From Thermocaproicibacter melissae (GTDB lineage Bacteria > Bacillota > Clostridia > Oscillospirales > Acutalibacteraceae), in the NCBI RefSeq assembly GCF_024498295.1, contig NZ_CP101827.1:996001-1060000 (forward strand): a stretch of 64,000 bases of DNA, written 5' to 3'. The translations under genes were made by a program, and so were the position numbers. Shown piece by piece: positions 1 to 64,000 of this stretch; positions within the stretch are counted from its first letter, which is position 1; the number at the start of each line of letters is the position of its first letter. The notes beneath the pieces are model-generated. The model was not told where the DNA came from, did no database searches, and worked only from the letters and a program-made list of their open reading frames with translations.

Positions 1-2503
1 TGACATCTGCGGTGAGGACGACCTCTGCTTTTTTGCCTTCAAGGTCTACGACTGCGCTGACGCCGTCTAAAGCGTTGAGAGCTTTCTCCACGTGCATTTT
101 GCAATGTTCGCACATCATGCCATTAATGGTAATAATCTTTTTCATTTCTTTATATCCCTTCTCATCTGTTATAGTTTGTATATTTGCCTCACGCCGCTCT
201 TCGTTCTGTACCGAGGGAGCACGGCCCGAGCGGAAGAAACGAAGTCGCAGCGCGTTGGTAACGACAAAAACGGAACTGAAGCTCATGGCAGCAGCGGCTA
301 TCATGGGGCTCAGTGTCCAGTGGAACGCAGGGTAAAACAAACCGGCCGCTATCGGGATTCCGATGACGTTGTAGAAGAATGCCCAGAAAAGGTTCTCTTT
401 GATGTTCCTCATGGTGGCACGGCTAAGGCGAATCGCTTCAACTGCATCCAACAGGTCGTTTTTCATCAGGACAATATCAGCCGACTCAATCGCAATATCC
501 GTGCCGGCACCGATTGCAATGCCGACATCGGCTCCGGCGAGCGCAGGCGCATCATTGATGCCGTCGCCGATCATTGCGGTCCTTCGTCCGCTTTCCTGAA
601 TCCGGCGGATTTCCCCGGCTTTATCCTGCGGCAGGACCTCGGCAATAGCTCTGCCGATACCGAGGTTCTTGCGGATAGCCTCTGCCGTCTGGCGATTGTC
701 GCCCGTCAGCATGACGACTTCAATGCCCATGATTTCAAATTCCCGAATTGCTTGGCGGCTGGTTGGCTTCACTACATCCGCCGCGGCGATAAGGCCAATC
801 AGCGTCTGTTCCCTTGCAAAGAAAAGCGGTGTTTTCCCCTCTTCTGCCAACTTCATGGCTCGCTTTTCGGCATTTCCCGGGTGAATGCCAAGTTCATTCA
901 TAAAGGCAAGATTGCCGGCAGCACAGCGCTTTCCGTCAACCAAAGCGGAAACGCCGCGCCCGGCCTCAGCCTTAAAGTCTTCAACAGGCAACGCGTCGAT
1001 TTTCTTCTCTGAGGCGTAAGTCATGATGGCTTCCGCCAACGGATGCTCGGACGATTTTTCCAGCGACGCGGCGATTTGCAGTAGTTCTGTTTCCGTGACT
1101 CCGTCTGCCGGAAGCAAATCGGTGACGCGCGGCTTTCCTTCGGTTATGGTGCCGGTTTTGTCAAGCACGACGGTCTTAATGCTTTGGGCGGCTTCGAGCG
1201 CTTCGCCGGATTTAATCAAAATGCCGTCTGCCGCCCCGCGCCCTGTGCCGACCATAATAGCCACAGGCGTTGCAAGGCCGAGTGCGCATGGGCAGGAGAT
1301 AACAAGGACGGAAATTCCGATGGACAGCGCAAACTCAAAGGATTGCCCTGCCAGCAGCCACCCCACTGTGGCAACAATGGCGATGGCAATTACGACGGGC
1401 ACAAAGACTCCGCTCACGCGGTCCGCAAGCTTCGCGATAGGGGCTTTGGAAGAACCCGCCTCTTCCATAAGGCGGATAATCTGCGCCAAGGTTGTGTCTT
1501 CCCCGACCTTCTCGGCGCGAAACTTGAAAAAGCCGGTCCCGTTGACGGTTGCCGCAATGACTTGGTCGCCCGGCTTTTTTGCGGCGGGGATACTCTCGCC
1601 CGTAACGGTGGACTGGTCAACGGAAGAGATGCCCTCCGTCACCACACCGTCGACGGGGATTCTTTGCCCGGGGCGAACCACAACGATATCTCCCACTTTG
1701 ACTTGTTCCACGGGGATTTCCGTCTCTTCTCCGTCCCGCTCCACCGTTGCGGTTTTTGGGGCAAGCTGAACCAGCTTTGTGATGGCCTCCGACGTTTTTC
1801 CTTTTGACCGGGCCTCCAGATATTTTCCGAGGGTAATCAGGGTTAAAATTGTGCCAGCCGATTCAAAATAGAGATTCGACAGGCTCTGCTCTGCCACCGC
1901 AAAATTGCCGTGGCCAATGGCCCAGCCGATGCGGTAGATAGCATATATGCCGTAGGCAACCGCAGCGGAAGAACCCACCGCAATGAGCGAATCCATGTTC
2001 GGGGCACGCTTTGCGAGCGCCCGAAAGCCCGTGCGGTAATAACCGCGGTTCACATACAAAATCGGAAGAAGAAGCAAAAACTGCGTCAACGCAAAGACGA
2101 CGCCGTTTTCCGTGCCGTGAAAGGCAGCCGTCATAAACGGCGGCACAGGAAGGCCGAACCACATGTAAAGCATGTGGTGCATGGCAAGGTACATCAGCGG
2201 AATCCAAAAGGCAAACGAGACAATAAGACGAGTTTTCGCCGCTTTTTGCTGTGCCGAAAAAGTATCTTCTCCTTTGCTTTCCGAACGCCGGTTTTCCTCG
2301 TCGCTTGGGAAAGCGCCGTACCCGGCTTCCTCTACTGCACGGATGATTGCCTGCTGTTTATCTCCTTCATATTCAACCAGCATGCTGTTGGTAAGCAAGC
2401 TGACGTTGACGGATTTCACTCCGTCAACCTTTTTTACGCTCCGCTCAACCGCTGCCGAACAGGCAGAACAGCTCATGCCGGTAACGCGAAATTTCTGTTT
2501 CAT
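1..2503 (-). CDS. copA: Copper-translocating P1B-type ATPase, 3' end off window
   Basis: Exports Cu(I) across the cytoplasmic membrane using ATP. The frame stays open for 834 codons from ATG 2503 to the window edge. In order it shows an N-terminal HMA domain (GMSCSAC, about residue 8), membrane helices, the TGES actuator motif, the CPC metal site (SCPCALG), the phosphorylation site DKTGT, and GDGIND. After the last helices comes a second, C-terminal HMA domain with GMMCEHC near residue 790, which runs to the edge. An internal ATG just before it shows how a separate CopZ-type chaperone could be read from the same frame. The start is preceded by a GAGGTGG ribosome site. The stop codon is not seen. 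Confidence 0.93.
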   Translation of the reverse strand, partial: MKQKFRVTGMSCSACSAAVERSVKKVDGVKSVNVSLLTNSMLVEYEGDKQQAIIRAVEEAGYGAFPSDEENRRSESKGEDTFSAQQKAAKTRLIVSFAFWIPLMYLAMHHMLYMWFGLPVPPFMTAAFHGTENGVVFALTQFLLLLPILYVNRGYYRTGFRALAKRAPNMDSLIAVGSSAAVAYGIYAIYRIGWAIGHGNFAVAEQSLSNLYFESAGTILTLITLGKYLEARSKGKTSEAITKLVQLAPKTATVERDGEETEIPVEQVKVGDIVVVRPGQRIPVDGVVTEGISSVDQSTVTGESIPAAKKPGDQVIAATVNGTGFFKFRAEKVGEDTTLAQIIRLMEEAGSSKAPIAKLADRVSGVFVPVVIAIAIVATVGWLLAGQSFEFALSIGISVLVISCPCALGLATPVAIMVGTGRGAADGILIKSGEALEAAQSIKTVVLDKTGTITEGKPRVTDLLPADGVTETELLQIAASLEKSSEHPLAEAIMTYASEKKIDALPVEDFKAEAGRGVSALVDGKRCAAGNLAFMNELGIHPGNAEKRAMKLAEEGKTPLFFAREQTLIGLIAAADVVKPTSRQAIREFEIMGIEVVMLTGDNRQTAEAIRKNLGIGRAIAEVLPQDKAGEIRRIQESGRRTAMIGDGINDAPALAGADVGIAIGAGTDIAIESADIVLMKNDLLDAVEAIRLSRATMRNIKENLFWAFFYNVIGIPIAAGLFYPAFHWTLSPMIAAAAMSFSSVFVVTNALRLRFFRSGRAPSVQNEERREANIQTITDEKGYKEMKKIITINGMMCEHCKMHVEKALNALDGVSAVVDLEGKKAEVVLTADV

Positions 2504-2525
2504 GTAACCACCTCAACCGGGGATC

Positions 2526-2559
2526 ATTATAAAATACCCCTTTCCTAACGGTTTGTCAA
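2526..2559 (-). promoter_or_regulatory. Putative copA promoter and operator region
   Basis: On the minus strand TTGACA (2559-2554) lies 17 bases from TATTTT (2536-2531); a better TATAAT (2531-2526) sits further downstream. GGGG and CCCC blocks flank the -10 area as an imperfect inverted repeat, which resembles copper-repressor operators of the CsoR type. The operator reading is inference. Confidence 0.4.
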
Positions 2560-2683
2560 CTGTCGGTATTTTTCGCCTGGACACCGGAAATATGTGATGT
2601 CTGATGCGCTTGCATTTCCGGAGGACGGCGTTTTTGCCCGCTGTTTGGACTCCGATGCAAACTTTAACGCAGGCATAAAAATA

Positions 2684-2714
2684 CCCGCAAAGCGTGCTGT
2701 GTGCTCTTGCGGGG
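2684..2714 (-). terminator. Rho-independent terminator after the vanZ-like gene
   Basis: CCCGCAA-type arms with a single bulge enclose a short loop. On the minus strand the hairpin is followed by a T-rich tract, just past the stop of the VanZ-like gene. Confidence 0.7.
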
Positions 2715-2739
2715 TAAATTTATTGCATTTATAAATACG

Positions 2740-3192
2740 TTATATTTTGGCCCTACGGCGCGATTTCATGCAATGGATGATGAGGCAAATCAGGCCGAGG
2801 CCTATCAAACATCCGGAAAAATCAATCCAGATATCGACGACATTGCCGTTTCTGCCCGGATAAAAAAGCTGAATGGTTTCGTCGACAAGCGGCACGGCCA
2901 GAAACCAAAACAGTGGAGAAGGAAAAATCCGTTTGCCTTGTTTCCAAAGAGAAAGGCTCAGCGTGAAACCAAAAAGGAAATACTCCGTAAGATGCGCCAG
3001 CTTGCGCACCGCAAAGGACGTAAGTGTAACGGAAATTCCGACACGCGAAAAAAGATTCTCGAAAAACATCAGAACAAACTTGCTTTGCTCGTCGGACTGT
3101 TCGCCGGAAAACATGGAATTATGAAAAATCCACAGCGCAACGAGGATGGGCAGAGTCTGAAAAAACAGTTGCTTCCATTCATGCTTTTTCAT
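2740..3192 (-). CDS. VanZ-like family membrane protein
   Basis: A 150-residue protein with about four hydrophobic segments (near residues 8-23, 65-80, 92-105, 122-140). It has the VanZ-type core: VRKLAHLTEYFLFG, then a second motif VDETIQLFYPGR followed by DIWIDFSGCLIG. VanZ proteins are linked to low-level teicoplanin resistance in enterococci, but most homologues have no proven role. It starts at ATG 3192 behind AAAGGA and appears to be transcribed alone, with a terminator just downstream. Family assignment is firm; function is not. Confidence 0.85.
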   Translation of the reverse strand: MKKHEWKQLFFQTLPILVALWIFHNSMFSGEQSDEQSKFVLMFFENLFSRVGISVTLTSFAVRKLAHLTEYFLFGFTLSLSLWKQGKRIFPSPLFWFLAVPLVDETIQLFYPGRNGNVVDIWIDFSGCLIGLGLICLIIHCMKSRRRAKI

Positions 3193-3529
3193 AAAGTGAT
3201 TCCTTTACTCACTTTGTAGCGCAGTTGCTGCAGGCAATCTTTCGATTACAGTCACGGATATCCAAAGAAGCACGAACTGCATTAAAAAGTATACAGTCCT
3301 TTCGAGGATTTGTCAAAACAAGAGAAACGCCTTTCTCGTCTTCAAACTCGGGCATCAAGTTTTCAATACCCCAAAATCGCCGACGGTGATGTCTGAGGGA
3401 CGGTGCAGCACGAAAGGCCTTCCGTCCGAGAGACGAAAAAGCAGCAGAAAAAATGGCAGCAAATTCGTGAAAACGAATTGCTGCCTTTTTCGAGGGGAAA
3501 TCCCTATGTTCAGTGAAACAGCAGGAGAG
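3193..3529. other. Intergenic region without a recognisable gene
   Basis: About 340 bases between the VanZ-like gene and spoIVA. Apart from the hairpin at 3455-3485 I see no gene, tRNA or riboswitch I can name. Confidence 0.5.
3455..3485 (-). terminator. Terminator after spoIVA
   Basis: GGCAGCAAATTCGT pairs with ACGAATTGCTGCC around a four-base loop. T-runs flank it on both strands. On the minus strand it closes the sipL-spoIVA unit. Confidence 0.85.
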
Positions 3530-5008
3530 TTACAGGATAATGCAAATTAGTCCATTGCAGCCTTCGTTGATAATGCGCTCAATTGTTTCGCGCATTTTCT
3601 CACGCGCGTCGTCCGGCATGCGCGTCAGCTTGTTGTGCAGGCCGTCGTTTACAAGTTCATGCAAGCTCTTGCCGAAAATATTGGAATCCCAGATTTGCGT
3701 GGGGTTCGATTCAAACTCTTTCAGAATGTAATCGACCAGTTCCTGCGACTGCTGCTCAGAACCGACAATGGGTGTGATTTCCGTCGTGATGCGTGTTTTC
3801 AGCATATGGATAGACGGTGCGGCCGCCTTCAGCCGGATTCCGTATCTTCCGCCCTGCCGAATGATTTCAGGCTCGTCGAGCGTCAGTTCATCAATGCTCG
3901 GCATTACGATGCCGTAACCGGTCTCTTCTGCGTCGCGGTATGCTGCACCGATTTTGTCGTATGTCTTTTTCATTTCCGCCATTTGGAGCATGCAGTCCAT
4001 CAGGCTGCCTTCGTCCTTGATTTCAAGGCCGGTTTTCTCACCCAGCACCTTGTAGAACAAACCCGGCTGCAGCGTAATATTGATTCTCGCACGCCCGGTA
4101 CCGAGATCCATGGAAACCGTACGCGCTGCCGAAATATACTCGCAGGATGTAACGTTTGAGATAATGCCGTCTACATCGCGAATCTTGGAGACCTTCTCCG
4201 CGGATTGACGAATCGTTGAAAAGACGGAAGAGCGAAGCCAGTGCTCCTTTTCCAGCAGAGAAATCCAGTGCGGCATTTCGACTTTGATTTCGCGCACCGG
4301 GAATTCAAACAAAATCTTCGTGAGGATGTCTTCAATGTCTTTCTCCGACATCTCAAGGCAGTTGACGGCAAGCGTCGGCACGCCGTATTTCTGCTCCAGT
4401 GCTGCGGCCATCTCGATGGCATTCTGCGTTGTCGGGTCAACGCAGTTGAGCAAGACGATGAACGGCTTATTGATTTTCTTCAGCTCGTCAATGACGCGTT
4501 CCTCGGCCTCTTCATACTCGGCGCGCGGAATGTCGCTGATGCTGCCATCTGTCGTTACAACAAGGCCGATGGTGGAATGTTCGGTGATGACCTTTTTGGT
4601 TCCGATTTCCGCCGCCATGTTGAACGGAATCGGTTCCTTATACCACGGCGTCATCACCATGCGCGGGGTGTCGCCCTCTATGTAGCCGAGTGCGCTTGGA
4701 ACGATATAACCAACACAGTCAATCATCCGCACGGAAAAAGTTGCACTGTCGCCGATATGAACGGTAACGGCCTTTTCCGGAATGAATTTCGGCTCTGTTG
4801 TCATAATCGTCCGTCCGGCCGCGGACTGTGGCATTTCATCAATGGCGCGTTCCTTTGAATACTTGGAATCCATATTCGGCACAACAATGGTATCCATGAA
4901 GCGCTTGATGAAAGTCGATTTGCCGGTTCTAACTGGTCCGACGACCCCAATGTAAATATCTCCGTTTGTTCGCTCGGAAATATCCCGGTAGATATTGCGT
5001 TCTTCCAT
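3530..5008 (-). CDS. spoIVA: Stage IV sporulation protein A, coat basement-layer ATPase
   Basis: SpoIVA is the cytoskeleton-like ATPase that polymerises on the forespore outer membrane and anchors the spore coat. The 492-residue length is the family's usual size. An ATPase domain at the N terminus shows the P-loop GPVRTGKSTF (about residues 24-33) and a switch-like MIDCVGY. The C-terminal part ends in the hydrophobic CNGLICIIL, typical of the tail that contacts SpoVM and the membrane. ATG 5008 is preceded by a GGAGG-type site. It lies 63 bases downstream of the sipL-like gene on the same strand, so the two are probably one sporulation transcript. Confidence 0.97.
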   Translation of the reverse strand: MEERNIYRDISERTNGDIYIGVVGPVRTGKSTFIKRFMDTIVVPNMDSKYSKERAIDEMPQSAAGRTIMTTEPKFIPEKAVTVHIGDSATFSVRMIDCVGYIVPSALGYIEGDTPRMVMTPWYKEPIPFNMAAEIGTKKVITEHSTIGLVVTTDGSISDIPRAEYEEAEERVIDELKKINKPFIVLLNCVDPTTQNAIEMAAALEQKYGVPTLAVNCLEMSEKDIEDILTKILFEFPVREIKVEMPHWISLLEKEHWLRSSVFSTIRQSAEKVSKIRDVDGIISNVTSCEYISAARTVSMDLGTGRARINITLQPGLFYKVLGEKTGLEIKDEGSLMDCMLQMAEMKKTYDKIGAAYRDAEETGYGIVMPSIDELTLDEPEIIRQGGRYGIRLKAAAPSIHMLKTRITTEITPIVGSEQQSQELVDYILKEFESNPTQIWDSNIFGKSLHELVNDGLHNKLTRMPDDAREKMRETIERIINEGCNGLICIIL

Positions 5009-5071
5009 TTTGCCTCCCCCTCCGGATGAGAATATTTTGCCGCTGAAGCTGACAGGAGTATCGCCGGGCCG

Positions 5072-6604
5072 CTACATGGGTATCAGCAGCATCCCCCTGT
5101 TCTCAACAACATCGCCTGTTATTCCGTTTTCAGCGCATACCGAGGCCATGGAGGTGCGGTACTCGCGGGCAATGTCCCAGACGCTTTCACCTGCATCAGC
5201 AAAATAGAGGCAAAGGGAAGCGGTGGTGTCGCGTGCAACAGGTTTTGTTTCATCCGCCGTAACTGCCGTAACCGATTTGAAGGTAATGCGGCGCATAATT
5301 TCAGCACAAATGAAAATTTCGGTCTTCATTTCAATTCCGCTGCCGGAAATCCGGTAGCTGATTGCACCCGTCGTTACCTCAGGCTCGCACTTCAAATCTC
5401 CTTCTGCCGAGCAAGACATCTCATGCTCAAAATCAATCATTCGTTCAAAATAGATCGGTGCGTTCTGCTCGTTTCTCGCCAGCACGCACAGATTGTATTT
5501 GCCCTTCAGCTTCATTTTTCCTTCATCAAAGGAAGCTGTCGCGCTGGCCATTTCACTCCAGACATCAATTACTTTGGTAATGGTGGTACCTTCCTGCGTC
5601 AGTTCCGCCTTATGGTAGATGGTATCCTGCACCGACTCTGCAAAAGTTTCCATTGTCTTTTGCTTGGCATCAATGTTCATATCATAAGTGCGGGAAAATG
5701 CATCGTTGACCAGAACAATCTTCTTCTGGCGGTATGCCTTCGCCGTTGCGGAGATTTTCACCTGCGTATCAAAGAAGGTCTTATCGCCGGAGTAATCATT
5801 TTTAATCTGCGCATCCGCACTCACTACATCCATGCTAACAAAGCAGGAGCAGTCGTCCGTGACACCGTCGCAGTCCAACATTTGTGTAAACGGGAGCGTA
5901 TACTCCATCGTTTCCAGCTCGCCGTTTTCTTCCACCGTGCGGTAAAGGAACTTGACGTTTGCTTCGCCCTTTGTCATCAGTTTTCCTGCGGCAATCTTGC
6001 AGTCCTGCAAAACGACATACGCATCCGAGCGCACAATGGCATCGGCCGGCGGCTTTCCCTGTCCCAGCTCAAGGACTTCGTCGACACTGAACTGCTGCTG
6101 TGCGAAGCCGACCAGTTCGTAGGCTGTGGTCTGCAGTTTTTGCTGCTCAACATCGCTGCCGCAGATGTTGCTGACCATTTCACACTGACCGGTTGAAATG
6201 ACTTTTGCGCACAAAGAGAAGGAACCATGCACATTCAGGCGGCGTGGGCTGGAGGCGCGGCAGTTCACATACTCCACACGCGCAAAAGCCGAAACCATGG
6301 CATTTTCCGCCTGCTGTTTCAAGGCAATCTCTGCCGTATAGGAATCGTCACATTCGTGGCAACGGACGCACTTTCCCTCAGGGTCAAGATAGAAGATCTT
6401 CACGGTATAGCTTCCATCCAGCATCAGTCGGTCTCCCGTGATGCTTCGAGAGGAGATTTTCGGGTAGATCTGACACTTCAGGATTCGCTGGATGTCAGGG
6501 CAGTAATCCGGCAGATTGATATCTATATCAATCGGCTGCTCCTGACAGCCGTCGAATAAAATTTCACCGACGGCAATCCTTTCCCGCTCAAGCATATAAT
6601 CCAT
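5072..6604 (-). CDS. sipL: SipL-like spore coat morphogenetic protein (SPOCS/DUF3794 + LysM)
   Basis: A 510-residue protein. The N-terminal part carries DUF3794 (SPOCS) signatures such as DINLPDYCPDIQRIL (about residues 26-42), and more copies of that fold follow. The last 50 residues form a LysM module (GESVWDIAREY ... MLLIPM). This layout matches SipL of Clostridioides difficile, which binds SpoIVA through its LysM domain and is needed for coat attachment. Here the gene is immediately upstream of spoIVA, which strongly supports the same role. ATG 6604 sits behind AAAAGGAGAG. Many other clostridial DUF3794-LysM proteins exist, so the symbol rests on architecture plus context. Confidence 0.82.
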   Translation of the reverse strand: MDYMLERERIAVGEILFDGCQEQPIDIDINLPDYCPDIQRILKCQIYPKISSRSITGDRLMLDGSYTVKIFYLDPEGKCVRCHECDDSYTAEIALKQQAENAMVSAFARVEYVNCRASSPRRLNVHGSFSLCAKVISTGQCEMVSNICGSDVEQQKLQTTAYELVGFAQQQFSVDEVLELGQGKPPADAIVRSDAYVVLQDCKIAAGKLMTKGEANVKFLYRTVEENGELETMEYTLPFTQMLDCDGVTDDCSCFVSMDVVSADAQIKNDYSGDKTFFDTQVKISATAKAYRQKKIVLVNDAFSRTYDMNIDAKQKTMETFAESVQDTIYHKAELTQEGTTITKVIDVWSEMASATASFDEGKMKLKGKYNLCVLARNEQNAPIYFERMIDFEHEMSCSAEGDLKCEPEVTTGAISYRISGSGIEMKTEIFICAEIMRRITFKSVTAVTADETKPVARDTTASLCLYFADAGESVWDIAREYRTSMASVCAENGITGDVVENRGMLLIPM

Positions 6605-6634
6605 AAAGGTCTCTCCTTTTCCTGTTTCTAAGTA

Positions 6635-6663
6635 ATGGTATTCGGGACTCGTCTGTTTTATGC
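6635..6663 (-). promoter_or_regulatory. Candidate sigma-E promoter of sipL-spoIVA
   Basis: On the minus strand GCATAAA (6663-6657) and AATACCAT (6642-6635) are separated by 14 bases. They match the mother-cell sigma-E consensus (-35 KMATAWT, -10 CATACAAT-like) at most positions, with correct spacing and position upstream of sipL. No good sigma-A pair is seen here. This is a consensus match by eye. Confidence 0.5.
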
Positions 6664-6680
6664 TCAGTAGCCGAAAAAAA

Positions 6681-6712
6681 GGAGGACGGTTTCCAGAAAG
6701 AAACCGTCCTCC
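6681..6712 (-). terminator. Terminator ending the housekeeping-spoVM transcript
   Basis: GGAGGACGGTTTC pairs with GAAACCGTCCTCC around a six-base loop, and seven T follow on the minus strand. It lies 29 bases past the spoVM stop codon and separates that run from sipL-spoIVA. Confidence 0.92.
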
Positions 6713-6740
6713 CTTTGGGAAAAGGATTCATATGTTACGA

Positions 6741-6821
6741 TTACTGCTCTTTTTTTATGTTGAACATCTTGCGCAAAAGGAAAGCAAGGAATTTTGAACT
6801 CTTCACAACGACTACCTTCAT
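6741..6821 (-). CDS. spoVM: SpoVM, 26-residue spore coat anchor peptide
   Basis: ATG at 6821 is preceded by a perfect AGGAGGT seven bases away, and the frame stops with TAA after exactly 26 codons, the length of Bacillus subtilis SpoVM. The pattern MK....K..KFL....R.M....K is shared with SpoVM: here KSSKFLAFLLRKMF fills the amphipathic helix that recognises positive curvature on the forespore and recruits SpoIVA. Its place downstream of rsgA and thiN is the same as in B. subtilis. The first residues (VVVV) replace the usual FYTI. Probably expressed with the upstream genes and perhaps from an internal sporulation promoter; none is clear by eye. Confidence 0.9.
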   Translation of the reverse strand: MKVVVVKSSKFLAFLLRKMFNIKKEQ

Positions 6822-6843
6822 ACCGCTGACCTCCTAAATATGT

Positions 6844-7005
6844 TCAGCACCTTCTAAGAAGTGCAATGCCGACCGCTACCAAAAGGACTGAAAGGACGAA
6901 CATAACAAATCCCGGTGGGCAAAACCAGGACAGTGCCAGCCCAATGCCAAAAACAATACAGTAGCGTACCCATGAAGGCTTTCCATAGCTGCGGCTCTTC
7001 CACAT
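6844..7005 (-). CDS. Small hydrophobic membrane protein, unknown function
   Basis: A 53-residue frame beginning MWKSRSYGKPSW, followed by two hydrophobic stretches split by FCPPG and ending LLRRC. ATG 7005 is preferred because it follows GCGGGA; a TTG at 7050 would add 15 residues with no ribosome site. It sits between thiN and spoVM on the same strand with tight spacing, so it is probably co-transcribed. I do not recognise a named family. The place between thiN and spoVM hints at, but does not prove, a sporulation or envelope link. Confidence 0.65.
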   Translation of the reverse strand: MWKSRSYGKPSWVRYCIVFGIGLALSWFCPPGFVMFVLSVLLVAVGIALLRRC

Positions 7006-7076
7006 ATTCCCGCACCGCCCATCCGTTGTTTCTGTTACAGTATATAACAAACGGAGGAAATTGGTGCAAAGTAATT

Positions 7077-7712
7077 TTATTTCTGAACAATGATCAGCGC
7101 ATTGCCGCTGTGAACGGTAATCTGAGCAGTATCTTCCGTTATCTCATTGCTTACGCCGAGCGGAATCTCGGAAGAAAGGGTTGCATTCTCCAGCGGATAT
7201 TTCATTCCGATATAACTAACTTCACAAGCGGCACAGCCAAACGGGAACACGGAAAGGACCGCTCCCCGCATGCCGCTTATGGTGATTCTTCCTCCGCACA
7301 GAAGAAAAACACGGCGGCAGCCGTCTGAAATAAACGCTCGGCATCCCTGTGTGCAAAGGTATTGCAGGACGCAGAGATTGGCATACGAATGGTCAAAACG
7401 CTCTCCGCCGAGTGCCCCGTAAAGCTCGAAATCACGAAAACCGAGCCGAATTCCTTCCTTGACCGCCACAAAAAAGTCGGTATCATCTTTTTCCCGTTTG
7501 AGGCGTATGGTACGGATGCTTCTGGGAATCTCACTTTGCATAGAATCAAAATCCCCGACCAAAAGGTCAGGGACAACGCCGAATTTCACAAGAGTATCGT
7601 ACCCGCCGTCGGCACAGATAATAAACCTTTGGTTCCGGTCGAAATCGGAAAAGGGGTTTTCTGCGATTGGCGCGGCCCCGACTACAGCGCAGATTTTTCT
7701 TTCTTCTGCCAT
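7077..7712 (-). CDS. thiN: Thiamine pyrophosphokinase
   Basis: Transfers pyrophosphate from ATP to thiamine to make thiamine diphosphate. From ATG 7712 the protein has 211 residues, the usual size. Family motifs are visible: ICADGGYDTL, PDLLVGDFDSM with the metal-binding Asp residues, KDDTDFF, and ALGGERFDHSYANL. The start overlaps the end of rsgA by 31 bases and has GGAG upstream; a longer frame to 7880 would overlap rsgA much more and lacks support. The neighbours (rsgA, spoVM) are as in B. subtilis, except that rpe is missing between rsgA and thiN. Confidence 0.93.
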   Translation of the reverse strand: MAEERKICAVVGAAPIAENPFSDFDRNQRFIICADGGYDTLVKFGVVPDLLVGDFDSMQSEIPRSIRTIRLKREKDDTDFFVAVKEGIRLGFRDFELYGALGGERFDHSYANLCVLQYLCTQGCRAFISDGCRRVFLLCGGRITISGMRGAVLSVFPFGCAACEVSYIGMKYPLENATLSSEIPLGVSNEITEDTAQITVHSGNALIIVQK

Positions 7713-8593
7713 GATTTCTTTTCTTTCATCTCCTGATAAATTACACAATAACTTTCGTGGCGTGAGGAACTGATAACGCCTTCCTTCACCGCCGCGAGAA
7801 CCGCGCAGCCCTTCTCGCAGGTATGAGTGCAGGAAGTAAAACGGCACTGGTTCAGGTAGGGCCGGAACTCGCGGAAACACTCCGCAACATTATCCTTTGT
7901 AAGGGCACTGCTCATCTCGGAATCAAGGGCGGAAAAGCCGGGGGTGTCAATGACATATCCGCCTTCCGGCAGCTTCAGCAGTTCCACCTGCCGCGTGGTA
8001 TGGCGCCCGCGGCCGAGTTTTTGACTGATTTCCCCAGTCTGCAGATGGAATGTGCTAAACATTCTGTTGAGCAAGGTTGACTTGCCGACACCGGAATTTC
8101 CGGTAAAGGCGGTAATCTTCCCCGGAAGAATCGTTTCCAGCCCGTCGGTTCCATGAACCGGAGAGACATAAAAAAGCCGAATCCCGACTTTCCCGTATAT
8201 TTCGGAAAGTCCATCGGCGCTTTGAAGGTCTATCTTTGAAATCGCCAAAACTGGCTCAATGCCAGCTGCCTCCGCCTCGGCAATCAGGCGGTCAATTACG
8301 AGCGTATTCGGGGACGGTTCACAGGTGGAAACAACAATCACCAAGCAGTCTATGTTCGCAACGGGGGGACGCGCAAGGCAATTTTTCCGCGGCAAAATCT
8401 CTTCCACAAAACCGGTTTTGTCAGACGAAACACGAATCTTCACGCGGTCACCGGCCAAAGGAGTCATTCCCTTTTTGCGGAAAACGCCGCGTGCACGGCA
8501 CTCAATAACCCCATCGGAGGTTTCTACATAGTAGAAACCTCCGATTCCCTTTAATATTAACCCTTCAGAATAGTCTTTCATGTTTTCGGCCAT
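7682..8593 (-). CDS. rsgA: Ribosome small-subunit GTPase RsgA (YloQ/CpgA)
   Basis: A GTPase that helps the last steps of 30S subunit maturation. The 303-residue protein has an N-terminal OB fold, then the circularly permuted G motifs that define the family: SKIDL (G4) comes before GNSGVGKSTLLN (G1) and DTPG (G3). A C-terminal zinc finger is formed by CRFTSCTHTCEKGC. It starts three bases after the prkC stop, and no strong ribosome site is seen, so translation is probably coupled. In related bacteria CpgA is phosphorylated by PrkC, which fits the linkage here. Confidence 0.96.
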   Translation of the reverse strand: MAENMKDYSEGLILKGIGGFYYVETSDGVIECRARGVFRKKGMTPLAGDRVKIRVSSDKTGFVEEILPRKNCLARPPVANIDCLVIVVSTCEPSPNTLVIDRLIAEAEAAGIEPVLAISKIDLQSADGLSEIYGKVGIRLFYVSPVHGTDGLETILPGKITAFTGNSGVGKSTLLNRMFSTFHLQTGEISQKLGRGRHTTRQVELLKLPEGGYVIDTPGFSALDSEMSSALTKDNVAECFREFRPYLNQCRFTSCTHTCEKGCAVLAAVKEGVISSSRHESYCVIYQEMKEKKSWQKKEKSAL

Positions 8594-8596
8594 AGG

Positions 8597-10639
8597 TCAA
8601 GGATTTGCACCATTCTCTGGATTTGATTGGTTATCATTATTGGGTTTCGGCTGCAGCAAATCATAGTAACCCTGCGTCTGGGTATATTCCCCGGTTGTAA
8701 AATTCACAGAGAATTCTGCATAGAGGTGACTTAACACGTTCTCTTTGTCATCAAGGAAAACCTTTAACGTTTTCGTGCCCGTAAAGCCGCTGCATTTCAA
8801 AGGAGTGGTATCGCTGGCTGCTGCATTCACAATGGACTGATACACAAGTTTTCTGTCAATATACGCATGCACATAAAGCTGTCTTGGGTCGTTTTGCGGC
8901 AATTTCAGCTGAATCGTAACATCTTTAGACGGCGCCTTACCCGAACTCAAAATAAGATCGACTTTTCCGCCCTTTTTCAGCTTCACGCCATTAAGCGGGT
9001 TTGTTGAAATGACGTAATCCTTAGGAAGATTTTCGTCATCCTGGTACGTCTTGTCGCCCACTGTCAGGCCTGCCGCGGCAATGACCGACTCTGCCTGCTG
9101 AAGAGGATAGCGTGCGACATCCGGCACCGCAATTTCTTCCTCAGCCTTACCGGAACTGACGTATACTTTTACTTCGGAGCCTTTCTCCACTTCCTGGCCT
9201 GCTCTGGGATCCGTATTGACAACGTGCCCCTTCTCAACATTGTCGTCGATCACTTTGATGACATTTGCTTTCAGCCCTGCGGCGGAGAGCTCCGCGGTGG
9301 CTTCTTCTTCGGTTTTATCCGTCACATCCGGCATAACCACCGGTTCCACGCCGGTACTGACGACCAGAGTGACCGAAGCGTTCGACTTTACAACGGAACC
9401 CGCCTTTGGAATCTGGTCAATGATTGTCCCAGCCGGATGGGTAGAATCGTTCTTTTTCTCCTCCGTAAACGTAAAGGCGTACTTGGAATCGGACGAAGCA
9501 GCATTCACAACGTCGTTGTACATCTTGCCGACGTAGTTCGGCATGGTTACATCATACGGCTCATTTTGTTTTTGCTTTAGCAACGATGAAATTCCAAGTG
9601 CGACAGCACCGATGATGAACGCTATGGCAATGCCTGCAATTACGTAAATCGCGACCGGCTTTTTCTTCTTTTCCGGAACGCGCTCCAATTCTTCAACGTA
9701 GTCGTAGTTATCGTTATAATTGGACTGTCCCGAACTTTTTACAGATTCGATGGCATCAATATATTTGGTAGGCTTTTCGTCGATAAAATATTTATACTCG
9801 AACCTTGCTGCAGGATTGCGGCGGAACTCCTCGATATCTCGCAGCATTTCTGCGGCAGACTGATAGCGACGCTCCGGGTCTTTCTGCATCGCCCGCAGAG
9901 TGATTTCCTCGAGGCCTTCCGGAATGGAAGGATTGATTTCCCTCGGAGGCTTAGGATCTGTCTGTAACTGCATGATGGCTACGGAAACAGCGTTGTCCGC
10001 TTCAAACGGAAGCTGACCGGTCAGCATCTCATACAGCATGACGCCCACAGAATAAATATCCGTTTTTTCATCGGTGTAGCCGCCGCGCGCCTGTTCCGGC
10101 GCGATGTAATGAACGGAGCCGATGGCTCTGTCCGTCATGGTGCGAGTCTCGCTGTGTGCAAAACGCGCGATGCCGAAATCCGTCACCTTAATGGTCCCAT
10201 CCTGCAGAAGCATGATGTTCTGCGGTTTGATGTCACGGTGGACAATTCCCTTGCCATGCGCATGCTCGAGCGCACGCAGAATCTGAATGGCAAAATGAAT
10301 GGCTTCTTTCCATTTAATCTGCTTCTGCTGATCGAGGTATTCTTTCAGCGTAATTCCGTCGATATATTCCTCTACGATATATTGAATGCGATCGCCGATG
10401 CTGACGTCGTAGACCTTCACAATATTCGGGTGCGACAAAACCGCAATCGCCTTGGATTCATTGCGGAAACGGCGGAGAAACTCAGCATTCTGCGAATATT
10501 CATCCTTCAGAATTTTCACGGCGACCGTACGGTCTTCAATCGTATCATACGCGCGGTAGACAACAGCCATTCCGCCCACGCCGATAACCTCGTGAATCTC
10601 ATAGCGACCGTCAAGACGCTTGCCCGTGTATTGTTCCAT
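8597..10639 (-). CDS. prkC: PASTA-domain Ser/Thr protein kinase
   Basis: A membrane eukaryotic-type kinase that senses muropeptides and cell-wall state. From ATG 10639 it has 680 residues. The kinase domain covers about residues 1-270, with VAVKILK, the catalytic HRDIKPQN and DFGIA. A charged juxtamembrane part leads to one transmembrane helix near 330-356. Three extracellular PASTA repeats follow (starting near MPNYVGK, MPDVTDK and VPDVARY), and a further C-terminal domain. ATG 10639 is chosen because GAGGAG lies nine bases upstream; upstream ATGs overlap that site or the prpC gene. PrkC and its phosphatase PrpC are encoded together, as in most Firmicutes. Confidence 0.96.
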   Translation of the reverse strand: MEQYTGKRLDGRYEIHEVIGVGGMAVVYRAYDTIEDRTVAVKILKDEYSQNAEFLRRFRNESKAIAVLSHPNIVKVYDVSIGDRIQYIVEEYIDGITLKEYLDQQKQIKWKEAIHFAIQILRALEHAHGKGIVHRDIKPQNIMLLQDGTIKVTDFGIARFAHSETRTMTDRAIGSVHYIAPEQARGGYTDEKTDIYSVGVMLYEMLTGQLPFEADNAVSVAIMQLQTDPKPPREINPSIPEGLEEITLRAMQKDPERRYQSAAEMLRDIEEFRRNPAARFEYKYFIDEKPTKYIDAIESVKSSGQSNYNDNYDYVEELERVPEKKKKPVAIYVIAGIAIAFIIGAVALGISSLLKQKQNEPYDVTMPNYVGKMYNDVVNAASSDSKYAFTFTEEKKNDSTHPAGTIIDQIPKAGSVVKSNASVTLVVSTGVEPVVMPDVTDKTEEEATAELSAAGLKANVIKVIDDNVEKGHVVNTDPRAGQEVEKGSEVKVYVSSGKAEEEIAVPDVARYPLQQAESVIAAAGLTVGDKTYQDDENLPKDYVISTNPLNGVKLKKGGKVDLILSSGKAPSKDVTIQLKLPQNDPRQLYVHAYIDRKLVYQSIVNAAASDTTPLKCSGFTGTKTLKVFLDDKENVLSHLYAEFSVNFTTGEYTQTQGYYDLLQPKPNNDNQSNPENGANP

Positions 10640-10652
10640 TTCATTCATCTCC

Positions 10653-11396
10653 TCATTCGGGCTTATCTTCCAGAAGGACAACCGTGATGTTATCGCCCCC
10701 GCCGGCTTTTTTTGCCAGCCCGATCAGATTTTCCGTCAATTCTTTTCCGCTGTACTCTTTGGAAAGAGCAGACAGGCTTTCTTCCTCCACATAATTTGTC
10801 AGCCCGTCGGTGCAGATAAGAACCCGGCTTCCCGGCAAGATGGAAGTTTCGCTGTAATCAATTTGGAGGGAGGACTCCACACCAAGCGCCCGCGTGATGA
10901 TATTTTTTTGTGGATGAACCCGGGCCTGCTGTTCCGTCAGGTCTCCTTTATCCACCATTTCCTGCACAACGGAGTGATCCGTTGTCAGGCGATGAAGCTC
11001 GCCATCTGGTGAAATGAGGTAGGCGCGGCTGTCGCCGGCATGCGCAACATGCACGATGGAATCAGATATGACAACCGCAACCACAGTCGTGCCCATTCCG
11101 GTGAGCATCGCGTCAGTGCCCGCCATTTCATGCACTGCTTTATTGGCACCTGCAATGGACGAAACAATCAATTCGCGCACAGCATCGCTGCTCATGCCTT
11201 CTCGGTAACCTGCAAGAATGGTTTCCGAAATTTTCTGAACCGCAATACTGCTTGCAATATTGCCGCCGTTCACGCCTCCCATTCCATCGCAGACGACAGC
11301 CCATGCCGCGTTTTCGGAAAAAACGCCGCACCGGCAATCATCTTCATTCGATTTTCTGACCAAACCCACATCGCTTTGGCTGAAAACCTTAAACAT
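10653..11396 (-). CDS. prpC: PP2C-family protein phosphatase
   Basis: Reverses PrkC phosphorylation. From ATG 11396 (GAGGAGG just upstream) it has 247 residues. Metal-binding PP2C motifs are present: RKSNEDD near residue 15, CDGMGGVNGG near residue 38, THVAHAGDSR-type HAGDSRAYL, and GGGDNITVVLL near the end. The start overlaps the rlmN stop by eight bases (ATGTTTAA), a sign of coupled translation. A longer frame from 11435 has no ribosome site. Confidence 0.96.
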   Translation of the reverse strand: MFKVFSQSDVGLVRKSNEDDCRCGVFSENAAWAVVCDGMGGVNGGNIASSIAVQKISETILAGYREGMSSDAVRELIVSSIAGANKAVHEMAGTDAMLTGMGTTVVAVVISDSIVHVAHAGDSRAYLISPDGELHRLTTDHSVVQEMVDKGDLTEQQARVHPQKNIITRALGVESSLQIDYSETSILPGSRVLICTDGLTNYVEEESLSALSKEYSGKELTENLIGLAKKAGGGDNITVVLLEDKPE

Positions 11397-12432
11397 GAGC
11401 CGCCTCCTCTTCATACCTGCGCCGAAGCTGGCCACAGGAAGCGTCGATATCTGCGCCGAGAGTTCTACGAACGGTTGCGTTTATGCCCGCCTTGCCTAGG
11501 ATGCGAAGGAATTGCTGTTCCCTCTCCGGCGTGCTTGGACGGAAGGGAGAACCCTTCACGTTATTCACCGGAATCAGGTTTACATGGCAAAGCATTCCCT
11601 CCAGCTTGGCGGCTAACTCCTCAGCGCACTCGCTGCTGTCGTTGACGCCGCCGATGAGCGCATACTCAAAGGAAATGCGCCGGCCAGTACAGTTCAAATA
11701 ATAACGGCAGGCTTTTAAAAACTCTTCCACATTCCACCGGCTGTTCACCGGCATCAGACGCGAACGGATGTTATCGTTCGGCGCGTGAAGCGAAACGGAA
11801 AGAGTCAACTGCAGTCTTTTTTCGGCTAAATCATATATCTTATCCACGATACCGCAGGTTGAAAGCGATATGTGGCGCATCCCGATGTTCATGCCCTCAT
11901 CGGAAGAAACGAGGGTCAAAAAGCGAAGGACATTTTCGTAGTTGTCAAGAGGCTCGCCCATGCCCATGAGCACGATGTTGGAAATGCGTATGCCGGCATC
12001 AGCCTGCGCTGACTGCACCTGTGCAAGCATTTCCGAAGGAAGCAGATTCCTCGCGTAGCCGCTTTTGCCCGTTGCGCAAAAGGCACAATTCATCTTGCAG
12101 CCGACCTGCGAGGAAATGCAGATGGTCCATCCATGGTGGTAATGCATGAGAACGCTTTCCACAAACTGCCCATCATGCATGCGAAAGAGGTATTTTACGG
12201 TATCATCGAGTTTGGAGCAGTATTTTCTTTCAATGTCGGCGCGGGGTATGTAGTATTCACCCGCTAATTTTTCACGAAGCTGCTTTGACAAGTCTGTCAT
12301 TTCGTCGAAGCTCACAACGCCCCGGGCCAGCCAATGATACACCTGAAGAGCATGAAACGACTTCAAGCCGCACTGCGTGAAACGTTCCTTCAGTTCTTCC
12401 AGTGTCATTGATTTGATATCTGTCAAGCTCAA
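11389..12432 (-). CDS. rlmN: 23S rRNA A2503 / tRNA A37 methyltransferase, radical SAM
   Basis: A radical-SAM enzyme that adds a C2 methyl group to A2503 of 23S rRNA. The 347-residue length is typical. The CX3CX2C cluster motif is seen in GCKMNCAFCATG, GMGEPLDNYENV follows, and the conserved STCG cysteine needed for the methylated-Cys mechanism is present. It starts at ATG 12432, 12 bases after the rsmB stop, within the continuous minus-strand housekeeping run. Confidence 0.97.
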   Translation of the reverse strand: MSLTDIKSMTLEELKERFTQCGLKSFHALQVYHWLARGVVSFDEMTDLSKQLREKLAGEYYIPRADIERKYCSKLDDTVKYLFRMHDGQFVESVLMHYHHGWTICISSQVGCKMNCAFCATGKSGYARNLLPSEMLAQVQSAQADAGIRISNIVLMGMGEPLDNYENVLRFLTLVSSDEGMNIGMRHISLSTCGIVDKIYDLAEKRLQLTLSVSLHAPNDNIRSRLMPVNSRWNVEEFLKACRYYLNCTGRRISFEYALIGGVNDSSECAEELAAKLEGMLCHVNLIPVNNVKGSPFRPSTPEREQQFLRILGKAGINATVRRTLGADIDASCGQLRRRYEEEAAHV

Positions 12433-12443
12433 ATCTACTCTTC

Positions 12444-13781
12444 CTACCTTTTTTGAAACGCAGCGATGAAAAAGCCGTCCGGCCCATGAAGTTCCGGAAT
12501 CAGCGTAAGCTGGTACTCTGGTTCATCCACTACATGAACGATGTTGTCCGGCAGCCGCAGCGCCAGTGGCTCAAAGCCTTCCTGTTCCCGAAGGAAGCGT
12601 TCTGCTACCGCAGAGTTTTCCGCTGGGTTCAAGGTGCAGGTGGAATAGACCAAAACCCCTCCATCTGCTACAAGGGCGGCTGATTTACACAGAATACGGT
12701 ACTGCAAATCGGGCAAGCTGTCAATAGTCAATGGAAATTTATAGCGAATTTCCGGCTTCCGGCGTATGACGCCGAGGCCCGAACAGGGCACATCGCACAA
12801 AACACGGTTCACTGCCGGAAGATTGCCCTGCGGATTCGCCGCATCGCGCGTCTGTGTATGCACAGCAGTTAGGCCGAGGCGCTGTGCCCCGCTTGCAATT
12901 AATTGGGTACGCTGCGGATAAACATCGCAGGAAATGACTTCTCCGCGGTTCTCCATGCGTTCGGCGATGGTGAACGTCTTCCCTCCGGGTGCGGCGCAGA
13001 CATCGGCGATGCGCTCCCCCGGCTGCGGGTCGAGTACGTGGCAGCAAATCTGGGAAGCAAGGTCCTGAACATGAAACAGCCCCTCACGGTAACCGGAAAA
13101 CTGTTTCAGCCCTGCGGCGTTTTTCACGACCCGCAAAGCTCCTTCAAGCCAAGGAACCGGCTCCGCCTCGATGCCCTCCGCCTGAAGTCTTTCCAATAAT
13201 TCTTGCTCCGAAATGCGGATGTTATTCACACGGATGAAAAAGTCGGGTTTTGCGGAACTGCCCTCAAGAATTTTATCCGCAATCTCGGTTCCGTATTGCT
13301 TTTGCCAAAATTCCACAAGCGCTTCGGGGCAGGAATAAAGAACACTCCGGTAGCGAAGCGGTTCGCGGTTTTTATCCGGAAGACGGGCTTTCTCCGGATT
13401 CCGCAGGAAACTGCGAAGGACGGCATTCACAAAGCCGGCCGCGCGGAATTCCCCGTTTTTCTTCGCCAGCGCCACACATTCATTCACGGCGGCTGACGGC
13501 GGAATTTTTTCAAGGTACTTCAATTGATAAAGTCCGATGCGGAGAATCTCGAGAACCACAGGGGAAAGTTTTTTCACCGGTGTTCGTGAATACGCACCGA
13601 GAATATAATCCAGCGTGATTTGATGTTCCAAGACTCCGTAAAAAATCGTGGTTGCAAGCGCTTGGTCTCTGCTGTCAAGTCCGGAAGATTCCAAAACGGA
13701 ATCCAGCACCAAGTTGGAATAAGCGTCCTCCTTCTCTACCCGAAGGAGCGCTTTCAGCGCTGCTGACCTTGCTCCCGCCAT
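12444..13781 (-). CDS. rsmB: 16S rRNA C967 5-methyltransferase
   Basis: A SAM-dependent m5C methyltransferase of 16S rRNA. In 445 residues it has an N-terminal NusB-like RNA-binding domain, then the Rossmann core with DVCAAPGGKT. Two catalytic cysteines are visible, in DVPCSGLGVIRRKPEI and in YSTCTL. The start ATG overlaps the stop of the preceding metallopeptidase gene (TGATGG), so the two are translationally coupled. Confidence 0.96.
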   Translation of the reverse strand: MAGARSAALKALLRVEKEDAYSNLVLDSVLESSGLDSRDQALATTIFYGVLEHQITLDYILGAYSRTPVKKLSPVVLEILRIGLYQLKYLEKIPPSAAVNECVALAKKNGEFRAAGFVNAVLRSFLRNPEKARLPDKNREPLRYRSVLYSCPEALVEFWQKQYGTEIADKILEGSSAKPDFFIRVNNIRISEQELLERLQAEGIEAEPVPWLEGALRVVKNAAGLKQFSGYREGLFHVQDLASQICCHVLDPQPGERIADVCAAPGGKTFTIAERMENRGEVISCDVYPQRTQLIASGAQRLGLTAVHTQTRDAANPQGNLPAVNRVLCDVPCSGLGVIRRKPEIRYKFPLTIDSLPDLQYRILCKSAALVADGGVLVYSTCTLNPAENSAVAERFLREQEGFEPLALRLPDNIVHVVDEPEYQLTLIPELHGPDGFFIAAFQKR

Positions 13782-14491
13782 CAGTCGCTCCTCCCGCGGC
13801 TTCCGGCGATGAAAAGCAGACGCAGCAGCGAAACCAGCGCCGTAAAGCTCGCAGCAAGGTAGGTCATGGCGGCGGCGGTGAGAACCTTTCTCGCGCCGAC
13901 AAGCTCTTCCTGGGTGAGAATTCCCGTTTCACCCAGGGCACGAATGGCGCGACGGCTCGCATTGAATTCCACCGGCAGGGTTGCAAGCTGGAACAGTACC
14001 ACCAGCGCATAAAGCGCGATGCCTGTGTAGACAACGTAATCGTACTGCACCGGCAGGAGAAGGCCAATCAAAATCAGCGGCATGGAAAGGCGCGAGCCGA
14101 TGTTGGTAATCGGAACAAGCGCCGTGCGTATCTTGTTGGGAAAATACCCCTGTGCATCCTGCACGGAATGACCGGCCTCATGCGCCGCGACACCGATTGC
14201 CGCAATGGATGTGGAACCGTAAACATTCTGCGAAAGGTTGATGGTATGGTTCCGCGGGTCGAAAAAATCCGTCAGATTTCCGGCAACCGGGCGAATCGTG
14301 ACCCAAGCCCCTCCCAAACGCGCTACCGCCTCAGCGGCTTGCGCACCCGTCATTCCGCGCACTGTGCGGACGCGGGAATATTTTGTAAAAGCAGATTGCA
14401 CCCCAATCTGTGCCGCCATGGTGATAATGAGGGCGGGCACCATGAAGAGAAAATAGGTGTAATCAAAATAATAAAGTCCGAAAGCGTCCAT
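13781..14491 (-). CDS. Membrane zinc metallopeptidase, YugP-like
   Basis: A 236-residue protein with an N-terminal membrane segment (about residues 8-25), then the metal site AAHEAGHSVQD near residue 110 (HEXXH), and two further hydrophobic segments. This matches the YugP/Zmp neutral zinc metallopeptidase family, whose substrates are unknown. It lies between fmt and rsmB, a place where B. subtilis has no gene. That link is seen in some Clostridia but the reason is not known. The start ATG 14491 lies 20 bases after fmt. Confidence 0.9.
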   Translation of the reverse strand: MDAFGLYYFDYTYFLFMVPALIITMAAQIGVQSAFTKYSRVRTVRGMTGAQAAEAVARLGGAWVTIRPVAGNLTDFFDPRNHTINLSQNVYGSTSIAAIGVAAHEAGHSVQDAQGYFPNKIRTALVPITNIGSRLSMPLILIGLLLPVQYDYVVYTGIALYALVVLFQLATLPVEFNASRRAIRALGETGILTQEELVGARKVLTAAAMTYLAASFTALVSLLRLLFIAGSRGRSD

Positions 14492-14510
14492 GGAATCCTC
14501 CGATTTTCCG

Positions 14511-15434
14511 TTAACTCAGTTTCAATCCCTGCGCCTTGTGGCCACGCAGGAAATCGCTTCCGCTCATTCTCTTTCCGCCTTCTGTTTGGACCTCCAGAAG
14601 CTCAATTGCCGTGCCGTCGCCACAGCAAACAAGAAAGTTTTCCGTGCCGGGAACAATCAGTCCCGGCTCGCCGTATTCTTTTTCCCTCACGCGGGAACGG
14701 TAAATCTTCAAACGGTGGCCGTTCAGGCTCGCACTTGCGGCAGGCCACGGGTAAAGCGCGCGGATTTGATTGTGAATCTCCTGCGCCGTTCGATTCCAGT
14801 CAATCGGCGACATGCTTTTGGTAATCAAAGAAACATGGGTAGCCTTTGTGTCATCCTGTTTCTGCGGCTTGACAGTGCCTTCTTCCACCGCCTTGAGCGT
14901 TGTAATGAGAAGCTCCGCGCCGAGCTTTGCCAAACGAGCCATCAGCTCCGGAGTGTTCTCATCCGGAAGGATGGGCGTTGCCTTTTGAAAAAGGATATCG
15001 CCCGCATCGCAGGCTTCCGCCATCAGCATGGTGGTTACGCCCGTCTCCGCGTCTCCGTTCAGAATCGCCGCCTGAACCGGTGACGCGCCGCGGTACTTCG
15101 GCAGAAGGGAAGCATGTACATTGATGCAGCCGAATTTCGGGATATCCAGAACCGCTTTCGGGAGAATCTTTCCGTAAGCGGCCACAACAATGGCATCCGG
15201 CTTGAGAGACGTAAGACGAGCGACTTCTTCCGGCGCTTTCAGCGTCTTCGGCTGATAAACGGGAATCAACTGTTTTTCTGCTTCCACTTTAACCGGCGGC
15301 GGAGTCAGTATCATCTTGCGGCCCTGAGGCTTATCCGGCTGCGTGTAGACAGCTACGACTTCATGCTCTGCTTTTATTAAAGCCAAAAGAGACGGCACTG
15401 CAAACTCCGGTGTTCCCATGAAAACTATGCGCAT
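14511..15434 (-). CDS. fmt: Methionyl-tRNA formyltransferase
   Basis: Formylates initiator Met-tRNA. The 307-residue protein starts MRIVFMGTPEFAVPS and carries the catalytic region NVHASLLPKYRGASPVQ (about residues 108-125), where Asn, His and the later Asp of the family act, and then the C-terminal tRNA-binding domain. ATG 15434 follows GGAGGATC. It is four bases after def, so the formylation and deformylation enzymes are made together. Confidence 0.98.
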   Translation of the reverse strand: MRIVFMGTPEFAVPSLLALIKAEHEVVAVYTQPDKPQGRKMILTPPPVKVEAEKQLIPVYQPKTLKAPEEVARLTSLKPDAIVVAAYGKILPKAVLDIPKFGCINVHASLLPKYRGASPVQAAILNGDAETGVTTMLMAEACDAGDILFQKATPILPDENTPELMARLAKLGAELLITTLKAVEEGTVKPQKQDDTKATHVSLITKSMSPIDWNRTAQEIHNQIRALYPWPAASASLNGHRLKIYRSRVREKEYGEPGLIVPGTENFLVCCGDGTAIELLEVQTEGGKRMSGSDFLRGHKAQGLKLS

Positions 15435-15438
15435 ACGA

Positions 15439-15936
15439 TTATTGATCCTCCGACTTAGATGACATTTTTTCCAATTCTTCCTCCGTCAGCATGCGGACAA
15501 CATGCTTCAGGAAAAGGACACCGTCAAGGTGGTCGATTTCGTGGCACGAAACGGTGGCAAGAAGATCATCGCCCTCATATTCAAACCAATTGCCGTGCCT
15601 GTCCTGTGCACGCACTTTGACATGCTTCGGGCGCTTTGTGATGCCCCATTTCCCTGGAATGGAAAGGCAGCCCTCCAGACTTTCCTGTTCACCGCTCTGT
15701 TCCACAATGACCGGATTCACGAGTTCCTTGACGCCGTCGCCGATGTCAATGACGACGACACGACGCAGAACGCCGACCTGAATTGCGGCAAGGCCGACGC
15801 CGTTTGCCTGGTGAAGTGTTTCCGCCATATCGTCAAGCAACGACGCAAGACGTTCGTCGAATTTTTCCACGGGGCGGCATTTTTTCGAGAGAAATTCGCT
15901 GTCGTTGCTCTCCGTTAGTATATTACGTATTGCCAA
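15439..15936 (-). CDS. def: Peptide deformylase
   Basis: Removes the N-formyl group from new proteins using Fe2+ or Zn2+. All three family motifs are present in 165 residues: GVGLAAIQVG, EGCLSIPG (metal Cys), and CHEIDHLDG (HEXXH). The start is a TTG at 15936 with AGGAGG seven bases upstream; no ATG would give a full N terminus. It sits in the priA-def-fmt order shared with B. subtilis. Confidence 0.98.
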   Translation of the reverse strand: MAIRNILTESNDSEFLSKKCRPVEKFDERLASLLDDMAETLHQANGVGLAAIQVGVLRRVVVIDIGDGVKELVNPVIVEQSGEQESLEGCLSIPGKWGITKRPKHVKVRAQDRHGNWFEYEGDDLLATVSCHEIDHLDGVLFLKHVVRMLTEEELEKMSSKSEDQ

Positions 15937-15951
15937 GTTGATTCCTCCTGC

Positions 15952-18402
15952 TTATAATATCGAATCCGGATTTAAATCCGCATAAGCGGTGACGCCGTTA
16001 TTTGCCCGATCGGTCGGAAACCACGTCAAAAGTGCGGCCATCATTTCCCGGAATCGTTTGCTGTTTCTGCACTTAATCAGTAATTTATACCTATATTTAT
16101 TATTTACTTTGCCAATTAATGCCGGAGAGGGGTTCAGAACGCGCAGCGGCTGTTCCGGATAGTCCCTCTGCGCCGTCTGCCGCAGTTTTTGCATGAACGC
16201 GACGCTCGATGCGCGGACTCGCGCTTCCTCGCTGCCGACGAATCCTACAACGCACAAATCGGCAAACGGCGGATAAAGCATTGCTCGGCGCAGTGCGATT
16301 TCTTCCCTGTAAAACTCCGGATAATTCTGTTCCGCGGCTAAGCGGATTACCTTGTTCTCCGGCGTGAAGGTTTGAATAATCGCCTTGCCTCGGAAACGCC
16401 CGCGCCCGGAACGGCCCACGACCTGCGTCAGCAAATCGAAAGCGCGTTCATAACTGCGGAAGTCGTCCCCATAAAGCGCTTGGTCTGCGGAAAGCACGCC
16501 CACAAGCGTTACGTTCTCGAAATCAAGTCCTTTGGCGACCATCTGCGTCCCAACGAGCATGTCGTATTCGCCCTCGGCAAACCGCTTGAGCTTTTTGTCA
16601 TAGGCAAAGCGCGTCATGGTGGAATCGGCGTCAAGCCGCAGAATCCGCGCCTGCGGGAAAAGCTCGGCAAGCTGCTGCTGGGCGCGCTGGGTTCCGAATC
16701 CGGTGTAATGCACCTGGTCTTCATGGCAGGTGGGACATTCCTTCGTAAACGGAATCGAAAAACCGCAGTAATGGCACATGAGGCGGTTGTTTGCCGCATG
16801 GTAGGTCAGCGTGATGCTGCAATTCGGGCATGTCAAAACATGTCCACAAGCGCGGCAGGAAACGAACGTATTGAACCCCCTGCGGTTCAGGAGAAGAATG
16901 GACTGCTTGCCTTCGTCCAGATTCTTCTGCAGCGCCTCTTGGAGTTTGGAGCTGAAAATACTTCTGTTTCCGCGCTCCAGTTCCTCGTTCATGTCGACGA
17001 TTTCCACTTGGGGCAGCTCCGCTTGCCCGTAGCGGGACGGAAGCGTATTGAGTGTGTAACGCCCTTTCTGCGCGTAATAATAGCTCTCGATTGACGGCGT
17101 AGCGGAAGACAGGACCAGAAGTGCCTTGTGGTACGCACAACGGTATTTTGCCACATCACGGGCATGATAGCGCGGAGAGGATTCGGATTTGTAGGTGCTT
17201 TCCTGCTCCTCATCCATAATAATCAACCCGATGTTGTCAAGCGGCGCGAAAACCGCCGAACGTGTCCCGACGGCGATGGAGGCTTCTCCCCTGCGGACAC
17301 GTTTCCACTCATCGAGACGTTCGGCAAGCGTCAGGCCGCTGTGGAAAACCGCAACATCGGAGCCGTAGCGCGCGCGGAAAATGGAGATGGTCTGCGGAGT
17401 GAGTGAAATCTCCGGCACCATGACAATGACGCCGCGGCCGTCTTCTCTCACGCGGTCAATCAAGCGGAGGAAAACGGAGGTTTTTCCGCTTCCGGTTACG
17501 CCGAACAGGAGCGAAACGCCGCCAACGCCCGCACGGTACTGGGCATACATTTGCTGAAAGGCTTTTTTCTGTTCCGGCGAAAGTTCAAAATCCTTCGGCG
17601 GTTCTGTCGGAACACCGGCATACGGATTGCGGTAAACTTCCATGTCATAATACTGAACAAGGCCCTTCTTTTGAAGCGCATTGACCACCGCGGGCGTTAC
17701 GCCGGAAAAATAGCACAGTTCTTTCAACGATGCGCAGCCCGCTGCGCGGAGTGTATCCAGCACGCTGGCTTGTTTCGGCGTCAGCTTCCGCGGTTCGGCA
17801 TTTTCGACCAAACGCACCATTTTTTGCGTTGCGTCCGTGATTTGCCGCACGACGCCGCTGTTTTGCAGCACGATTCCGGCCTTCAGCAGTTCTGTCAACG
17901 CACTGCAATCCTCCGAAAGGCCGAGGTCTTTGAGGAGTTTATTCCAAGGAACAAAATCTTTCGAATGGGAAAGGTACTCCACAATCTGGCGTTCTTCTGG
18001 CTCGAGCCTGTCGGTATCGATTTCCGAAATCGGCGACGCAAGCGCATACTCGGGGCGCAGGCGAACCTGGATTCCGGCCGGAAAGAAAAGCTTTGCAGCC
18101 TCAAACAGGGTACAGAATGTATGCTCTTTCAGCCAGAAAACAAGGCCCACGGCTTCTTCGGAAAGAAGCGGGGCCCGGTCAGTGACAGATAATATGGATT
18201 TCAACGATTTTTCTGCCGGGTCGCTACTCTCGCTGAGCCCCAGAATAATTCCCTGACGCCTTGCATTTGCTTGCCCGAACGGAACAACGACACGGCACCC
18301 TATTTGGGCATTTTCGATTAAATCCTCCGGAATCCGGTAATCAAACATCTTATCAAAGTGGTAGACGGAATTTTCAACAGCAATTTTTGCAACAGCCGCC
18401 AT
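15952..18402 (-). CDS. priA: Primosomal protein N', replication restart helicase
   Basis: PriA recognises stalled forks and reloads the replisome. The 816-residue protein has an N-terminal DNA-binding domain, then the helicase core with GVTGSGKTSVF (Walker A, near residue 300) and MDEEQEST (Walker B; DEEQ instead of the common DEEH). Paired zinc knuckles follow (CRACGHVLTCPNC and CHYCGF...CPTC), and motif VVGRSGRGRFRG. ATG 18402 follows AAAGGAGTG. B. subtilis has coaBC between rpoZ and priA; it is absent here. Confidence 0.97.
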   Translation of the reverse strand: MAAVAKIAVENSVYHFDKMFDYRIPEDLIENAQIGCRVVVPFGQANARRQGIILGLSESSDPAEKSLKSILSVTDRAPLLSEEAVGLVFWLKEHTFCTLFEAAKLFFPAGIQVRLRPEYALASPISEIDTDRLEPEERQIVEYLSHSKDFVPWNKLLKDLGLSEDCSALTELLKAGIVLQNSGVVRQITDATQKMVRLVENAEPRKLTPKQASVLDTLRAAGCASLKELCYFSGVTPAVVNALQKKGLVQYYDMEVYRNPYAGVPTEPPKDFELSPEQKKAFQQMYAQYRAGVGGVSLLFGVTGSGKTSVFLRLIDRVREDGRGVIVMVPEISLTPQTISIFRARYGSDVAVFHSGLTLAERLDEWKRVRRGEASIAVGTRSAVFAPLDNIGLIIMDEEQESTYKSESSPRYHARDVAKYRCAYHKALLVLSSATPSIESYYYAQKGRYTLNTLPSRYGQAELPQVEIVDMNEELERGNRSIFSSKLQEALQKNLDEGKQSILLLNRRGFNTFVSCRACGHVLTCPNCSITLTYHAANNRLMCHYCGFSIPFTKECPTCHEDQVHYTGFGTQRAQQQLAELFPQARILRLDADSTMTRFAYDKKLKRFAEGEYDMLVGTQMVAKGLDFENVTLVGVLSADQALYGDDFRSYERAFDLLTQVVGRSGRGRFRGKAIIQTFTPENKVIRLAAEQNYPEFYREEIALRRAMLYPPFADLCVVGFVGSEEARVRASSVAFMQKLRQTAQRDYPEQPLRVLNPSPALIGKVNNKYRYKLLIKCRNSKRFREMMAALLTWFPTDRANNGVTAYADLNPDSIL

Positions 18403-18426
18403 CTTCCGTCACTCCTTTATGTTTGA

Positions 18427-18645
18427 TTATTCCATGTCTTTCTTCTTTGTTCTGTCTTCTTCAATCATTCTGATTTTGTGGTTTTGGAACTCTTCCACTG
18501 CCATCTGAACCGGCTTATCGTCGAGAATCACCTTGTTCTTCTCCGCTTCTTCGGCGATCTGCCGTGCACGCTTCGCAATGGCAATTACGAGCGAGTACCG
18601 GCTCTGGTCCGGGGTTAAAATCAAATCTGCAATCGGCTTAATCAT
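18427..18645 (-). CDS. rpoZ: RNA polymerase omega subunit
   Basis: The small subunit that aids RNA polymerase assembly. From ATG 18645 it has 72 residues: [10 protein letters not shown] at the start, then the conserved SRYSLVIAIAKRARQI helix and the later KPVQMAVEEF. An in-frame extension up to 18732 lies inside gmk and has no start signal. The gene overlaps the end of gmk by eight bases. Confidence 0.93.
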   Translation of the reverse strand: MIKPIADLILTPDQSRYSLVIAIAKRARQIAEEAEKNKVILDDKPVQMAVEEFQNHKIRMIEEDRTKKKDME

Positions 18646-19249
18646 GTCTCTGCATCCTTTCCAAAAGCTCTGCATTTCTGGCTGTTTTGCATTTTTCAGC
18701 TTGCAGAATCGAACAAATCTTCTCCACGGCATTCTCTACCGTGTCATTCACGACAACATAATCGTAATGCTCAACTTCCTTGAGCTCCCTGTCGGCTGCG
18801 GCAAGGCGCTCGCGGATGACATCATCGGACTCGGTTCCGCGCGTTCTCAGACGGCGTTCCAGCTCTTCGCGCGACGGAGGAAGAATGAAAATCCCTACCG
18901 AATCCGGTCGTTTCTTCTTCACGTTGGCTCCGCCCTGAACCTCAATTTCCAGGATAACATCATTCCCCTGTGAAGTCCATTCTTCAATCGGGGCAGCCGG
19001 CGTGCCGTAAAAGTTGCCGCAATACTCGGCTGTTTCGAGCATCTTGCCCTCTTCCGCCATCTGGCTGAATTTTTCCCTAGAAATAAAATAATATTCCTTT
19101 CCGTCTGTCTCTCCCTGGCGCGGTGCCCGCGTGGTGGCGGAAATCGACAGGCGAATCTGCGGGCGCCTTTCGAGCAGGGCTTTCACAATCGTTCCCTTTC
19201 CGGCGCCGGAAGGGCCTGAAAGCACAACAAGCAGGCCTCTATTCGTCAT
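18638..19249 (-). CDS. gmk: Guanylate kinase
   Basis: Makes GDP from GMP and ATP. In 203 residues it shows the P-loop [12 protein letters not shown] (residues 11-22), [11 protein letters not shown] for GMP binding and YYFISREKF. It overlaps remA upstream by 11 bases and rpoZ downstream by eight, the compact layout typical of this operon. Confidence 0.98.
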
Positions 19250-19517
19250 CTTCGTCTAGTTCCTCCTCATCAAGATCGTCGCGGTCGCTGTTCAGGCGGT
19301 TGGCAACCGTTTCCGGCTGCACAGCGGAAAGAATTACATGGTCGCTGTCGGTAATAATGACCGCTCGGGTGCGTCTTCCATAAGTGGCATCAATCAAGGA
19401 ACCGCGTTCCTTCGCATCCTGAATGATCCGCTTAATCGGTGCAGACTCCGGGCTGACAATGGCAACCAATCTGTTCGCGGAAACCATATTACCGAAACCG
19501 ATATTGATTAATCGCAT
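19239..19517 (-). CDS. remA: RemA-family (DUF370) DNA-binding regulator
   Basis: RemA activates matrix and osmoprotection genes in B. subtilis by binding DNA as a ring-shaped oligomer. The 92-residue protein begins [12 protein letters not shown] and keeps the [22 protein letters not shown] core. The acidic tail ([13 protein letters not shown]) is typical of clostridial copies. It sits between yicC and gmk, the conserved place. The targets in this organism are unknown. Confidence 0.93.
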
Positions 19518-19541
19518 AAGATTTCTCCTTTTCTGTAATCC

Positions 19542-20417
19542 TCACTCGATGTTCTGGATCTGCTCGCGGATCTTCTCAATTTCCGCCTTCATGTCAACAA
19601 CATAGTGAGCGATTTGCGCGTCTACACACTTTGAGCCGATGGTATTGGCTTCCCGGTTCATCTCCTGCACCAAGAAATCAAGGCGACGGCCCACCGCTCC
19701 GCCGGCAGCAAGCATATCCGAAAACTGTGCGATATGGCTCCGCAGGCGCACAGTCTCTTCGGCAACGGAGACCTTATCGGCAAAAATTGCGGTTTCCGTC
19801 AGAATGCGCTGCTCGTCTGCCCCAGCCGCTGTTAGTTCGGTGATGCGGTCGCTAAGGCGGCGGCGGTATTCTTCCACCGTCTGAGGAGACCTTTCTTCCA
19901 CACACCCGACGATTTTCTGAATCGTGTTTGCGCGGCTGAGAACGTCTTCTTTCATTTTTTCGCCTTCCGCTGCGCGCATCGCAAAAAACGGCACAAGGGC
20001 CTTTTCCAGCACCTGACACACCTGCTGCCAGACGGCGTCTTCGTCCTCGGGAGCATGGCTGACAACAAGAACGTCTGGGAATTTTGCTATCATCCCCGCC
20101 GTAATGTCATCCTTTAATCCATAGGTGCTGCTGAGTTCACGCAAAGCGTTCACATAGCCGGCGGCCAAAGTGTGGTTGACCGTAACCTGAGCGGAAACGT
20201 CATCGACGGTTTCAAAATCTACAAAAACATCAATTTTGCCGCGCTGGATGCGGCCCTGAAGATATTTTTTCAGCCTATCTTCCAGAAAGCCGTAAGCACG
20301 CGGTACCCGGGCGGAAAAGTCAAAGAAGCGGTGGTTGACCGATTTTATTTCAACAATAATATCGCGACCGTTCACCGTTTCTTCGGCTCTGCCGAAACCC
20401 GTCATGCTGTTAATCAC
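19542..20417 (-). CDS. yicC: YicC-family endoribonuclease
   Basis: A 291-residue member of the YicC/YloC family, reported as endoribonucleases that act in RNA turnover. It starts MINSMTGFGRAE at a GTG codon (20417); ATG 20405 is an alternative that would lose four residues. The C-terminal DUF1732 part has FLVQEMNREANTIGSK. It is the first gene of the long housekeeping run, with a sigma-A promoter upstream. Confidence 0.95.
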   Translation of the reverse strand: MINSMTGFGRAEETVNGRDIIVEIKSVNHRFFDFSARVPRAYGFLEDRLKKYLQGRIQRGKIDVFVDFETVDDVSAQVTVNHTLAAGYVNALRELSSTYGLKDDITAGMIAKFPDVLVVSHAPEDEDAVWQQVCQVLEKALVPFFAMRAAEGEKMKEDVLSRANTIQKIVGCVEERSPQTVEEYRRRLSDRITELTAAGADEQRILTETAIFADKVSVAEETVRLRSHIAQFSDMLAAGGAVGRRLDFLVQEMNREANTIGSKCVDAQIAHYVVDMKAEIEKIREQIQNIE

Positions 20418-20489
20418 GTAAAATCATCTCAGTTCAATTTTTTCTAGAATGGATGTCATGAACTCCCAAAAACAATATATCATCATTTA

Positions 20490-20519
20490 ATTTTATCAGT
20501 ATTCGGCAGCAGTTGTCAA
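20490..20519 (-). promoter_or_regulatory. Sigma-A promoter of the yicC housekeeping operon
   Basis: On the minus strand TTGACA (20519-20514) is 18 bases from TAAAAT (20495-20490), about 70 bases upstream of yicC. It lies after the tRNA-Trp terminator, so the operon likely starts here. Confidence 0.7.
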
Positions 20520-20555
20520 CACAACGCACAAACATCAATGGAACAAATGAGAAAA

Positions 20556-20588
20556 CCCGCATGCACACCGAAATCGGTATCATGCGGG
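20556..20588 (-). terminator. Terminator after tRNA-Trp
   Basis: CCCGCATG pairs with CATGCGGG around a loop of about 17 bases that contains a smaller hairpin. On the minus strand the T-run is short and interrupted (TTTTC). It lies directly downstream of the tRNA. Confidence 0.75.
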
Positions 20589-20595
20589 TTTTGAA

Positions 20596-20671
20596 TGGCA
20601 GGGGCAGAAGGACTCGAACCCTCGGCACGTGGTTTTGGAGACCACTGCTCTACCAGCTGAGCTATACCCCT
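20596..20671 (-). tRNA. tRNA-Trp (CCA)
   Basis: A 76-base cloverleaf including an encoded CCA end. The acceptor arm AGGGGTA pairs with TGCCCCT. The D arm has AGCTCAGCTGG, the anticodon loop is CTCCAAA with CCA, and the T arm has GGTTCGAGTCC. Confidence 0.97.
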
Positions 20672-20694
20672 ATTTTTTTTGAGAACGCTTTGTT

Positions 20695-20723
20695 ATTATA
20701 TCGCTTTAAGGGTTTCTTGTCAA
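20695..20723 (-). promoter_or_regulatory. Consensus sigma-A promoter of tRNA-Trp
   Basis: On the minus strand TTGACA and TATAAT are both perfect and 17 bases apart. The -10 box lies 24 bases upstream of the tRNA. Confidence 0.85.
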
Positions 20724-20810
20724 GCAACTGCCATGAAAATCCGACGTACCTTTTTTATTGAAAGTGTTGGCGAATGTGCTAGGTAGCTGCAACACCGGAG
20801 TGCAAATAAA

Positions 20811-20835
20811 GGCATCCAGGAGAAACCCGGATGCC
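20811..20835 (-). terminator. Terminator after the small unknown gene
   Basis: GGCATCC pairs with GGATGCC, and TTTATTT follows on the minus strand, 18 bases after the stop of the preceding gene. Confidence 0.7.
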
Positions 20836-20853
20836 TTCCGATTTAAGCATTTT

Positions 20854-21069
20854 TCATTTTAACTTATATAAGAGCTTCCATGAAGATTTGGTAAAGCTGT
20901 CCAACATATTTTTAAGCGTCTTGGCAAACTCACCGGCTTGAGGTTCCGGTTTGCCAATCGTCAGCCATACCTTTTTCGCGAACAAATCATATTTATCTAA
21001 AGTGGAATTTTCCTTTTCTAGAAAGTTATCAATAGCCGCTTTGATTTCTTTATAATTATCCATTTTCAT
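20854..21069 (-). CDS. Small hypothetical protein
   Basis: A 71-residue, soluble, lysine-rich frame (MKMDNYKEIKAAIDNFLEK...). ATG 21069 is chosen because GAGGTG lies eight bases upstream; an earlier start would add nine residues without support. It looks largely helical, with a conserved-looking WLTIGKPEP stretch. No family recognised. Its own terminator suggests a one-gene unit. Confidence 0.7.
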   Translation of the reverse strand: MKMDNYKEIKAAIDNFLEKENSTLDKYDLFAKKVWLTIGKPEPQAGEFAKTLKNMLDSFTKSSWKLLYKLK

Positions 21070-21209
21070 AACTTGACACCTCAATACATTTTTCAAACCA
21101 TTATTTTAGTATTCTATTCATCTTGAATTTAAAATGCAATCTTTTCCGATGAAAAAGCAACCAGAAAAATCTGAACCAGCTTGAAGATGACATCTTTTAT
21201 AATGATTTC

Positions 21210-21238
21210 TTGCAACTGTTCACAAAGTGACATATAAT
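21210..21238 (+). promoter_or_regulatory. Sigma-A promoter of the DUF4236 gene
   Basis: TTGCAA and TATAAT are 17 bases apart, about 65 bases upstream of the ATG at 21306. Confidence 0.6.
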
Positions 21239-21305
21239 TTTTATATAACGTAAAATATTCCATATCCATTATGTATTTCTATTGAAAATACATAAAATAC
21301 ATGCT

Positions 21306-22148
21306 ATGGGATTGCGGTTTCGGAAAAGCGTAGGATTTGGAAAAGGTATACGGCTGAACTTTGGAAAAAAAGGCATGAGTGTTACTACGGGAATTCGGGG
21401 TGCTCATGTAACATACAGCACATCCGGAAAGAAAACAACCAGTTTCGGAATTCCGGGAACCGGAATCTCATACTCTAAATCCGAAAAGATTGGTGGATCT
21501 TCGCACAGAGGCTTCGGCTTTAGTAAAACCGCTTCGCTTAACAATTATCACGATAACGCACCTATGCGATCACCGAATTCCGGTAACAAAAAGCGCGGGT
21601 GTTTGACCGCTACGGCCATTACTGGCGCTGTGATTGTCTTTCTCGTTGTTATTGCAAGTATCTTTGGAGGAAATGAGTCTTCTTCCTCTTCTGTGGTCTC
21701 TGACGTAGCTTCCTTTTCTGCACTTACCTCAAGCAGCGAAGCAGCTTTGAGCAGTTCCGTATCCAGCAGCACGCCGGTTTCATCTGCTGTTTCTTCTGAG
21801 CCTCCATCTTCTGCGAAGGCAAGTTCTGCAGGAAAAGTTTCTTCAGCGGAGCCACCGAAAAAAGCTGCAGAAAAATCAACAGAGAAAACGCCAGCCGCAT
21901 TGACGGGTATTTCCATTACGCAATCCCCCGGTACTGTTCAAGCCGGAAGCAAAGCCATTCTATCCATTAAAGGAAAGCCAAACACAAAATATTCCATCGA
22001 GGTTTATTACTCGACAAAAGCCAGCGAAGCAAAAGGACTGTCCCCGCAGGTATCTGATTCAAGCGGAAATGTCTCTTGGGAATGGAAGGTAGGGCCGAAA
22101 ACAAAAGCCGGTAAGCACCGAATTGTCATTCAAGGTGGCGGCCGATAA
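21306..22148 (+). CDS. DUF4236 domain membrane protein with Ser-rich linker
   Basis: From ATG 21306 it has 280 residues. The first 60 form a DUF4236 domain, which begins as usual MGLRFRKSVGFGKGIRLNF and has repeated SxGxxG turns (TSFGIPGTGISYSKS). One transmembrane helix follows (near 105-125), then a serine- and alanine-rich linker of about 70 residues, then a C-terminal domain of about 80 residues that looks like a beta-sandwich. The DUF4236 part would be cytoplasmic and the C-terminal domain outside. Function unknown. No strong ribosome site is seen. A TTG at 21282 would add eight residues not seen in the family. Confidence 0.85.
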   Translation: MGLRFRKSVGFGKGIRLNFGKKGMSVTTGIRGAHVTYSTSGKKTTSFGIPGTGISYSKSEKIGGSSHRGFGFSKTASLNNYHDNAPMRSPNSGNKKRGCLTATAITGAVIVFLVVIASIFGGNESSSSSVVSDVASFSALTSSSEAALSSSVSSSTPVSSAVSSEPPSSAKASSAGKVSSAEPPKKAAEKSTEKTPAALTGISITQSPGTVQAGSKAILSIKGKPNTKYSIEVYYSTKASEAKGLSPQVSDSSGNVSWEWKVGPKTKAGKHRIVIQGGGR

Positions 22149-22187
22149 AATTGAAACCTACTTTACAACTACGAAATAATTTTAATA

Positions 22188-22220
22188 GGTTCCGAGCAAA
22201 ATAGCTCGGAACCTTTTTTT
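22188..22220 (+). terminator. Terminator after the DUF4236 gene
   Basis: GGTTCCGAGC pairs with GCTCGGAACC around a six-base loop and seven T follow. Confidence 0.95.
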
Positions 22221-22316
22221 GAAATATTCTCTTATGAGCACCACTCCGCTCAATTCGGCGAATATTTTAATCTTTCTTAGACACAATAAAAAACAAATTT
22301 CAATTGGAATGATAAG

Positions 22317-23420
22317 ATGCTTTTACTAAGAAATATTGAATGTTACGATCCGAACCCATGCGGGAAAAAGGATCTTCTAATTGCCGCGGACAAAATTGAA
22401 AAGATTGCCCCGGCCGGCACCCTCTCCGATAACCCGCTCATCGACACGCAGTACGATTGCAGCGGATTATCTGCGTTTCCAGGAATCATCGACCAACACG
22501 TTCACATACTTGGAGCCGGAGGAGAACAGGGATTTGAAAGCCGCACCAAAGAGCTTGATGTCAGCGACCTTCAAAGCGCAGGCGTTACCACGGTTGTGGG
22601 ACTGCTGGGCGCTGACGGCACAACCAGAACGCTCGAGAATCTTTATGCGAAAGCAAAGGCGCTGAAAGCTCAAAATGTAACTGCCTATTTATATTCGGGC
22701 AGCTATGCGGTTCCCCCTGTTACCTTTACCGGAAATATCACGCGAGACCTTGTACTTATCGACATGGTGATTGGAGCGGGAGAAATCGCGGTTTCCGATT
22801 ACCGTTCCTCCTGTCCTACACTGCCGGAGCTTCTCCGTCTCGCATCGAACACATATCTTGGAGGAATGTTGGCCAAAAAAGCCGGTGTGGTGCATTTTCA
22901 CATTGGCGACGGTAAAGAGGGACTGACTCCGCTGAAAAAGATCTTGGAGCAATCCGACCTGCCGAAAGAAGCGCTCGTTCCCACCCATACTAACCGGAAT
23001 CCGTCCCTTTTTCAGGAAGCGATGGGCTACTGCGGCTCGGGTGGATACATCGACCTGACAGCCGGAGAAACCGCAGGAATTGCCGTCCCCGACGCCATTC
23101 ATGCGCTGCAGAACAACGGCATTGAACTTTCCCGGGTGACGGTGAGTTCCGATGCAGGTGGCAGCATTCCGGGCGGCGGTGTTGCGAAAAACAAAGCGCT
23201 TTTCGACGACCTTATCGCTTGTATCCGCTCCGGCATCCGTCCGACGGATGCCTTTCGGCTGGCAACGGAGAATGTCGCCAAACTTTTGAAACTCTACCCC
23301 GCAAAGGGAACTCTTCAGCAAGGAAGCGATGCGGATATTTTGGTTATGGATGAGAAATACCAAATTCGGATGCTGTTCAGTCGAGGAAAGCTGGTTCTGC
23401 AGAACGGTATGAATCAATAA
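22317..23420 (+). CDS. iadA: Isoaspartyl dipeptidase
   Basis: A metal-dependent amidohydrolase that splits beta-aspartyl dipeptides. In 367 residues the family features are present: IDQHVHILGAGGEQG with the first metal His pair, VPTHTNRN, VHFHIGDG, and SSDAGGSIPGG with the catalytic Asp near residue 279. It lies 17 bases before cyanophycinase. That enzyme releases beta-Asp-Arg dipeptides from cyanophycin, so here IadA most likely completes the breakdown to free Asp and Arg. Confidence 0.94.
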   Translation: MLLLRNIECYDPNPCGKKDLLIAADKIEKIAPAGTLSDNPLIDTQYDCSGLSAFPGIIDQHVHILGAGGEQGFESRTKELDVSDLQSAGVTTVVGLLGADGTTRTLENLYAKAKALKAQNVTAYLYSGSYAVPPVTFTGNITRDLVLIDMVIGAGEIAVSDYRSSCPTLPELLRLASNTYLGGMLAKKAGVVHFHIGDGKEGLTPLKKILEQSDLPKEALVPTHTNRNPSLFQEAMGYCGSGGYIDLTAGETAGIAVPDAIHALQNNGIELSRVTVSSDAGGSIPGGGVAKNKALFDDLIACIRSGIRPTDAFRLATENVAKLLKLYPAKGTLQQGSDADILVMDEKYQIRMLFSRGKLVLQNGMNQ

Positions 23421-23437
23421 ATCGAGGAGTAAGCACA

Positions 23438-24253
23438 ATGGGAGACAACACGAAAGGCTTTCTGTTTATTATTGGCGGAGCCGAGGACAAAACAGGAAAC
23501 AGCATCATATTAAAACAGGTTCGTGAGATGCTTAGGGACGATGAACAGCTCGCCGTCCTGCTGACGGCAACGGAAAAGCCGGAGGAAGTGGGAGAAAAAT
23601 ATCTCGAAGCGTTCAGCCGCCTCGGCATCACGAACATACAGCTTCTCAACATCAACACCCGTGACAACGCAGACGACAAGCAATACTGCGACAAGCTGCG
23701 CGCCTCGCGATGTGTTTTCATGACGGGCGGCGACCAGCTGCGCATTACGAGCATCCTTGGCGGAACGATGGCGAGTGGCATACTCAAAGAGATTTATGAT
23801 TCCGGCGGCATCATCATAGGGACCAGTGCGGGCGCTTCGGTCATGAGTTCTACCATGATTGTCCAAGGCCCGGACAACGAGCCTGCCAAAAAATGTACGC
23901 TGAAAATGGCGCCGGGGCTTGGCCTTATCAACAACGTGATTATTGACCAGCACTTTGACCAGCGCGGGCGCTTTGGGCGGCTGCTGTGCGGGGTTGCGGA
24001 AAACCCGGGCGTTTTCGGCATCGGCATTGACGAGGATACCTCCATTAAGCTCTACCCGGATATGCACTTTGAGATAATCGGCTCCAATGCCGTTACCATC
24101 ATCGACGGGAAATCAATTCAGAGTTCCAACGTTTCGGAGCTGAAACAGGACGAAATTCTTGCCATCTCGGGCGTCACGGTTCATGTGCTGCCCCAAGGAT
24201 ATGGGTTTGACCTAATCAACAGAAAGGTTTTACGATTGAAAGATGAACGCTGA
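23438..24253 (+). CDS. cphB: Cyanophycinase
   Basis: A serine-type exopeptidase of family S51 that degrades cyanophycin to beta-Asp-Arg. The 271-residue protein has MTGGDQLRI and the nucleophile elbow GTSAGASVMS (Ser near residue 133), then DQHFDQRGRFGRL and GIGIDEDT, all typical. No signal peptide, so it acts in the cytoplasm on the stored polymer. The gene overlaps cphA by 11 bases (ATG inside its last codons), so synthesis and breakdown enzymes are made from one transcript. Confidence 0.96.
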   Translation: MGDNTKGFLFIIGGAEDKTGNSIILKQVREMLRDDEQLAVLLTATEKPEEVGEKYLEAFSRLGITNIQLLNINTRDNADDKQYCDKLRASRCVFMTGGDQLRITSILGGTMASGILKEIYDSGGIIIGTSAGASVMSSTMIVQGPDNEPAKKCTLKMAPGLGLINNVIIDQHFDQRGRFGRLLCGVAENPGVFGIGIDEDTSIKLYPDMHFEIIGSNAVTIIDGKSIQSSNVSELKQDEILAISGVTVHVLPQGYGFDLINRKVLRLKDER

Positions 24254-26849
24254 TAAACTCCACATCATTGACTTTACGATTTACCGCGGAAGGAATATTT
24301 ACAGCCATCGGCCCGTTATGAAGATGATTTTGGATATTGGAAAATATGGAGAAATTCCGACCAATCAGATCCCGGGTTTTAACGAAAAACTGCTTGCCTT
24401 ATTCCCCGGGCTTCAAACCAATGTATGCGGGCTGGGGTATGAAGGCGGGTTTCTCGAACGGCTGAAAAAAGGGACTTACCTGGCTCATGTTCTGGAACAT
24501 GTTATTCTTGAAATGCAGGCAATGGTCGGTTATGACCTTCACTACGGAAAAACGCGGGTGATTCAAGAACCTTCGGTTTATTACCTCGTATATGAATATG
24601 AAAATGAAGTGTGTGGGTTGGAGTGTGGAAAAGCATCCGTCTTTATCTTGAATCATCTTTTGGATGGCGAGGAAATCGAGATTGACGGATTCATTGATTA
24701 TCTGAAAAAAATTTCGAGCGAAGCGGAACTTGGACCTAGCACCGCTGCCATTGTGCAGGAGACGAAGAAACGGAATATTCCTGTCACGCGCATTGGAAAC
24801 GGGAGCCTTATCCGCCTCGGATACGGAAAATACAGCAGGCTGATTGAGGCAACGCTAACGGACGCAACCCCCTGCATCTCGGCAGATATTTCCTCCAACA
24901 AGCAGCTCACCAAATTTCTGCTGAGCGAGAATCAAATTCCTGTCCCCTACGGCAAAGTTGTGTTTTCCGAAATTTCGGCGCAGATGGTTTCCAAGCAAAT
25001 CGGGCTGCCGGTCGTCATCAAGCCGTTTGACGCCAACCAAGGCAAGGGTGTGCACCTCAATTTAAAAACGAAGCAAGAAATCATTGCCGCTTTTCGGGAT
25101 GCTTCTAAGTACAGCAATGGAATTATCGTGGAACAATATATTGCGGGGCGCGACTACCGTGTACTGGTTGTGGGCGGCAAAGTCAGCGCCGTTGCCGAAC
25201 GGGTGCCCGCGCTTGTAGTTGGTGACGGTAAGCACACCATAGAAGAGCTGGTAAAAATCATTAATCAAGACCCGCGGCGCGGCGAGGAGCATGAAAAAGC
25301 GCTTACCAAAATTCGCCTGGATGACGTTACGGATAAATTTCTGAAATCACAAAACATGACGCGCGAAAGCATTCCCGCCGCCGGCCAGGTTGTAAAGCTG
25401 CGCGGAAACGCCAACCTAAGTACGGGAGGGACCTCCGTCGACTGTACGGACCTGATTCATCCCGACAACGCCGAGATTGCGGTGCGGGCAGCGAACGCAA
25501 TTGGCATCGACATTGCGGGAATCGACATTGTAACAGAGGACATTTCAAAATCAATTTACGAAACAGGCGGAGCGGTTGTGGAGGTAAATACCGCCCCCGG
25601 AATTCGTATGCACCTTTACCCGAGCAAAGGCACGCCCCGAAATGTTGCCAAAGATATTGTCGATTTGCTCTTTCCCGATGACAGCGCCGCGCATTTTCCC
25701 ATTGTGTCGGTCACGGGAACAAACGGAAAAACAACCGTCGTGCGCCTGATTGCCCATGTGCTTTCCGCAACGGGAAAATCCGTGGGCATGACCAGCACAA
25801 GCGGAACTTATGTAAACGGACGATGTATCTGCAGAGGCGATAATTCCGGCCCAAGGAGTGCCAGAGCGCTGCTCTCCAACAAAGCGATTGACGCGGCGGT
25901 GCTGGAGACCGCACGCGGCGGAATCGTCCGTGAGGGGCTGGGATATGACCTTGCAGACGTCGGTGTCATTACGAACATTACCGGCGACCATCTTGGACTG
26001 GACGGCATTAACACTCTGGAAGATTTGGCATTTGTCAAATCGCTTGTTGTAGAGGCCGTAAAGGAAAACGGCGCCGCTGTGCTCAATGCGGAAGACGAAA
26101 CAACGCCTTATGTGCTTGGGCGGGTAAAATGCAGGGTCGTCTTTTTCTGCAAAGAAAAAAGTGCTGCCGAAAAATTCATGAAACCGAATGATGCAGTTGT
26201 GTTTTTGAAGGACGGCGTCATCACCGCGGAGGAAAACGGGCAGGTGCAGGCCATCGTTCCCGTTACAGAAATTCCGATTACCCTGCAGGGAAAAATCGAA
26301 TGTAACGTGGAAAACTGCCTTGCTGCCGCAGCAGCGCTTTATGCATTAAAGGTTCCGTCGGAAACAATTGCCGAGGGTTTCAAAAACTTTGAAGACAATG
26401 CCGGCCGCTTCAATGTTTTTGAACTGAACGGCTTGCGCATTATGATGGATTATGGGCACAACCCTGCCGGCTACAGGCAAGCACTGAAAACCTGCCGTGC
26501 GCTTGCTTCGGGCCGTTTAATCGGTGTCATCGGCATGCCCGGCGACCGACCGGACGACGCCATGCGCGACGTCGGAAAGCAATGTGCCGGTGTTTTCAAC
26601 CGCATCATCATCAAGGAGGACCAAGACTTTCGTGGACGTGCTCCCGGAGAAGTGGCGGAAATTTTTCGCAGGGCAATTGAAGAAACCGGATTTCCATCAG
26701 AGAATGTAATCATCATAGAAAACGAGCTGGAGGCTCTGAAAAGCGCGGTAGAAAATGCTGCACCCGGAGACTTTATTGCAATTTTTTACGAAAACTACAA
26801 TCTGATAAAAGAGTATTTGGAGGACGCAGGAGCTCAAAGAATCTTTTAA
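24243..26849 (+). CDS. cphA: Cyanophycin synthetase
   Basis: Builds cyanophycin (a poly-Asp backbone with Arg side chains) from Asp, Arg and ATP. The 868-residue length is that of type 1 enzymes. The N-terminal domain has HVLEHVILEMQAMVG (about residues 82-96). An ATP-grasp domain follows (VVIKPFDANQGKGV near 257, EVNTAPGIRMH near 450). The Mur-ligase-like domain starts with VTGTNGKTTVVRL near 488 and has MMDYGHNPAGY near 734. All key parts look intact, so the enzyme should be active. Cyanophycin outside cyanobacteria is known in several Clostridia, including during sporulation. Confidence 0.97.
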   Translation: MNADKLHIIDFTIYRGRNIYSHRPVMKMILDIGKYGEIPTNQIPGFNEKLLALFPGLQTNVCGLGYEGGFLERLKKGTYLAHVLEHVILEMQAMVGYDLHYGKTRVIQEPSVYYLVYEYENEVCGLECGKASVFILNHLLDGEEIEIDGFIDYLKKISSEAELGPSTAAIVQETKKRNIPVTRIGNGSLIRLGYGKYSRLIEATLTDATPCISADISSNKQLTKFLLSENQIPVPYGKVVFSEISAQMVSKQIGLPVVIKPFDANQGKGVHLNLKTKQEIIAAFRDASKYSNGIIVEQYIAGRDYRVLVVGGKVSAVAERVPALVVGDGKHTIEELVKIINQDPRRGEEHEKALTKIRLDDVTDKFLKSQNMTRESIPAAGQVVKLRGNANLSTGGTSVDCTDLIHPDNAEIAVRAANAIGIDIAGIDIVTEDISKSIYETGGAVVEVNTAPGIRMHLYPSKGTPRNVAKDIVDLLFPDDSAAHFPIVSVTGTNGKTTVVRLIAHVLSATGKSVGMTSTSGTYVNGRCICRGDNSGPRSARALLSNKAIDAAVLETARGGIVREGLGYDLADVGVITNITGDHLGLDGINTLEDLAFVKSLVVEAVKENGAAVLNAEDETTPYVLGRVKCRVVFFCKEKSAAEKFMKPNDAVVFLKDGVITAEENGQVQAIVPVTEIPITLQGKIECNVENCLAAAAALYALKVPSETIAEGFKNFEDNAGRFNVFELNGLRIMMDYGHNPAGYRQALKTCRALASGRLIGVIGMPGDRPDDAMRDVGKQCAGVFNRIIIKEDQDFRGRAPGEVAEIFRRAIEETGFPSENVIIIENELEALKSAVENAAPGDFIAIFYENYNLIKEYLEDAGAQRIF

Positions 26850-26961
26850 GGATTCCTACAACGCTCGAGAGATTTCTTATGACGGGTAATATTTCAAAGC
26901 AACTGTTATATCATAAACTTCGTTGAGGGTAAAACGATAAAAAGCGAAAGGAAGTATTGCA

Positions 26962-27150
26962 ATGAAAGCTATGATCAATCGAACAGGCTGTATTGCATGC
27001 GGATTATGCACCGAGACTTGTCCGGAGGTATTTCGCATGGGAGACGACGGGCTCGCAGAAGTTTACGCAGAAGTCACCGATGACGTTCGGGAAAGTGCGG
27101 AAGCGGCCCGCGATAACTGCCCGGTATCGGTAATTTCACTGGAAGAGTAG
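26962..27150 (+). CDS. Small 4Fe-4S ferredoxin
   Basis: A 62-residue electron carrier. Cys residues are arranged CIACGLCTETCPE near the start and NCPVSVI near the end, which gives a single [4Fe-4S] cluster of the type seen in Clostridium thermoaceticum-like small ferredoxins, with one extra Cys. AGGAAG lies upstream. It is 112 bases beyond cphA and may be separately transcribed; no link to cyanophycin is implied. Confidence 0.9.
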   Translation: MKAMINRTGCIACGLCTETCPEVFRMGDDGLAEVYAEVTDDVRESAEAARDNCPVSVISLEE

Positions 27151-27195
27151 CATCCTGCAAGACACGAGGTACTCCGCAGCCGTAGGGAAAGAAAA

Positions 27196-27231
27196 ACAGC
27201 CTTGCTCCGTGGAAATTCGGGGCAAGGCTGT
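27196..27231 (-). terminator. Terminator between ferredoxin and galM
   Basis: ACAGCCTTGC pairs with GCAAGGCTGT. On the minus strand TTTTT follows, which suits galM; on the plus strand the tract is CTCTTT, so it may also stop the ferredoxin transcript. Confidence 0.85.
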
Positions 27232-27238
27232 CTCTTTA

Positions 27239-28303
27239 TCAGTCAATTGTGAATTTATAAATTGTTGTGCTGTGGAAAGGCTTCTCGGGTTTGAGGTTTT
27301 CGTACGGAAATTCCGGATGGTTCACGGAATCCGGATAGAACTGCGTCTCCATGCAGATGGCTCTGTGAGGCTTCATCGGGACGCCGCCGACTCCCTTCAT
27401 TCCGGGGGCAAAACTGTTTGCCGTGTAAATCTGAATTCCGGGTAAATCCGTAAAGACAAGCATCCTGCGGCCGCTTGCTTGGTCGTAAATCTCCCCTGCC
27501 TTCTGAACGCCGTCGGAGGGGCGGAGGACAAAGTTGACGTCATAGCCGCCGCAGAGCTTCAGTAGATGATCCTGCGCGTGAATATCCTGCCCGATGGTTT
27601 TCGGCTTACGGAAATCAAACGGCGTATTCTCTACCGGAAGGAGCTTGCCCGTCGGGATAAGCCCGTCATCGCTTTCCGTAATTGCGTCCGCATTCAGCTG
27701 CATTTCAAGGGAAAGAATATCTTTTGAGGGGTTGCCCGTGATGTTGAAATAAGAGTGGTTCGTCAGGTTAAACGGGGTTTCCGCATCCGTTTTTGCTCTG
27801 TACTCAATAATCAGGGCATTGTCGGTGGAAAGCGTATAAGTTACCTCGACATCCACGTTGCCGGGGAAACCGCACTCGCCATCCGGGCTGTGGTAGGCGA
27901 ACGTAACGGAGGGAGCGTCATCATCATTGGTGCTGCGCTTTATGCGCCACACTTTATCCTGAAAGCCCCCTGGAGCACTGTGAAGTGAATTTTCCCCTTC
28001 GTTTTTATAGACTTCGTATGTCTTTTCGCCGATGGTAAACTTCGCCCCGCCGATGCGGTTCGCGTAGCGACCGACAAGAGCTCCCTGCAAATCGCTGCCC
28101 GTTGCGTATTCTTCAAGGGTATCGTGGCCGAGAACGACGTTCTCCATTTTGCCGTTCCGGTCAGGCACAAACAGCCTAGCAATCCGGCATCCATAGGTAA
28201 GGAGTTCCGCCGTCATGCCGTTCGTATTTTTCAGGGTGCAGCACTCCACCTTGGTTCCGTCGGCCAGTGTTCCGAATGTTCTAACTTCAATTCCCATTTT
28301 CAT
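27239..28303 (-). CDS. galM: Aldose 1-epimerase (mutarotase)
   Basis: Interconverts alpha and beta anomers of glucose and galactose. In 354 residues the active-site motifs are clear: GRYANRIGGAKF, NLTNHSYFNI with the catalytic His (near 180), and CMETQFYPDSVNHPEF with the catalytic Glu near the C terminus. It lies 24 bases after glucokinase on the same strand, so the pair feeds sugar into glycolysis. Confidence 0.96.
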   Translation of the reverse strand: MKMGIEVRTFGTLADGTKVECCTLKNTNGMTAELLTYGCRIARLFVPDRNGKMENVVLGHDTLEEYATGSDLQGALVGRYANRIGGAKFTIGEKTYEVYKNEGENSLHSAPGGFQDKVWRIKRSTNDDDAPSVTFAYHSPDGECGFPGNVDVEVTYTLSTDNALIIEYRAKTDAETPFNLTNHSYFNITGNPSKDILSLEMQLNADAITESDDGLIPTGKLLPVENTPFDFRKPKTIGQDIHAQDHLLKLCGGYDVNFVLRPSDGVQKAGEIYDQASGRRMLVFTDLPGIQIYTANSFAPGMKGVGGVPMKPHRAICMETQFYPDSVNHPEFPYENLKPEKPFHSTTIYKFTID

Positions 28304-28327
28304 ACCCGCTTTCTGTAATTGATATTT

Positions 28328-29275
28328 TTATTCACCCAGCAATGCAGCTCCCAAAATTCCTGCATCATTGCCGAGCTTTGCACGGCAAATAACCGTCTGT
28401 TTGGACGAATATTTGGAATAAACCTCTTTGGCAACCTGTTCTTTCAGGGGAACCATTAGAGGATCACCCTCATGGCTTATGCCACCGCCGATGCAGAGAA
28501 TATCCGGCTGAAATATGTTAATTATGTTAATGACACCGCACGCAAGGTAATATATGTAATCATCCACAACAGCTTTTGCTGTCGCGTCACCCTCGCGCAT
28601 TGCCTGGAAGGCCGTGCGGCCATCCACGTTGTTCAAGTCACCGTGCGCAACCGTCCACAGCGCAGAAGAACGATCCTTTTCCATTGCTTCGCGCGTTGAG
28701 CGAATCAAACCTGTGGCGGAAGCATAAGCTTCCCAGCAGCCGCGTCGCCCGCAGGTACATGGACGCCCTTTTGCTTCAATGACAGTATGTCCCAACTCTC
28801 CGCCTGCAAAATTGCTGCCTGTAAGGATTTTATCGTCGATGATGACTCCGCCACCGATACCGGTGCCCAGCGTAATCGCGACCCCAATCTTGGCACCTTT
28901 CAGTGCGCCGGCTTTATATTCGCCGAACGCCGCAGCGTTTGCGTCATTTTCAAGAATCACTTTCTTGTTGAGTTTTTCTTCCAGAAGGTTTTGAAGCGGA
29001 AGGTGTTTAAATTTCAAATTGTTGGCATATTCAATGACACCCGTCTCACGATTGACCGTGCCCGGGCTTCCGACGCCAATATAAGGAATATCATTTAATG
29101 TGAGGCCGGCTTTTTCCAGCGTTTCTTTTACGGAGCCGGCAAGCTGCTCGCAAATTTCTTCATTCGAGCATGGAATATGAGTTTTGCGGCTTGTTTTGGC
29201 AATCAATTGATAAGACTCATCTGCAACGCCAGCCGCAATGTTCGTTCCGCCCAAATCAACACCCAAATAATACAT
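28328..29275 (-). CDS. glcK: ROK-family glucokinase
   Basis: Phosphorylates glucose with ATP. From ATG 29275 (GAGGGA upstream) it has 315 residues. It has the ATP site VDLGGTNIAAGV, the catalytic region LENDANAAAFGE, LGTGIGGGVI, and the ROK zinc motif CTCGRRGCWE. An ATG 15 bases earlier is possible but overlaps the ribosome site. No helix-turn-helix is present, so it is an enzyme, not a ROK repressor. Confidence 0.95.
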   Translation of the reverse strand: MYYLGVDLGGTNIAAGVADESYQLIAKTSRKTHIPCSNEEICEQLAGSVKETLEKAGLTLNDIPYIGVGSPGTVNRETGVIEYANNLKFKHLPLQNLLEEKLNKKVILENDANAAAFGEYKAGALKGAKIGVAITLGTGIGGGVIIDDKILTGSNFAGGELGHTVIEAKGRPCTCGRRGCWEAYASATGLIRSTREAMEKDRSSALWTVAHGDLNNVDGRTAFQAMREGDATAKAVVDDYIYYLACGVINIINIFQPDILCIGGGISHEGDPLMVPLKEQVAKEVYSKYSSKQTVICRAKLGNDAGILGAALLGE

Positions 29276-29309
29276 GAAACCGTCCCTCATTTCCTATTCG
29301 TTAAATCCT

Positions 29310-29338
29310 AGTATATCATTCGTGATGGGCAGTGTAAA
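29310..29338 (-). promoter_or_regulatory. Sigma-A promoter of glcK-galM
   Basis: On the minus strand TTTACA and TATACT are 17 bases apart, about 35 bases before the glcK start. Confidence 0.7.
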
Positions 29339-29440
29339 CAAGGGAAAAGGAAAGTATTTCTTGAATGTATCAACATTTTTCCTAATATTATGGTACAATA
29401 TCGACAGAACTTTGTTATTGAGGAATATGAGGAATATAAA

Positions 29441-30115
29441 ATGACATACGAAATGCTCCCTGAAACAATGAAGAATGAATTCACAAAGTCCTACTGGCAA
29501 GATTTGCGTTCTCACAAAGCGACACTTATAATGAAACGCATTTTTGATATTGTGGTTTCATTTGTCGCGCTTGTTGTTCTCTCTCCATTTTTTCTGCTGC
29601 TTGCCATTGCGGTGAAAATCGACTCGCCGGGCCCAGTTTTTTACAAACAGGAGCGCGTCGGGCGCTACAACAAAAATTTCAAGATTTATAAATTCCGCAC
29701 GATGGTGAAAGATGCGGACAAAATCGGGCTTCCGCTGACAACCGGAAAAGACCCACGCATTACACGGGTCGGTTCTTTCATCCGCAAACTGCGCCTTGAC
29801 GAATTTTCACAGCTTCTAAACGTGCTCGGCGGCAGCATGAGTCTCGTAGGGCCTCGGCCTGAAGTACGGCGCTATGTAGATGCCTACACGCCGGAATATA
29901 TGGCAACGCTTCTCATCCGGCCCGGAATTACGGCACCCTCCAGCATTGCGTTCAAAGACGAGGACAAGCTTCTGAACGAGGGCGGCGACCCGGAAAAAAT
30001 CTATGTAGAAAAGATTCTTCCCCAGAAAATGAAAATGAACCTTGAGTACATGCGCAAAATTTCGGTTTGGAATGATCTGCGCATCATATTTCAAACCATA
30101 GCCGCTGTTTTTTAA
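29441..30115 (+). CDS. Bacterial sugar transferase (polyprenyl phosphate glycosyl-1-P transferase)
   Basis: Transfers a sugar-1-phosphate from a UDP-sugar to a lipid carrier at the first step of a surface polysaccharide. From ATG 29441 (GAGGAA upstream) it has 224 residues. [10 protein letters not shown] leads into one membrane segment (about residues 31-58), then [24 protein letters not shown] is split here by the expected catalytic Asp-Ser and followed by [12 protein letters not shown] and SLVGPRPEV. It is a short, single-domain enzyme of the WcaJ C-terminal type. No other polysaccharide genes are nearby, so the product is unknown. Confidence 0.93.
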
Positions 30116-30128
30116 GCAATATTTTACT

Positions 30129-30164
30129 CCCCCCGCTCATAGAATTAAACGAAACAGCGGGGGG
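30129..30164 (+). promoter_or_regulatory. Stable hairpin overlapping the M23 gene's ribosome site
   Basis: CCCCCCGCT pairs exactly with AGCGGGGGG over nine bases around an 18-base loop. The G-rich arm ends seven bases before the TTG start of the peptidase gene, so it would hide the only Shine-Dalgarno-like sequence. No T-run follows on either strand, which argues against a normal terminator. Confidence 0.5.
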
Positions 30165-30171
30165 ATGGGTC

Positions 30172-31206
30172 TTGTCAGTGAAAAAGCTATTGCTGCGGAA
30201 GACCATTTCTATTTTGGTACTTGGGGCAATTATTCTTTCGATGTCCCTACTGACAACCAGCGGAACAACTATGGTCGCCACGCCGACGGCAGCTTCCGGA
30301 ACGTCTTCGTCATCCGGAGAGAAAAAATTCATTAAATATGTCGAATTTAATGTTCCGTATCTCGCACTGAAAAAGGCAATGAACCTTGACATTGAAGCAC
30401 ATAAACAAGGAAAAGACCTCAGCTGGATTACGATTCTCGCATATCTCGGTGCGAAGTACGGCGGTGACTTTTCCCGTTACAAAAGCGCCGACATCGACGC
30501 ATTCTTGAAGCAGCTCGAGACGAAAAGTGTAGAAGAGATTACTTCCGGCATGAAATATTACAACTACTACCACGAAGCGTATTCCGCCGTGCTCGGAGGT
30601 ATGCTTGGGAAATACATCGAAAACGGCCAGGAAAAATACGGACTAATTGCGTACTCTCCGATCGCGAAGGGTTTTCCCTATACCGGTTATGACGATTTCG
30701 GGGCACGGCGGACTTACGGCTACACACGCCCGCACCTCGGCCACGACATGATGGCGGCAACGGGGACGCCCGTCATAGCGGTAGAATCCGGCATTGTGGA
30801 GGCGCTCGGATGGAACCAGTACGGCGGATGGAGAATCGGAATCCGCAGCTTTGACTCAAAGCGCTACTATTACTATGCGCATCTGCGCCAGAACAGGCCC
30901 TATGCTGCCAACCTTGCGCTCGGGAAAATCGTGAAAGCAGGCGACGTCATCGGTTATGTAGGCCGTACCGGATACAGTACCCACGAAAACGTGAACAACA
31001 TTAAGGTCAGCCATCTTCACTTTGGGCTTCAGCTGATTTTTGACGAAAGCCAGAAAGAATGTGACAATGAGATTTGGATTGACGTCTACGCGCTGACAAA
31101 GCTTCTCCGGCAGCACCAGAGCGAAGTCGTGCGGAATAATGAAACAAAAGAATATACCCGTGCTTCTGACATTATTATTGAATCCGACACTGCAAAGTTT
31201 CATTGA
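30172..31206 (+). CDS. M23-family metallopeptidase, membrane-anchored or secreted
   Basis: A likely peptidoglycan endopeptidase. In 344 residues there is a signal or anchor sequence (KKLLLRKT then a hydrophobic run to about residue 33). The LytM/M23 zinc motifs are HLGHDMM (near 187) and SHLHFGL (near 281), with an intact third His. The middle region (about 50-165) is helical and shows no known domain. The start is TTG 30172, or GTG 30178, just behind the hairpin described above. The target may be the cell wall or the spore cortex; context does not say. Confidence 0.88.
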   Translation: MSVKKLLLRKTISILVLGAIILSMSLLTTSGTTMVATPTAASGTSSSSGEKKFIKYVEFNVPYLALKKAMNLDIEAHKQGKDLSWITILAYLGAKYGGDFSRYKSADIDAFLKQLETKSVEEITSGMKYYNYYHEAYSAVLGGMLGKYIENGQEKYGLIAYSPIAKGFPYTGYDDFGARRTYGYTRPHLGHDMMAATGTPVIAVESGIVEALGWNQYGGWRIGIRSFDSKRYYYYAHLRQNRPYAANLALGKIVKAGDVIGYVGRTGYSTHENVNNIKVSHLHFGLQLIFDESQKECDNEIWIDVYALTKLLRQHQSEVVRNNETKEYTRASDIIIESDTAKFH

Positions 31207-31231
31207 TTTTACACAGCGGCTATGATATAAT
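31203..31231 (+). promoter_or_regulatory. Sigma-A promoter of tRNA-Leu(TAA)
   Basis: TTGATT and TATAAT are 17 bases apart. The -10 box ends 10 bases before the tRNA, and the -35 box overlaps the stop codon of the M23 gene. Confidence 0.8.
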
Positions 31232-31241
31232 TATCATACTT

Positions 31242-31328
31242 GCCGCTGTGGTGAAATTGGCAGACACAAGGGACTTAAAATCCCTCGGTAGCGATACCGT
31301 ACCGGTTCGAGTCCGGTCAGCGGCACCA
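31242..31328 (+). tRNA. tRNA-Leu (TAA)
   Basis: An 87-base class II tRNA with an encoded CCA end. The acceptor GCCGCTG pairs with CAGCGGC, the anticodon stem GGGAC..ATCCC region holds the TAA anticodon, a long variable arm follows, and the T arm is GGTTCGAGTCC. Confidence 0.97.
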
Positions 31329-31331
31329 GCA

Positions 31332-31375
31332 AAAATCCCTATGAATGCTGAAAAAATGGCATTCATAGGGATTTT
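31332..31375 (+). terminator. Terminator after tRNA-Leu(TAA)
   Basis: AAAATCCCTATGAATGC pairs perfectly with GCATTCATAGGGATTTT over 17 bases; the arm itself supplies the T-run. Confidence 0.9.
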
Positions 31376-31459
31376 GCTTTATCAGGAAATCCGCTGAAAT
31401 TGATTCAAAAAGGCGTAATAACGGGCGTACTAGGGCAATAACAATTCTTTCCGTTAATT

Positions 31460-32026
31460 TCACCCGTTTTGACTGCCGGGTTCCGACTGTGCACGGTGTC
31501 CACCCTTTACAATTATCTGGCAGCTCTCCATCACAGACAAGGCAGCCTCGTGCTTCTCCGGGCTAACACCCGCGCAACAGTCCGCATCCACATAAATTGG
31601 CAGTTCCGGCATGGCAGCTTTGAGCATTAGAGCATTGGAAACCACGCAAATATCCGTGCATAATCCTACTATTTCTATTGAATCCAGATTTTTTTGATCA
31701 TAGATTTTTTTCAAATCTGCCATAAGGCGAGTGCTGCCAAAACAGCTTTTTTCATAAACCTTGGCCTTCCGTTCCTGCCGGAGCTGTTCCAATTCGGCCG
31801 GGAAACGCCAGCCGTCCGTTCCGGCTATGCAATGAGGAACAGGCAACATTCTCCCCTCCTGCGTTTTTAGGTACTCTTCCGTGTGGGTATCCTGTGTCAG
31901 ATAGATATCGCCTTCAAATTCTCTTACCTTCTTCAGAAGGCGCGGCAGCATGAGGCGTGCCTCCTCAGTCCCCAAAGCACCGGTAATAAAATCATTTTGC
32001 ACATCGACTACAACCAGACATTTCAT
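31460..32026 (-). CDS. Isochorismatase-family cysteine hydrolase, nicotinamidase-like
   Basis: A 188-residue amidase. The catalytic Asp is in VVDVQNDFI, a Lys in KVYEKSCFGS, and the nucleophile Cys in GLCTDICVVSNAL. TQDTHTEEY looks like the metal-binding DxH of nicotinamidases, so NAD salvage is plausible. Substrate cannot be fixed from sequence alone. It is a single gene with no close partner on its strand. Confidence 0.88.
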   Translation of the reverse strand: MKCLVVVDVQNDFITGALGTEEARLMLPRLLKKVREFEGDIYLTQDTHTEEYLKTQEGRMLPVPHCIAGTDGWRFPAELEQLRQERKAKVYEKSCFGSTRLMADLKKIYDQKNLDSIEIVGLCTDICVVSNALMLKAAMPELPIYVDADCCAGVSPEKHEAALSVMESCQIIVKGGHRAQSEPGSQNG

Positions 32027-32089
32027 GTTAGGTAACCCCCATTCCTGTTTTTACTAAAAAGAATTATATCACATCCATCTCAATACAAT

Positions 32090-32118
32090 TTGATTTTAAT
32101 TAAGGATATTGGTAAAAT
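32090..32118 (+). promoter_or_regulatory. Sigma-A-like promoter of a short plus-strand unit
   Basis: TTGATT and TAAAAT are 17 bases apart, 12 bases upstream of an ATG at 32130. Confidence 0.5.
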
Positions 32119-32129
32119 AAGCAAAATTA

Positions 32130-32315
32130 ATGCTTCTTTTGGCAATGCAATTCAACTGCGGGGGTAACAGTGTTGGAAAAGCGGAAATATGGAATGGACT
32201 TCTTTTCTCTCAAAACAGAACAGAATTCATTTTGTCCTTCAGCGGTGCATTTGCAGTTTCCATTTTCATCATTTTATCGCTTGCCAAAGCTTTGGTACAT
32301 GAAAATACATACTAG
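32130..32315 (+). CDS. Possible small membrane protein
   Basis: A 61-residue frame with one hydrophobic segment near its C terminus (FAVSIFIILSLAKAL, about residues 41-55). It begins almost at the expected transcription start, so it would be nearly leaderless, and there is no ribosome site. The frame ends inside the terminator that follows. The same unit could instead be a small non-coding RNA. No family recognised. Confidence 0.35.
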   Translation: MLLLAMQFNCGGNSVGKAEIWNGLLFSQNRTEFILSFSGAFAVSIFIILSLAKALVHENTY

Positions 32316-32365
32316 AAAATACCCCCTGATGTAGTTCTATTTTTCTACATCAGGGGGTATTTTCT
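32314..32365. terminator. Bidirectional terminator
   Basis: AGAAAATACCCCCTGATGTAG pairs exactly with its 21-base complement around a 10-base loop. It lies between converging units: the short plus-strand unit and the minus-strand DUF2871 gene. Confidence 0.9.
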
Positions 32366-32393
32366 ATTGTCCTTTTTGCTGGAACCAATGGGT

Positions 32394-32900
32394 TTATTTT
32401 TTATCTTGTTTGCTGGATTCTGTGATGTCGGCTTTAACTTCCGCCGCCTGCGATGCATCTGTCGCAGTATTACTCGGGTGTTGGGGTGCATCCTTGATTC
32501 CATGAAGCAGTATTAGGAAGAATAGGATATAAGCTATCATCATAATAATATGGCCTAAGCCGGCTACACCTGAAATTGTAGAATTAATCGCAGATGATAT
32601 TTCAAGGTTTAATACTTCGACACATCCACGTATTGCCATCATGATAACTGTTAAGAAAAGTCCGATGTTGTAAGTTATAAAGAATAAATTAAATTTCTTA
32701 TTCTCAGTTAATGCAAAGGATTTTTCCAGCAGTAATAAAATTAATAAGAATAATGCCCCTAAAACCAACACATGAGTATGTAGACCGCTTAAGACAGTTT
32801 GTCCTGTAAAGTGATTTATCTTTGTAAATTCCCGATAAAAGACTCCAAGAAGCATTCCTAAAATGCAATAGAAAAAACTAAATCTTGCAATTCTCTTCAT
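32394..32900 (-). CDS. DUF2871 family membrane protein
   Basis: From ATG 32900 (AAAGGAG upstream) it has 168 residues with four hydrophobic helices and a polar, lysine-rich C-terminal tail of about 35 residues. The family pattern GVFYREFTKINHFTGQTVLS followed by HTHVLVLGALFLLILLLLEK is clear. Function of the family is unknown; the two conserved His residues could bind metal or heme. An earlier in-frame start at 32942 has no support. AT-rich compared with its neighbours. Confidence 0.85.
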   Translation of the reverse strand: MKRIARFSFFYCILGMLLGVFYREFTKINHFTGQTVLSGLHTHVLVLGALFLLILLLLEKSFALTENKKFNLFFITYNIGLFLTVIMMAIRGCVEVLNLEISSAINSTISGVAGLGHIIMMIAYILFFLILLHGIKDAPQHPSNTATDASQAAEVKADITESSKQDKK

Positions 32901-32963
32901 TTGTATTACTCCTTTCCATTTTAATTTATTTGAAATTTCCACATGATATAGGAATCTATTAAC

Positions 32964-32992
32964 ACTATACCACTAAATATGGATAATAACAA
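32964..32992 (-). promoter_or_regulatory. Sigma-A promoter of the DUF2871 gene
   Basis: On the minus strand TTGTTA and TATAGT are 17 bases apart, giving a leader of about 55 bases. Confidence 0.6.
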
Positions 32993-33033
32993 GGCACGAA
33001 AGGTTGACACATTCCAACGAACGTAGACATCAG

Positions 33034-33062
33034 TAATGAGTACTTAAATAATGAGTACTTAA
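33034..33062. repeat. Tandem 14-base direct repeat upstream of the DUF2871 promoter
   Basis: TAATGAGTACTTAA occurs twice with a period of 15 bases. Each copy holds a small AGTACT palindrome. It lies about 42-70 bases upstream of the -35 box, where an activator could bind. Confidence 0.75.
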
Positions 33063-33098
33063 GCCATGTAGAAACTATAGTCGAATACAAAGGGCACA

Positions 33099-34796
33099 TC
33101 ACACAAACTGCTGGGTTTCCACATCGTAAACGCCGCTGTCGGTGATGCGAAGGGCGGGAATCACCGGCAGGGACAAGAACGAAAGGTTCTGGAACACGTC
33201 GATATTTTCCGGCACGCCCATGCTGTGCGCGAGCGACGCCATTTCTTTCAGTTCCTTCGGAAGGTTGACCTCTCTGTCGTCTGTAAACAGTCCGGCAATT
33301 TCAAGGCGCACCGTTTTGAGCACCTTTCCGCCGCGGACAAGTGTATACCCTCCCCCGCAGGATTTCAGCTCATTGACGGCAGCAAGCATATCTTCATCGT
33401 TATCGCCTACGACAATCAGATTGTGGGCATCGTGCCCGACCGTGGACGCTGCCGCTCCGTTTTTCAATCCGAAGCCCTTCACAGCGCCGACCCCGACTCG
33501 GCCCGAACCATCGTGTCGCTGCACAACCGCGATTTTCAAAATATCATCGGCAGGAGCGAAGAGACCGTTTTTCTCCGGAAGCGGAAGCATCAGTTTTTCG
33601 GTTATAAGTTGGCCGGGTACAATTCCGATGACGGGAAAATTGTCGGAGGCTTTCAGCGAAAAGCAATCATTCGGTAAATCCGGCAGGTTGACGCTGTGCA
33701 TCAGCCTATTGCCGGCAGGGGTGCGGCTCAAATCCCAAGAAAGTTCCGGCAATGGAATTCCATTCTTGTATACCTCACAGATGGTAAACGTTTCAAGGTC
33801 ACTCAGCACGACGAAATCCGCAAGATAGCCGGGTGCAATCGCGCCGCGGTCGCGCAGGCCATAGGCACGCGCGGCGTTGAGGGTCGCCATTTTGACGGCG
33901 GTTACCGGTTTTACCCCAAGTTCGGCAGCCATGCGGATATTGCGGTCAATGTGGCCGTTTTCCGCTGCGTCGTCAAGGTGCATATCATCTGTGCAGAAAA
34001 CAAAACGGTCAAACGGGATTCCGGCACGCAGGGCACCGCTAAGGACGCTTTTCAGGTTCTTCGCCGCCGAGCCTTCGCGAACCTGCACAAGAAATCCCGC
34101 ACGGAGCCTTTCGAGCGCTTCTTCCCAAGAGGAGCACTCATGGTCCGTCTGAACGCCCGCTGCGCGGTATGCCTGAAGCATCTTTCCGGAAATTCCCGGG
34201 GCATGACCGTCAATTGTCTTTTCCTGCATGAATTCGATTTTTTCGAGCAAATCCTCATCGCCCGCTACAACCGCGGTGCAGTTCATCACTTCGCCAAGGC
34301 CAGAAACACATTCTTCAGAACGCAGTTCCTTTATGTCCTGTGGGTCGAATACCGCTCCGTTGTGGTCGTTTTCGCCAAGCGGAACGCAGGACGGCAAGGC
34401 AAAGAAAACATCCAAAGGGGTTTTTGCGCTGTCGCGCATCAGCCAGCGGACGCCTTCCATGCCGCAGACGTTCGCAATCTCATGCGGGTCGGCAATGACC
34501 GCCGTTGTCCCTCTGCGGAGCAGGACGGGAGCAAGGATGGAGGGCGACGTCATGGTAGATTCCAGATGAACGTGCGCGTCGATGAAACCCGGTACAACGG
34601 TTTTCCCGCTGCAGTCTATCTCTCGTGAAGCGGAGTAGTTTCCGATGCCGGCAATTCTTCCGTCAAGCACGGCAATGTCGCCGGTAAAAAGCGTTTCCGT
34701 AAACACATCTGCAATCTGTGCATTCTTCAGCACAAAATCCGGTTCCGTTTCTCCGGCTGCGCAGCTAATCAGTCTCTTTTTCTCCCGTATGTTCAT
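33099..34796 (-). CDS. ade: Adenine deaminase
   Basis: Converts adenine to hypoxanthine for purine salvage. In 565 residues the amidohydrolase features are clear: GFIDAHVHLESTM with the metal His pair, ADPHEIANVCG, DHECSSWEEA, and CTDDMHLDD. The C-terminal part shows VVGDNDEDM and ELKSCGGGYTLV. GCGGAGGT lies before the start. No purine riboswitch is seen in the leader; a terminator separates it from the upstream HAD gene. Confidence 0.96.
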   Translation of the reverse strand: MNIREKKRLISCAAGETEPDFVLKNAQIADVFTETLFTGDIAVLDGRIAGIGNYSASREIDCSGKTVVPGFIDAHVHLESTMTSPSILAPVLLRRGTTAVIADPHEIANVCGMEGVRWLMRDSAKTPLDVFFALPSCVPLGENDHNGAVFDPQDIKELRSEECVSGLGEVMNCTAVVAGDEDLLEKIEFMQEKTIDGHAPGISGKMLQAYRAAGVQTDHECSSWEEALERLRAGFLVQVREGSAAKNLKSVLSGALRAGIPFDRFVFCTDDMHLDDAAENGHIDRNIRMAAELGVKPVTAVKMATLNAARAYGLRDRGAIAPGYLADFVVLSDLETFTICEVYKNGIPLPELSWDLSRTPAGNRLMHSVNLPDLPNDCFSLKASDNFPVIGIVPGQLITEKLMLPLPEKNGLFAPADDILKIAVVQRHDGSGRVGVGAVKGFGLKNGAAASTVGHDAHNLIVVGDNDEDMLAAVNELKSCGGGYTLVRGGKVLKTVRLEIAGLFTDDREVNLPKELKEMASLAHSMGVPENIDVFQNLSFLSLPVIPALRITDSGVYDVETQQFV

Positions 34797-34853
34797 CAGA
34801 AATCTACCTCCGCTGTTATATACTGTAATATTTATAACTATATTTACAAAAAA

Positions 34854-34883
34854 GCCTGCCGGAGTATGAAACTTCGGTCAGGC
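34854..34883 (-). terminator. Terminator overlapping the HAD gene's stop codon
   Basis: GCCTGCCGG pairs with an imperfect complement around a short loop and six T follow on the minus strand. The arm includes the TGA stop at 34878-34880, so the terminating ribosome covers part of the hairpin. Confidence 0.8.
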
Positions 34884-35702
34884 CAAAACAAATTTTTCAA
34901 TTGAAAGTGCTACGCCGTCTTCGTCGTTCGTGGCAGTAACGTAGTCGGCTGCCGCCAGAACCTCTGAAGTTGCGTTCTTCATTGCAACACCAAGACCCGC
35001 AAACTGCAGCATTTCAAGATCGTTTCCGCTGTCGCCCAAAGCCATGACTTCCCGCTGTGTGATTCCGAATAAATCGCACAGATGGCTGAGGGCTTTTGCT
35101 TTGCTGCAGCCTGCCCGATTGACCTCAAGATTGCCGAACATGGAAGAACAAGTTGTAAACATTCCTGTTTCCTCCAATTCACGGCTTAGGCTGGAAAACA
35201 GCTCCTGCGGAAGGAGCGGAACATTCACCTTTTCCAGCCGAAAACCATGCTCCGAAATACATCGGGGCAAGTCATCGACAAAAATCTGAGTGCGCATCAG
35301 GAAATCCATAAAACTTTCCGGAGGATTCATCGCACGAAGGCGCGGCAAAGCCAAACGATCGCTGTACGATTTTCCGCCGCAGTAAGCCTCTACAAAGCAG
35401 CCGGCGTCATAGAGGCGATGTATCAGAAATTCGGTCTCCTCGGCTGTCATCAGATCGGAATAGATTGCTTTATTTTGTTGTAAATCGAAAACAGAAGCAC
35501 CGTTTGAAGTCAGAACAAACCGAACACCCGGAATTTTCAGCGCTTGCTCCGGAAAAGTGGCAAGCACGCGGCCGCTTGCAGGCAGCACGATGCATCCTCG
35601 GGACACCGCTCGGCTCATGGCAGCAATTGTCCGCTCCGATACGGTTTTGTCCTCACGAAGCACGGTTCCGTCAAGGTCAAAGGCTATCAATTTAATACTC
35701 AT
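34878..35702 (-). CDS. Cof-type HAD-superfamily phosphatase
   Basis: A 274-residue sugar-phosphate or nucleotide phosphatase of the Cof/YidA kind. Motif I is AFDLDGTVL (residues 7-15), motif II is LTSNGA, and motif IV is ALGDSGNDLEML near 215, with a large cap between them. Substrate unknown. Its ATG overlaps the flavodoxin stop (ATGA), so the two are coupled. Confidence 0.93.
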   Translation of the reverse strand: MSIKLIAFDLDGTVLREDKTVSERTIAAMSRAVSRGCIVLPASGRVLATFPEQALKIPGVRFVLTSNGASVFDLQQNKAIYSDLMTAEETEFLIHRLYDAGCFVEAYCGGKSYSDRLALPRLRAMNPPESFMDFLMRTQIFVDDLPRCISEHGFRLEKVNVPLLPQELFSSLSRELEETGMFTTCSSMFGNLEVNRAGCSKAKALSHLCDLFGITQREVMALGDSGNDLEMLQFAGLGVAMKNATSEVLAAADYVTATNDEDGVALSIEKFVLA

Positions 35703-36229
35703 GGAATCGGCACCGCTGCCTTTTCTATTTTTTCTGCGAATGCCTTGATTTTCCGCTCTGAAATCGTTACAAAATCCGTCTTTCCATCGGGGGTCGGAAT
35801 ACCAGCCGACTTTGCGTAAGCCTTTAAGAGGATTTTGTCGATAAGGCGGTCCATAAAATTCAAACGGCTAAAATAAAATGCGCCGCCGAATGATTCGCAC
35901 AAAAGCGCGTTTTCCGCAAGTTTTTGAGGAAAATTATGGCGGAGGTATCGGTCAATCTCCTGCTTATCCTCCATAAGGCAGGAAAAGAAAACAGCAAACG
36001 GTTTTTGCGCCAGCTGTTCACAATTGAGGCTGCAAAATCCCTTAATCTGCTTTGCAGCGGAACCCCCGTAAACAGGCGAACCGACAATGACGCAATCGTA
36101 TTTTGAAAAATCTCCGCTGAAATGCCTAGCACGAAAAACATCAGCCTGCCCATGCAGCGCGTCAGCCAGTTTTTCAGCGCAAACTTTGGTTGCACCATGT
36201 GTTGTCTCATAAAGAATCAGGACTTTCAC
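35699..36229 (-). CDS. Flavodoxin-domain protein
   Basis: An FMN-binding electron carrier of about 176 residues. The phosphate loop is YETTHGATKVCAE (residues 7-19), and IVGSPVYGGSAAK lines the flavin. The fold and size resemble HemG-type flavodoxins, but no heme genes are near. The start is GTG 36229 with AGGAGAGG nine bases upstream; an upstream TTG adds two residues. Confidence 0.88.
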   Translation of the reverse strand: MKVLILYETTHGATKVCAEKLADALHGQADVFRARHFSGDFSKYDCVIVGSPVYGGSAAKQIKGFCSLNCEQLAQKPFAVFFSCLMEDKQEIDRYLRHNFPQKLAENALLCESFGGAFYFSRLNFMDRLIDKILLKAYAKSAGIPTPDGKTDFVTISERKIKAFAEKIEKAAVPIP

Positions 36230-36352
36230 GAGCAACCTCTCCTAAAAAAATATGTAGAATTTAACATCTATAATACAACACTTTCTGCGAATCATAAGTA
36301 GCGGCAGAGAAAAGCCGGTCATTCTTCCACTTGTGCCGGCAGTTTTCTGTTA

Positions 36353-36373
36353 GGGCAGGCAGAAAGCCTGCCC
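36353..36373. terminator. Hairpin after the nitroreductase gene, possible terminator
   Basis: GGGCAGGC pairs with GCCTGCCC around five bases. The T-run (CTTTTT) follows on the plus strand, not the minus strand used by the nearby gene, so the role is uncertain. Confidence 0.35.
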
Positions 36374-36380
36374 GGTCTTT

Positions 36381-36905
36381 TTATGGAAGGATTGTTACAT
36401 CATCGGTACGGCGTGGCTTCGGTTCCGGCGCTTCTTCCGCAGGATAACCAACGCTGACGCAGCCGTAAGGAATATAATTTTCCGGCAATTTCAATTCTTT
36501 GCGGATTACTTCATCTTGCAAGCCGGGCAGCACAGAACAGATATAGCAGGTGCCAAGCCCCAGTGCTTTTGCCGCAAGCATTAGGTTTTCAATCGCGCAG
36601 GCCACATTTTCTCTGCCGTAGCGAGAATTCTCCGGTGCAGAGACAACGACGACACTCGGAGCATGGTAAAAAGGCGTATGGCCTTTCAGAAATGTTGCAC
36701 CGTTCTTGACGGCGACTTCAACGATGTGGTCCAAGATTTTCGCGTCGTTTACAATCGTAAAATGTCTGTCCTGCAGTCCCATAGCAGTGGGTGCAAACTT
36801 TGCCGCCTGAATCAAGCTCTCCATTGTGCTCTGCGGAATGGCTTCCGGCCGAAAAGATCGAATTGAGCGCCTCGTCAGCAAAGTCTGAATCGTTTCGTTC
36901 ATCAT
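36381..36905 (-). CDS. Nitroreductase-family flavoprotein
   Basis: From ATG 36905 (GGGGAGGT upstream) it has 174 residues. TRRSIRSFRPEAIP binds FMN phosphate, and the C-terminal NYIPYGCVSVGYPAE completes the site. It has the NfsB/NfnB type fold and should be a dimeric NAD(P)H oxidoreductase. Substrate unknown. A 40-residue in-frame extension is not translated: it lies over the promoter. Confidence 0.93.
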   Translation of the reverse strand: MMNETIQTLLTRRSIRSFRPEAIPQSTMESLIQAAKFAPTAMGLQDRHFTIVNDAKILDHIVEVAVKNGATFLKGHTPFYHAPSVVVVSAPENSRYGRENVACAIENLMLAAKALGLGTCYICSVLPGLQDEVIRKELKLPENYIPYGCVSVGYPAEEAPEPKPRRTDDVTILP

Positions 36906-36942
36906 GAATACCTCCCCTGCAACTTCTTGAATATTTTCAATC

Positions 36943-36971
36943 ATTTTAAACCATACGGTGCGCTTAGTCAA
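36943..36971 (-). promoter_or_regulatory. Sigma-A promoter of the nitroreductase gene
   Basis: On the minus strand TTGACT and TAAAAT are 17 bases apart, about 38 bases before the ATG. Confidence 0.7.
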
Positions 36972-36989
36972 GCACAGGTCGCTTTTCAT

Positions 36990-37018
36990 TTTACAATTCG
37001 CTGTTATCGTGCTATACT
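36990..37018 (+). promoter_or_regulatory. Sigma-A promoter of the EamA transporter gene
   Basis: TTTACA and TATACT are 17 bases apart, 50 bases before ATG 37068. It is divergent from the nitroreductase promoter, with about 18 bases between the two -35 boxes. Confidence 0.7.
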
Positions 37019-37067
37019 TATGCAAGTTATGTTTTTAACAAATTCATAATATTCGAGGCATCACGAA

Positions 37068-38075
37068 ATGAAAAAAGGGTATCTCTACATAGCTCTCGCA
37101 ACGTTTTTCTTCAGCTCCATGGAAGTTGCACTGAAGCTTTCCGCAGGAAATTTCAATGCCATTCAACTCACTTTTCTTCGCTTTCTGATTGGAGGATGCG
37201 TTCTTCTCCCTCTTGCCGCACGAGAACTCAAAAAGAAAAATCAGCACATTGGGCGCTCTGAAATTGCATTTTTCTTTTTAACGGGTTTCATTTGTGTTGT
37301 GGTAAGCATGATTTTATACCAGATGAGCGTCATTTATGCGCCCGCCTCCGTTGTGGCAGTTCTGTTCAGCTGCAACTCGGTTTTCGTGGTCACGTTTGCT
37401 TACCTGTTCCTTCGGGAGCCAATCCACAGGCACACCGTTATCTCCATCCTCGTGAGCTTCCTTGGAATGGCTATCATCATTAACCCGACGCATTTCACCG
37501 GCAGTGCGATTGGCGTCATCTGCGTTCTCGGCGCAGCGATTACGTTTGCGCTCTATAACGTCGTCGGCCGAACGAGAAGCGACCGATGCGGCGGAATCAC
37601 GCTGACCTGCGGAAGCTTTCTCTGCGGATGCGTGGAAATGCTCGTGCTGATTGCGGCAAGCCATATTCCCGCTGTCGCCCTCAAGATGAAAGAGGCCGGT
37701 CTTGCCGTGTTCTCGGAAATTCCAGTATTCTCGGCAATCAGCCTTCCCGCGTTTGTGGGGCTTCTTTACGTTGGAATCTGTGTAACGGGTCTGGGCTACA
37801 CGTTCTACTTTCTTGCAATGGAAGCAACTTCCGCCGCGACAACTTCGCTTGTGTTTTACATCAAACCCATATTGGCACCAATTTTTGCGCTTATCCTGCT
37901 GCATGAAGCAATCTCCGGCAGGATGCTGATTGGGATTGCGTTCATCCTTGCTGGTTCACTGATTGCCTTCATCCCCGGAATTCGCCTTGCAAAAGGAAAC
38001 GACTTAAAAGAAGACCTGCGTGAAATCCGGACCGAATTTGAAGCGGAAACCGAGGAAACGGTGATCAAGCCGTAA
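37068..38075 (+). CDS. EamA-family (DMT) transporter
   Basis: A 335-residue permease with ten membrane helices in two EamA repeats (about residues 5-135 and 150-295). The first repeat shows ATFFFSSMEVALK and the second ends ALILLHEAISGRMLIG. A charged 25-residue tail is cytoplasmic. Such proteins export amino acids, drugs or metabolites; the substrate is not known. Confidence 0.93.
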   Translation: MKKGYLYIALATFFFSSMEVALKLSAGNFNAIQLTFLRFLIGGCVLLPLAARELKKKNQHIGRSEIAFFFLTGFICVVVSMILYQMSVIYAPASVVAVLFSCNSVFVVTFAYLFLREPIHRHTVISILVSFLGMAIIINPTHFTGSAIGVICVLGAAITFALYNVVGRTRSDRCGGITLTCGSFLCGCVEMLVLIAASHIPAVALKMKEAGLAVFSEIPVFSAISLPAFVGLLYVGICVTGLGYTFYFLAMEATSAATTSLVFYIKPILAPIFALILLHEAISGRMLIGIAFILAGSLIAFIPGIRLAKGNDLKEDLREIRTEFEAETEETVIKP

Positions 38076-38095
38076 ATTCGCTGCAAAAATAACTG

Positions 38096-38136
38096 CGGCC
38101 CGCAAATGCTGAAAAAGTGTTTGCGGGCCGTTTTTT
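38096..38136 (+). terminator. Terminator after the EamA gene
   Basis: CGGCCCGCAAA pairs with TTTGCGGGCCG and six T follow. Confidence 0.95.
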
Positions 38137-38215
38137 AGCGTCTTGACCGACTAGGAAGCGTGTTGTGTATCAATCCGGTCAGATTGCAGATAATAAGGTA
38201 TCCCCGTTAATCGGT

Positions 38216-38245
38216 AATCGGCGCGCAAACGACAAATCGGCGCGC
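38216..38245. repeat. 11-base direct repeat upstream of the Rieske gene
   Basis: AATCGGCGCGC occurs at 38216-38226 and 38235-38245, a 19-base period. It lies about 25 bases upstream of the start codon. Its meaning is unknown. Confidence 0.6.
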
Positions 38246-38270
38246 GCAGACTGTGGAACTGGAACAGGAG

Positions 38271-39588
38271 ATGAAGAATCACGATTACAAAATCACTTTG
38301 GGAATCGACAGCGTCTCTGCCGTCGTTCCCGGAATTAGATAAAAACGAGGACACCGACGTACTGATTATCGGCGGAGGACTGGTCGGTATTCTATGTGCC
38401 TATTTTCTCGACCAAGCAGGGATTGACTATCTTTTATGTGAAGCTGCCACCATTGCGAGCGGCACCACCGGCAAAACAACCGCGGTCCTCTCGGCGCAGC
38501 ACGACACCTTATATTCGGACCTAATCAGCCGCTGGGGGCACGAAAAAGCGCAGCAGTATCTGGATGCAAATTTGGATGCGCTGAAAGAATACCGCTCGCT
38601 GGCAGAGAAAATTGACTGCGATTATGAGGAAAGGCCCTCCTATATGTATACGGTCGACAAGCCCCGCCTGATGGAGCACGAGGTTGAGGCCCTGCAATCT
38701 CTCGGCTTCTCCGCTTCTGTTGTAAAAGAACTGCCGCTCCCGATTAAAATTGCGGCCGCTGTGAAATTTCCCGGGCAAGCGCAGTTTCATCCGCTGAAAT
38801 TCATCGGGGGCATCTGCAACAACCTAAACATTCGGGAACACTCCCGCATTGTCCGAATGAAAGGAACCGACGCCTTTACGGAGAAATACCGCATTTCGGC
38901 AAAGCGCATCATTGTTGCGTCGCATTTTCCGATTTTGAACACGCACGGTTTTTACTACGCGAAGCTGTACCAAAAACGTTCCTATATCATCGCGCTAGAA
39001 AACGCTCCACAGTACGACGGCACGTTTGTCGATAACGGTACAAGCGGAATGTACTTCCGCAACTACGGAAACTTGCTGCTGGTCGGCGGCGGCGAGCACC
39101 GCACCGGTAAAAAGGGCGGTAATTTTGAAGCACTTCGGACCTTCATTCGTGCCAATTATCCGGGCGCAAAAGAAAAATATGCCTGGGCAACACAGGACTG
39201 CATGAGCCTTGACGGCGTGCCGTATATCGGAAAATACAGCGAGCTGCTGCCGGATGTATACGTTGCCACCGGCTTTAATGAATGGGGCATGACTTCTTCC
39301 ATGGTCGCCGCAAAGATTCTGTGCGACATGATTATGAAGCGGGAAAACAAGTACGCCGACGTTTTTAATCCATCGAGAAGTGTGCTTACGCCCCAGCTTT
39401 TTGCCAACCTTGGGGAATCGATTCTCAATCTGCTCAAGCCGGTTCCGAAGCGCTGCCCTCACCTAGGCTGTGCGCTGAGCTGGAACGAGGTAGAGCAGAC
39501 TTGGGACTGCCCCTGCCACGGCTCACGATTTACCAAAGACGGAAAGCTCATTAACGACCCTGCAACCGGTGACCTCCGTGAAAAATAA
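38271..39588 (+). pseudogene. FAD-dependent oxidoreductase with Rieske domain, frameshifted near its start
   Basis: The frame from about 38284 to 39588 encodes SLWESTASLPSFPELDKN, then the FAD site DVLIIGGGLVGILCAYF, a DAO-type oxidase body, and a C-terminal Rieske [2Fe-2S] domain with CPHLGC and CPCHGS. That frame has no ATG at the expected place. The only good start, ATG 38271 (AGGAG directly upstream), reads MKNHDYK and hits a stop after 23 codons. Removing one A from AAAA at 38289-38292 joins MKNHDYK to SLWES, exactly the family's usual N terminus. So this is a one-base insertion or a sequencing error. An internal ATG at 38572 would lose the FAD site. Confidence 0.85.
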
Positions 39589-40411
39589 GTTTGAAGGACT
39601 GTATTTCAAGCATCAAAAAGGCGGAAAAACGGTCGCTTTTATTCCCGGTGTTTCCGAAAGCGGTGCATTCATCCAGGTAATTACCGATACCTTTTCAAAA
39701 AACTATACCTTTTCGTCGGGTGTGATGCAGCCGGAAGTCAGCATCGGGAAATGCACATTTTCTCTGCACGGTGCCCATATTGACCTTCCGGACATCAAAG
39801 GGGATTTATCGTATTCGGGAATAACGCCAGTCCGCTCGGACATTATGGGGCCGTTTCGATTTTTTCCGATGGAATGTCGACATACAGTTCTGAGCATGCG
39901 TCACCGAATTCACGGCAGCGTTACCATTCAAGGGCAAGAATATGACTTTGAAAATGGCATCGGCTACGTGGAAGGCGACAGCGGGCGGTCTTTTCCGAAA
40001 AGATATCTCTGGTTGCAGGCAAATGATTTTGAAGGCGGAAGCTTTATGCTTTCCGTCGCTGAAATTCCGTTTTTGGGGTTTCGCTTTGAAGGGTGCATCT
40101 GCGTTGTCATCATCGGGCAGAAAGAATATCGCCTTGCAACCTACTGCGGCGCAAAAGTGGTTTTTCTGAAGGACATGGTCGTTGTGAATCAGCAAAATCT
40201 GCGGCTGATGGTGAAAATCCTAACGCGCGGCGACAGTTTCTCGCTTGCTACACCTCACAACGGAAAAATGCAAGGACTCATCAAGGAGCATAACCATACC
40301 TCCGTAGAAATCACGCTTACGAAGGAGGATTCCGTTCTTTGCCATTGGCGCAGCGACAACGCGGGTCTAGAGGTCTGCGGATATTCTTTTCTCTCAGACA
40401 GCAAACGATAA
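39578..40411 (+). CDS. Tocopherol cyclase-like family protein
   Basis: From GTG 39578 it has 277 residues; GTG 39569 is an alternative. The opening NKFEGLYFKHQKGGKTVAFI, PFRFFPMECRH and KRYLWLQANDF match the tocopherol cyclase-like family (PF14249-type), a double beta-barrel that in plants closes the tocopherol ring. Bacteria and archaea have uncharacterised relatives, and tocopherol synthesis is not expected in an anaerobe. It overlaps the Rieske gene by 11 bases and is followed closely by tspO, so the three form one operon. Confidence 0.82.
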   Translation: MKNKFEGLYFKHQKGGKTVAFIPGVSESGAFIQVITDTFSKNYTFSSGVMQPEVSIGKCTFSLHGAHIDLPDIKGDLSYSGITPVRSDIMGPFRFFPMECRHTVLSMRHRIHGSVTIQGQEYDFENGIGYVEGDSGRSFPKRYLWLQANDFEGGSFMLSVAEIPFLGFRFEGCICVVIIGQKEYRLATYCGAKVVFLKDMVVVNQQNLRLMVKILTRGDSFSLATPHNGKMQGLIKEHNHTSVEITLTKEDSVLCHWRSDNAGLEVCGYSFLSDSKR

Positions 40412-40442
40412 AATTTCTTGTTTCTTTTTGGGGGTGAGAATT

Positions 40443-40915
40443 ATGAAAATTCAATGGAAGCCACTGATTATCAGTATTGTGATTCCTCTTGCAGTCGGCG
40501 GACTGTCCACACTGATTACGCAAGGCAGCATGAAGGATTTTGAAAGAGTAAAACAACCGCCTTTTGCTCCTCCGGGATGGCTATTCCCGATTGTGTGGAG
40601 TATTCTGTTTGTGCTCACATGGGCATTGCATCTTATCTCATCTATACCTCTCAGGCTTCCAGCGAGCGAATTCAAAAAGCACTGATTGCCTACGGAATAC
40701 AGCTCGCCGTCAATTTCTTCTGGTCAATTATTTTCTTCAACATGCAGGCGTTCCTTTTTGCATTTCTCTGGTTACTGCTTCTTTGGGTGCTCATTATCGT
40801 AACCATGGCGTTATTTTACAGAATCCGAAGAAGCGCCATGTATTTGTTAATTCCTTATTTTCTCTGGGTCACATTTGCCGTATATTTGAATTTTGGTGTA
40901 TTCCAGCTAAACTAA
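40443..40915 (+). pseudogene. tspO: TspO/MBR family protein, frameshifted
   Basis: TspO proteins bind porphyrins and other hydrophobic ligands in the membrane. ATG 40443 (GGGGGTGAG upstream) encodes PPFAPPGWLFPIVWSILFVL, the first two helices when read in one frame. The frame must then change to read GIASYLIYTSQ and the last three helices to 40915. The break is at CACA, 40616-40619, where the family would have VLMGIASYL: one copy of CA appears duplicated. Either a real +2 mutation or a sequencing error. The two halves together account for the whole family length of about 157 residues. Confidence 0.85.
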
Positions 40916-40971
40916 CGCTTTCCACATATAAAAGGGCCTCCAAAGGGACGGTGCTTTTCGTTTGGAACCGT

Positions 40972-42564
40972 TTACTTGGAAAGGATTTTCTTAAGATCTT
41001 CGTCCGGCGTGGAAATCGGGGATATCCCGAAATTCTCCACAAGATAATTCAGTACGTTTGGGGAAACGAACGCCGGCAAGGTCGGCCCGAGATAGATATT
41101 CTTTATTCCGAGCGACAGGAGCGTCAGCAAAATGCAGACCGCTTTCTGCTCGTACCAGGAAAGCACCAGCGTCAGCGGCAGTTCGTTTACGCCGCATTGG
41201 AAGGCGTCCGCAAGGGCAAGCGCAACGCGGATGGCGCTGTATGCATCGTTGCACTGCCCCATATCCATCAGGCGCGGCAGCCCGCCGATTTCGCCAAGGT
41301 CCAAATCATTGAAGCGGTATTTCCCGCAGGCAAGGGTAAGGATTACGCTGTCCTTCGGCGCTTTGCGCACAAATTCCGTGTAGTAATTGCGGCCGGGCTT
41401 CGCGCCGTCGCAACCGCCGACAAGGAAGAAATGCTTGATCGCCCCGCTCTTCACCGCTTCCACAACCTTGTCGGCTACGGAAAGCACCGTCCCGTGGCCA
41501 AAGCCGGTGGTTACCTGTGTCCCGCCGTTGATGCCCGTCATCGGATGGTCGCTTTCATAGCCGCCCAGCTCCAGCGCCTTGTTGATAACCGGAGTGAAAT
41601 CCTTCTTGTCATCAATATGTACGATTCCCGGATACTGCACCACTTCGGTGGTAAAGACGCGGTCGCGGTAGCTGTCTTTTACCGGCATCAGGCAGTTGGT
41701 GGTAAAGAGCACCGCGCCCGGAATATCCGCAAACTCCTTCTGCTGATTCTGCCATGCGGTTCCAAAATTCCCCTTTAAGTGCGGATAGGCTTTCAGCTTC
41801 GGATAGGCGTGCGCCGGAAGCATTTCGCCGTGGGTGTAAATATGGATTCCCTTGCCCTTGGTCTGTTCCAAAAGCAGGTACAAATCGTGCAGGTCGTGGC
41901 CGCTGACCACAATGAACGGCCCTTTCTCGATGGTAAGCGGTACGGTGGTGGGCACCGGTGTGCCGTAGGTTTCCGTGTTCGCCCTGTCCAGCAGCTCCAT
42001 GCATTTGAGGTTCACGGTTCCGGTTTCCATCACAATGGGCAGAAGCTCGTCCATGCCCCAGTCTTCGCCAATCGCAAACAGGCCCTTGTAAAAGAAGCGG
42101 TTCACTTCCTTATCGGTATAGCCCAGCATCAATGCGTGGTAGGCATAGGCAGCCATTCCGCGCAGGCCGAACAGAATGAGGGATTTCAGGGAACGGATAT
42201 CTTCGTTCTCCTCCCACAATTGCTTCATGTTGTAATCGTCGGTGCGGGAACAGGGCGAAGAGCAGCATCCGCAACCGGGAGCCAGCGCGTTTTTCTCCCT
42301 GTGGACGGCCTGAATCTGCCGGCGTACGGTTTCGCTGTCAAAGTTTACGTTGGTTATGGTGGTGAACAGCCCCTCCAGCATCGCGCGGTCGGCGGAAGCG
42401 CCGGGTTCCTTTCCGGACGCCGCACGCGCAAGGCCGATCAGCGCCCCGGTCAGTTCATCCTGCAAATTGGCGGTGTCCGCCTGCTTGCCGCAGACGCCGG
42501 CTTTTCCGGTACAGCCGGTGCACCCGGCCGTTTGTTCGCACTGGAAGCAAAACATATTCGACAT
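40972..42564 (-). CDS. hcp: Hybrid cluster protein (hydroxylamine / NO reductase)
   Basis: Carries a cubane [4Fe-4S] and a hybrid Fe-S-O cluster and reduces hydroxylamine or nitric oxide under anaerobic nitrosative stress. The 530-residue length and the N-terminal Cys set MFCFQCEQTAGCTGC ... GVCGK place it in the anaerobe-type class. Later Cys and Glu ligands are seen around FTTNCLM and LACGKYRFND. AGGAGG precedes the start. Genes for a cupin and an Fe-S protein lie upstream on the same strand, and a Crp/Fnr regulator is divergent. Confidence 0.97.
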   Translation of the reverse strand: MSNMFCFQCEQTAGCTGCTGKAGVCGKQADTANLQDELTGALIGLARAASGKEPGASADRAMLEGLFTTITNVNFDSETVRRQIQAVHREKNALAPGCGCCSSPCSRTDDYNMKQLWEENEDIRSLKSLILFGLRGMAAYAYHALMLGYTDKEVNRFFYKGLFAIGEDWGMDELLPIVMETGTVNLKCMELLDRANTETYGTPVPTTVPLTIEKGPFIVVSGHDLHDLYLLLEQTKGKGIHIYTHGEMLPAHAYPKLKAYPHLKGNFGTAWQNQQKEFADIPGAVLFTTNCLMPVKDSYRDRVFTTEVVQYPGIVHIDDKKDFTPVINKALELGGYESDHPMTGINGGTQVTTGFGHGTVLSVADKVVEAVKSGAIKHFFLVGGCDGAKPGRNYYTEFVRKAPKDSVILTLACGKYRFNDLDLGEIGGLPRLMDMGQCNDAYSAIRVALALADAFQCGVNELPLTLVLSWYEQKAVCILLTLLSLGIKNIYLGPTLPAFVSPNVLNYLVENFGISPISTPDEDLKKILSK

Positions 42565-42650
42565 TCTTTATTCCTCCTGATTATGTAATGGATTTTCTAG
42601 CATTCCGCCCGCCCCTCGCATGGTGAAATGGGAGGGGCGGAAAATCGGAT

Positions 42651-42995
42651 TTATTTATTCGGAAATACTACAATTAAAAACATTTTAAAGCGCTCCGCCG
42701 CGTAAACGGCATGCGGCGTCTTGCTGGGCATAATAATCGTTTCCCCCGCGTGAACCGTAAACTTTTCGCCGCCCACGGTAATTTCGCCTTCGCCGTCCAG
42801 CGCAACCACCATCGCGTCCCCTTCGGACTCGTGGGTGCTGATTTCCTCTCCCTTGTCGAACGCAAACAGGGTCAGGCTGAGCGCACCGTTCTGCGCCAGC
42901 GTCTTGCTGACGATCTGCCCCGGCTGATAGCCCACCTGTTCCGCCAACGGGAGCACCTGTGCGAAATCAATGTTCTTAATATACTTGTCTGCCAT
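42651..42995 (-). CDS. Cupin-domain protein
   Basis: A 114-residue single cupin barrel. Its metal-site motifs are STHESEGDAMVVALDGEGEI and HAGETIIMPSKTPHAVYA. Such small cupins often accompany hcp in Clostridia; their ligand or reaction is unknown. GGAGG is before ATG 42995. It sits 12 bases after the Fe-S gene and 86 bases before hcp. Confidence 0.92.
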   Translation of the reverse strand: MADKYIKNIDFAQVLPLAEQVGYQPGQIVSKTLAQNGALSLTLFAFDKGEEISTHESEGDAMVVALDGEGEITVGGEKFTVHAGETIIMPSKTPHAVYAAERFKMFLIVVFPNK

Positions 42996-43007
42996 TTTTC
43001 TTCCTCC

Positions 43008-43721
43008 TTATGCTTCTTCTAAAATTTCTCCATCGGTGGATATGGTGACAACCTGCCAAGGAATCAGCTTGCCGCAGTTCATCAGCGCGCTCTTTACCGC
43101 GTTGACGATACCGCCGCAGCAGGGAACTTCCATCCGCACCACCGTAATGCTCTTGATTTCATTGTTCTTTAAAATTTCCGTAAGCTTTTCGGCGTAGTTT
43201 CCCTCGTCCAGCTTCGGGCAGCCGATTAAGGCAATCCGGTTTCTGATAAAACGGTTATGGAAATCGCCGTAAGCGTATGCTGTGCAATCTGCCGCAATCA
43301 GCAGGTTCGCGTTCTCGTAAAACGGCGCTTTCACCGGGAGCAGCTTCATCTGTATCGGCCATTGCATCAACTGGCTTTTTGCCTGCGACGGAGCGCTTGC
43401 CGCCGCGGGCGCCGCCTCGCGCGAAATGGCTTTTGCACGGGAGCCGGGGCATCCGCCCGAATGGCAGGGGCTATTCTGCTTCACGGCCTCCTGGTGCCTT
43501 TTCACGGATTCCTCGTCATACGCCGCCGCTTCCCTTTCAATAAAGGAGATTGCCCCGGTCGGGCAGACCGGCAGGCAGTTCCCTAATCCGTCACAGTAAT
43601 CGTCGCGGATCAGCTTCGCTTTCCCGTTGACCATCGCAATGGCGGATTCTTTACAGGCATTGGCGCAAAGGCCGCAGCCGTTGCATTTATCTTCATCAAT
43701 ATGGATAATCTTACGTATCAT
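43008..43721 (-). CDS. 4Fe-4S dicluster protein of the hcp locus
   Basis: A 237-residue protein. The N-terminal part (residues 1-65) binds two clusters through CNGCGLCANACKESAI and CDGLGNCLPVCPTGAI. The middle is a Cys- and Ala-rich linker, and the C-terminal part (about 120-237) has CPKLDEGNYAEKL and VPCCGGI. Genes of this kind are common next to hcp and probably supply electrons to it. First gene of the operon. Confidence 0.9.
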   Translation of the reverse strand: MIRKIIHIDEDKCNGCGLCANACKESAIAMVNGKAKLIRDDYCDGLGNCLPVCPTGAISFIEREAAAYDEESVKRHQEAVKQNSPCHSGGCPGSRAKAISREAAPAAASAPSQAKSQLMQWPIQMKLLPVKAPFYENANLLIAADCTAYAYGDFHNRFIRNRIALIGCPKLDEGNYAEKLTEILKNNEIKSITVVRMEVPCCGGIVNAVKSALMNCGKLIPWQVVTISTDGEILEEA

Positions 43722-43753
43722 AAAAACACCTCTGTTTCAATTTTTGGATTTCC

Positions 43754-43811
43754 TTTACTTTCTGGCCCTAGTGTACTATACTTTAAAAAAGATTTCTGTT
43801 GCAGGCGCAAC
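43754..43811. promoter_or_regulatory. Overlapping divergent promoters and palindrome of the hcp locus
   Basis: Plus strand: TTTACT (43754) and TATACT (43777-43782) are 17 bases apart and serve the regulator. Minus strand: -10 TATAGT (43780-43775) with only TGCAAC (43803-43798) as a -35 box 17 bases away. The two -10 boxes overlap. The inverted repeat GTTGC-N4-GCAAC at 43798-43811 covers the poor minus-strand -35, about 37-41 bases upstream of the hcp-operon start, and lies just downstream of the regulator's own start site. The layout fits activation of hcp and repression of the regulator. Confidence 0.55.
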
Positions 43812-43836
43812 AAAAAAAAGAAAAGAAGTGATTTTT

Positions 43837-44505
43837 ATGAACGAAATAACTATTTTAAAAAGGAATAAATTGTTTGCGAATATAAAGGAAGCGGACATCC
43901 CCGCTATGCTGAAATGCCTTGGGACACGGCGCCAAAGCTTTCAAAAAGGCGAATATATCTGTATGGCGGGCCGGACGGAACCTGCCGTAGGCATTCTGCT
44001 TTCCAGCGAAGCACAGATCACAAAGGAAAACCGGCTGGGGGACGCAATGATCGTCGGCACAATCCGGACCGGCGACCTGTTCGGGGAGGTTTACGCCTGC
44101 ATGGGGAAAAGCGTGCTGCCGGTTTCCGTTGTCGCGCTTGGGAAATGCGACGTGCTGCTCCTGCATGTGGAACGGATTATCCACACGTGCCAAAGCGCCT
44201 GCCCGTTTCACCAGCAGCTCATCACAAACCTGCTGCGGATTATGGCGGAGAAAACCGCCATGCTGAGCCGGAAAATGGAATTTATCGCTTACAAAACCAT
44301 CCGGAGCCGCCTGGAAGCCTATTTTTACGACCGGATGGAGCAATGCGGTTCCAACGAATTTATTATCCCGCTGAACCGGAACGAACTCGCCGACTATCTC
44401 TGCGTGGACCGGAGCGCCATGTGCCGCGAGCTTTCGCATATGAAAGCCGACGGGCTTCTGGATTATAAAGGAAACCATTTTTACTGGCTGAAAAAAGACG
44501 GTTAA
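43837..44505 (+). CDS. Crp/Fnr-family transcriptional regulator
   Basis: From ATG 43837 it has 222 residues: a cyclic-nucleotide-binding-like sensor domain (about 10-125), a long dimer helix, and a C-terminal winged helix with RNELADYLCVDRSAMCRELSHMKADG. No N-terminal Cys cluster of Fnr is seen, so it may sense NO by heme or by another route, as HcpR proteins do. It is divergent from the hcp operon, which it most likely controls. A start at 43627 would run back through the promoter. Confidence 0.9.
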   Translation: MNEITILKRNKLFANIKEADIPAMLKCLGTRRQSFQKGEYICMAGRTEPAVGILLSSEAQITKENRLGDAMIVGTIRTGDLFGEVYACMGKSVLPVSVVALGKCDVLLLHVERIIHTCQSACPFHQQLITNLLRIMAEKTAMLSRKMEFIAYKTIRSRLEAYFYDRMEQCGSNEFIIPLNRNELADYLCVDRSAMCRELSHMKADGLLDYKGNHFYWLKKDG

Positions 44506-44611
44506 ATGAAAAGGATTCCGCCGCTTTGAAAGCAAGCGGAGAATCCGTTGTGGAATATTCCGGAAGAGCCCCTTCTCTGCTAAGCTTTCCGTTTCCGGGG
44601 GAATCGGCACT

Positions 44612-45064
44612 TTACATTTCCGCCATGCGCAGTATTTCGTCCGGGTTCCCGATTCCCTGCATGAAATCGCCCCGCATCAGCTTCATGACGGTCTTTTCAT
44701 CCTGAATTTCCTTCGCGGTGCGGATGCCCGCGCGGCGGATAAACGGAATGGACGGGCACCAGCCCTGAACGGCATGCTGCAAAAGGCAATACCCCACCGC
44801 GCCGGTAAACAGGAAACAGGGGCATTTGCTCTTCATATAGCCGGCCAGCGACGCGGTTGTTACCAGCATTCCGGCGTTCGCTTCCAGAACCCTTTCCGTG
44901 TCCCATTCCTCGTCCAGCTCCCGAATCCGGTCGGTCAGCTCCTCTTCGCTGCTGTTTTGAAGGAGATGAATCCGGCAGACGGTGCATGCCCGTATTCTTT
45001 TATTTATCTTTTCGCAGGTATGCTGCGGTACTCTCTCCGTTGTGGAAGAAACCCATTTTTTCAT
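44612..45064 (-). CDS. DUF2892 / YgaP-type membrane protein
   Basis: A 150-residue protein. The N-terminal half is polar and helical (NKRIRACTVCRIHLL, then DRIRELDEEWDTERVLEANA), followed by two short membrane segments and LLQHAVQGWCPSIPFIRRAG, the family's LQGWCPP signature. A CPCF and GWCP pair of Cys motifs may be redox-active. In other bacteria such proteins are next to rhodanese or sulfur genes. Function here unknown. Confidence 0.8.
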   Translation of the reverse strand: MKKWVSSTTERVPQHTCEKINKRIRACTVCRIHLLQNSSEEELTDRIRELDEEWDTERVLEANAGMLVTTASLAGYMKSKCPCFLFTGAVGYCLLQHAVQGWCPSIPFIRRAGIRTAKEIQDEKTVMKLMRGDFMQGIGNPDEILRMAEM

Positions 45065-45234
45065 AAATACAATCCTTTCTTAACCCAATTTGATTTTAAA
45101 TGTATTGTCTCCCGAAAAGGGCGGGTTATAACGGAAAAAGAGCTGCGAAAATCACAAAAGCTCCTCCGCTGTCTGTTTTTCCGAATCGAAAATGGGTCTT
45201 TCTTCTCCGGCGCGGACAGAAAACCTGTATAAAA

Positions 45235-45261
45235 AATGCGGCTTCTCCTTGAAGCCGCATT
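45235..45261 (-). terminator. Terminator after ygjP-like gene
   Basis: AATGCGGCTTC pairs with GAAGCCGCATT around five bases; six T follow on the minus strand. Confidence 0.9.
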
Positions 45262-45295
45262 CCGAAAAAAAGCGGGCAAACGGAGACCCTTTTTG

Positions 45296-45847
45296 TTAAA
45301 GTCCAAGGCTGCACTGCGCCTGTTTGAGCAGGGCAATGCGTTCTTTATAATCCGGCAGAATTCGGCGCACCTGCTCATAAAAGCGGGGCCCGTGATTTTT
45401 CACGCGGATATGTGCCAGTTCGTGCACGACGATGTATTCCGCCGCTTCTTTTGGCAGCAGAGCGAATCGGTAGGAAAAGCAAATGCTGTTTTTCCCGCTG
45501 CATGACCCCCAGCGCGTTACGGCTGACGTGATTTTCAGACCGGTCGGTTTTACGCCCATTTGCGGAGCGTATTTTTGAATCAGTTCTTCCGCCAGCTGCC
45601 GTGCCTGCATTTTAAGCTCTTTGACTTCCGCGGGTGAAAAATTTCTTGCGTTTTCTTTCCGCTCACGCTGGCGCACCAGCTGCTTTTCAATCCATTTGCG
45701 GTGCTTTTCGAGAAACGCGTGAATTTCCTTGTCGCTTAAAAACAGCGGTGCTTTGACAAGCACGCGAAGGTCTTTCCCGACCGAAACGGCAAGCGTTTTT
45801 CTTCGGGAGCGCTGAACCTCAACCGGTATGTCCATTTCCTTCACCAC
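45296..45847 (-). CDS. SprT-like zinc metallopeptidase, YgjP/DUF45
   Basis: A 183-residue protein with the metal site VVHELAHIRVKNHGPRFY (HELAH plus a third His) and ITSAVTRWGSCSGKNSICFSYR, which mark the YgjP/DUF45 family of predicted metalloproteases. No signal peptide. Substrate not known. Confidence 0.93.
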   Translation of the reverse strand: MVKEMDIPVEVQRSRRKTLAVSVGKDLRVLVKAPLFLSDKEIHAFLEKHRKWIEKQLVRQRERKENARNFSPAEVKELKMQARQLAEELIQKYAPQMGVKPTGLKITSAVTRWGSCSGKNSICFSYRFALLPKEAAEYIVVHELAHIRVKNHGPRFYEQVRRILPDYKERIALLKQAQCSLGL

Positions 45848-45867
45848 GCTTTTTCTGTTGTTATGAC

Positions 45868-45896
45868 AAAAGGGACCTGCGAAACAGGTCCCTTTT
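45868..45896 (-). terminator. Terminator after rpsB-tsf
   Basis: AAAAGGGACCTG pairs with CAGGTCCCTTTT around a five-base loop, 19 bases past the tsf stop. Confidence 0.92.
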
Positions 45897-45914
45897 CTAT
45901 GATCTTGCTTAGAA

Positions 45915-46829
45915 TTATTTCACCATGCTGGCGATTTCCTCTGCAAAATTATCCTGGCGTTTTTCAAGGCCTTCGCCTTTTTCAAATCTTACAAAGTCAA
46001 CAATCTTAATGCTGCCGCCAAGCTGCTTGCCAACTTCTTCTGTCAGCTGCTTAATGGTCTTCTTGTCGTCCTTAATGTAGGCCTGGTCAACAAGGCAAAC
46101 TTCCTCAAAGAACTTGCGGAGTCTTCCGTTGACAATCTTGTCGGCAATTGCGGCCGGCTTGCCGGACTCAATGACCTGCTGCTTGAGAATTTCCTTCTCG
46201 TGCTCAACAACATCGGCAGGTACGCTTGCTTCATCGAGATACTGCGGAGCAATTGCGGCAATCTGCATGCAGACATCTTTGGTAAATTCCTTGAATTCCG
46301 GTTTTGCTGCGATTTCCGGAGTGGTGTCAAATTTAGCAAGAACGCCGATTTTGCCTTCTGCATGGATATAAGAACCGACAATACCGGTGAGCCTCTTGAA
46401 GCGGCGAATCTTGATGTTCTCGCCGATTTTCAGAATCTTTTCCTTCAGGATAGCATCAATTGTCTCGTCAGAGCCGACAGCCTTTGTCTGAAGAAGAGCA
46501 TCAATGTCAGCCGGATCTGAGGCAAGGATAGTATCTGCGCAAGTTTTTACAAACTCACGGAACTCTGCGTTTCTCGCAACGAAGTCTGTTTCCGCATTGA
46601 CTTCAATGACAACGCCGGCATCGCCAGCCTCGTTGACAGCAGCATAAGCAATGCCTTCTGCTGCAATGCGGCCAGCCTTTTTCGTTGCTGCGGCAAGGCC
46701 CTTTTCACGCAGGAAATCAATTGCCTTGTCCATATCACCGTTAGCTTCTGTAAGAGCCTTCTTGCAGTCCATCATTCCGCAGCCGGTCTTTGCACGGAGG
46801 GCTGCAACATCTTTTGCTGTGAAAGCCAT
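45915..46829 (-). CDS. tsf: Translation elongation factor Ts
   Basis: Recycles EF-Tu by releasing GDP. The 304-residue length and the opening VAALRAKTGCGMMDCKKAL are typical, and EVNAETDFVARN marks the core domain. It follows rpsB by 38 bases in the classical operon. Confidence 0.98.
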   Translation of the reverse strand: MAFTAKDVAALRAKTGCGMMDCKKALTEANGDMDKAIDFLREKGLAAATKKAGRIAAEGIAYAAVNEAGDAGVVIEVNAETDFVARNAEFREFVKTCADTILASDPADIDALLQTKAVGSDETIDAILKEKILKIGENIKIRRFKRLTGIVGSYIHAEGKIGVLAKFDTTPEIAAKPEFKEFTKDVCMQIAAIAPQYLDEASVPADVVEHEKEILKQQVIESGKPAAIADKIVNGRLRKFFEEVCLVDQAYIKDDKKTIKQLTEEVGKQLGGSIKIVDFVRFEKGEGLEKRQDNFAEEIASMVK

Positions 46830-46867
46830 ATTACAATTCCTCGCTTTGCTGTTTAATGTTGAATGAA

Positions 46868-47620
46868 TTATTCTGCTGCTTCCTGATCTGCAGCTTCTTC
46901 TCCCGTCTCTTCTTCTTCTGCCGCGGCAGCGCCCATCTGGCCTTCTCTGCCTTCGATGATTGCGTTCGCCATGGTTTCGGAAATCAGCTTGACAGCGCGG
47001 ATAGCGTCGTCGTTGCCCGGGATAACATAATCAATTTCATCCGGGTCGCAGTTCGTGTCGACGATTGCAATAATCGGAATATCGAGCTTGCGAGCTTCTG
47101 CAACCGCAATACGCTCTTTGCGCGGGTCAACAATGAACAGCGCTCCCGGGAGAGACTTCATGTCTTTGATGCCGCCGAGGAATTTCTCCAGTTTTTCAAT
47201 TTCGAGCTTCAGTTTGCCGACTTCCTTTTTCGGAAGGAGATCGAACGTTCCGTCTTCCTCCATCGCTTTGAGCTGGTTCAGACGGTCAATCCTGCGGCGA
47301 ATGGTACGGAAGTTTGTGAGCATGCCGCCGAGCCAACGGGCATTCACATAGTAAGCGCCTGCGCGCTCAGCTTCCGCTTTAATGGACTCCTGAGCCTGCT
47401 TCTTTGTGCCGACGAACAGAACCGACTTGCCTTCTGCGGAAAGATCGCGAACGAAATTGTAGGCTTCTTCCAGTTTACGGACAGTCTTCTGCAGATCAAT
47501 GATGTAGATGCCGTTGCGCTCTGTAAAAATATACGGAGCCATTTTCGGGTTCCATCTTCTGGTCTGGTGGCCAAAGTGTACGCCTGCTTCGAGGAGCTGT
47601 TTCATGGATACGACTGACAT
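46868..47620 (-). CDS. rpsB: 30S ribosomal protein S2
   Basis: From ATG 47620 (AGGAGG upstream) it has 250 residues and begins [19 protein letters not shown]. The later [14 protein letters not shown] and [15 protein letters not shown] regions are standard. The C-terminal tail is glutamate-rich. An in-frame extension to 47692 lies in the leader and has no ribosome site. Confidence 0.98.
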
Positions 47621-47726
47621 AATAAATAAACCTCCTTGGTTTTTCCACCGCCGCACTTGATTTCTGGCGATAAAACCCGCTGCTGCGGGCACCGTTCGCC
47701 GGTGCGGCGTGCGTTATGCATCATTT

Positions 47727-47755
47727 AGTATATCATACTGTAATTCCGAAAACAA
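47727..47755 (-). promoter_or_regulatory. Sigma-A promoter of rpsB-tsf
   Basis: On the minus strand TTGTTT and TATACT are 17 bases apart. The transcript has a leader of about 100 bases (47720-47621) with GC-rich stems such as GCACCG...CGGTGC and CCCGCAGCAGCGGG. This could carry autogenous control by S2, but I cannot match a known leader. Confidence 0.65.
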
Positions 47756-47830
47756 GCAAATTTTACATTTTCGGCACGTTGCCTATGGAATTAACCTTGA
47801 CGCAATCTACCAACATTCAGAAGTATGTTT

Positions 47831-49114
47831 TTATTTTTTAATCTTATTCCAATAGCTTTCGTAAGCACGCTCGGTTTTGTTATCGCCAAACCGGTAATAG
47901 ACCGTGTCTTTCAGAACGTCCGGAAGATACTGCTGCTCGGTCCAATGATTCGGAAAATCGTGCGGATACTTATAAAACTGACCTTTATGCGGATTATCTT
48001 CCCCGTCATAGTGCTTGTTCTGGAGCTGGCGCGGGATCGGGCCGGTTTTGCCCGCACGAATGTCTGCAATTGCTGCATCAATTGCGCAATAGGCAGAATT
48101 GGATTTGGGAGCCAAGCAGACCAAAACGACGGCGTCCGCAAGCGGAATTCGCGCTTCCGGCAGGCCGACCTGAAGGGCGATGTCAACCGCAGCCTTTACA
48201 ATCGGGATAATCTGGGGGTATGCGAGGCCCACATCTTCACAGGCACAAACCATCAGTCTGCGGCAGGCGGAAGGCAAATCTCCCGCTTCCAGCAGCCGAG
48301 CAAGGTAATGCACCGCAGCGTCCGGGTCGGAGCCGCGCATGGATTTCTGAAAGGCGGAAAGGATGTCGTAATGCTCGTCCCCCGCGCGGTCATACCGCAT
48401 GGCGGAGCGCTGGGTCAGCTCTCGGGCGGCTTCAAGCGTAACATGACAGGAACCGTCCGCGGCAATATCGCCGGAGAGTACGCAAAGTTCAGCCGCATTC
48501 ATCGCCTTGCGCACATCACCGCCGCAGGCAGTTGCAATATACTCCGCGGCACCGTCCTCGACGGTAATTTTGCGGTGCTGTTCCTCCTCGAGGAAGCGGA
48601 ACGCGCGTTTCACCGCCAAAAGCACGTCTTCCTTTTCCACGGTCTTAAACTCGAACACCGTGGACCGGCTGAGGATAGCACCGTAAACATAGAAATACGG
48701 ATTCTCCGTTGTGGAAGCAATCAGCGTGATGGAACCGTTTTCGATGAATTCCAACAGCGTTTGCTGCTGCTTTTTATTAAAGTACTGAATTTCGTCCAAA
48801 TAAAGGAGAATTCCGTTCGGAGCTTCTAGGGTATCAATACGGTCAACGATGGAACGGATATCGGAAGTCGATGCGGTTGTACCGTTTAGTTTGAACAGTG
48901 CCCGCTCTGTTCTTCGGGCTATGATGGAGGCAAGTGTAGTTTTCCCGACGCCGGAAGGCCCGTAGAAAACCATATTCGGAATTACGCCGGATTCGATAAT
49001 ACGACGCAACGGCTTACCCTCATCCAAAAGATGATGCTGGCCCACAATATCGTCAAGTGTTTGGGGACGCAGTCTGTCCGCCAAAGGAGCCGCCATGGAA
49101 ATCCTCCCCTGCAA
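47831..49114 (-). CDS. rarA: Replication-associated recombination protein A
   Basis: An AAA+ ATPase related to the clamp loader that acts at stalled forks. In 427 residues it has MAAPLADRLRPQTLDDIVGQ, Walker A GPSGVGKTTLASI near residue 50, Walker B LYLDEIQYFNK near 103, and the tetramerisation domain in the C-terminal third ending with YPHDFPNHWTEQQYLPD. ATG is near 49100; a start at 49114 adds five residues. Confidence 0.95.
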   Translation of the reverse strand: MQGRISMAAPLADRLRPQTLDDIVGQHHLLDEGKPLRRIIESGVIPNMVFYGPSGVGKTTLASIIARRTERALFKLNGTTASTSDIRSIVDRIDTLEAPNGILLYLDEIQYFNKKQQQTLLEFIENGSITLIASTTENPYFYVYGAILSRSTVFEFKTVEKEDVLLAVKRAFRFLEEEQHRKITVEDGAAEYIATACGGDVRKAMNAAELCVLSGDIAADGSCHVTLEAARELTQRSAMRYDRAGDEHYDILSAFQKSMRGSDPDAAVHYLARLLEAGDLPSACRRLMVCACEDVGLAYPQIIPIVKAAVDIALQVGLPEARIPLADAVVLVCLAPKSNSAYCAIDAAIADIRAGKTGPIPRQLQNKHYDGEDNPHKGQFYKYPHDFPNHWTEQQYLPDVLKDTVYYRFGDNKTERAYESYWNKIKK

Positions 49115-49128
49115 GATTATTTTGTAAA

Positions 49129-49344
49129 CTATTTATTTTCTTTGGGGTCTTCTTCATTATCTGCAAAATAACTGCCACTGTTTCCATTATTACAACCGAT
49201 GTGCAGTGTCATTCCCTGCTTTGCCGGGCTGAGCAGTATGCCGATAACGACACCAAGCAGCAGAAAGAAATTGCAAAGCAAAAACAGTGTACCTTTTTTT
49301 ACGGTGAATCCCCCTAGCCCTCTTTGTATTTTCTTCCCTATCAT
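49129..49344 (-). CDS. Small membrane protein
   Basis: A 71-residue frame with one hydrophobic helix (GTLFLLCNFFLLLGVVIGILL, residues about 18-38 when read from ATG 49344) and a polar tail rich in Gly, Asn and Glu. The start is uncertain because the upstream region has no clear ribosome site; an in-frame extension to 49368 is possible. No family recognised. It lies between GH3 and rarA on the same strand. Confidence 0.55.
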   Translation of the reverse strand: MIGKKIQRGLGGFTVKKGTLFLLCNFFLLLGVVIGILLSPAKQGMTLHIGCNNGNSGSYFADNEEDPKENK

Positions 49345-49394
49345 AACGCACAGCGGTAAAAGAAACAAGTTTTGCCCGAAAATTCCGTTTCGGG

Positions 49395-51536
49395 CTATTG
49401 CGCTGGTTTTGTCAAAACAAATTCTGCCCGCAGCAAATCGCTGTCTTTGGAGCTGGGACCGACCATAAGAATGAATTTCCCCGGCTCGGTGACGCGGCGT
49501 TCATCCGGCGTTACCAGCGAAAAATCTTCACGCTGGAATTTGAAGCACACAGTTTTTGTCTCCCCAGCTTTCAGAGAGATTTTCTGGAAGCCGATTAACT
49601 GCTTAATCGGAGTCATCACCGAGCTAACGCAGTCTCGAAAATAGACTTGAACGGTCTCAAAGCCGTTTCTGTCGCCGATATTCGTCACATCAACTTTTGC
49701 AGTGAGGCTTTCGCCGTCCACCCGCAGATTGGAATAACGGAAGCTTGTGTAGGACATTCCTTCGCCAAACGCGAACAACGGCGTTTCGGGCAAATCCATG
49801 TATTTTCCGCCATGCCAGCCGGGTAGGCTGTTGTAGTAAACGGGAAGCTGCCCCACATGGCGCGGAAAAGAAATCGGCAGCTTCCCGCTTGGATTCCATT
49901 TGCCGAAGATGGTTTCCGCAACGGCAAGGCCGCCGAACATTCCGCCGTTGAACGCTACAATCAGGGCGTCGGTCTGTTCTGCCGCTTCTTGGATGCAGAG
50001 TGGCTTTGAAGCAACGAGCACAGTAACCATCGGTTTACGCAGCCTGCGAAGTCCGCGGAACAATTCCATTTGCGCACCCGACAAAGATAGGTCTGCCCTG
50101 TCCTTCATTTCACCGGTCTGTTCAATTCTGTCGCCGAGGACGAGCACAATTGCATCGCATTGCTGGACGGTAGAAACTGCGCCCGAAATATCGTCGTCAA
50201 CCCCGGGGAAAACGCCACAGCCCCGATGATAGCTCACCGCAATACCGTTTTGCTCGGCCAGTTCCCGAATACCATCAAGAACGGTATAATACGGTTTCAC
50301 GGGTTTATGGTCGGGATTGGGAGTGGGATGCGAAAAATACGTCCAGTCGCCGTATTGTGCGCGGATATCGTCTGCGTTGGGGCCGATGACTGCGACGCTT
50401 TTTATGTCTTTGGACAGCGGCAGGACACCGTTGTTTTTCAGCAGCACAATACTTTCCCGCGCGAGCTTCTTGCATACTTCGAGATGCTCGGCGCAGCCCA
50501 TGCACCCCGGTCTGCCTTTTTTCTCAGGCTTTTCAAACAAGCCCATGCGGAACTTGATTCTGAGAATATTGCGTACTGCATCGTCAATGACTTTTTCATC
50601 CAGCCGGCCGTTTTCCACCAGCTTAATAACAGCTTCATAAAAGGCCGAGCTTGTCATAATCATGTCGTTTCCGGCAATTGCCGCCATGCGTGAGGCTTCC
50701 ATGATGTCTGCCGCAACATGCTGGTTCTTCACGAGGCTGTTGACATTGTCCCAGTCCGTAACGACAAAGCCGTCAAAGCCCAGCTCATCCCGCAGAATGT
50801 CGTGCAGAGCTTTTCGGCATGCCGTAAACGGCGTGCCGTCAATGGAACCGTACGCCGTCATAATTGTTCCGCACCCTGCTTTGACCGCTTTCTCAAACGG
50901 GGGCAGGAACACTTCACGCATTTTACGGAAGGTCATTTCGGTGTCACAGGAATCGCGCCCGCCAACCGCTTCGCCATAGCCGATATAATGCTTGGCACAG
51001 GCGAGAATACTGTCATCGCTGTCGAGGCTGTCGCCTTGATAGCCTTTTACCATGGCCGCGCCCAGTTCTCCGGCAAGATATGGGTCTTCCCCGAAGGTTT
51101 CGTCAACGCGGCCCCAGCGCGTGTCTCGCGCAAGGCAAAGCACCGGCGAAAAAGTCCAATGCACGCCATCCGTTGCTACTTCACGCGCCGTTACACGTGC
51201 CATCGCCTCAACAGAATCGCGGTTCCAGCTGCAGGCCGCCGCCAACTGTGACGGGAAGATTGTGGCGTTCTCATTCAGGCAATGTCCGTGTACCGCATCA
51301 ATTCCAAACAGGGCTGGAATTCCGAGCCTTGTTTTCAGCGCAATGGACTGCAGCTCTCTGGCATCGTCCCCGAACACATGGAGGAACGAACCCGCGCCTT
51401 TCTTGGCCCATTCGATCGCTTCTTGTCTGGAAACCATGTTACATGGAATCTGTATCATCTGCCCTGCTTTTTCCGGCAGGGTCATGCGGGACAAAAGTTC
51501 TTCCACACGATTTTCCAGTTCTTTTGCATCAACCAT
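49395..51536 (-). CDS. bglX: Glycoside hydrolase family 3 beta-glucosidase
   Basis: A cytoplasmic exo-glycosidase. The 713-residue protein has no signal peptide. The first domain contains SPVLCLARDTRWGRVDETFGEDPYLAG and the nucleophile Asp in GFVVTDWDNV near residue 263. The second domain has VAVIGPNADD and VLVLGDRIEQTGE, and the C-terminal fibronectin III-like domain closes it. Acts on beta-linked gluco-oligosaccharides or related glycosides after uptake; no transporter is adjacent. Confidence 0.95.
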   Translation of the reverse strand: MVDAKELENRVEELLSRMTLPEKAGQMIQIPCNMVSRQEAIEWAKKGAGSFLHVFGDDARELQSIALKTRLGIPALFGIDAVHGHCLNENATIFPSQLAAACSWNRDSVEAMARVTAREVATDGVHWTFSPVLCLARDTRWGRVDETFGEDPYLAGELGAAMVKGYQGDSLDSDDSILACAKHYIGYGEAVGGRDSCDTEMTFRKMREVFLPPFEKAVKAGCGTIMTAYGSIDGTPFTACRKALHDILRDELGFDGFVVTDWDNVNSLVKNQHVAADIMEASRMAAIAGNDMIMTSSAFYEAVIKLVENGRLDEKVIDDAVRNILRIKFRMGLFEKPEKKGRPGCMGCAEHLEVCKKLARESIVLLKNNGVLPLSKDIKSVAVIGPNADDIRAQYGDWTYFSHPTPNPDHKPVKPYYTVLDGIRELAEQNGIAVSYHRGCGVFPGVDDDISGAVSTVQQCDAIVLVLGDRIEQTGEMKDRADLSLSGAQMELFRGLRRLRKPMVTVLVASKPLCIQEAAEQTDALIVAFNGGMFGGLAVAETIFGKWNPSGKLPISFPRHVGQLPVYYNSLPGWHGGKYMDLPETPLFAFGEGMSYTSFRYSNLRVDGESLTAKVDVTNIGDRNGFETVQVYFRDCVSSVMTPIKQLIGFQKISLKAGETKTVCFKFQREDFSLVTPDERRVTEPGKFILMVGPSSKDSDLLRAEFVLTKPAQ

Positions 51537-51564
51537 ACAACATCCTCGATTCTATTCTAAAAAA

Positions 51565-51598
51565 CCCGCATGCGTCTGATTTTCATCAGCCATGCGGG
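51565..51598 (-). terminator. Terminator after the AI-2E-family gene
   Basis: CCCGCATG and CATGCGGG flank an inner CTGAT/ATCAG stem. Six T follow on the minus strand. Confidence 0.88.
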
Positions 51599-51628
51599 GC
51601 TAGTTGCGCTTTCGGCAGGCCAGCAAAG

Positions 51629-52822
51629 TCATTCAGGCTGCTTGTCCGCTTTCTCTTGCGGGTTGGCCTCATCCGGAATATTCCAAGTCTGCGGCTTCGC
51701 ACGGCGCTGGACATCTTCCCGAAGCAATGCGTAAATCACGGAGCAAATGGGGATATTGATAATCATTCCGAGAACGCCGAATGCATTGCCGCCGATGGTA
51801 ATGGCAATCAGCATCCAGAGAACCGGCAATCCGACGCGGGAACCGACGACGCGGGGATAAATCAGGTTGCCCTCCAATTGCTGGAGCACGCAGAAATAAA
51901 CAATAAACCATAGTCCTTCAATCGGGCTGACGATTGAAACAAGAAGTGCACCGATAACCGTGCTGAGAAATGCACCGATAATCGGGATGAGGGCATTAAA
52001 TGCGACAAGGACTGAAATCAATATTGCGTAAGGAAAACGAAAAATGTTCATGCCGATGAAGCAAAGTGTGCCAAGGATGCAGGCCTCCGTCAATGTTCCC
52101 GTAACGCAGTTGTAAAAAGCACGATTGGTAAGGTGACACACATGATGGACCCAACTCGCTTGTTTCCGCGGCAGGTAGGCATAAAGAACCTTTTTCATCT
52201 GCGCGACGAGTTTTTCTTTCTGCGCCAAGGTATTGATGGCGATGACAATTGTAAGCACAAGAGAAACCGCGCCATGGAAAAGATTTGAGACGGCGCTTAC
52301 CGTAAAACTGACAAGCCTGCTGGCCATCTGCTGCCCGTATTTGGATAGCATATTGCTGATGTTGGGCCAGTTAATGTTGAGCTGATCCGCATATTGCATC
52401 AGCTTCGGATGCTGCTCGGAAAATGCCGAAATCATTTGCTGCAGATGGGCGATAACGGCCGGAATACTGTTCGTCAAGTTGGTAATGGTGCGTGCCAGTT
52501 CCGGAATCACGAAGAAAAGCAAAAGGGTAATAAGGCCGAGGATGATAATAAACGTGACAAGAATACTAAAGCCGCGCCGCATTTTCGGCCAGCGTTTTTG
52601 GAACCTCCGGTTCAGCGGAGCAAAAAGGCGGTTCTCAACCTGAATCATCAGGACGTTAACGACGAAGGCAACCGCAAATCCGGCAAGCACAGGCCCAACA
52701 ATGTTCAATAACGCTCCAAAGAAATTGGGAACCAGGTACAGATTCTTTACCAGCATGTAAAAGGCAATGGCAAAGACGATAAGGATAATGATTTTCTTCA
52801 TATTCCTTTTGTTGAGTTCCAT
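51629..52822 (-). CDS. AI-2E family transporter
   Basis: From ATG 52822 (GGAAAGGGAAG upstream) it has 397 residues and about eight membrane helices. The family's conserved block FNALIPIIGAFLSTVIGALL and the later LEGNLIYPRVVGSRVGLPVLWML are clear. Members include the AI-2 exporter TqsA and Na+/H+ antiporters; the substrate here is unknown. A 47-residue in-frame extension has no start signal. Confidence 0.92.
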   Translation of the reverse strand: MELNKRNMKKIIILIVFAIAFYMLVKNLYLVPNFFGALLNIVGPVLAGFAVAFVVNVLMIQVENRLFAPLNRRFQKRWPKMRRGFSILVTFIIILGLITLLLFFVIPELARTITNLTNSIPAVIAHLQQMISAFSEQHPKLMQYADQLNINWPNISNMLSKYGQQMASRLVSFTVSAVSNLFHGAVSLVLTIVIAINTLAQKEKLVAQMKKVLYAYLPRKQASWVHHVCHLTNRAFYNCVTGTLTEACILGTLCFIGMNIFRFPYAILISVLVAFNALIPIIGAFLSTVIGALLVSIVSPIEGLWFIVYFCVLQQLEGNLIYPRVVGSRVGLPVLWMLIAITIGGNAFGVLGMIINIPICSVIYALLREDVQRRAKPQTWNIPDEANPQEKADKQPE

Positions 52823-53028
52823 TTTGCTTCCCTTTCCGAAATCGGATTCTCTGGCCGAAAGTTCATTTTCTCTATTATAACGACAAAAGGTTTGCAAAAC
52901 AAGAAGTTTGCTGAAAGCATTTGCAGGAGCCAGCACAATCTGATTCTGCCCCAAATTAGGCACGGTTACACAGTAAATTTCCGCTGCAAGTGCTGTAAGA
53001 AAAAATCAAATTTTAAGAAAGTTTGGTC

Positions 53029-53057
53029 TTGACATCGCGTTTTGTGTATGGTACAAT
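53029..53057 (+). promoter_or_regulatory. Sigma-A promoter of the tRNA-Thr/tRNA-Tyr unit
   Basis: A perfect TTGACA and TACAAT are 17 bases apart, 19 bases before tRNA-Thr. Confidence 0.85.
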
Positions 53058-53076
53058 GACAAGGCACTGTGAAAAC

Positions 53077-53152
53077 GCTGGCGTAGCTCAGTTGGTAGAG
53101 CAGCTGATTTGTAATCAGCAGGTCGGGGGTTCAAGTCCGTCTGCCAGCTCCA
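53077..53152 (+). tRNA. tRNA-Thr (TGT)
   Basis: A 76-base tRNA with an encoded CCA. Acceptor GCTGGCG pairs with TGCCAGC; anticodon loop TTTGTAA holds TGT; T arm GGGTTCAAGTCC. Confidence 0.97.
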
Positions 53153-53190
53153 AACAGCTTACAACAAAATTCCATATAGATTTTTTATCT

Positions 53191-53276
53191 GGAGGAGTTC
53201 CAGAGCGGTCAAATGGGGCAGACTGTAAATCTGTTGCTTAACGGCTTCGATGGTCCGAATCCATCCTCCTCCACCA
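53191..53276 (+). tRNA. tRNA-Tyr (GTA)
   Basis: An 86-base class II tRNA with an encoded CCA end. Acceptor GGAGGAG pairs with CTCCTCC; anticodon stem GCAGACT..AATCTGT holds GTA; a long variable arm follows. It is 38 bases after tRNA-Thr and shares its promoter. Confidence 0.97.
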
Positions 53277-53277
53277 A

Positions 53278-53320
53278 ATGACAAAAGGCCAAAGTGTTCA
53301 GCACTTTGGCCTTTTGTCAT
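53278..53320 (+). terminator. Terminator after tRNA-Tyr
   Basis: ATGACAAAAGGCCAAAGTG pairs exactly with its 19-base complement around a five-base loop; the arm contains TTTT. Confidence 0.92.
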
Positions 53321-53468
53321 AGAATCATTGCTTCGGAAGTGTTCTGGCATGACTCGGGAATCCCCTCAAATATCAGCAGACAATCGGCTTACCATTAAGA
53401 GGCCCCCTTCCCTTTTGACGTAAAAATCCGGTAATTAACTTCGGGTGCGATTTGTATTTATAACTTTT

Positions 53469-53499
53469 AGGCCCTTGCCAATTACTTTGGCAAGGGCCT
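53469..53499 (-). terminator. Terminator after the GH18 remnant
   Basis: AGGCCCTTGCCAA pairs with TTGGCAAGGGCCT around five bases. It lies 50 bases beyond the last GH18 codon. Confidence 0.85.
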
Positions 53500-53548
53500 T
53501 ATTTCATATACTGGAGTTCTTCAAACACTCTATTAAAGCTCGGTCCTG

Positions 53549-54735
53549 TCAGCCTAAAGCTTTCCGCACAGCACTGAGCAGCGTTCCGTTTCGGTCTTGG
53601 GACAGTTCCCATATACCGACGCCAAGCAGGTTTTTTGAAAGCGCATACTGCGTCTTTTTCTGAATGGAAGAAGCATCTTCATAGCTAACAAACGTGGAAC
53701 CGTTATACAGCCACGGCACCATAACAGCGGAATCGTAGAACTTCTTGTAGGAAGAATTCGACGCATATTTGGACTGGATGGTATCGTACGAAACCGTCGC
53801 GCCAGAAGTAAAGCGCTGCCACAGGCCGTTATTCGCATTCGTCACGCCCTGATACGCGTATCCGTAAAACGGTACGCCCATGACCAACTTTTTCGCAGGG
53901 AAGCCGTAATTCAGCCATGTACGAACTGCATTGTCCACGCTGAATTTATACTGTGGAGAGGTGCCGGATGGTATGTAGAGCGGAGCGTTAAAGTCTGTGT
54001 ACTGGTCCCACGTTCCGTGAATGTCATACGTCATAATCATTCCATAATCCACATACTGCGCGATATTGGAAAGGCCGACGCCGGCTGCATAACTGTTGTT
54101 TGCCCCACCAGCAAAAGAAAGAATATAGTGTTTGTTGTCCGCGATGCCTTGCTTCTCCAATTTCGCCCGAAGTGTTTTCAAAAGCAGACCGAAGTTTGTC
54201 TTATCCGCTGAGCGTGAAATATGGGGTGTGTAAAAGGCAAAGGCGCTGCAGAAGAACTGCTAGATGAAGAAGGAGCTGTTCTGGGAGGCGCCGAGGTCGG
54301 CTTAGAAGCGGACGATACCGCCTTGGAAGAGGAAGAAGCTAACTGAGAGGTCGCCGCTTTGGATGCGGAAGACAGCGCCGCAGCAAAAGAATGAGAGGAC
54401 GATACTGCTGCCGAAGCGGCAGAAGATACCGCGCTCGAAGCGCTTGAAGGAGACACTTTCAATGAAGTGTTCGAGGTTGCCGCCGCTGAAGAAGCCGAAC
54501 TTGCTGCGAAAGAGGATGCGGATTTCTCTATCTCGTTGGGCGATGTTGCTGAGAAAGCCGAATGGTCATCAAGCAGCACATCCTTCGGCACTGTGCTAAC
54601 GATCTTTTACCGCAATGTTTCCGCCCCGCTGTTGGTAGATACAGAAATTAAGAGGACCGAGATCACCGCAAGTATGACAAGCGGAACACGTTTCGTCAAA
54701 TGCGTCTTAATGTTAACTTTTTTCCTCTCTCTCAT
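53549..54735 (-). pseudogene. Glycoside hydrolase family 18 remnant with three lesions
   Basis: ATG 54735 encodes a signal sequence (MRERKKVNIKTHLTKR, then a hydrophobic run). In the same frame a TAA at 54607-54609 stops it after 42 codons. The frame then continues as a serine- and alanine-rich linker to about 54240. The C-terminal half of a GH18 domain follows in a different frame, from SADKTNFGLLLKTLRAKL through DYGMIMTYDIHGTWDQYTDF and MGVPFYGYAYQG to GIWELSQD. The N-terminal half, which should hold the catalytic DxxDxDxE, is missing. So there is one stop, one deletion and one frame change. Related intact proteins act on spore or cell-wall glycans. Confidence 0.85.
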
Positions 54736-54883
54736 TTAATAAACCCTTTCTTGTTAGTTGTAACAAACTGGGGTAAATAGTAGCATATTTTTTTGACATT
54801 TTACAAGCAGCAAAATTTGGTAAAATTCAGACAATGACCTAAGAAATGTATTACTTTACATTTTTCTTACAAATATAAAAAAT

Positions 54884-54900
54884 GCACCCCTTAGGGGTGC
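54884..54900 (-). terminator. Terminator after the HAD remnant
   Basis: GCACCCC pairs with GGGGTGC around three bases, and ATTTTTTAT follows on the minus strand. Confidence 0.85.
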
Positions 54901-54931
54901 TGAGAGACAAATCGAAGCGCCAACTGGAGAA

Positions 54932-55751
54932 TTATCCACGAAGTTCCGGAGAACAATTTTTCAGCAGCCATTTTGCAACGCCGTCGCGGTTATTGCTCTC
55001 AATAACGCCTGTGGCCATCTGCTTTAGCCCCGGTACCGCATTTTCTACCGCATAACATTCATCCGAGATTTTGAACATAGGAACGTCGTTTATCGCATCG
55101 CCGAAGGAAATGATTCTATCGTAATGTCCGATTTCTTTCAGCTTTAAGATTGCATTCGCTTTGCTCGCTACCTTCGGCATAATTTCGCACCAATATTCAT
55201 CGCGATACAATTCCTGCTGGAACGTGCAGTTATAATGGGGGTCATCCTTAAACCGGTCATAAATTCCCTGCAACTCTTCTTTTGTGCCGATGCATGTAAA
55301 ATAGAACACATCCCCGCGATACAAGGAATCAATATCGTTTAGCGGGTTCAAACGCCTATCTCCCCTGCGCGAATTCAGATAGTTCAGAATTCCGGCGTTT
55401 TCTTTGCCCCGAATCCAAGAAACCATTTCTTTCTTATCAACAAAGGCATACACAAGCGGGTAAATATGGTTTGCAATGAAAAACTCGGCGACGGTTCGCT
55501 TTTCTTCTTTGCTGAAAACATTGGAGATTACAATTTTGCCGGAAGGTTCAAAGATAAATGGCAATAATCGGCATGGATATCTGTAATCCGGCCGTAACAA
55601 CCGAAGCCGAGGACAGCGACCGCGCCGTTGCATAAGTGAAGTGCATCCCATTTTGAATGAGCCTGTTCAGTATATCAAGGCTAGTTTGATTAATCCTGCT
55701 TTCGGTATTGAGCAGCGTTCCGTCTAAATCGGACACATACAATGTTTTCAG
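54932..55751 (-). pseudogene. Cof-type HAD hydrolase, frameshifted, with a CTG at the start
   Basis: The N-terminal part reads KTLYVSDLDGTLLNTESRI (motif I) to MPIIA, where a family member would continue with YNGAF. Here the frame instead reaches a stop. The rest, FIFEPSGKIVISNVF to ISFGDAINDVPMF (motif IV) and the C terminus, lies in another frame. About ten bases seem to be lost near 55559-55563. The first codon expected to be ATG (before AAA ACA TTG TAT) is CTG at 55751-55749, with GAAGTG eight bases upstream. Both changes point to decay of a working phosphatase gene. Confidence 0.82.
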
Positions 55752-55901
55752 AATAAATCACTTCAAAATTTGTGTGAAAGATTGGTGTTGGTTTCCAGAA
55801 AGTAACGAAGCTTCGTTTGCAAAAGTTATGCGTATTTCCTTGATTATACAGCAACAAGATTCTACAAGCAAACCATTTTCTCGCCATGGAGCAGTGCATA
55901 G

Positions 55902-55937
55902 AAAAGAGGCGCAGACGAAAAAGTCTACGCCTCTTTT
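55902..55937 (-). terminator. Terminator after telA
   Basis: AAAAGAGGCG..AGAC pairs with GTCT..CGCCTCTTTT with one mismatch around a six-base loop, 35 bases past the telA stop. Confidence 0.85.
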
Positions 55938-55972
55938 GTTGCATTTTTTGTTAAGCCGCAAGATACCGGAAA

Positions 55973-57109
55973 TCAGCGGAGCTGCAGAAGTTTGTTCTTG
56001 AGTTCGGTTTCCAGCTTCCGCATTTCCTGCTCGGCCTGCGCACGCTTTTCGCGGCCTTCCTGCTGAATCCGCAGTACCTCATCCAGAGTGGAAATCAGAG
56101 TTTCATTGGTATGCCGCAGGGTCTCCATATCCACGATTCCACGCTCGGACTCCTTTTGCGTTTCGATAGTTGCCATTTTGAGCGTATCCGCATTTTTGCG
56201 GAGTAGTTCATTTGTCATATTGGTTACTTCGCGCTGCGCTTTCGCCGCCTGCGCAGAATGTTCGACACCCACGGCAAGAACCATTTGGCTCTTCCAGAGT
56301 GGGATGGTGTTCACGAGCGTTGACTGAATCTTTTCGCTCATGACAATGTCATTGTTCTGCACCAGTCGAAGCTGCGGAGCCATTTGAATGGATACCATGC
56401 GTGTCAGTTCAAGGTCATGCAGTTTCTTTTCAAAGCGCTCGCACATATTGGAAAGGTCGTTTGCTGCCTGCGCATCTTCCGCAAGGCCGGATTCCTGTGC
56501 CTTTTTCTGCAAGGCGGGAAGGTCCTTGCTCCTGACTTCTTCGAGCTTTTTCTTGCCCGCGAGAATGTACATGGACAGTTCCTTAAAATAGGCCTTGTTG
56601 ACCTCGTACATTTTATCCAGAACCGAGATGTCCTTCAGCAGTTGCACCTGATGTGCTTCGAGTGCTTCGCAGATTTTGTCGACATTCGTCTCCACTTTGG
56701 AATAACGAGCTTTCAAGACAGCCAGCTTGTTGCCTCCGCGCTTAAAGCGCGCGAAAAAGCCTTTTTCCTCTTCCCCGACGTCGAAGCTTTTCAGCTCCGC
56801 CACAACATTGGAAAGCATCTGCCCCACTTCGCCCAGATCTTTCGTGCGGACGTTTTCCAATGCGCTTTCCGAAAAATCCGCCATTTTCTTCTGGGCACCG
56901 GCACCGTACTGGATGATTTGATTGCTGTTGGTCAAATCTATTTTTTGAGCGAATTCCTCAACCATTTTCATTTCCGCCGGGGTCAGCATCGGTTCCGCAA
57001 CCGTAAGCTCGTCGGATTGTGAAGCCGCAATTTTCTCGATCGGCTCTGCCGTTGGAGCAGGAGTCGGTTCAAGAGTCAATTCCGGAGTAAGCACCTCATT
57101 CTGGTCCAT
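55973..57109 (-). CDS. telA: Toxic anion resistance protein, TelA family
   Basis: A 378-residue cytoplasmic coiled-coil protein (PF05816). Heptad-rich helices fill residues 60-370; VEHSAQAAKAQREVTNMTNELLRKNADTLK is split here by the family's most conserved part. Members are linked to tellurite and envelope-drug tolerance, but their mechanism is unknown. It follows xpaC by 29 bases on the same strand, the partner arrangement also seen as xpaC-yaaN in B. subtilis. Confidence 0.93.
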   Translation of the reverse strand: MDQNEVLTPELTLEPTPAPTAEPIEKIAASQSDELTVAEPMLTPAEMKMVEEFAQKIDLTNSNQIIQYGAGAQKKMADFSESALENVRTKDLGEVGQMLSNVVAELKSFDVGEEEKGFFARFKRGGNKLAVLKARYSKVETNVDKICEALEAHQVQLLKDISVLDKMYEVNKAYFKELSMYILAGKKKLEEVRSKDLPALQKKAQESGLAEDAQAANDLSNMCERFEKKLHDLELTRMVSIQMAPQLRLVQNNDIVMSEKIQSTLVNTIPLWKSQMVLAVGVEHSAQAAKAQREVTNMTNELLRKNADTLKMATIETQKESERGIVDMETLRHTNETLISTLDEVLRIQQEGREKRAQAEQEMRKLETELKNKLLQLR

Positions 57110-57138
57110 GATAAACCTCCATCCGATTGATAATTTTT

Positions 57139-58350
57139 CTATTCTTTGCCGCCGTTATCCGGCACTTTTTCAAAATCGCTTCCCGTAAGGCCGCCCTGCT
57201 TCAATAACATTTCCAATGTGGAAACATCTGCGGATATATCAAGGACATCGTCTTCAAACAGTTTATCAAGCAGATTGGCGAATGCGACATTGACGGTATC
57301 GAGTGCATGCTCAATCTCTGTTTTCGCTTTTTTAATGTTTTCGCCCTGAACCGGCTGCTCATCAAACTCCTGATATGCCTTCACAAGCTTCAGTGTTGTG
57401 GGCAGGTAATACCGCATAAAACTGCGGATATCCGGCAGTTTTTCCGGATGCTGTGCGACGCATGCAAAAATCCGCGCTGTCACATTCTCCAGCTGATCCA
57501 GTTTATCGGAAATTTCTTTCTCCGGCAAAGCGTCGTTTACCGCACGAATCTGCTTTAAATAATCATTGCCTTCTTTTTTAACTGCTTCCAGCTCGGCAAC
57601 CTTGGGGTCAGCCTGCGTCTTCTGCTCTTCTTCCTGTTTCGCCTTCATGCGAGCCATATAATTCCGTTCGGCTTCCAGAAACTCCTCGTAGGTGATATCG
57701 TCAACCATGAAACAGGTTTCGTTTCGGTCGAGGTGTCCCTCGGGGTAAACACCGGTTGATATCATTTTTTTGAGGTCTTTTCGGATGCGCTGAGGGTCTT
57801 CTCCCACAAGTTCCGCCAGTTTTGCAATGGTGCAGAACGCCGCTCCGCCGATTGCATCACGGTAACGGGCAAACCTGCGTGCGCGTTTCTGCGAGACGAT
57901 TCCGTAGCCCATCAGAAAGAACGAACCGGCGGTAAGAGGTGTTATGACGCTCAATGCAACTACGATACTGTCTGCTGGAAGCTCTCCGACAAGTGCACCG
58001 GCTAACAGGGCAATATCCGTAATCAGCAGCATACTTCCAAAGATAGCGCCGATAATCGTAAAGACGATTCCCGAAATGAGGCCTGGCATTCTTCTGCGAA
58101 ATGTCCCTTGCTCAGGGATATGCCCAAAGCCAGCTTGCCCCGGTGCTCCGCTCCCTCCGGTGAATCCTTGCCCTGGGTTGCGGCCAGCAGCATTTCGTCC
58201 CTGTGTTCTGAGGTTTTCTAGGATTTCATTGATTTCATCCGTAATCTCCTGAACATGGTTCTCAACTGCATGGCCGATCTGTTCAATATCGCCGTTATGG
58301 ATTGCATTGCGCACGGTTCGGTGAATATCTCTGTAATCTCTGTTGCGCAT
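57139..58350 (-). CDS. xpaC: XpaC-like 5-bromo-4-chloroindolyl phosphate hydrolysis family protein
   Basis: A 403-residue membrane protein. The N-terminal 75 residues are polar and glycine-rich; two membrane helices follow (about 90-115 and 125-150). The soluble C-terminal part contains FARYRDAIGGAAFCTIAKLAELVG and MRYYLPTTLKLVKAYQEFDEQ, the signature of the XpaC family. The name refers to an old plate phenotype; the real function is unknown. Together with telA it is likely a membrane-linked stress unit. Confidence 0.9.
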   Translation of the reverse strand: MRNRDYRDIHRTVRNAIHNGDIEQIGHAVENHVQEITDEINEILENLRTQGRNAAGRNPGQGFTGGSGAPGQAGFGHIPEQGTFRRRMPGLISGIVFTIIGAIFGSMLLITDIALLAGALVGELPADSIVVALSVITPLTAGSFFLMGYGIVSQKRARRFARYRDAIGGAAFCTIAKLAELVGEDPQRIRKDLKKMISTGVYPEGHLDRNETCFMVDDITYEEFLEAERNYMARMKAKQEEEQKTQADPKVAELEAVKKEGNDYLKQIRAVNDALPEKEISDKLDQLENVTARIFACVAQHPEKLPDIRSFMRYYLPTTLKLVKAYQEFDEQPVQGENIKKAKTEIEHALDTVNVAFANLLDKLFEDDVLDISADVSTLEMLLKQGGLTGSDFEKVPDNGGKE

Positions 58351-58556
58351 AGCTTCCTCCGAATACTACTGTGAAAAACGTAAACACAGTCCATAGTGAA
58401 ATAATTATAAAGCATTCCCAAATAAATGACAATGGCTTCCTCCTTCATTCCACGGTAAAATTTTTCTTTTGCGAAGGTAATTTTTATTTCTCGGGAAAGT
58501 TACAGGTGTTTTTCCGTAGAAATATGCCGTATTGGCACGTCTTACGCAATTTCAAC

Positions 58557-58585
58557 TTGATTTTTTAGTCTGATTACGATATACT
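58557..58585 (+). promoter_or_regulatory. Sigma-A promoter of tRNA-Leu(CAA)
   Basis: TTGATT and TATACT are 17 bases apart; the tRNA begins about 50 bases after the expected start site. Confidence 0.7.
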
Positions 58586-58640
58586 TATTTATGTTGTGTG
58601 CGGCTGTGGTCTTGAGACACTTCTCTGCACAAATGAAAAT

Positions 58641-58727
58641 GCCGGTGTGATGGAATTGGCAGACGTGCGGGACTCAAAATCCCGTGGTGGCGACACCGTG
58701 TGGGTTCGACCCCCACCACCGGCACCA
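58641..58727 (+). tRNA. tRNA-Leu (CAA)
   Basis: An 87-base class II tRNA with an encoded CCA. Acceptor GCCGGTG pairs with CACCGGC; the anticodon loop CTCAAAA holds CAA; T arm GGGTTCGACCCCC. Confidence 0.97.
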
Positions 58728-58733
58728 AGAAAG

Positions 58734-58768
58734 CTCTGTGGAAGATAAAAGCCACAGAGTTTTTTTTA
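58734..58768 (+). terminator. Terminator after tRNA-Leu(CAA)
   Basis: CTCTGTGG pairs with CCACAGAG around a 10-base loop and nine T follow. Confidence 0.93.
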
Positions 58769-58904
58769 TATTCATTCACACACGAAGAGGAGCGGTACCG
58801 AATGGCGTGCCGGTGGCATGCCAGAGCCGCGACTGACCGAGGCGTGCAGGCGATAGTCTCATGCGAAAAAAGGCGGCGGAAACCATATCCGCCGCCTCCT
58901 TTTT

Positions 58905-59561
58905 CTATGCCAGCTTTGCCCAAAGCGCTTTGATTTTGATTCCGCGCTCCACAAACATCAATTCATGCTCCGTCGGGATATCATCGGGACGGTTTAAGGC
59001 TCGCAAATCATACGTCTTTTCGGTTACGACGAATCCGCTTTCTGCGAGATACTCTAGTGTATCCGCAAAAAGGTCGTCATCATCGGTTTTAAACGCGATT
59101 TCACCGCCCGGAACCAGAATTTTTTTGTAGTTTTCGAGCTGGCGTGGATGCGTCAAGCGCCTTTTGTGGTGTTTTTTCTTCGGCCAGGGATTGCAGAAAT
59201 TGATATAGATGCGCTGCACCGTGTCTTCCGGACCCATGGAATCGGCGATGCGCTCAATATTCATAGCGGTAAGGATGATATTGTCCGGCTCACGGCCAGC
59301 CTCACGGTAGGCGGCCTCCAGATTGCGTTTGGCCGGACCTAAAACGGTGTCTTTTAGGTCGACGCCAATGTAATTCACTTGCGGATTGGCCGGTGCAAGG
59401 GCGGCAAGAAACAGTCCTTTGCCGCAGCCGAGCTCCAGTTCCACGGGCTGACTCCTCGGAAACAAGCTGTGCCATTTTCCCAAATACTGCTCGGGATGAC
59501 GGATAAAGAACGGGCAGGCGTCAAGTTCCTTTGTCGCCCATGGCTTATAACGCATTCTCAT
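58905..59561 (-). CDS. trmB: tRNA (guanine-N7)-methyltransferase
   Basis: Makes m7G46 in tRNA. In 218 residues: the SAM site ELELGCGKGLFLAALA (residues 42-57), the motif INFCNPWPKKKHHKRRL, and GGEIAFKTDDDDLF. Its ATG overlaps the ybaK stop by four bases (ATGA). Confidence 0.97.
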   Translation of the reverse strand: MRMRYKPWATKELDACPFFIRHPEQYLGKWHSLFPRSQPVELELGCGKGLFLAALAPANPQVNYIGVDLKDTVLGPAKRNLEAAYREAGREPDNIILTAMNIERIADSMGPEDTVQRIYINFCNPWPKKKHHKRRLTHPRQLENYKKILVPGGEIAFKTDDDDLFADTLEYLAESGFVVTEKTYDLRALNRPDDIPTEHELMFVERGIKIKALWAKLA

Positions 59562-60046
59562 GCTGTTGCAGAAACCTCCATACTCTTGCAGACATCAACC
59601 CACTTAATCGCACCGGAAACACGGAACAGCTCATCGCATGTGAGTTTGACACACGAATTGTCGCTTCCTCCGGCTGGATAAATGCAATCAAAGCGCTGCA
59701 GCGAACTGTCACAGTAAACCTTTGCGGAGGGCGGGTTATCAAACGGGCATACCCCTCCGACACGGTACCCCGTCAGTTTTTCCACATCGTCGTGGCTCAG
59801 CATCTTCGCTTTAAAACCGAACTCGGCTTTGAACTTCGCATTGTCGATTTTGACATCGCCAGCAGTTACAATCAGCAGACATCCGCCGTCTTTATCATAG
59901 AACGAGATGGATTTGGCGATCCGCGCAGGTTCTACTCCAAGCGCCTTCGCAGCCAACTCAACCGTTGCACTGGAAACCGGAAAAACTGTCAGCCGCTCTT
60001 CCAAGCCGTAGCGGGAAAGATAGCTTCTGACCTTTTCAACAGACAT
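59558..60046 (-). CDS. ybaK: YbaK/EbsC-family tRNA deacylase-like protein
   Basis: From ATG 60046 (AGGAGGG upstream) it has 162 residues. SATVELAAKALGVEPARIAKSISF, then the YbaK-domain features GYRVGGVCPFDNP. Members clear mischarged tRNAs such as Cys-tRNA-Pro, or act on related substrates. It forms an operon with trmB. A longer frame from 60082 overlaps the ribosome site. Confidence 0.9.
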   Translation of the reverse strand: MSVEKVRSYLSRYGLEERLTVFPVSSATVELAAKALGVEPARIAKSISFYDKDGGCLLIVTAGDVKIDNAKFKAEFGFKAKMLSHDDVEKLTGYRVGGVCPFDNPPSAKVYCDSSLQRFDCIYPAGGSDNSCVKLTCDELFRVSGAIKWVDVCKSMEVSATA

Positions 60047-60082
60047 GGTTAACCCTCCTGAGAAGATATGAGAACTCCGCAA

Positions 60083-60361
60083 AAATCTCGTTCAGTATAA
60101 CATTTTTCCCGTTTCTCCGCAACTTTCCTTTCCGCCTGTCACGCTAGCGGTACGCTTTTTGTACTCGACCATCAAGCCACCCGATTTTTTTACCCGTTTT
60201 AATCCAAGTTTTTAAAGCTATATTTGCAAAAAGAAATCGGGAGAGTAACCATTCCCGCCCGATTTCCGAAATATAATTTTACGCAGTCCTACCGATTTTC
60301 ATTTGATTTCTCGGTATGGATTGGATATGATGAAGAAAAGATTTTTCGTTTGGAGACAGAT
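60083..60361. other. Intergenic region before the ApbE-like gene
   Basis: The ApbE frame is open back to 60224 but has no ribosome site there. I see no RNA gene, terminator or riboswitch I can name. Confidence 0.5.
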
Positions 60362-61414
60362 ATGACAAAACAGAAGAAAATAATCATCTTGCTGTCTAGT
60401 GTGCTGGTCGTTCTTATCGGAACGGTCATATTTCTCTGGAGCAAATTCGGACAGCGTGCGAGCCTGTACTCCTGCACAAATTACGCCATGGGCTACTACA
60501 TCCAGCAGAATATTTACGGAGAAAACGCGAAAACCGCTGCATCCGCCGCCGCATCCGCGATTGGCACGCTTGAGAACTTAATCACGCTGAAATCCAGCGA
60601 CTCCGACATGGCGAAGCTGAACGCTGCGGCGGGAACCGTCTGGATTCCCATTCATGCGAAAACGGCAAGGCTTCTGCGCACTGTTTTAGCCATTGCCAAA
60701 GACTCGGACGGTGCCTATGACCCGACCATCCTGCCCGTTTCCGCCTTGTGGGATTTTGGCGGCGAAAATCAGCATGTACCTTCGGAATCGGAAATTTCAA
60801 AATATCTGCGGTATGTCAATTATAAGGATTTGCGCGTCAGTTCCTCCGAGGACACCGCCAGCTTACGCAACCACTACGAAGGGGTTACGCTGGACGCGGT
60901 TCGCGCAGGCGCCGCTTGCGATGAAGCGGTAGCTGCCTATCGTTCTGCAGGCGCCGAATGCGGCATCATTTCCGTCGGAACAAGCATCGGCATCTACGGG
61001 CAGAAAGCAGACGGCTCCGCCTGGAGCATTGCCGTTGGCAGCCCTGCGCCGGATTCAGGCTACTTGGACACCTTTGGGGAACTCAAGCTGACTTCCGGTT
61101 TTGTTTCCACCGTGGGAACGGGCAGCTGTTCTTTCGTTTCGGGCGGCATCACGTACCATTCCCTGCTCAACCCAAAAACAGGATATCCCGAAAACAACGG
61201 GTTAAGCTCCGTTACGGTCGTTTCTTCGAGCGGCGTTACGAGCGATGCGCTTGCAAACGCCTGCTTCATCCTTGGCCGTGAGAAAAGCATGTCCCTTCTG
61301 AAAAAGTACAATGCCGAAGCGATTTTCGCAGACAGCGATAAACATATTTTCGTCACAGATGGGCTGAAACAGAAATTTACCTTAACAAACAGCAATTATG
61401 TGCTTCAATCCTGA
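60362..61414 (+). CDS. ApbE-like membrane-anchored protein, motifs partly degenerate
   Basis: ApbE enzymes attach FMN covalently to target proteins. From ATG 60362 (GGAGAC upstream) it has 350 residues: an N-terminal membrane anchor (about 8-26) followed by the ApbE fold outside. Recognisable parts are PVSALWDFG, YHSLLNPKTGYPENN and VTSDALANACFILG with the metal Asp. The central region that normally reads like LGGIAKGYAAD is VRAGAACDE here, so the conserved Lys-Gly is lost, and NLGGN is replaced by VGTSI. It may be inactive, or a divergent transferase. A start at 60224 would add 46 residues without support. Confidence 0.8.
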   Translation: MTKQKKIIILLSSVLVVLIGTVIFLWSKFGQRASLYSCTNYAMGYYIQQNIYGENAKTAASAAASAIGTLENLITLKSSDSDMAKLNAAAGTVWIPIHAKTARLLRTVLAIAKDSDGAYDPTILPVSALWDFGGENQHVPSESEISKYLRYVNYKDLRVSSSEDTASLRNHYEGVTLDAVRAGAACDEAVAAYRSAGAECGIISVGTSIGIYGQKADGSAWSIAVGSPAPDSGYLDTFGELKLTSGFVSTVGTGSCSFVSGGITYHSLLNPKTGYPENNGLSSVTVVSSSGVTSDALANACFILGREKSMSLLKKYNAEAIFADSDKHIFVTDGLKQKFTLTNSNYVLQS

Positions 61415-61432
61415 TTCGTTGCTCCGGGCGCA

Positions 61433-61466
61433 AAAAGCGGACTGCCTTAAAAGGCAGTCCGCTTTT
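61433..61466. terminator. Bidirectional terminator between converging genes
   Basis: AAAAGCGGACTGCCTT pairs perfectly with AAGGCAGTCCGCTTTT around two bases. It serves the ApbE-like gene on the plus strand and the CD1247-type gene on the minus strand. Confidence 0.95.
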
Positions 61467-61476
61467 CGCACACGGA

Positions 61477-61917
61477 TTATTCGTCGTCTGAATTTTCATC
61501 GCAGCTGCATTCCGAATCGCAGCAGCATTCATCATCAATATCATCCAAGTCAAACTCAAGCATTTCGCCGCAATTCGGGCATTCCATTTGCCCCTTCTGA
61601 ACGAGATCCTCGGAAAGGCACACGGTTTCGTTGCAATTCGGGCAAGTTACTTCATAGAAGCAACCGTCTTCTTCATCAGAATCCTCTTCTTCGCCCTCAT
61701 CGTAAAAGTCGTCTTCGAGAGAACCGAGGTCCTCATCGATTGCATCGACCTGATCAATGACATCATTGAGGTTATCCTCCATCTCAGACAGAGAAAATGC
61801 CATATCATCCAGCAGGTCAATAATTGCATTTATGACCTTTACTTCTTTTTTGTCGGTATCCAATTCGAGTCCTTCAGCGAGGCCCCGGACGTAAGATACC
61901 CGTTCCGTGGTTTTCAT
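61477..61917 (-). CDS. CD1247-type protein with zinc ribbon and Cys-rich tail
   Basis: A 146-residue protein. The N-terminal 60 residues (VSYVRGLAEGLELDTDKKEVKVINAI) match the CD1247 N-terminal domain of Clostridia. A very acidic middle follows, then a zinc ribbon with CPNCNETVCL and CPNCGEML. The last 20 residues hold a cluster of Cys between acidic residues (ECCCDSECSCDE). Function unknown; AGGAGGG precedes ATG 61917. Confidence 0.85.
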   Translation of the reverse strand: MKTTERVSYVRGLAEGLELDTDKKEVKVINAIIDLLDDMAFSLSEMEDNLNDVIDQVDAIDEDLGSLEDDFYDEGEEEDSDEEDGCFYEVTCPNCNETVCLSEDLVQKGQMECPNCGEMLEFDLDDIDDECCCDSECSCDENSDDE

Positions 61918-61964
61918 TGGGCATACCCTCCTAATTAATAACTTCTCCTCGGGGGTAGTATCAG

Positions 61965-62522
61965 TTAAGCGCGCTCCATATATTCACCGGTGCGGGTATC
62001 AATGCGAATTTTTTCGCCTTCGTTAATGAAAAGCGGAACTTTAATTTCTGCACCTGTCTCAACAGTTGCCGGTTTTGTTGCGTTTGTTGCGGTGTCGCCT
62101 TTGAAGCCCGGCTCGGTCTTAATGACTTCGAGTTCAACAAAGTTCGGCGGCTCAACCCCGAAAACATTGTTCTTGTAGGAAAGAACTTTGCATGTCATAT
62201 TCTCTTTTACAAACTTGAAGTTGTCACCGAGAACGCTCTTGCTAATCGGAATCTGCTCAAAAGTATCGGGATCCATGAAATAGTAAAGATCACCGTCATT
62301 GTAAAGGTACTGCATTTCCTTGCGCTCAATGAAAGCGGTCGGGAACTTATCGTTCGGGTTGAAAGTACGCTCCGTCACGGCGCCGGAAATAACATTACGA
62401 ATCTTTGTGCGGACAAATGCCGCGCCCTTACCCGGCTTAACATGCTGAAATTCGATAATGGAATAGACATTGCCGTCCATTTCAAATGTTGCGCCGTTAC
62501 GGAAATCACCTGCTGATATCAT
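61965..62522 (-). CDS. efp: Translation elongation factor P
   Basis: Relieves ribosome stalling at polyproline. The 185-residue length is standard. The tip loop reads [11 protein letters not shown], with Lys at the position that is modified in many bacteria. Three KOW/OB domains fit the size. No modification enzyme gene is near. Confidence 0.98.
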
Positions 62523-62628
62523 TGGTCTTAGCCCCCATTAATTTATTCCAAACATATTATATTTTATTATATTTTCCGCGGTTTTTCAATAGATATTTCG
62601 CTCCCTGCCGCGCCAGGGAAAAGGGATA

Positions 62629-63066
62629 CTACAAAAGGTTCTTCAAGGCCGAAAGCGCAAGGAGATAACTGTATTTGCCGAAACCCGTAATCTGACCGAC
62701 ACAAACCGGAGCAATTACACTTTTATGGCGGAATTCTTCCCGTGCATAAATGTTGCTCATGTGCACTTCTACAAAAGGAATGCAGACAGACGCAATTGCA
62801 TCGCGCAGAGCATAACTGTAATGCGTAAGCGCACCTGCATTGATGATGACGCCGTCATATTTACCCCGAGCCTCGTGGATTCGGTCAATCAGGTCGCCTT
62901 CATGGTTCGACTGGTAAATCTCACATTCAAAGCCGATCTGTTTTGCATATTCTTTGACCTGCAAATTAATGCTGTCAGCCGATTCATCGCCGTAAATTCC
63001 CTTTTCCCGGATTCCGACCATATTGAGGTTCGGTCCAAGCAAAAGAAGAATCTTTTTGGTATTCAT
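62629..63066 (-). CDS. aroQ: Type II 3-dehydroquinate dehydratase
   Basis: Third step of the shikimate pathway. In 145 residues: [18 protein letters not shown] with the catalytic Tyr region, [16 protein letters not shown], and [18 protein letters not shown] with the catalytic His. The start follows the yqeG stop by two bases. Confidence 0.97.
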
Positions 63067-63068
63067 CT

Positions 63069-63593
63069 TTAATCATCCTCTGCATGATCCGTCTTAATTC
63101 CGCTTTGTAATTCCAACTTCCGGCGAATCGGCCGTTCTAGCCTTCGCCGCACCCGAAAACTAAACGAATCTTCTTTCGATTTCGGAGCAACCAAAACGGA
63201 CTTCATGCCCGAAAGGTTGGCGCCCAGAATATCCGTAAAGATCTGATCCCCGACTACAACGGTGTGTTCGCGTTGTACCTTCAATTTGTGGGCAGCATGC
63301 AGATATGCAGCCGGCAGCGGTTTCATTGCCATTGAGCAAAACGGAAGTCCGTAAAGTGCCGCAAACGGTGCAACGCGGCTACTGCAATTATTGGATATAA
63401 TCAGCAGCTTAAAACCGTCTTCGCTGATTTTTTTTGCCCACTCGATCGACCCCGGGAACGGCTCCTGAGAGCCGTCTTCGGCAAGTGTGTTATCAACATC
63501 CAGCAAAACTGCCGCAGCATCAAGTTTATGAAGAAGCAACGGCGTAATGTCGGTTATTCGGGCCACATAAGCCGAAGGCATTAAGATTGGCAA
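63069..63593 (-). CDS. yqeG: YqeG-family HAD IIIA phosphatase
   Basis: A 174-residue member of the YqeG family (HAD subfamily IIIA), related to phosphatidylglycerophosphate phosphatases. Motif I is VLLDVDNTL, motif II is ISNNCSS, and motif IV is [15 protein letters not shown]. The start is TTG 63593 with AGGAGGT seven bases upstream; the next ATG, four codons later, would be too far from it. Coupled with aroQ. Confidence 0.93.
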
Positions 63594-63633
63594 CTACGTA
63601 CCTCCTGTGAAAAGAAACCAGAGTGTAAACCCA

Positions 63634-63660
63634 AAAAAGCGGGCTTACTGCCCGCTTTTT
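63634..63660 (-). terminator. Terminator after rpsU
   Basis: AAAAAGCGGGC pairs with GCCCGCTTTTT around five bases, 22 bases past the rpsU stop. Confidence 0.92.
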
Positions 63661-63681
63661 GCACTTCACCTTTGCAACAAC

Positions 63682-63858
63682 TTACTTGTACTTACGCTTA
63701 CGAGCTGCCTCAGATTTCTTCTTACGTCTTACAGAAGGCTTTTCATAGGCTTCCCTTTTGCGGATTTCAGCGATAACTCCAGCCCTAGCGCACTGCTTTT
63801 TGAAACGCCTTAATGCGCTGTCCAGAGATTCGTTTTCCTTGACTCTAATCTCAGCCAT
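63682..63858 (-). CDS. rpsU: 30S ribosomal protein S21
   Basis: A 58-residue basic protein starting [19 protein letters not shown], followed by KKQCARAG and a lysine/arginine-rich tail ([16 protein letters not shown]), as in all S21. ATG 63858 has GGAGGGA upstream. The length matches the family. Confidence 0.97.
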
Positions 63859-63919
63859 TTATCTTCCCTCCCATCCGCCAAAAGGCAGGGGTTATTAGCA
63901 AAACATGCTACATTAGTTA

Positions 63920-63948
63920 ATTATACTGATTTTCTCACATACTGTCAA
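63920..63948 (-). promoter_or_regulatory. Consensus sigma-A promoter of rpsU
   Basis: On the minus strand a perfect TTGACA and TATAAT are 17 bases apart, giving a leader of about 55 bases. Confidence 0.88.
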
Positions 63949-64000
63949 GATTAATCTTAAATAGCATACATATATGTAGAATTATCGTAATTTTTCTGGC

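Follow-up and report, generated by a model that had tools for sequence, protein, structure and literature searches.

SpoVM is a leading example of a tiny protein localised by membrane shape, and the model leans on Pro9, which the legend to Fig. 1 of PMC5607322 gives as the sole fully conserved SpoVM residue and as essential for recognising positively curved membrane; the same legend names Lys2, Ile6 and Ile15 as required in B. subtilis. Passages of that paper also describe a 50-codon gene of C. difficile, CD25622, which lies directly upstream of spoVM and is cotranscribed with it, and whose disruption (likely polar on spoVM) caused a heat-resistance defect essentially as for disruption of spoVM; CD25622 is described there as unique to, or primarily conserved in, the Peptostreptococcaceae. 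In the portion of PMC3533761 that deals with spoVM, the gene is said to be 'rarely recognized in genome annotation', 70 are listed for it in a table of missed ORFs (Table 2), and the question is raised whether genomes in which standard searches found nothing might have a divergent SpoVM.

The window, a stretch of 64,000 nucleotides from Thermocaproicibacter melissae, carries on its minus strand the order rsgA, thiN, a 53-codon gene for a small membrane hairpin (hereafter the partner gene), spoVM, a hairpin, sipL and spoIVA. The flanking genes were assigned by model matches: rsgA (7682-8593) scored 208 bits with TIGR00157; thiN, for thiamine diphosphokinase (7077-7712), scored 143.5 bits with TIGR01378 over residues 64-264 of a longer ORF (7077-7880), its start being placed by that domain match; sipL (5072-6604) scored 114 bits with the SipL/SPOCS domain PF12673 (cut-off 23.6) and has a weak C-terminal LysM of 16.2 bits, under the cut-off of 20.9; and spoIVA (3530-5008) scored 738 bits with TIGR02836 over 1-492/492, a full-length protein of 492 aa. 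The hairpin 3' of spoVM (6677-6716, minus strand) resembles an intrinsic terminator, with 18 pairs and a 3' side that runs into a T run, and its RNA fold of -29.8 kcal/mol (z -6.4) was equalled by 0 of 200 shuffles. From spoVM (6821) through the end of spoIVA (3530) is 3,292 bp, all on the minus strand, which bears out the claim of the earlier note that the SpoVM-SpoIVA-SipL set is complete in a compact locus of 3.3 kb. That note also placed spoVM after rsgA-thiN as in B. subtilis; the neighbourhood stands, but thiN is not adjacent, because the partner gene (6844-7005) intervenes. Among 118 loci of the window's family with flanks of about 3 kb, searched for matches to the proteins of the window, sipL lay within 1.5 kb 3' of spoVM in at least 34, and sipL together with spoIVA in at least 25, both counts being lower bounds; by this measure, the compact spoVM-sipL-spoIVA cluster is common to part of the family.

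The spoVM frame itself occupies 6741-6821 on the minus strand, a strand that the earlier note had not given when it reported the ribosome site, ATG and 26 codons that are indeed present: AGGAGGT lies at 6829-6835 (minus strand), 7 nt 5' of the ATG at 6821, and the frame encodes MKVVVVKSSKFLAFLLRKMFNIKKEQ, with the stop TAA. The frame matched NCBIfam NF033436 with 37.3 bits (E 1.9e-9; curated cut-off 31), residues 1-25 aligning with positions 1-25 of the 26 in the model, and it was the sole match over the cut-off in the whole 1.96 Mb genome, where the runner-up reached 11.4 bits. A model built from 82 Pro9-bearing SpoVMs from outside the window's family (81 together with that of B. subtilis) gave the frame 18.0 bits, as against a maximum of 11.4 in 20 dinucleotide-shuffled windows; a Pfam search of the protein returned zero matches at E <= 1. 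The protein has the marks of the SpoVM family, namely about 26 residues, rsgA/thiN as neighbours and a genome with SpoIVA and Spo0A, and both model comparisons uphold the identity first proposed for it. The attached claim that gene callers would miss the gene agrees with the poor annotation of spoVM, which is already known from that portion of PMC3533761 and not new, and is overstated in that the current NCBI model detects the window copy. The frame is a genuine spoVM, as its sequence shows through the family-model match, the place, the ribosome site and, in close relatives that lack Pro9, a conservation that holds chiefly for amino acids; it is an ordinary gene in an ordinary place. What is out of the ordinary at the locus is the missing Pro9 and a conserved, nameless neighbour; the earlier note, right as to identity and position, had overlooked both.

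Compared with SpoVM of B. subtilis, the window protein has the same length of 26 aa, the same Lys2, Lys7, Lys10-Phe11-Leu12, Arg17 and Met19, and the same rsgA/thiN neighbourhood; however, it is 31% identical, with Ser9 for Pro9, Val6 for Ile6, Leu15 for Ile15 and VVVV for FYTI, and its gene is followed by sipL and spoIVA, unlike in B. subtilis. Of the residues required in B. subtilis, Lys2 is kept, and Val at 6 and Leu at 15 are both conservative. The VVVV start had been called unusual, and this was rejected once the family was sampled: 158 of 200 genomes matched the SpoVM model, and in the 149 SpoVMs examined, the best 149 of 158, V, I or L stood at all of positions 3-5 in 136, exact VVVV in 41 and F3-Y4 in 0. 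Pro9-bearing family members such as MKVVLVKSPKFLSGILRMIFKIKKENV (L003) share with the window protein the VVVV-type arm, the IKKE-type end and the upstream partner gene, but differ from it at Ser9.

The Ser9 of the window protein is encoded by TCA, and the whole protein contains zero prolines. Across the best 149 of 158 family SpoVMs, position 9 is Pro in 139 and something else in 10 (Ser in 8, Thr in 1 and Asn in 1), and since NF033436 probably favours Pro9, the true share of Pro9 is likely no higher than this. Five further family members, found by a search with the window sequence, carry S, S, H, T and K. The class-wide SpoVM-model search matched 130 genomes, and in the part of it examined outside the family (92 loci, 85 after removing repeats) Pro9 was found in 84 of the 85 distinct loci and Ser in 1; nine extra non-family loci from the window-sequence search comprised 3 with Pro9, 4 with Pro8 and Ser9 or Gly9, and 2 with Ala8-Ser9. 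The idea that Ser9 is private to the window genome was thus rejected, as other members inside and outside the family have it too. When sequences with no proline anywhere at 7-13 are counted, the substitutes are S (8), T (1) and N (1) in the family sample, S (2), T (1), H (1) and K (1) in the five extra members, and S (3) outside the family. Leu9 was absent among all Pro9-less sequences examined, even though one C-to-T change suffices to turn CCN into a Leu codon (CTN), just as it does into a Ser codon (TCN). A shift of the proline to a neighbouring position is real in some other clostridia, where Pro8 is followed by Ser, Gly or Lys (L240, L242, L244, L253, L382, L387, L390 and L395), and is rejected for the proline-free window SpoVM.

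On a SpoIVA tree of 37 rows, at least 7 changes between Pro and non-Pro were counted, a figure valid only for that set, which was picked to include many non-Pro rows, and silent on which of the changes are losses (Pro8 rows were scored as non-Pro, and G112, with a split SpoIVA, was omitted). Two same-genus pairs on this tree differ at position 9, G193 (S) with G086 (P) and G025 (S) with G152 (P), as do the sisters G028 (T) and G035 (P). The SpoIVA C-termini looked alike by eye in Pro and non-Pro rows, with no change seen accompanying Ser9. Within SpoVM, Phe14 occurs in 9 of the 10 Pro9-less and 36 of the 139 Pro9 family proteins (best 149 of 158; uncorrected for relatedness). The same-genus genome G103 also has Ser9 (L113), in a SpoVM that ends after 23 residues with the KEQ tail gone. 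A narrow search of the open-licence literature, covering titles and the starts of abstracts, found no report of a Pro9-less SpoVM.

The partner gene occupies 6844-7005 on the minus strand, or 6844-7050 in a longer reading from TTG. Like CD25622 in C. difficile, it is a small gene directly upstream of spoVM, with 53 codons in the window; the agreement is one of position and size only, and a literature search for CD25622 returned PMC5607322 alone. An AlphaFold2 model of modest confidence (mean pLDDT 73.7, pTM 0.39) places helices at residues 11-28 and 32-52, and the usual pattern among relatives is a basic or Cys-rich start followed by AFGxGL...P...L.LG. Of the 149 family loci (best 149 of 158), 135 have a hydrophobic ORF, 40-75 codons long, whose end falls no more than 130 nt before spoVM or 20 nt into it. 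Neither Pfam nor NCBIfam gave a convincing match to any of 22 members, the best E values being 0.0027 and 0.014, respectively. A hint of DUF6249 (9 of the 22 at E <= 1, best 0.0032) was not accepted as an identity, the window copy reaching E 0.054 and 13.9 bits where the cut-off is 33. The narrow search of titles and abstract starts likewise found no account of small proteins encoded upstream of spoVM as a family. On ORF scans and model scores, a small membrane-protein gene recurs beside spoVM in many clostridia and is nameless in the Pfam and NCBIfam searches.

Recurrence outside the family was measured with a partner model trained on the family alone. Across 94 distinct non-family spoVM loci, the top-scoring ORF was the one directly upstream in 49 (10.0 expected), and 30 of the 94 upstream ORFs reached 12 bits or more, as against 0 of 2,310 other ORFs. 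In the reverse test, 130 of the 149 family loci (best 149 of 158) had a member just ahead of spoVM, and 3 of 11,628 other ORFs scored as high; this test is not independent, because the rows that trained its model came out of an iterated search that had started from the family. After iteration, a member was found in 230 of 291 loci, repeats included. One locus, L084, has no partner directly upstream of its SpoVM match and a partner-like ORF (38 bits) elsewhere. Class-wide, 147 of 391 genomes had matches at E <= 0.01, the weakest of them partly false because some sit in long frames. Twenty of these loci, selected for matching the partner model, were chosen in genomes with no NF033436 match at E <= 0.01; in 13 of them a SpoVM-like ORF lay directly downstream. 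With the non-family SpoVM model these ORFs scored between 6.2 and 45.4 bits, 6.2 and 12.0 being the two lowest values. The partner gene thus led to SpoVM-like genes missed by the curated model at that threshold. The other 7, all of the group f25, had no downstream ORF above 2.4 bits with the same model. Sixteen f25 genomes, selected for matching the partner model, had thiN in 15 loci, an opposite-strand L28-like ORF in 12 and no SpoVM-model score above 6.2 bits anywhere in these loci; the hairpin gene thus persists in f25 (L379-L381, L383, L384, L388, L389 and L396-L411) where spoVM is absent or unrecognisable.

The window SpoVM is probably functional, with Ser9 standing in for the helix break of Pro9, and probably the product of a two-gene unit. 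During sporulation, the mother cell would transcribe partner gene and spoVM as a short unit with a promoter of its own, starting downstream of thiN and ending at the hairpin after spoVM; SpoVM, an amphipathic helix lying on the surface of the forespore, would recruit SpoIVA, which would bind SipL, the product of the adjacent gene. The break supplied by Pro9 in B. subtilis would be supplied here by Ser9, and elsewhere by Thr or Asn, as a helix N-cap, following a beta-branched VVVV arm that should be a poor helix former, so that the helix would start as it does after Pro9. A flexible N-terminus and a preference for curvature could thereby persist without proline, and the window SpoVM may still act as a curvature sensor; with Ser9 and no proline, it is not classed under the Pro9-dependent mechanism. 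The upstream hairpin protein is probably active at the same membrane, its role being a guess.

Ser, Thr and Asn serve well as helix N-caps, and the His and Lys found at position 9 in G134 and G031 fit N-capping poorly and count against this part of the scheme. On a crude propensity scale, the helix cost of residues 3-9 is 0.53 for the window protein, between 0.82 for B. subtilis wild type and 0.37 for P9A; a break by Ser9 is therefore plausible and may be weaker. The two-gene unit is supported by a promoter-like block and the hairpin that bracket the partner gene and spoVM. The former, ACC ... TATACT (7039-7065, minus strand), lies between thiN and the partner gene and may resemble the consensus of a mother-cell sigma factor. 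In 69 distinct partner loci, the three bases 21 to 19 before TATAC[TA] are A or C in 85-94%; only the spacing of this A/C block counts as a result, the loci having been chosen for TATAC[TA] upstream of the partner gene. Counts of sigma-70 promoter and terminator patterns near the locus were not above shuffles (4 vs 5.2 and 9 vs 6.8), and that scan, limited to promoters of the sigma-70 type, listed neither this element nor the long hairpin.

Among close S9 genes, amino acids are held while synonymous sites vary, the synonymous and changed codons numbering 7/3 between the window and G103, 8/1 for L034/L128, 9/1 for L035/L036 and 7/0 for L035/L233; weaker comparisons gave 9/6 (L125/L149), 11/9 (L237/L239), 10/4 (window/L034) and 10/5 (window/L035), and the S9/P9 sister pair L117/L118 gave 3/3. 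This pattern speaks against a reading of relaxed constraint, in which SpoVM is of little importance in clostridia, Pro9 was for that reason simply lost, and the S9 protein is a weak membrane tether for SpoIVA without curvature sensing; so do the substitutions in the family sample (best 149 of 158), which form a narrow set (S, T, N) and not a scatter, and the retention of Pro9 by 139 of its 149 members. It is a reading that we lean against but take seriously, because passages of PMC5607322 lend it weight: in C. difficile, the heat-resistance defect of spoVM mutants does not exceed about 3- to 4-fold, and SpoIVA mostly surrounds the forespore even when SpoVM is missing; Clostridia, moreover, lack CmpA, which in B. 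subtilis belongs to the checkpoint by which such mutants are eliminated. In Caproicibacter fermentans, a named S9 relative, spores went unobserved despite sporulation genes, according to the relevant part of PMC7873966.

Those unobserved spores, together with the small genome of 1.96 Mb and the 23-codon copy in G103, would also fit a remnant gene in a lineage losing sporulation, which is improbable in view of the full-length SpoIVA, the SipL, the Spo0A and the GPR of the window genome and of the synonymous bias of change between close pairs. More broadly, Spo0A and SpoIVA were found in 30 of 30 chosen genomes, the window genome included, and GPR in 27, the exceptions being the Pro9-less G189 and G134 and the Pro9 genome G075. 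That the frame is no gene at all and arose by chance behind a good ribosome site, as its mere 26 codons might suggest, is scarcely credible given the curated-model match, its uniqueness in the genome, the shuffles and the relatives that conserve the gene at the same place, and was dropped.

The preferred reading, a functional SpoVM with a Ser9 break in a two-gene unit, can be extended to a broader scheme that is possible but, on balance, doubtful: geometry sensing by SpoVM would rest on the helix break, with proline only one way to make it; several lineages would use an N-cap residue for Pro9; and clostridia would have a two-gene unit of a membrane hairpin of about 50 residues and SpoVM, in which the hairpin is sometimes more persistent and possibly aids SpoVM. 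Natural Pro9-less SpoVMs in several lineages permit a direct test of whether the proline itself or the helix break matters, and the upstream hairpin gene is a candidate for a second basement-layer protein. A sequence upstream of sipL (6605-6740, minus strand), CATAAA-N14-AATACCAT, looks by eye like a sigma-E type promoter. In a scan of named records with the window SpoIVA, the nearest were the MAG UBA4883 (80%) and Caproicibacter fermentans (79%), a scan in which the window genome itself and its closest kin may have been passed over, and the SpoIVA of the same-genus genome G103 stands at 91%.
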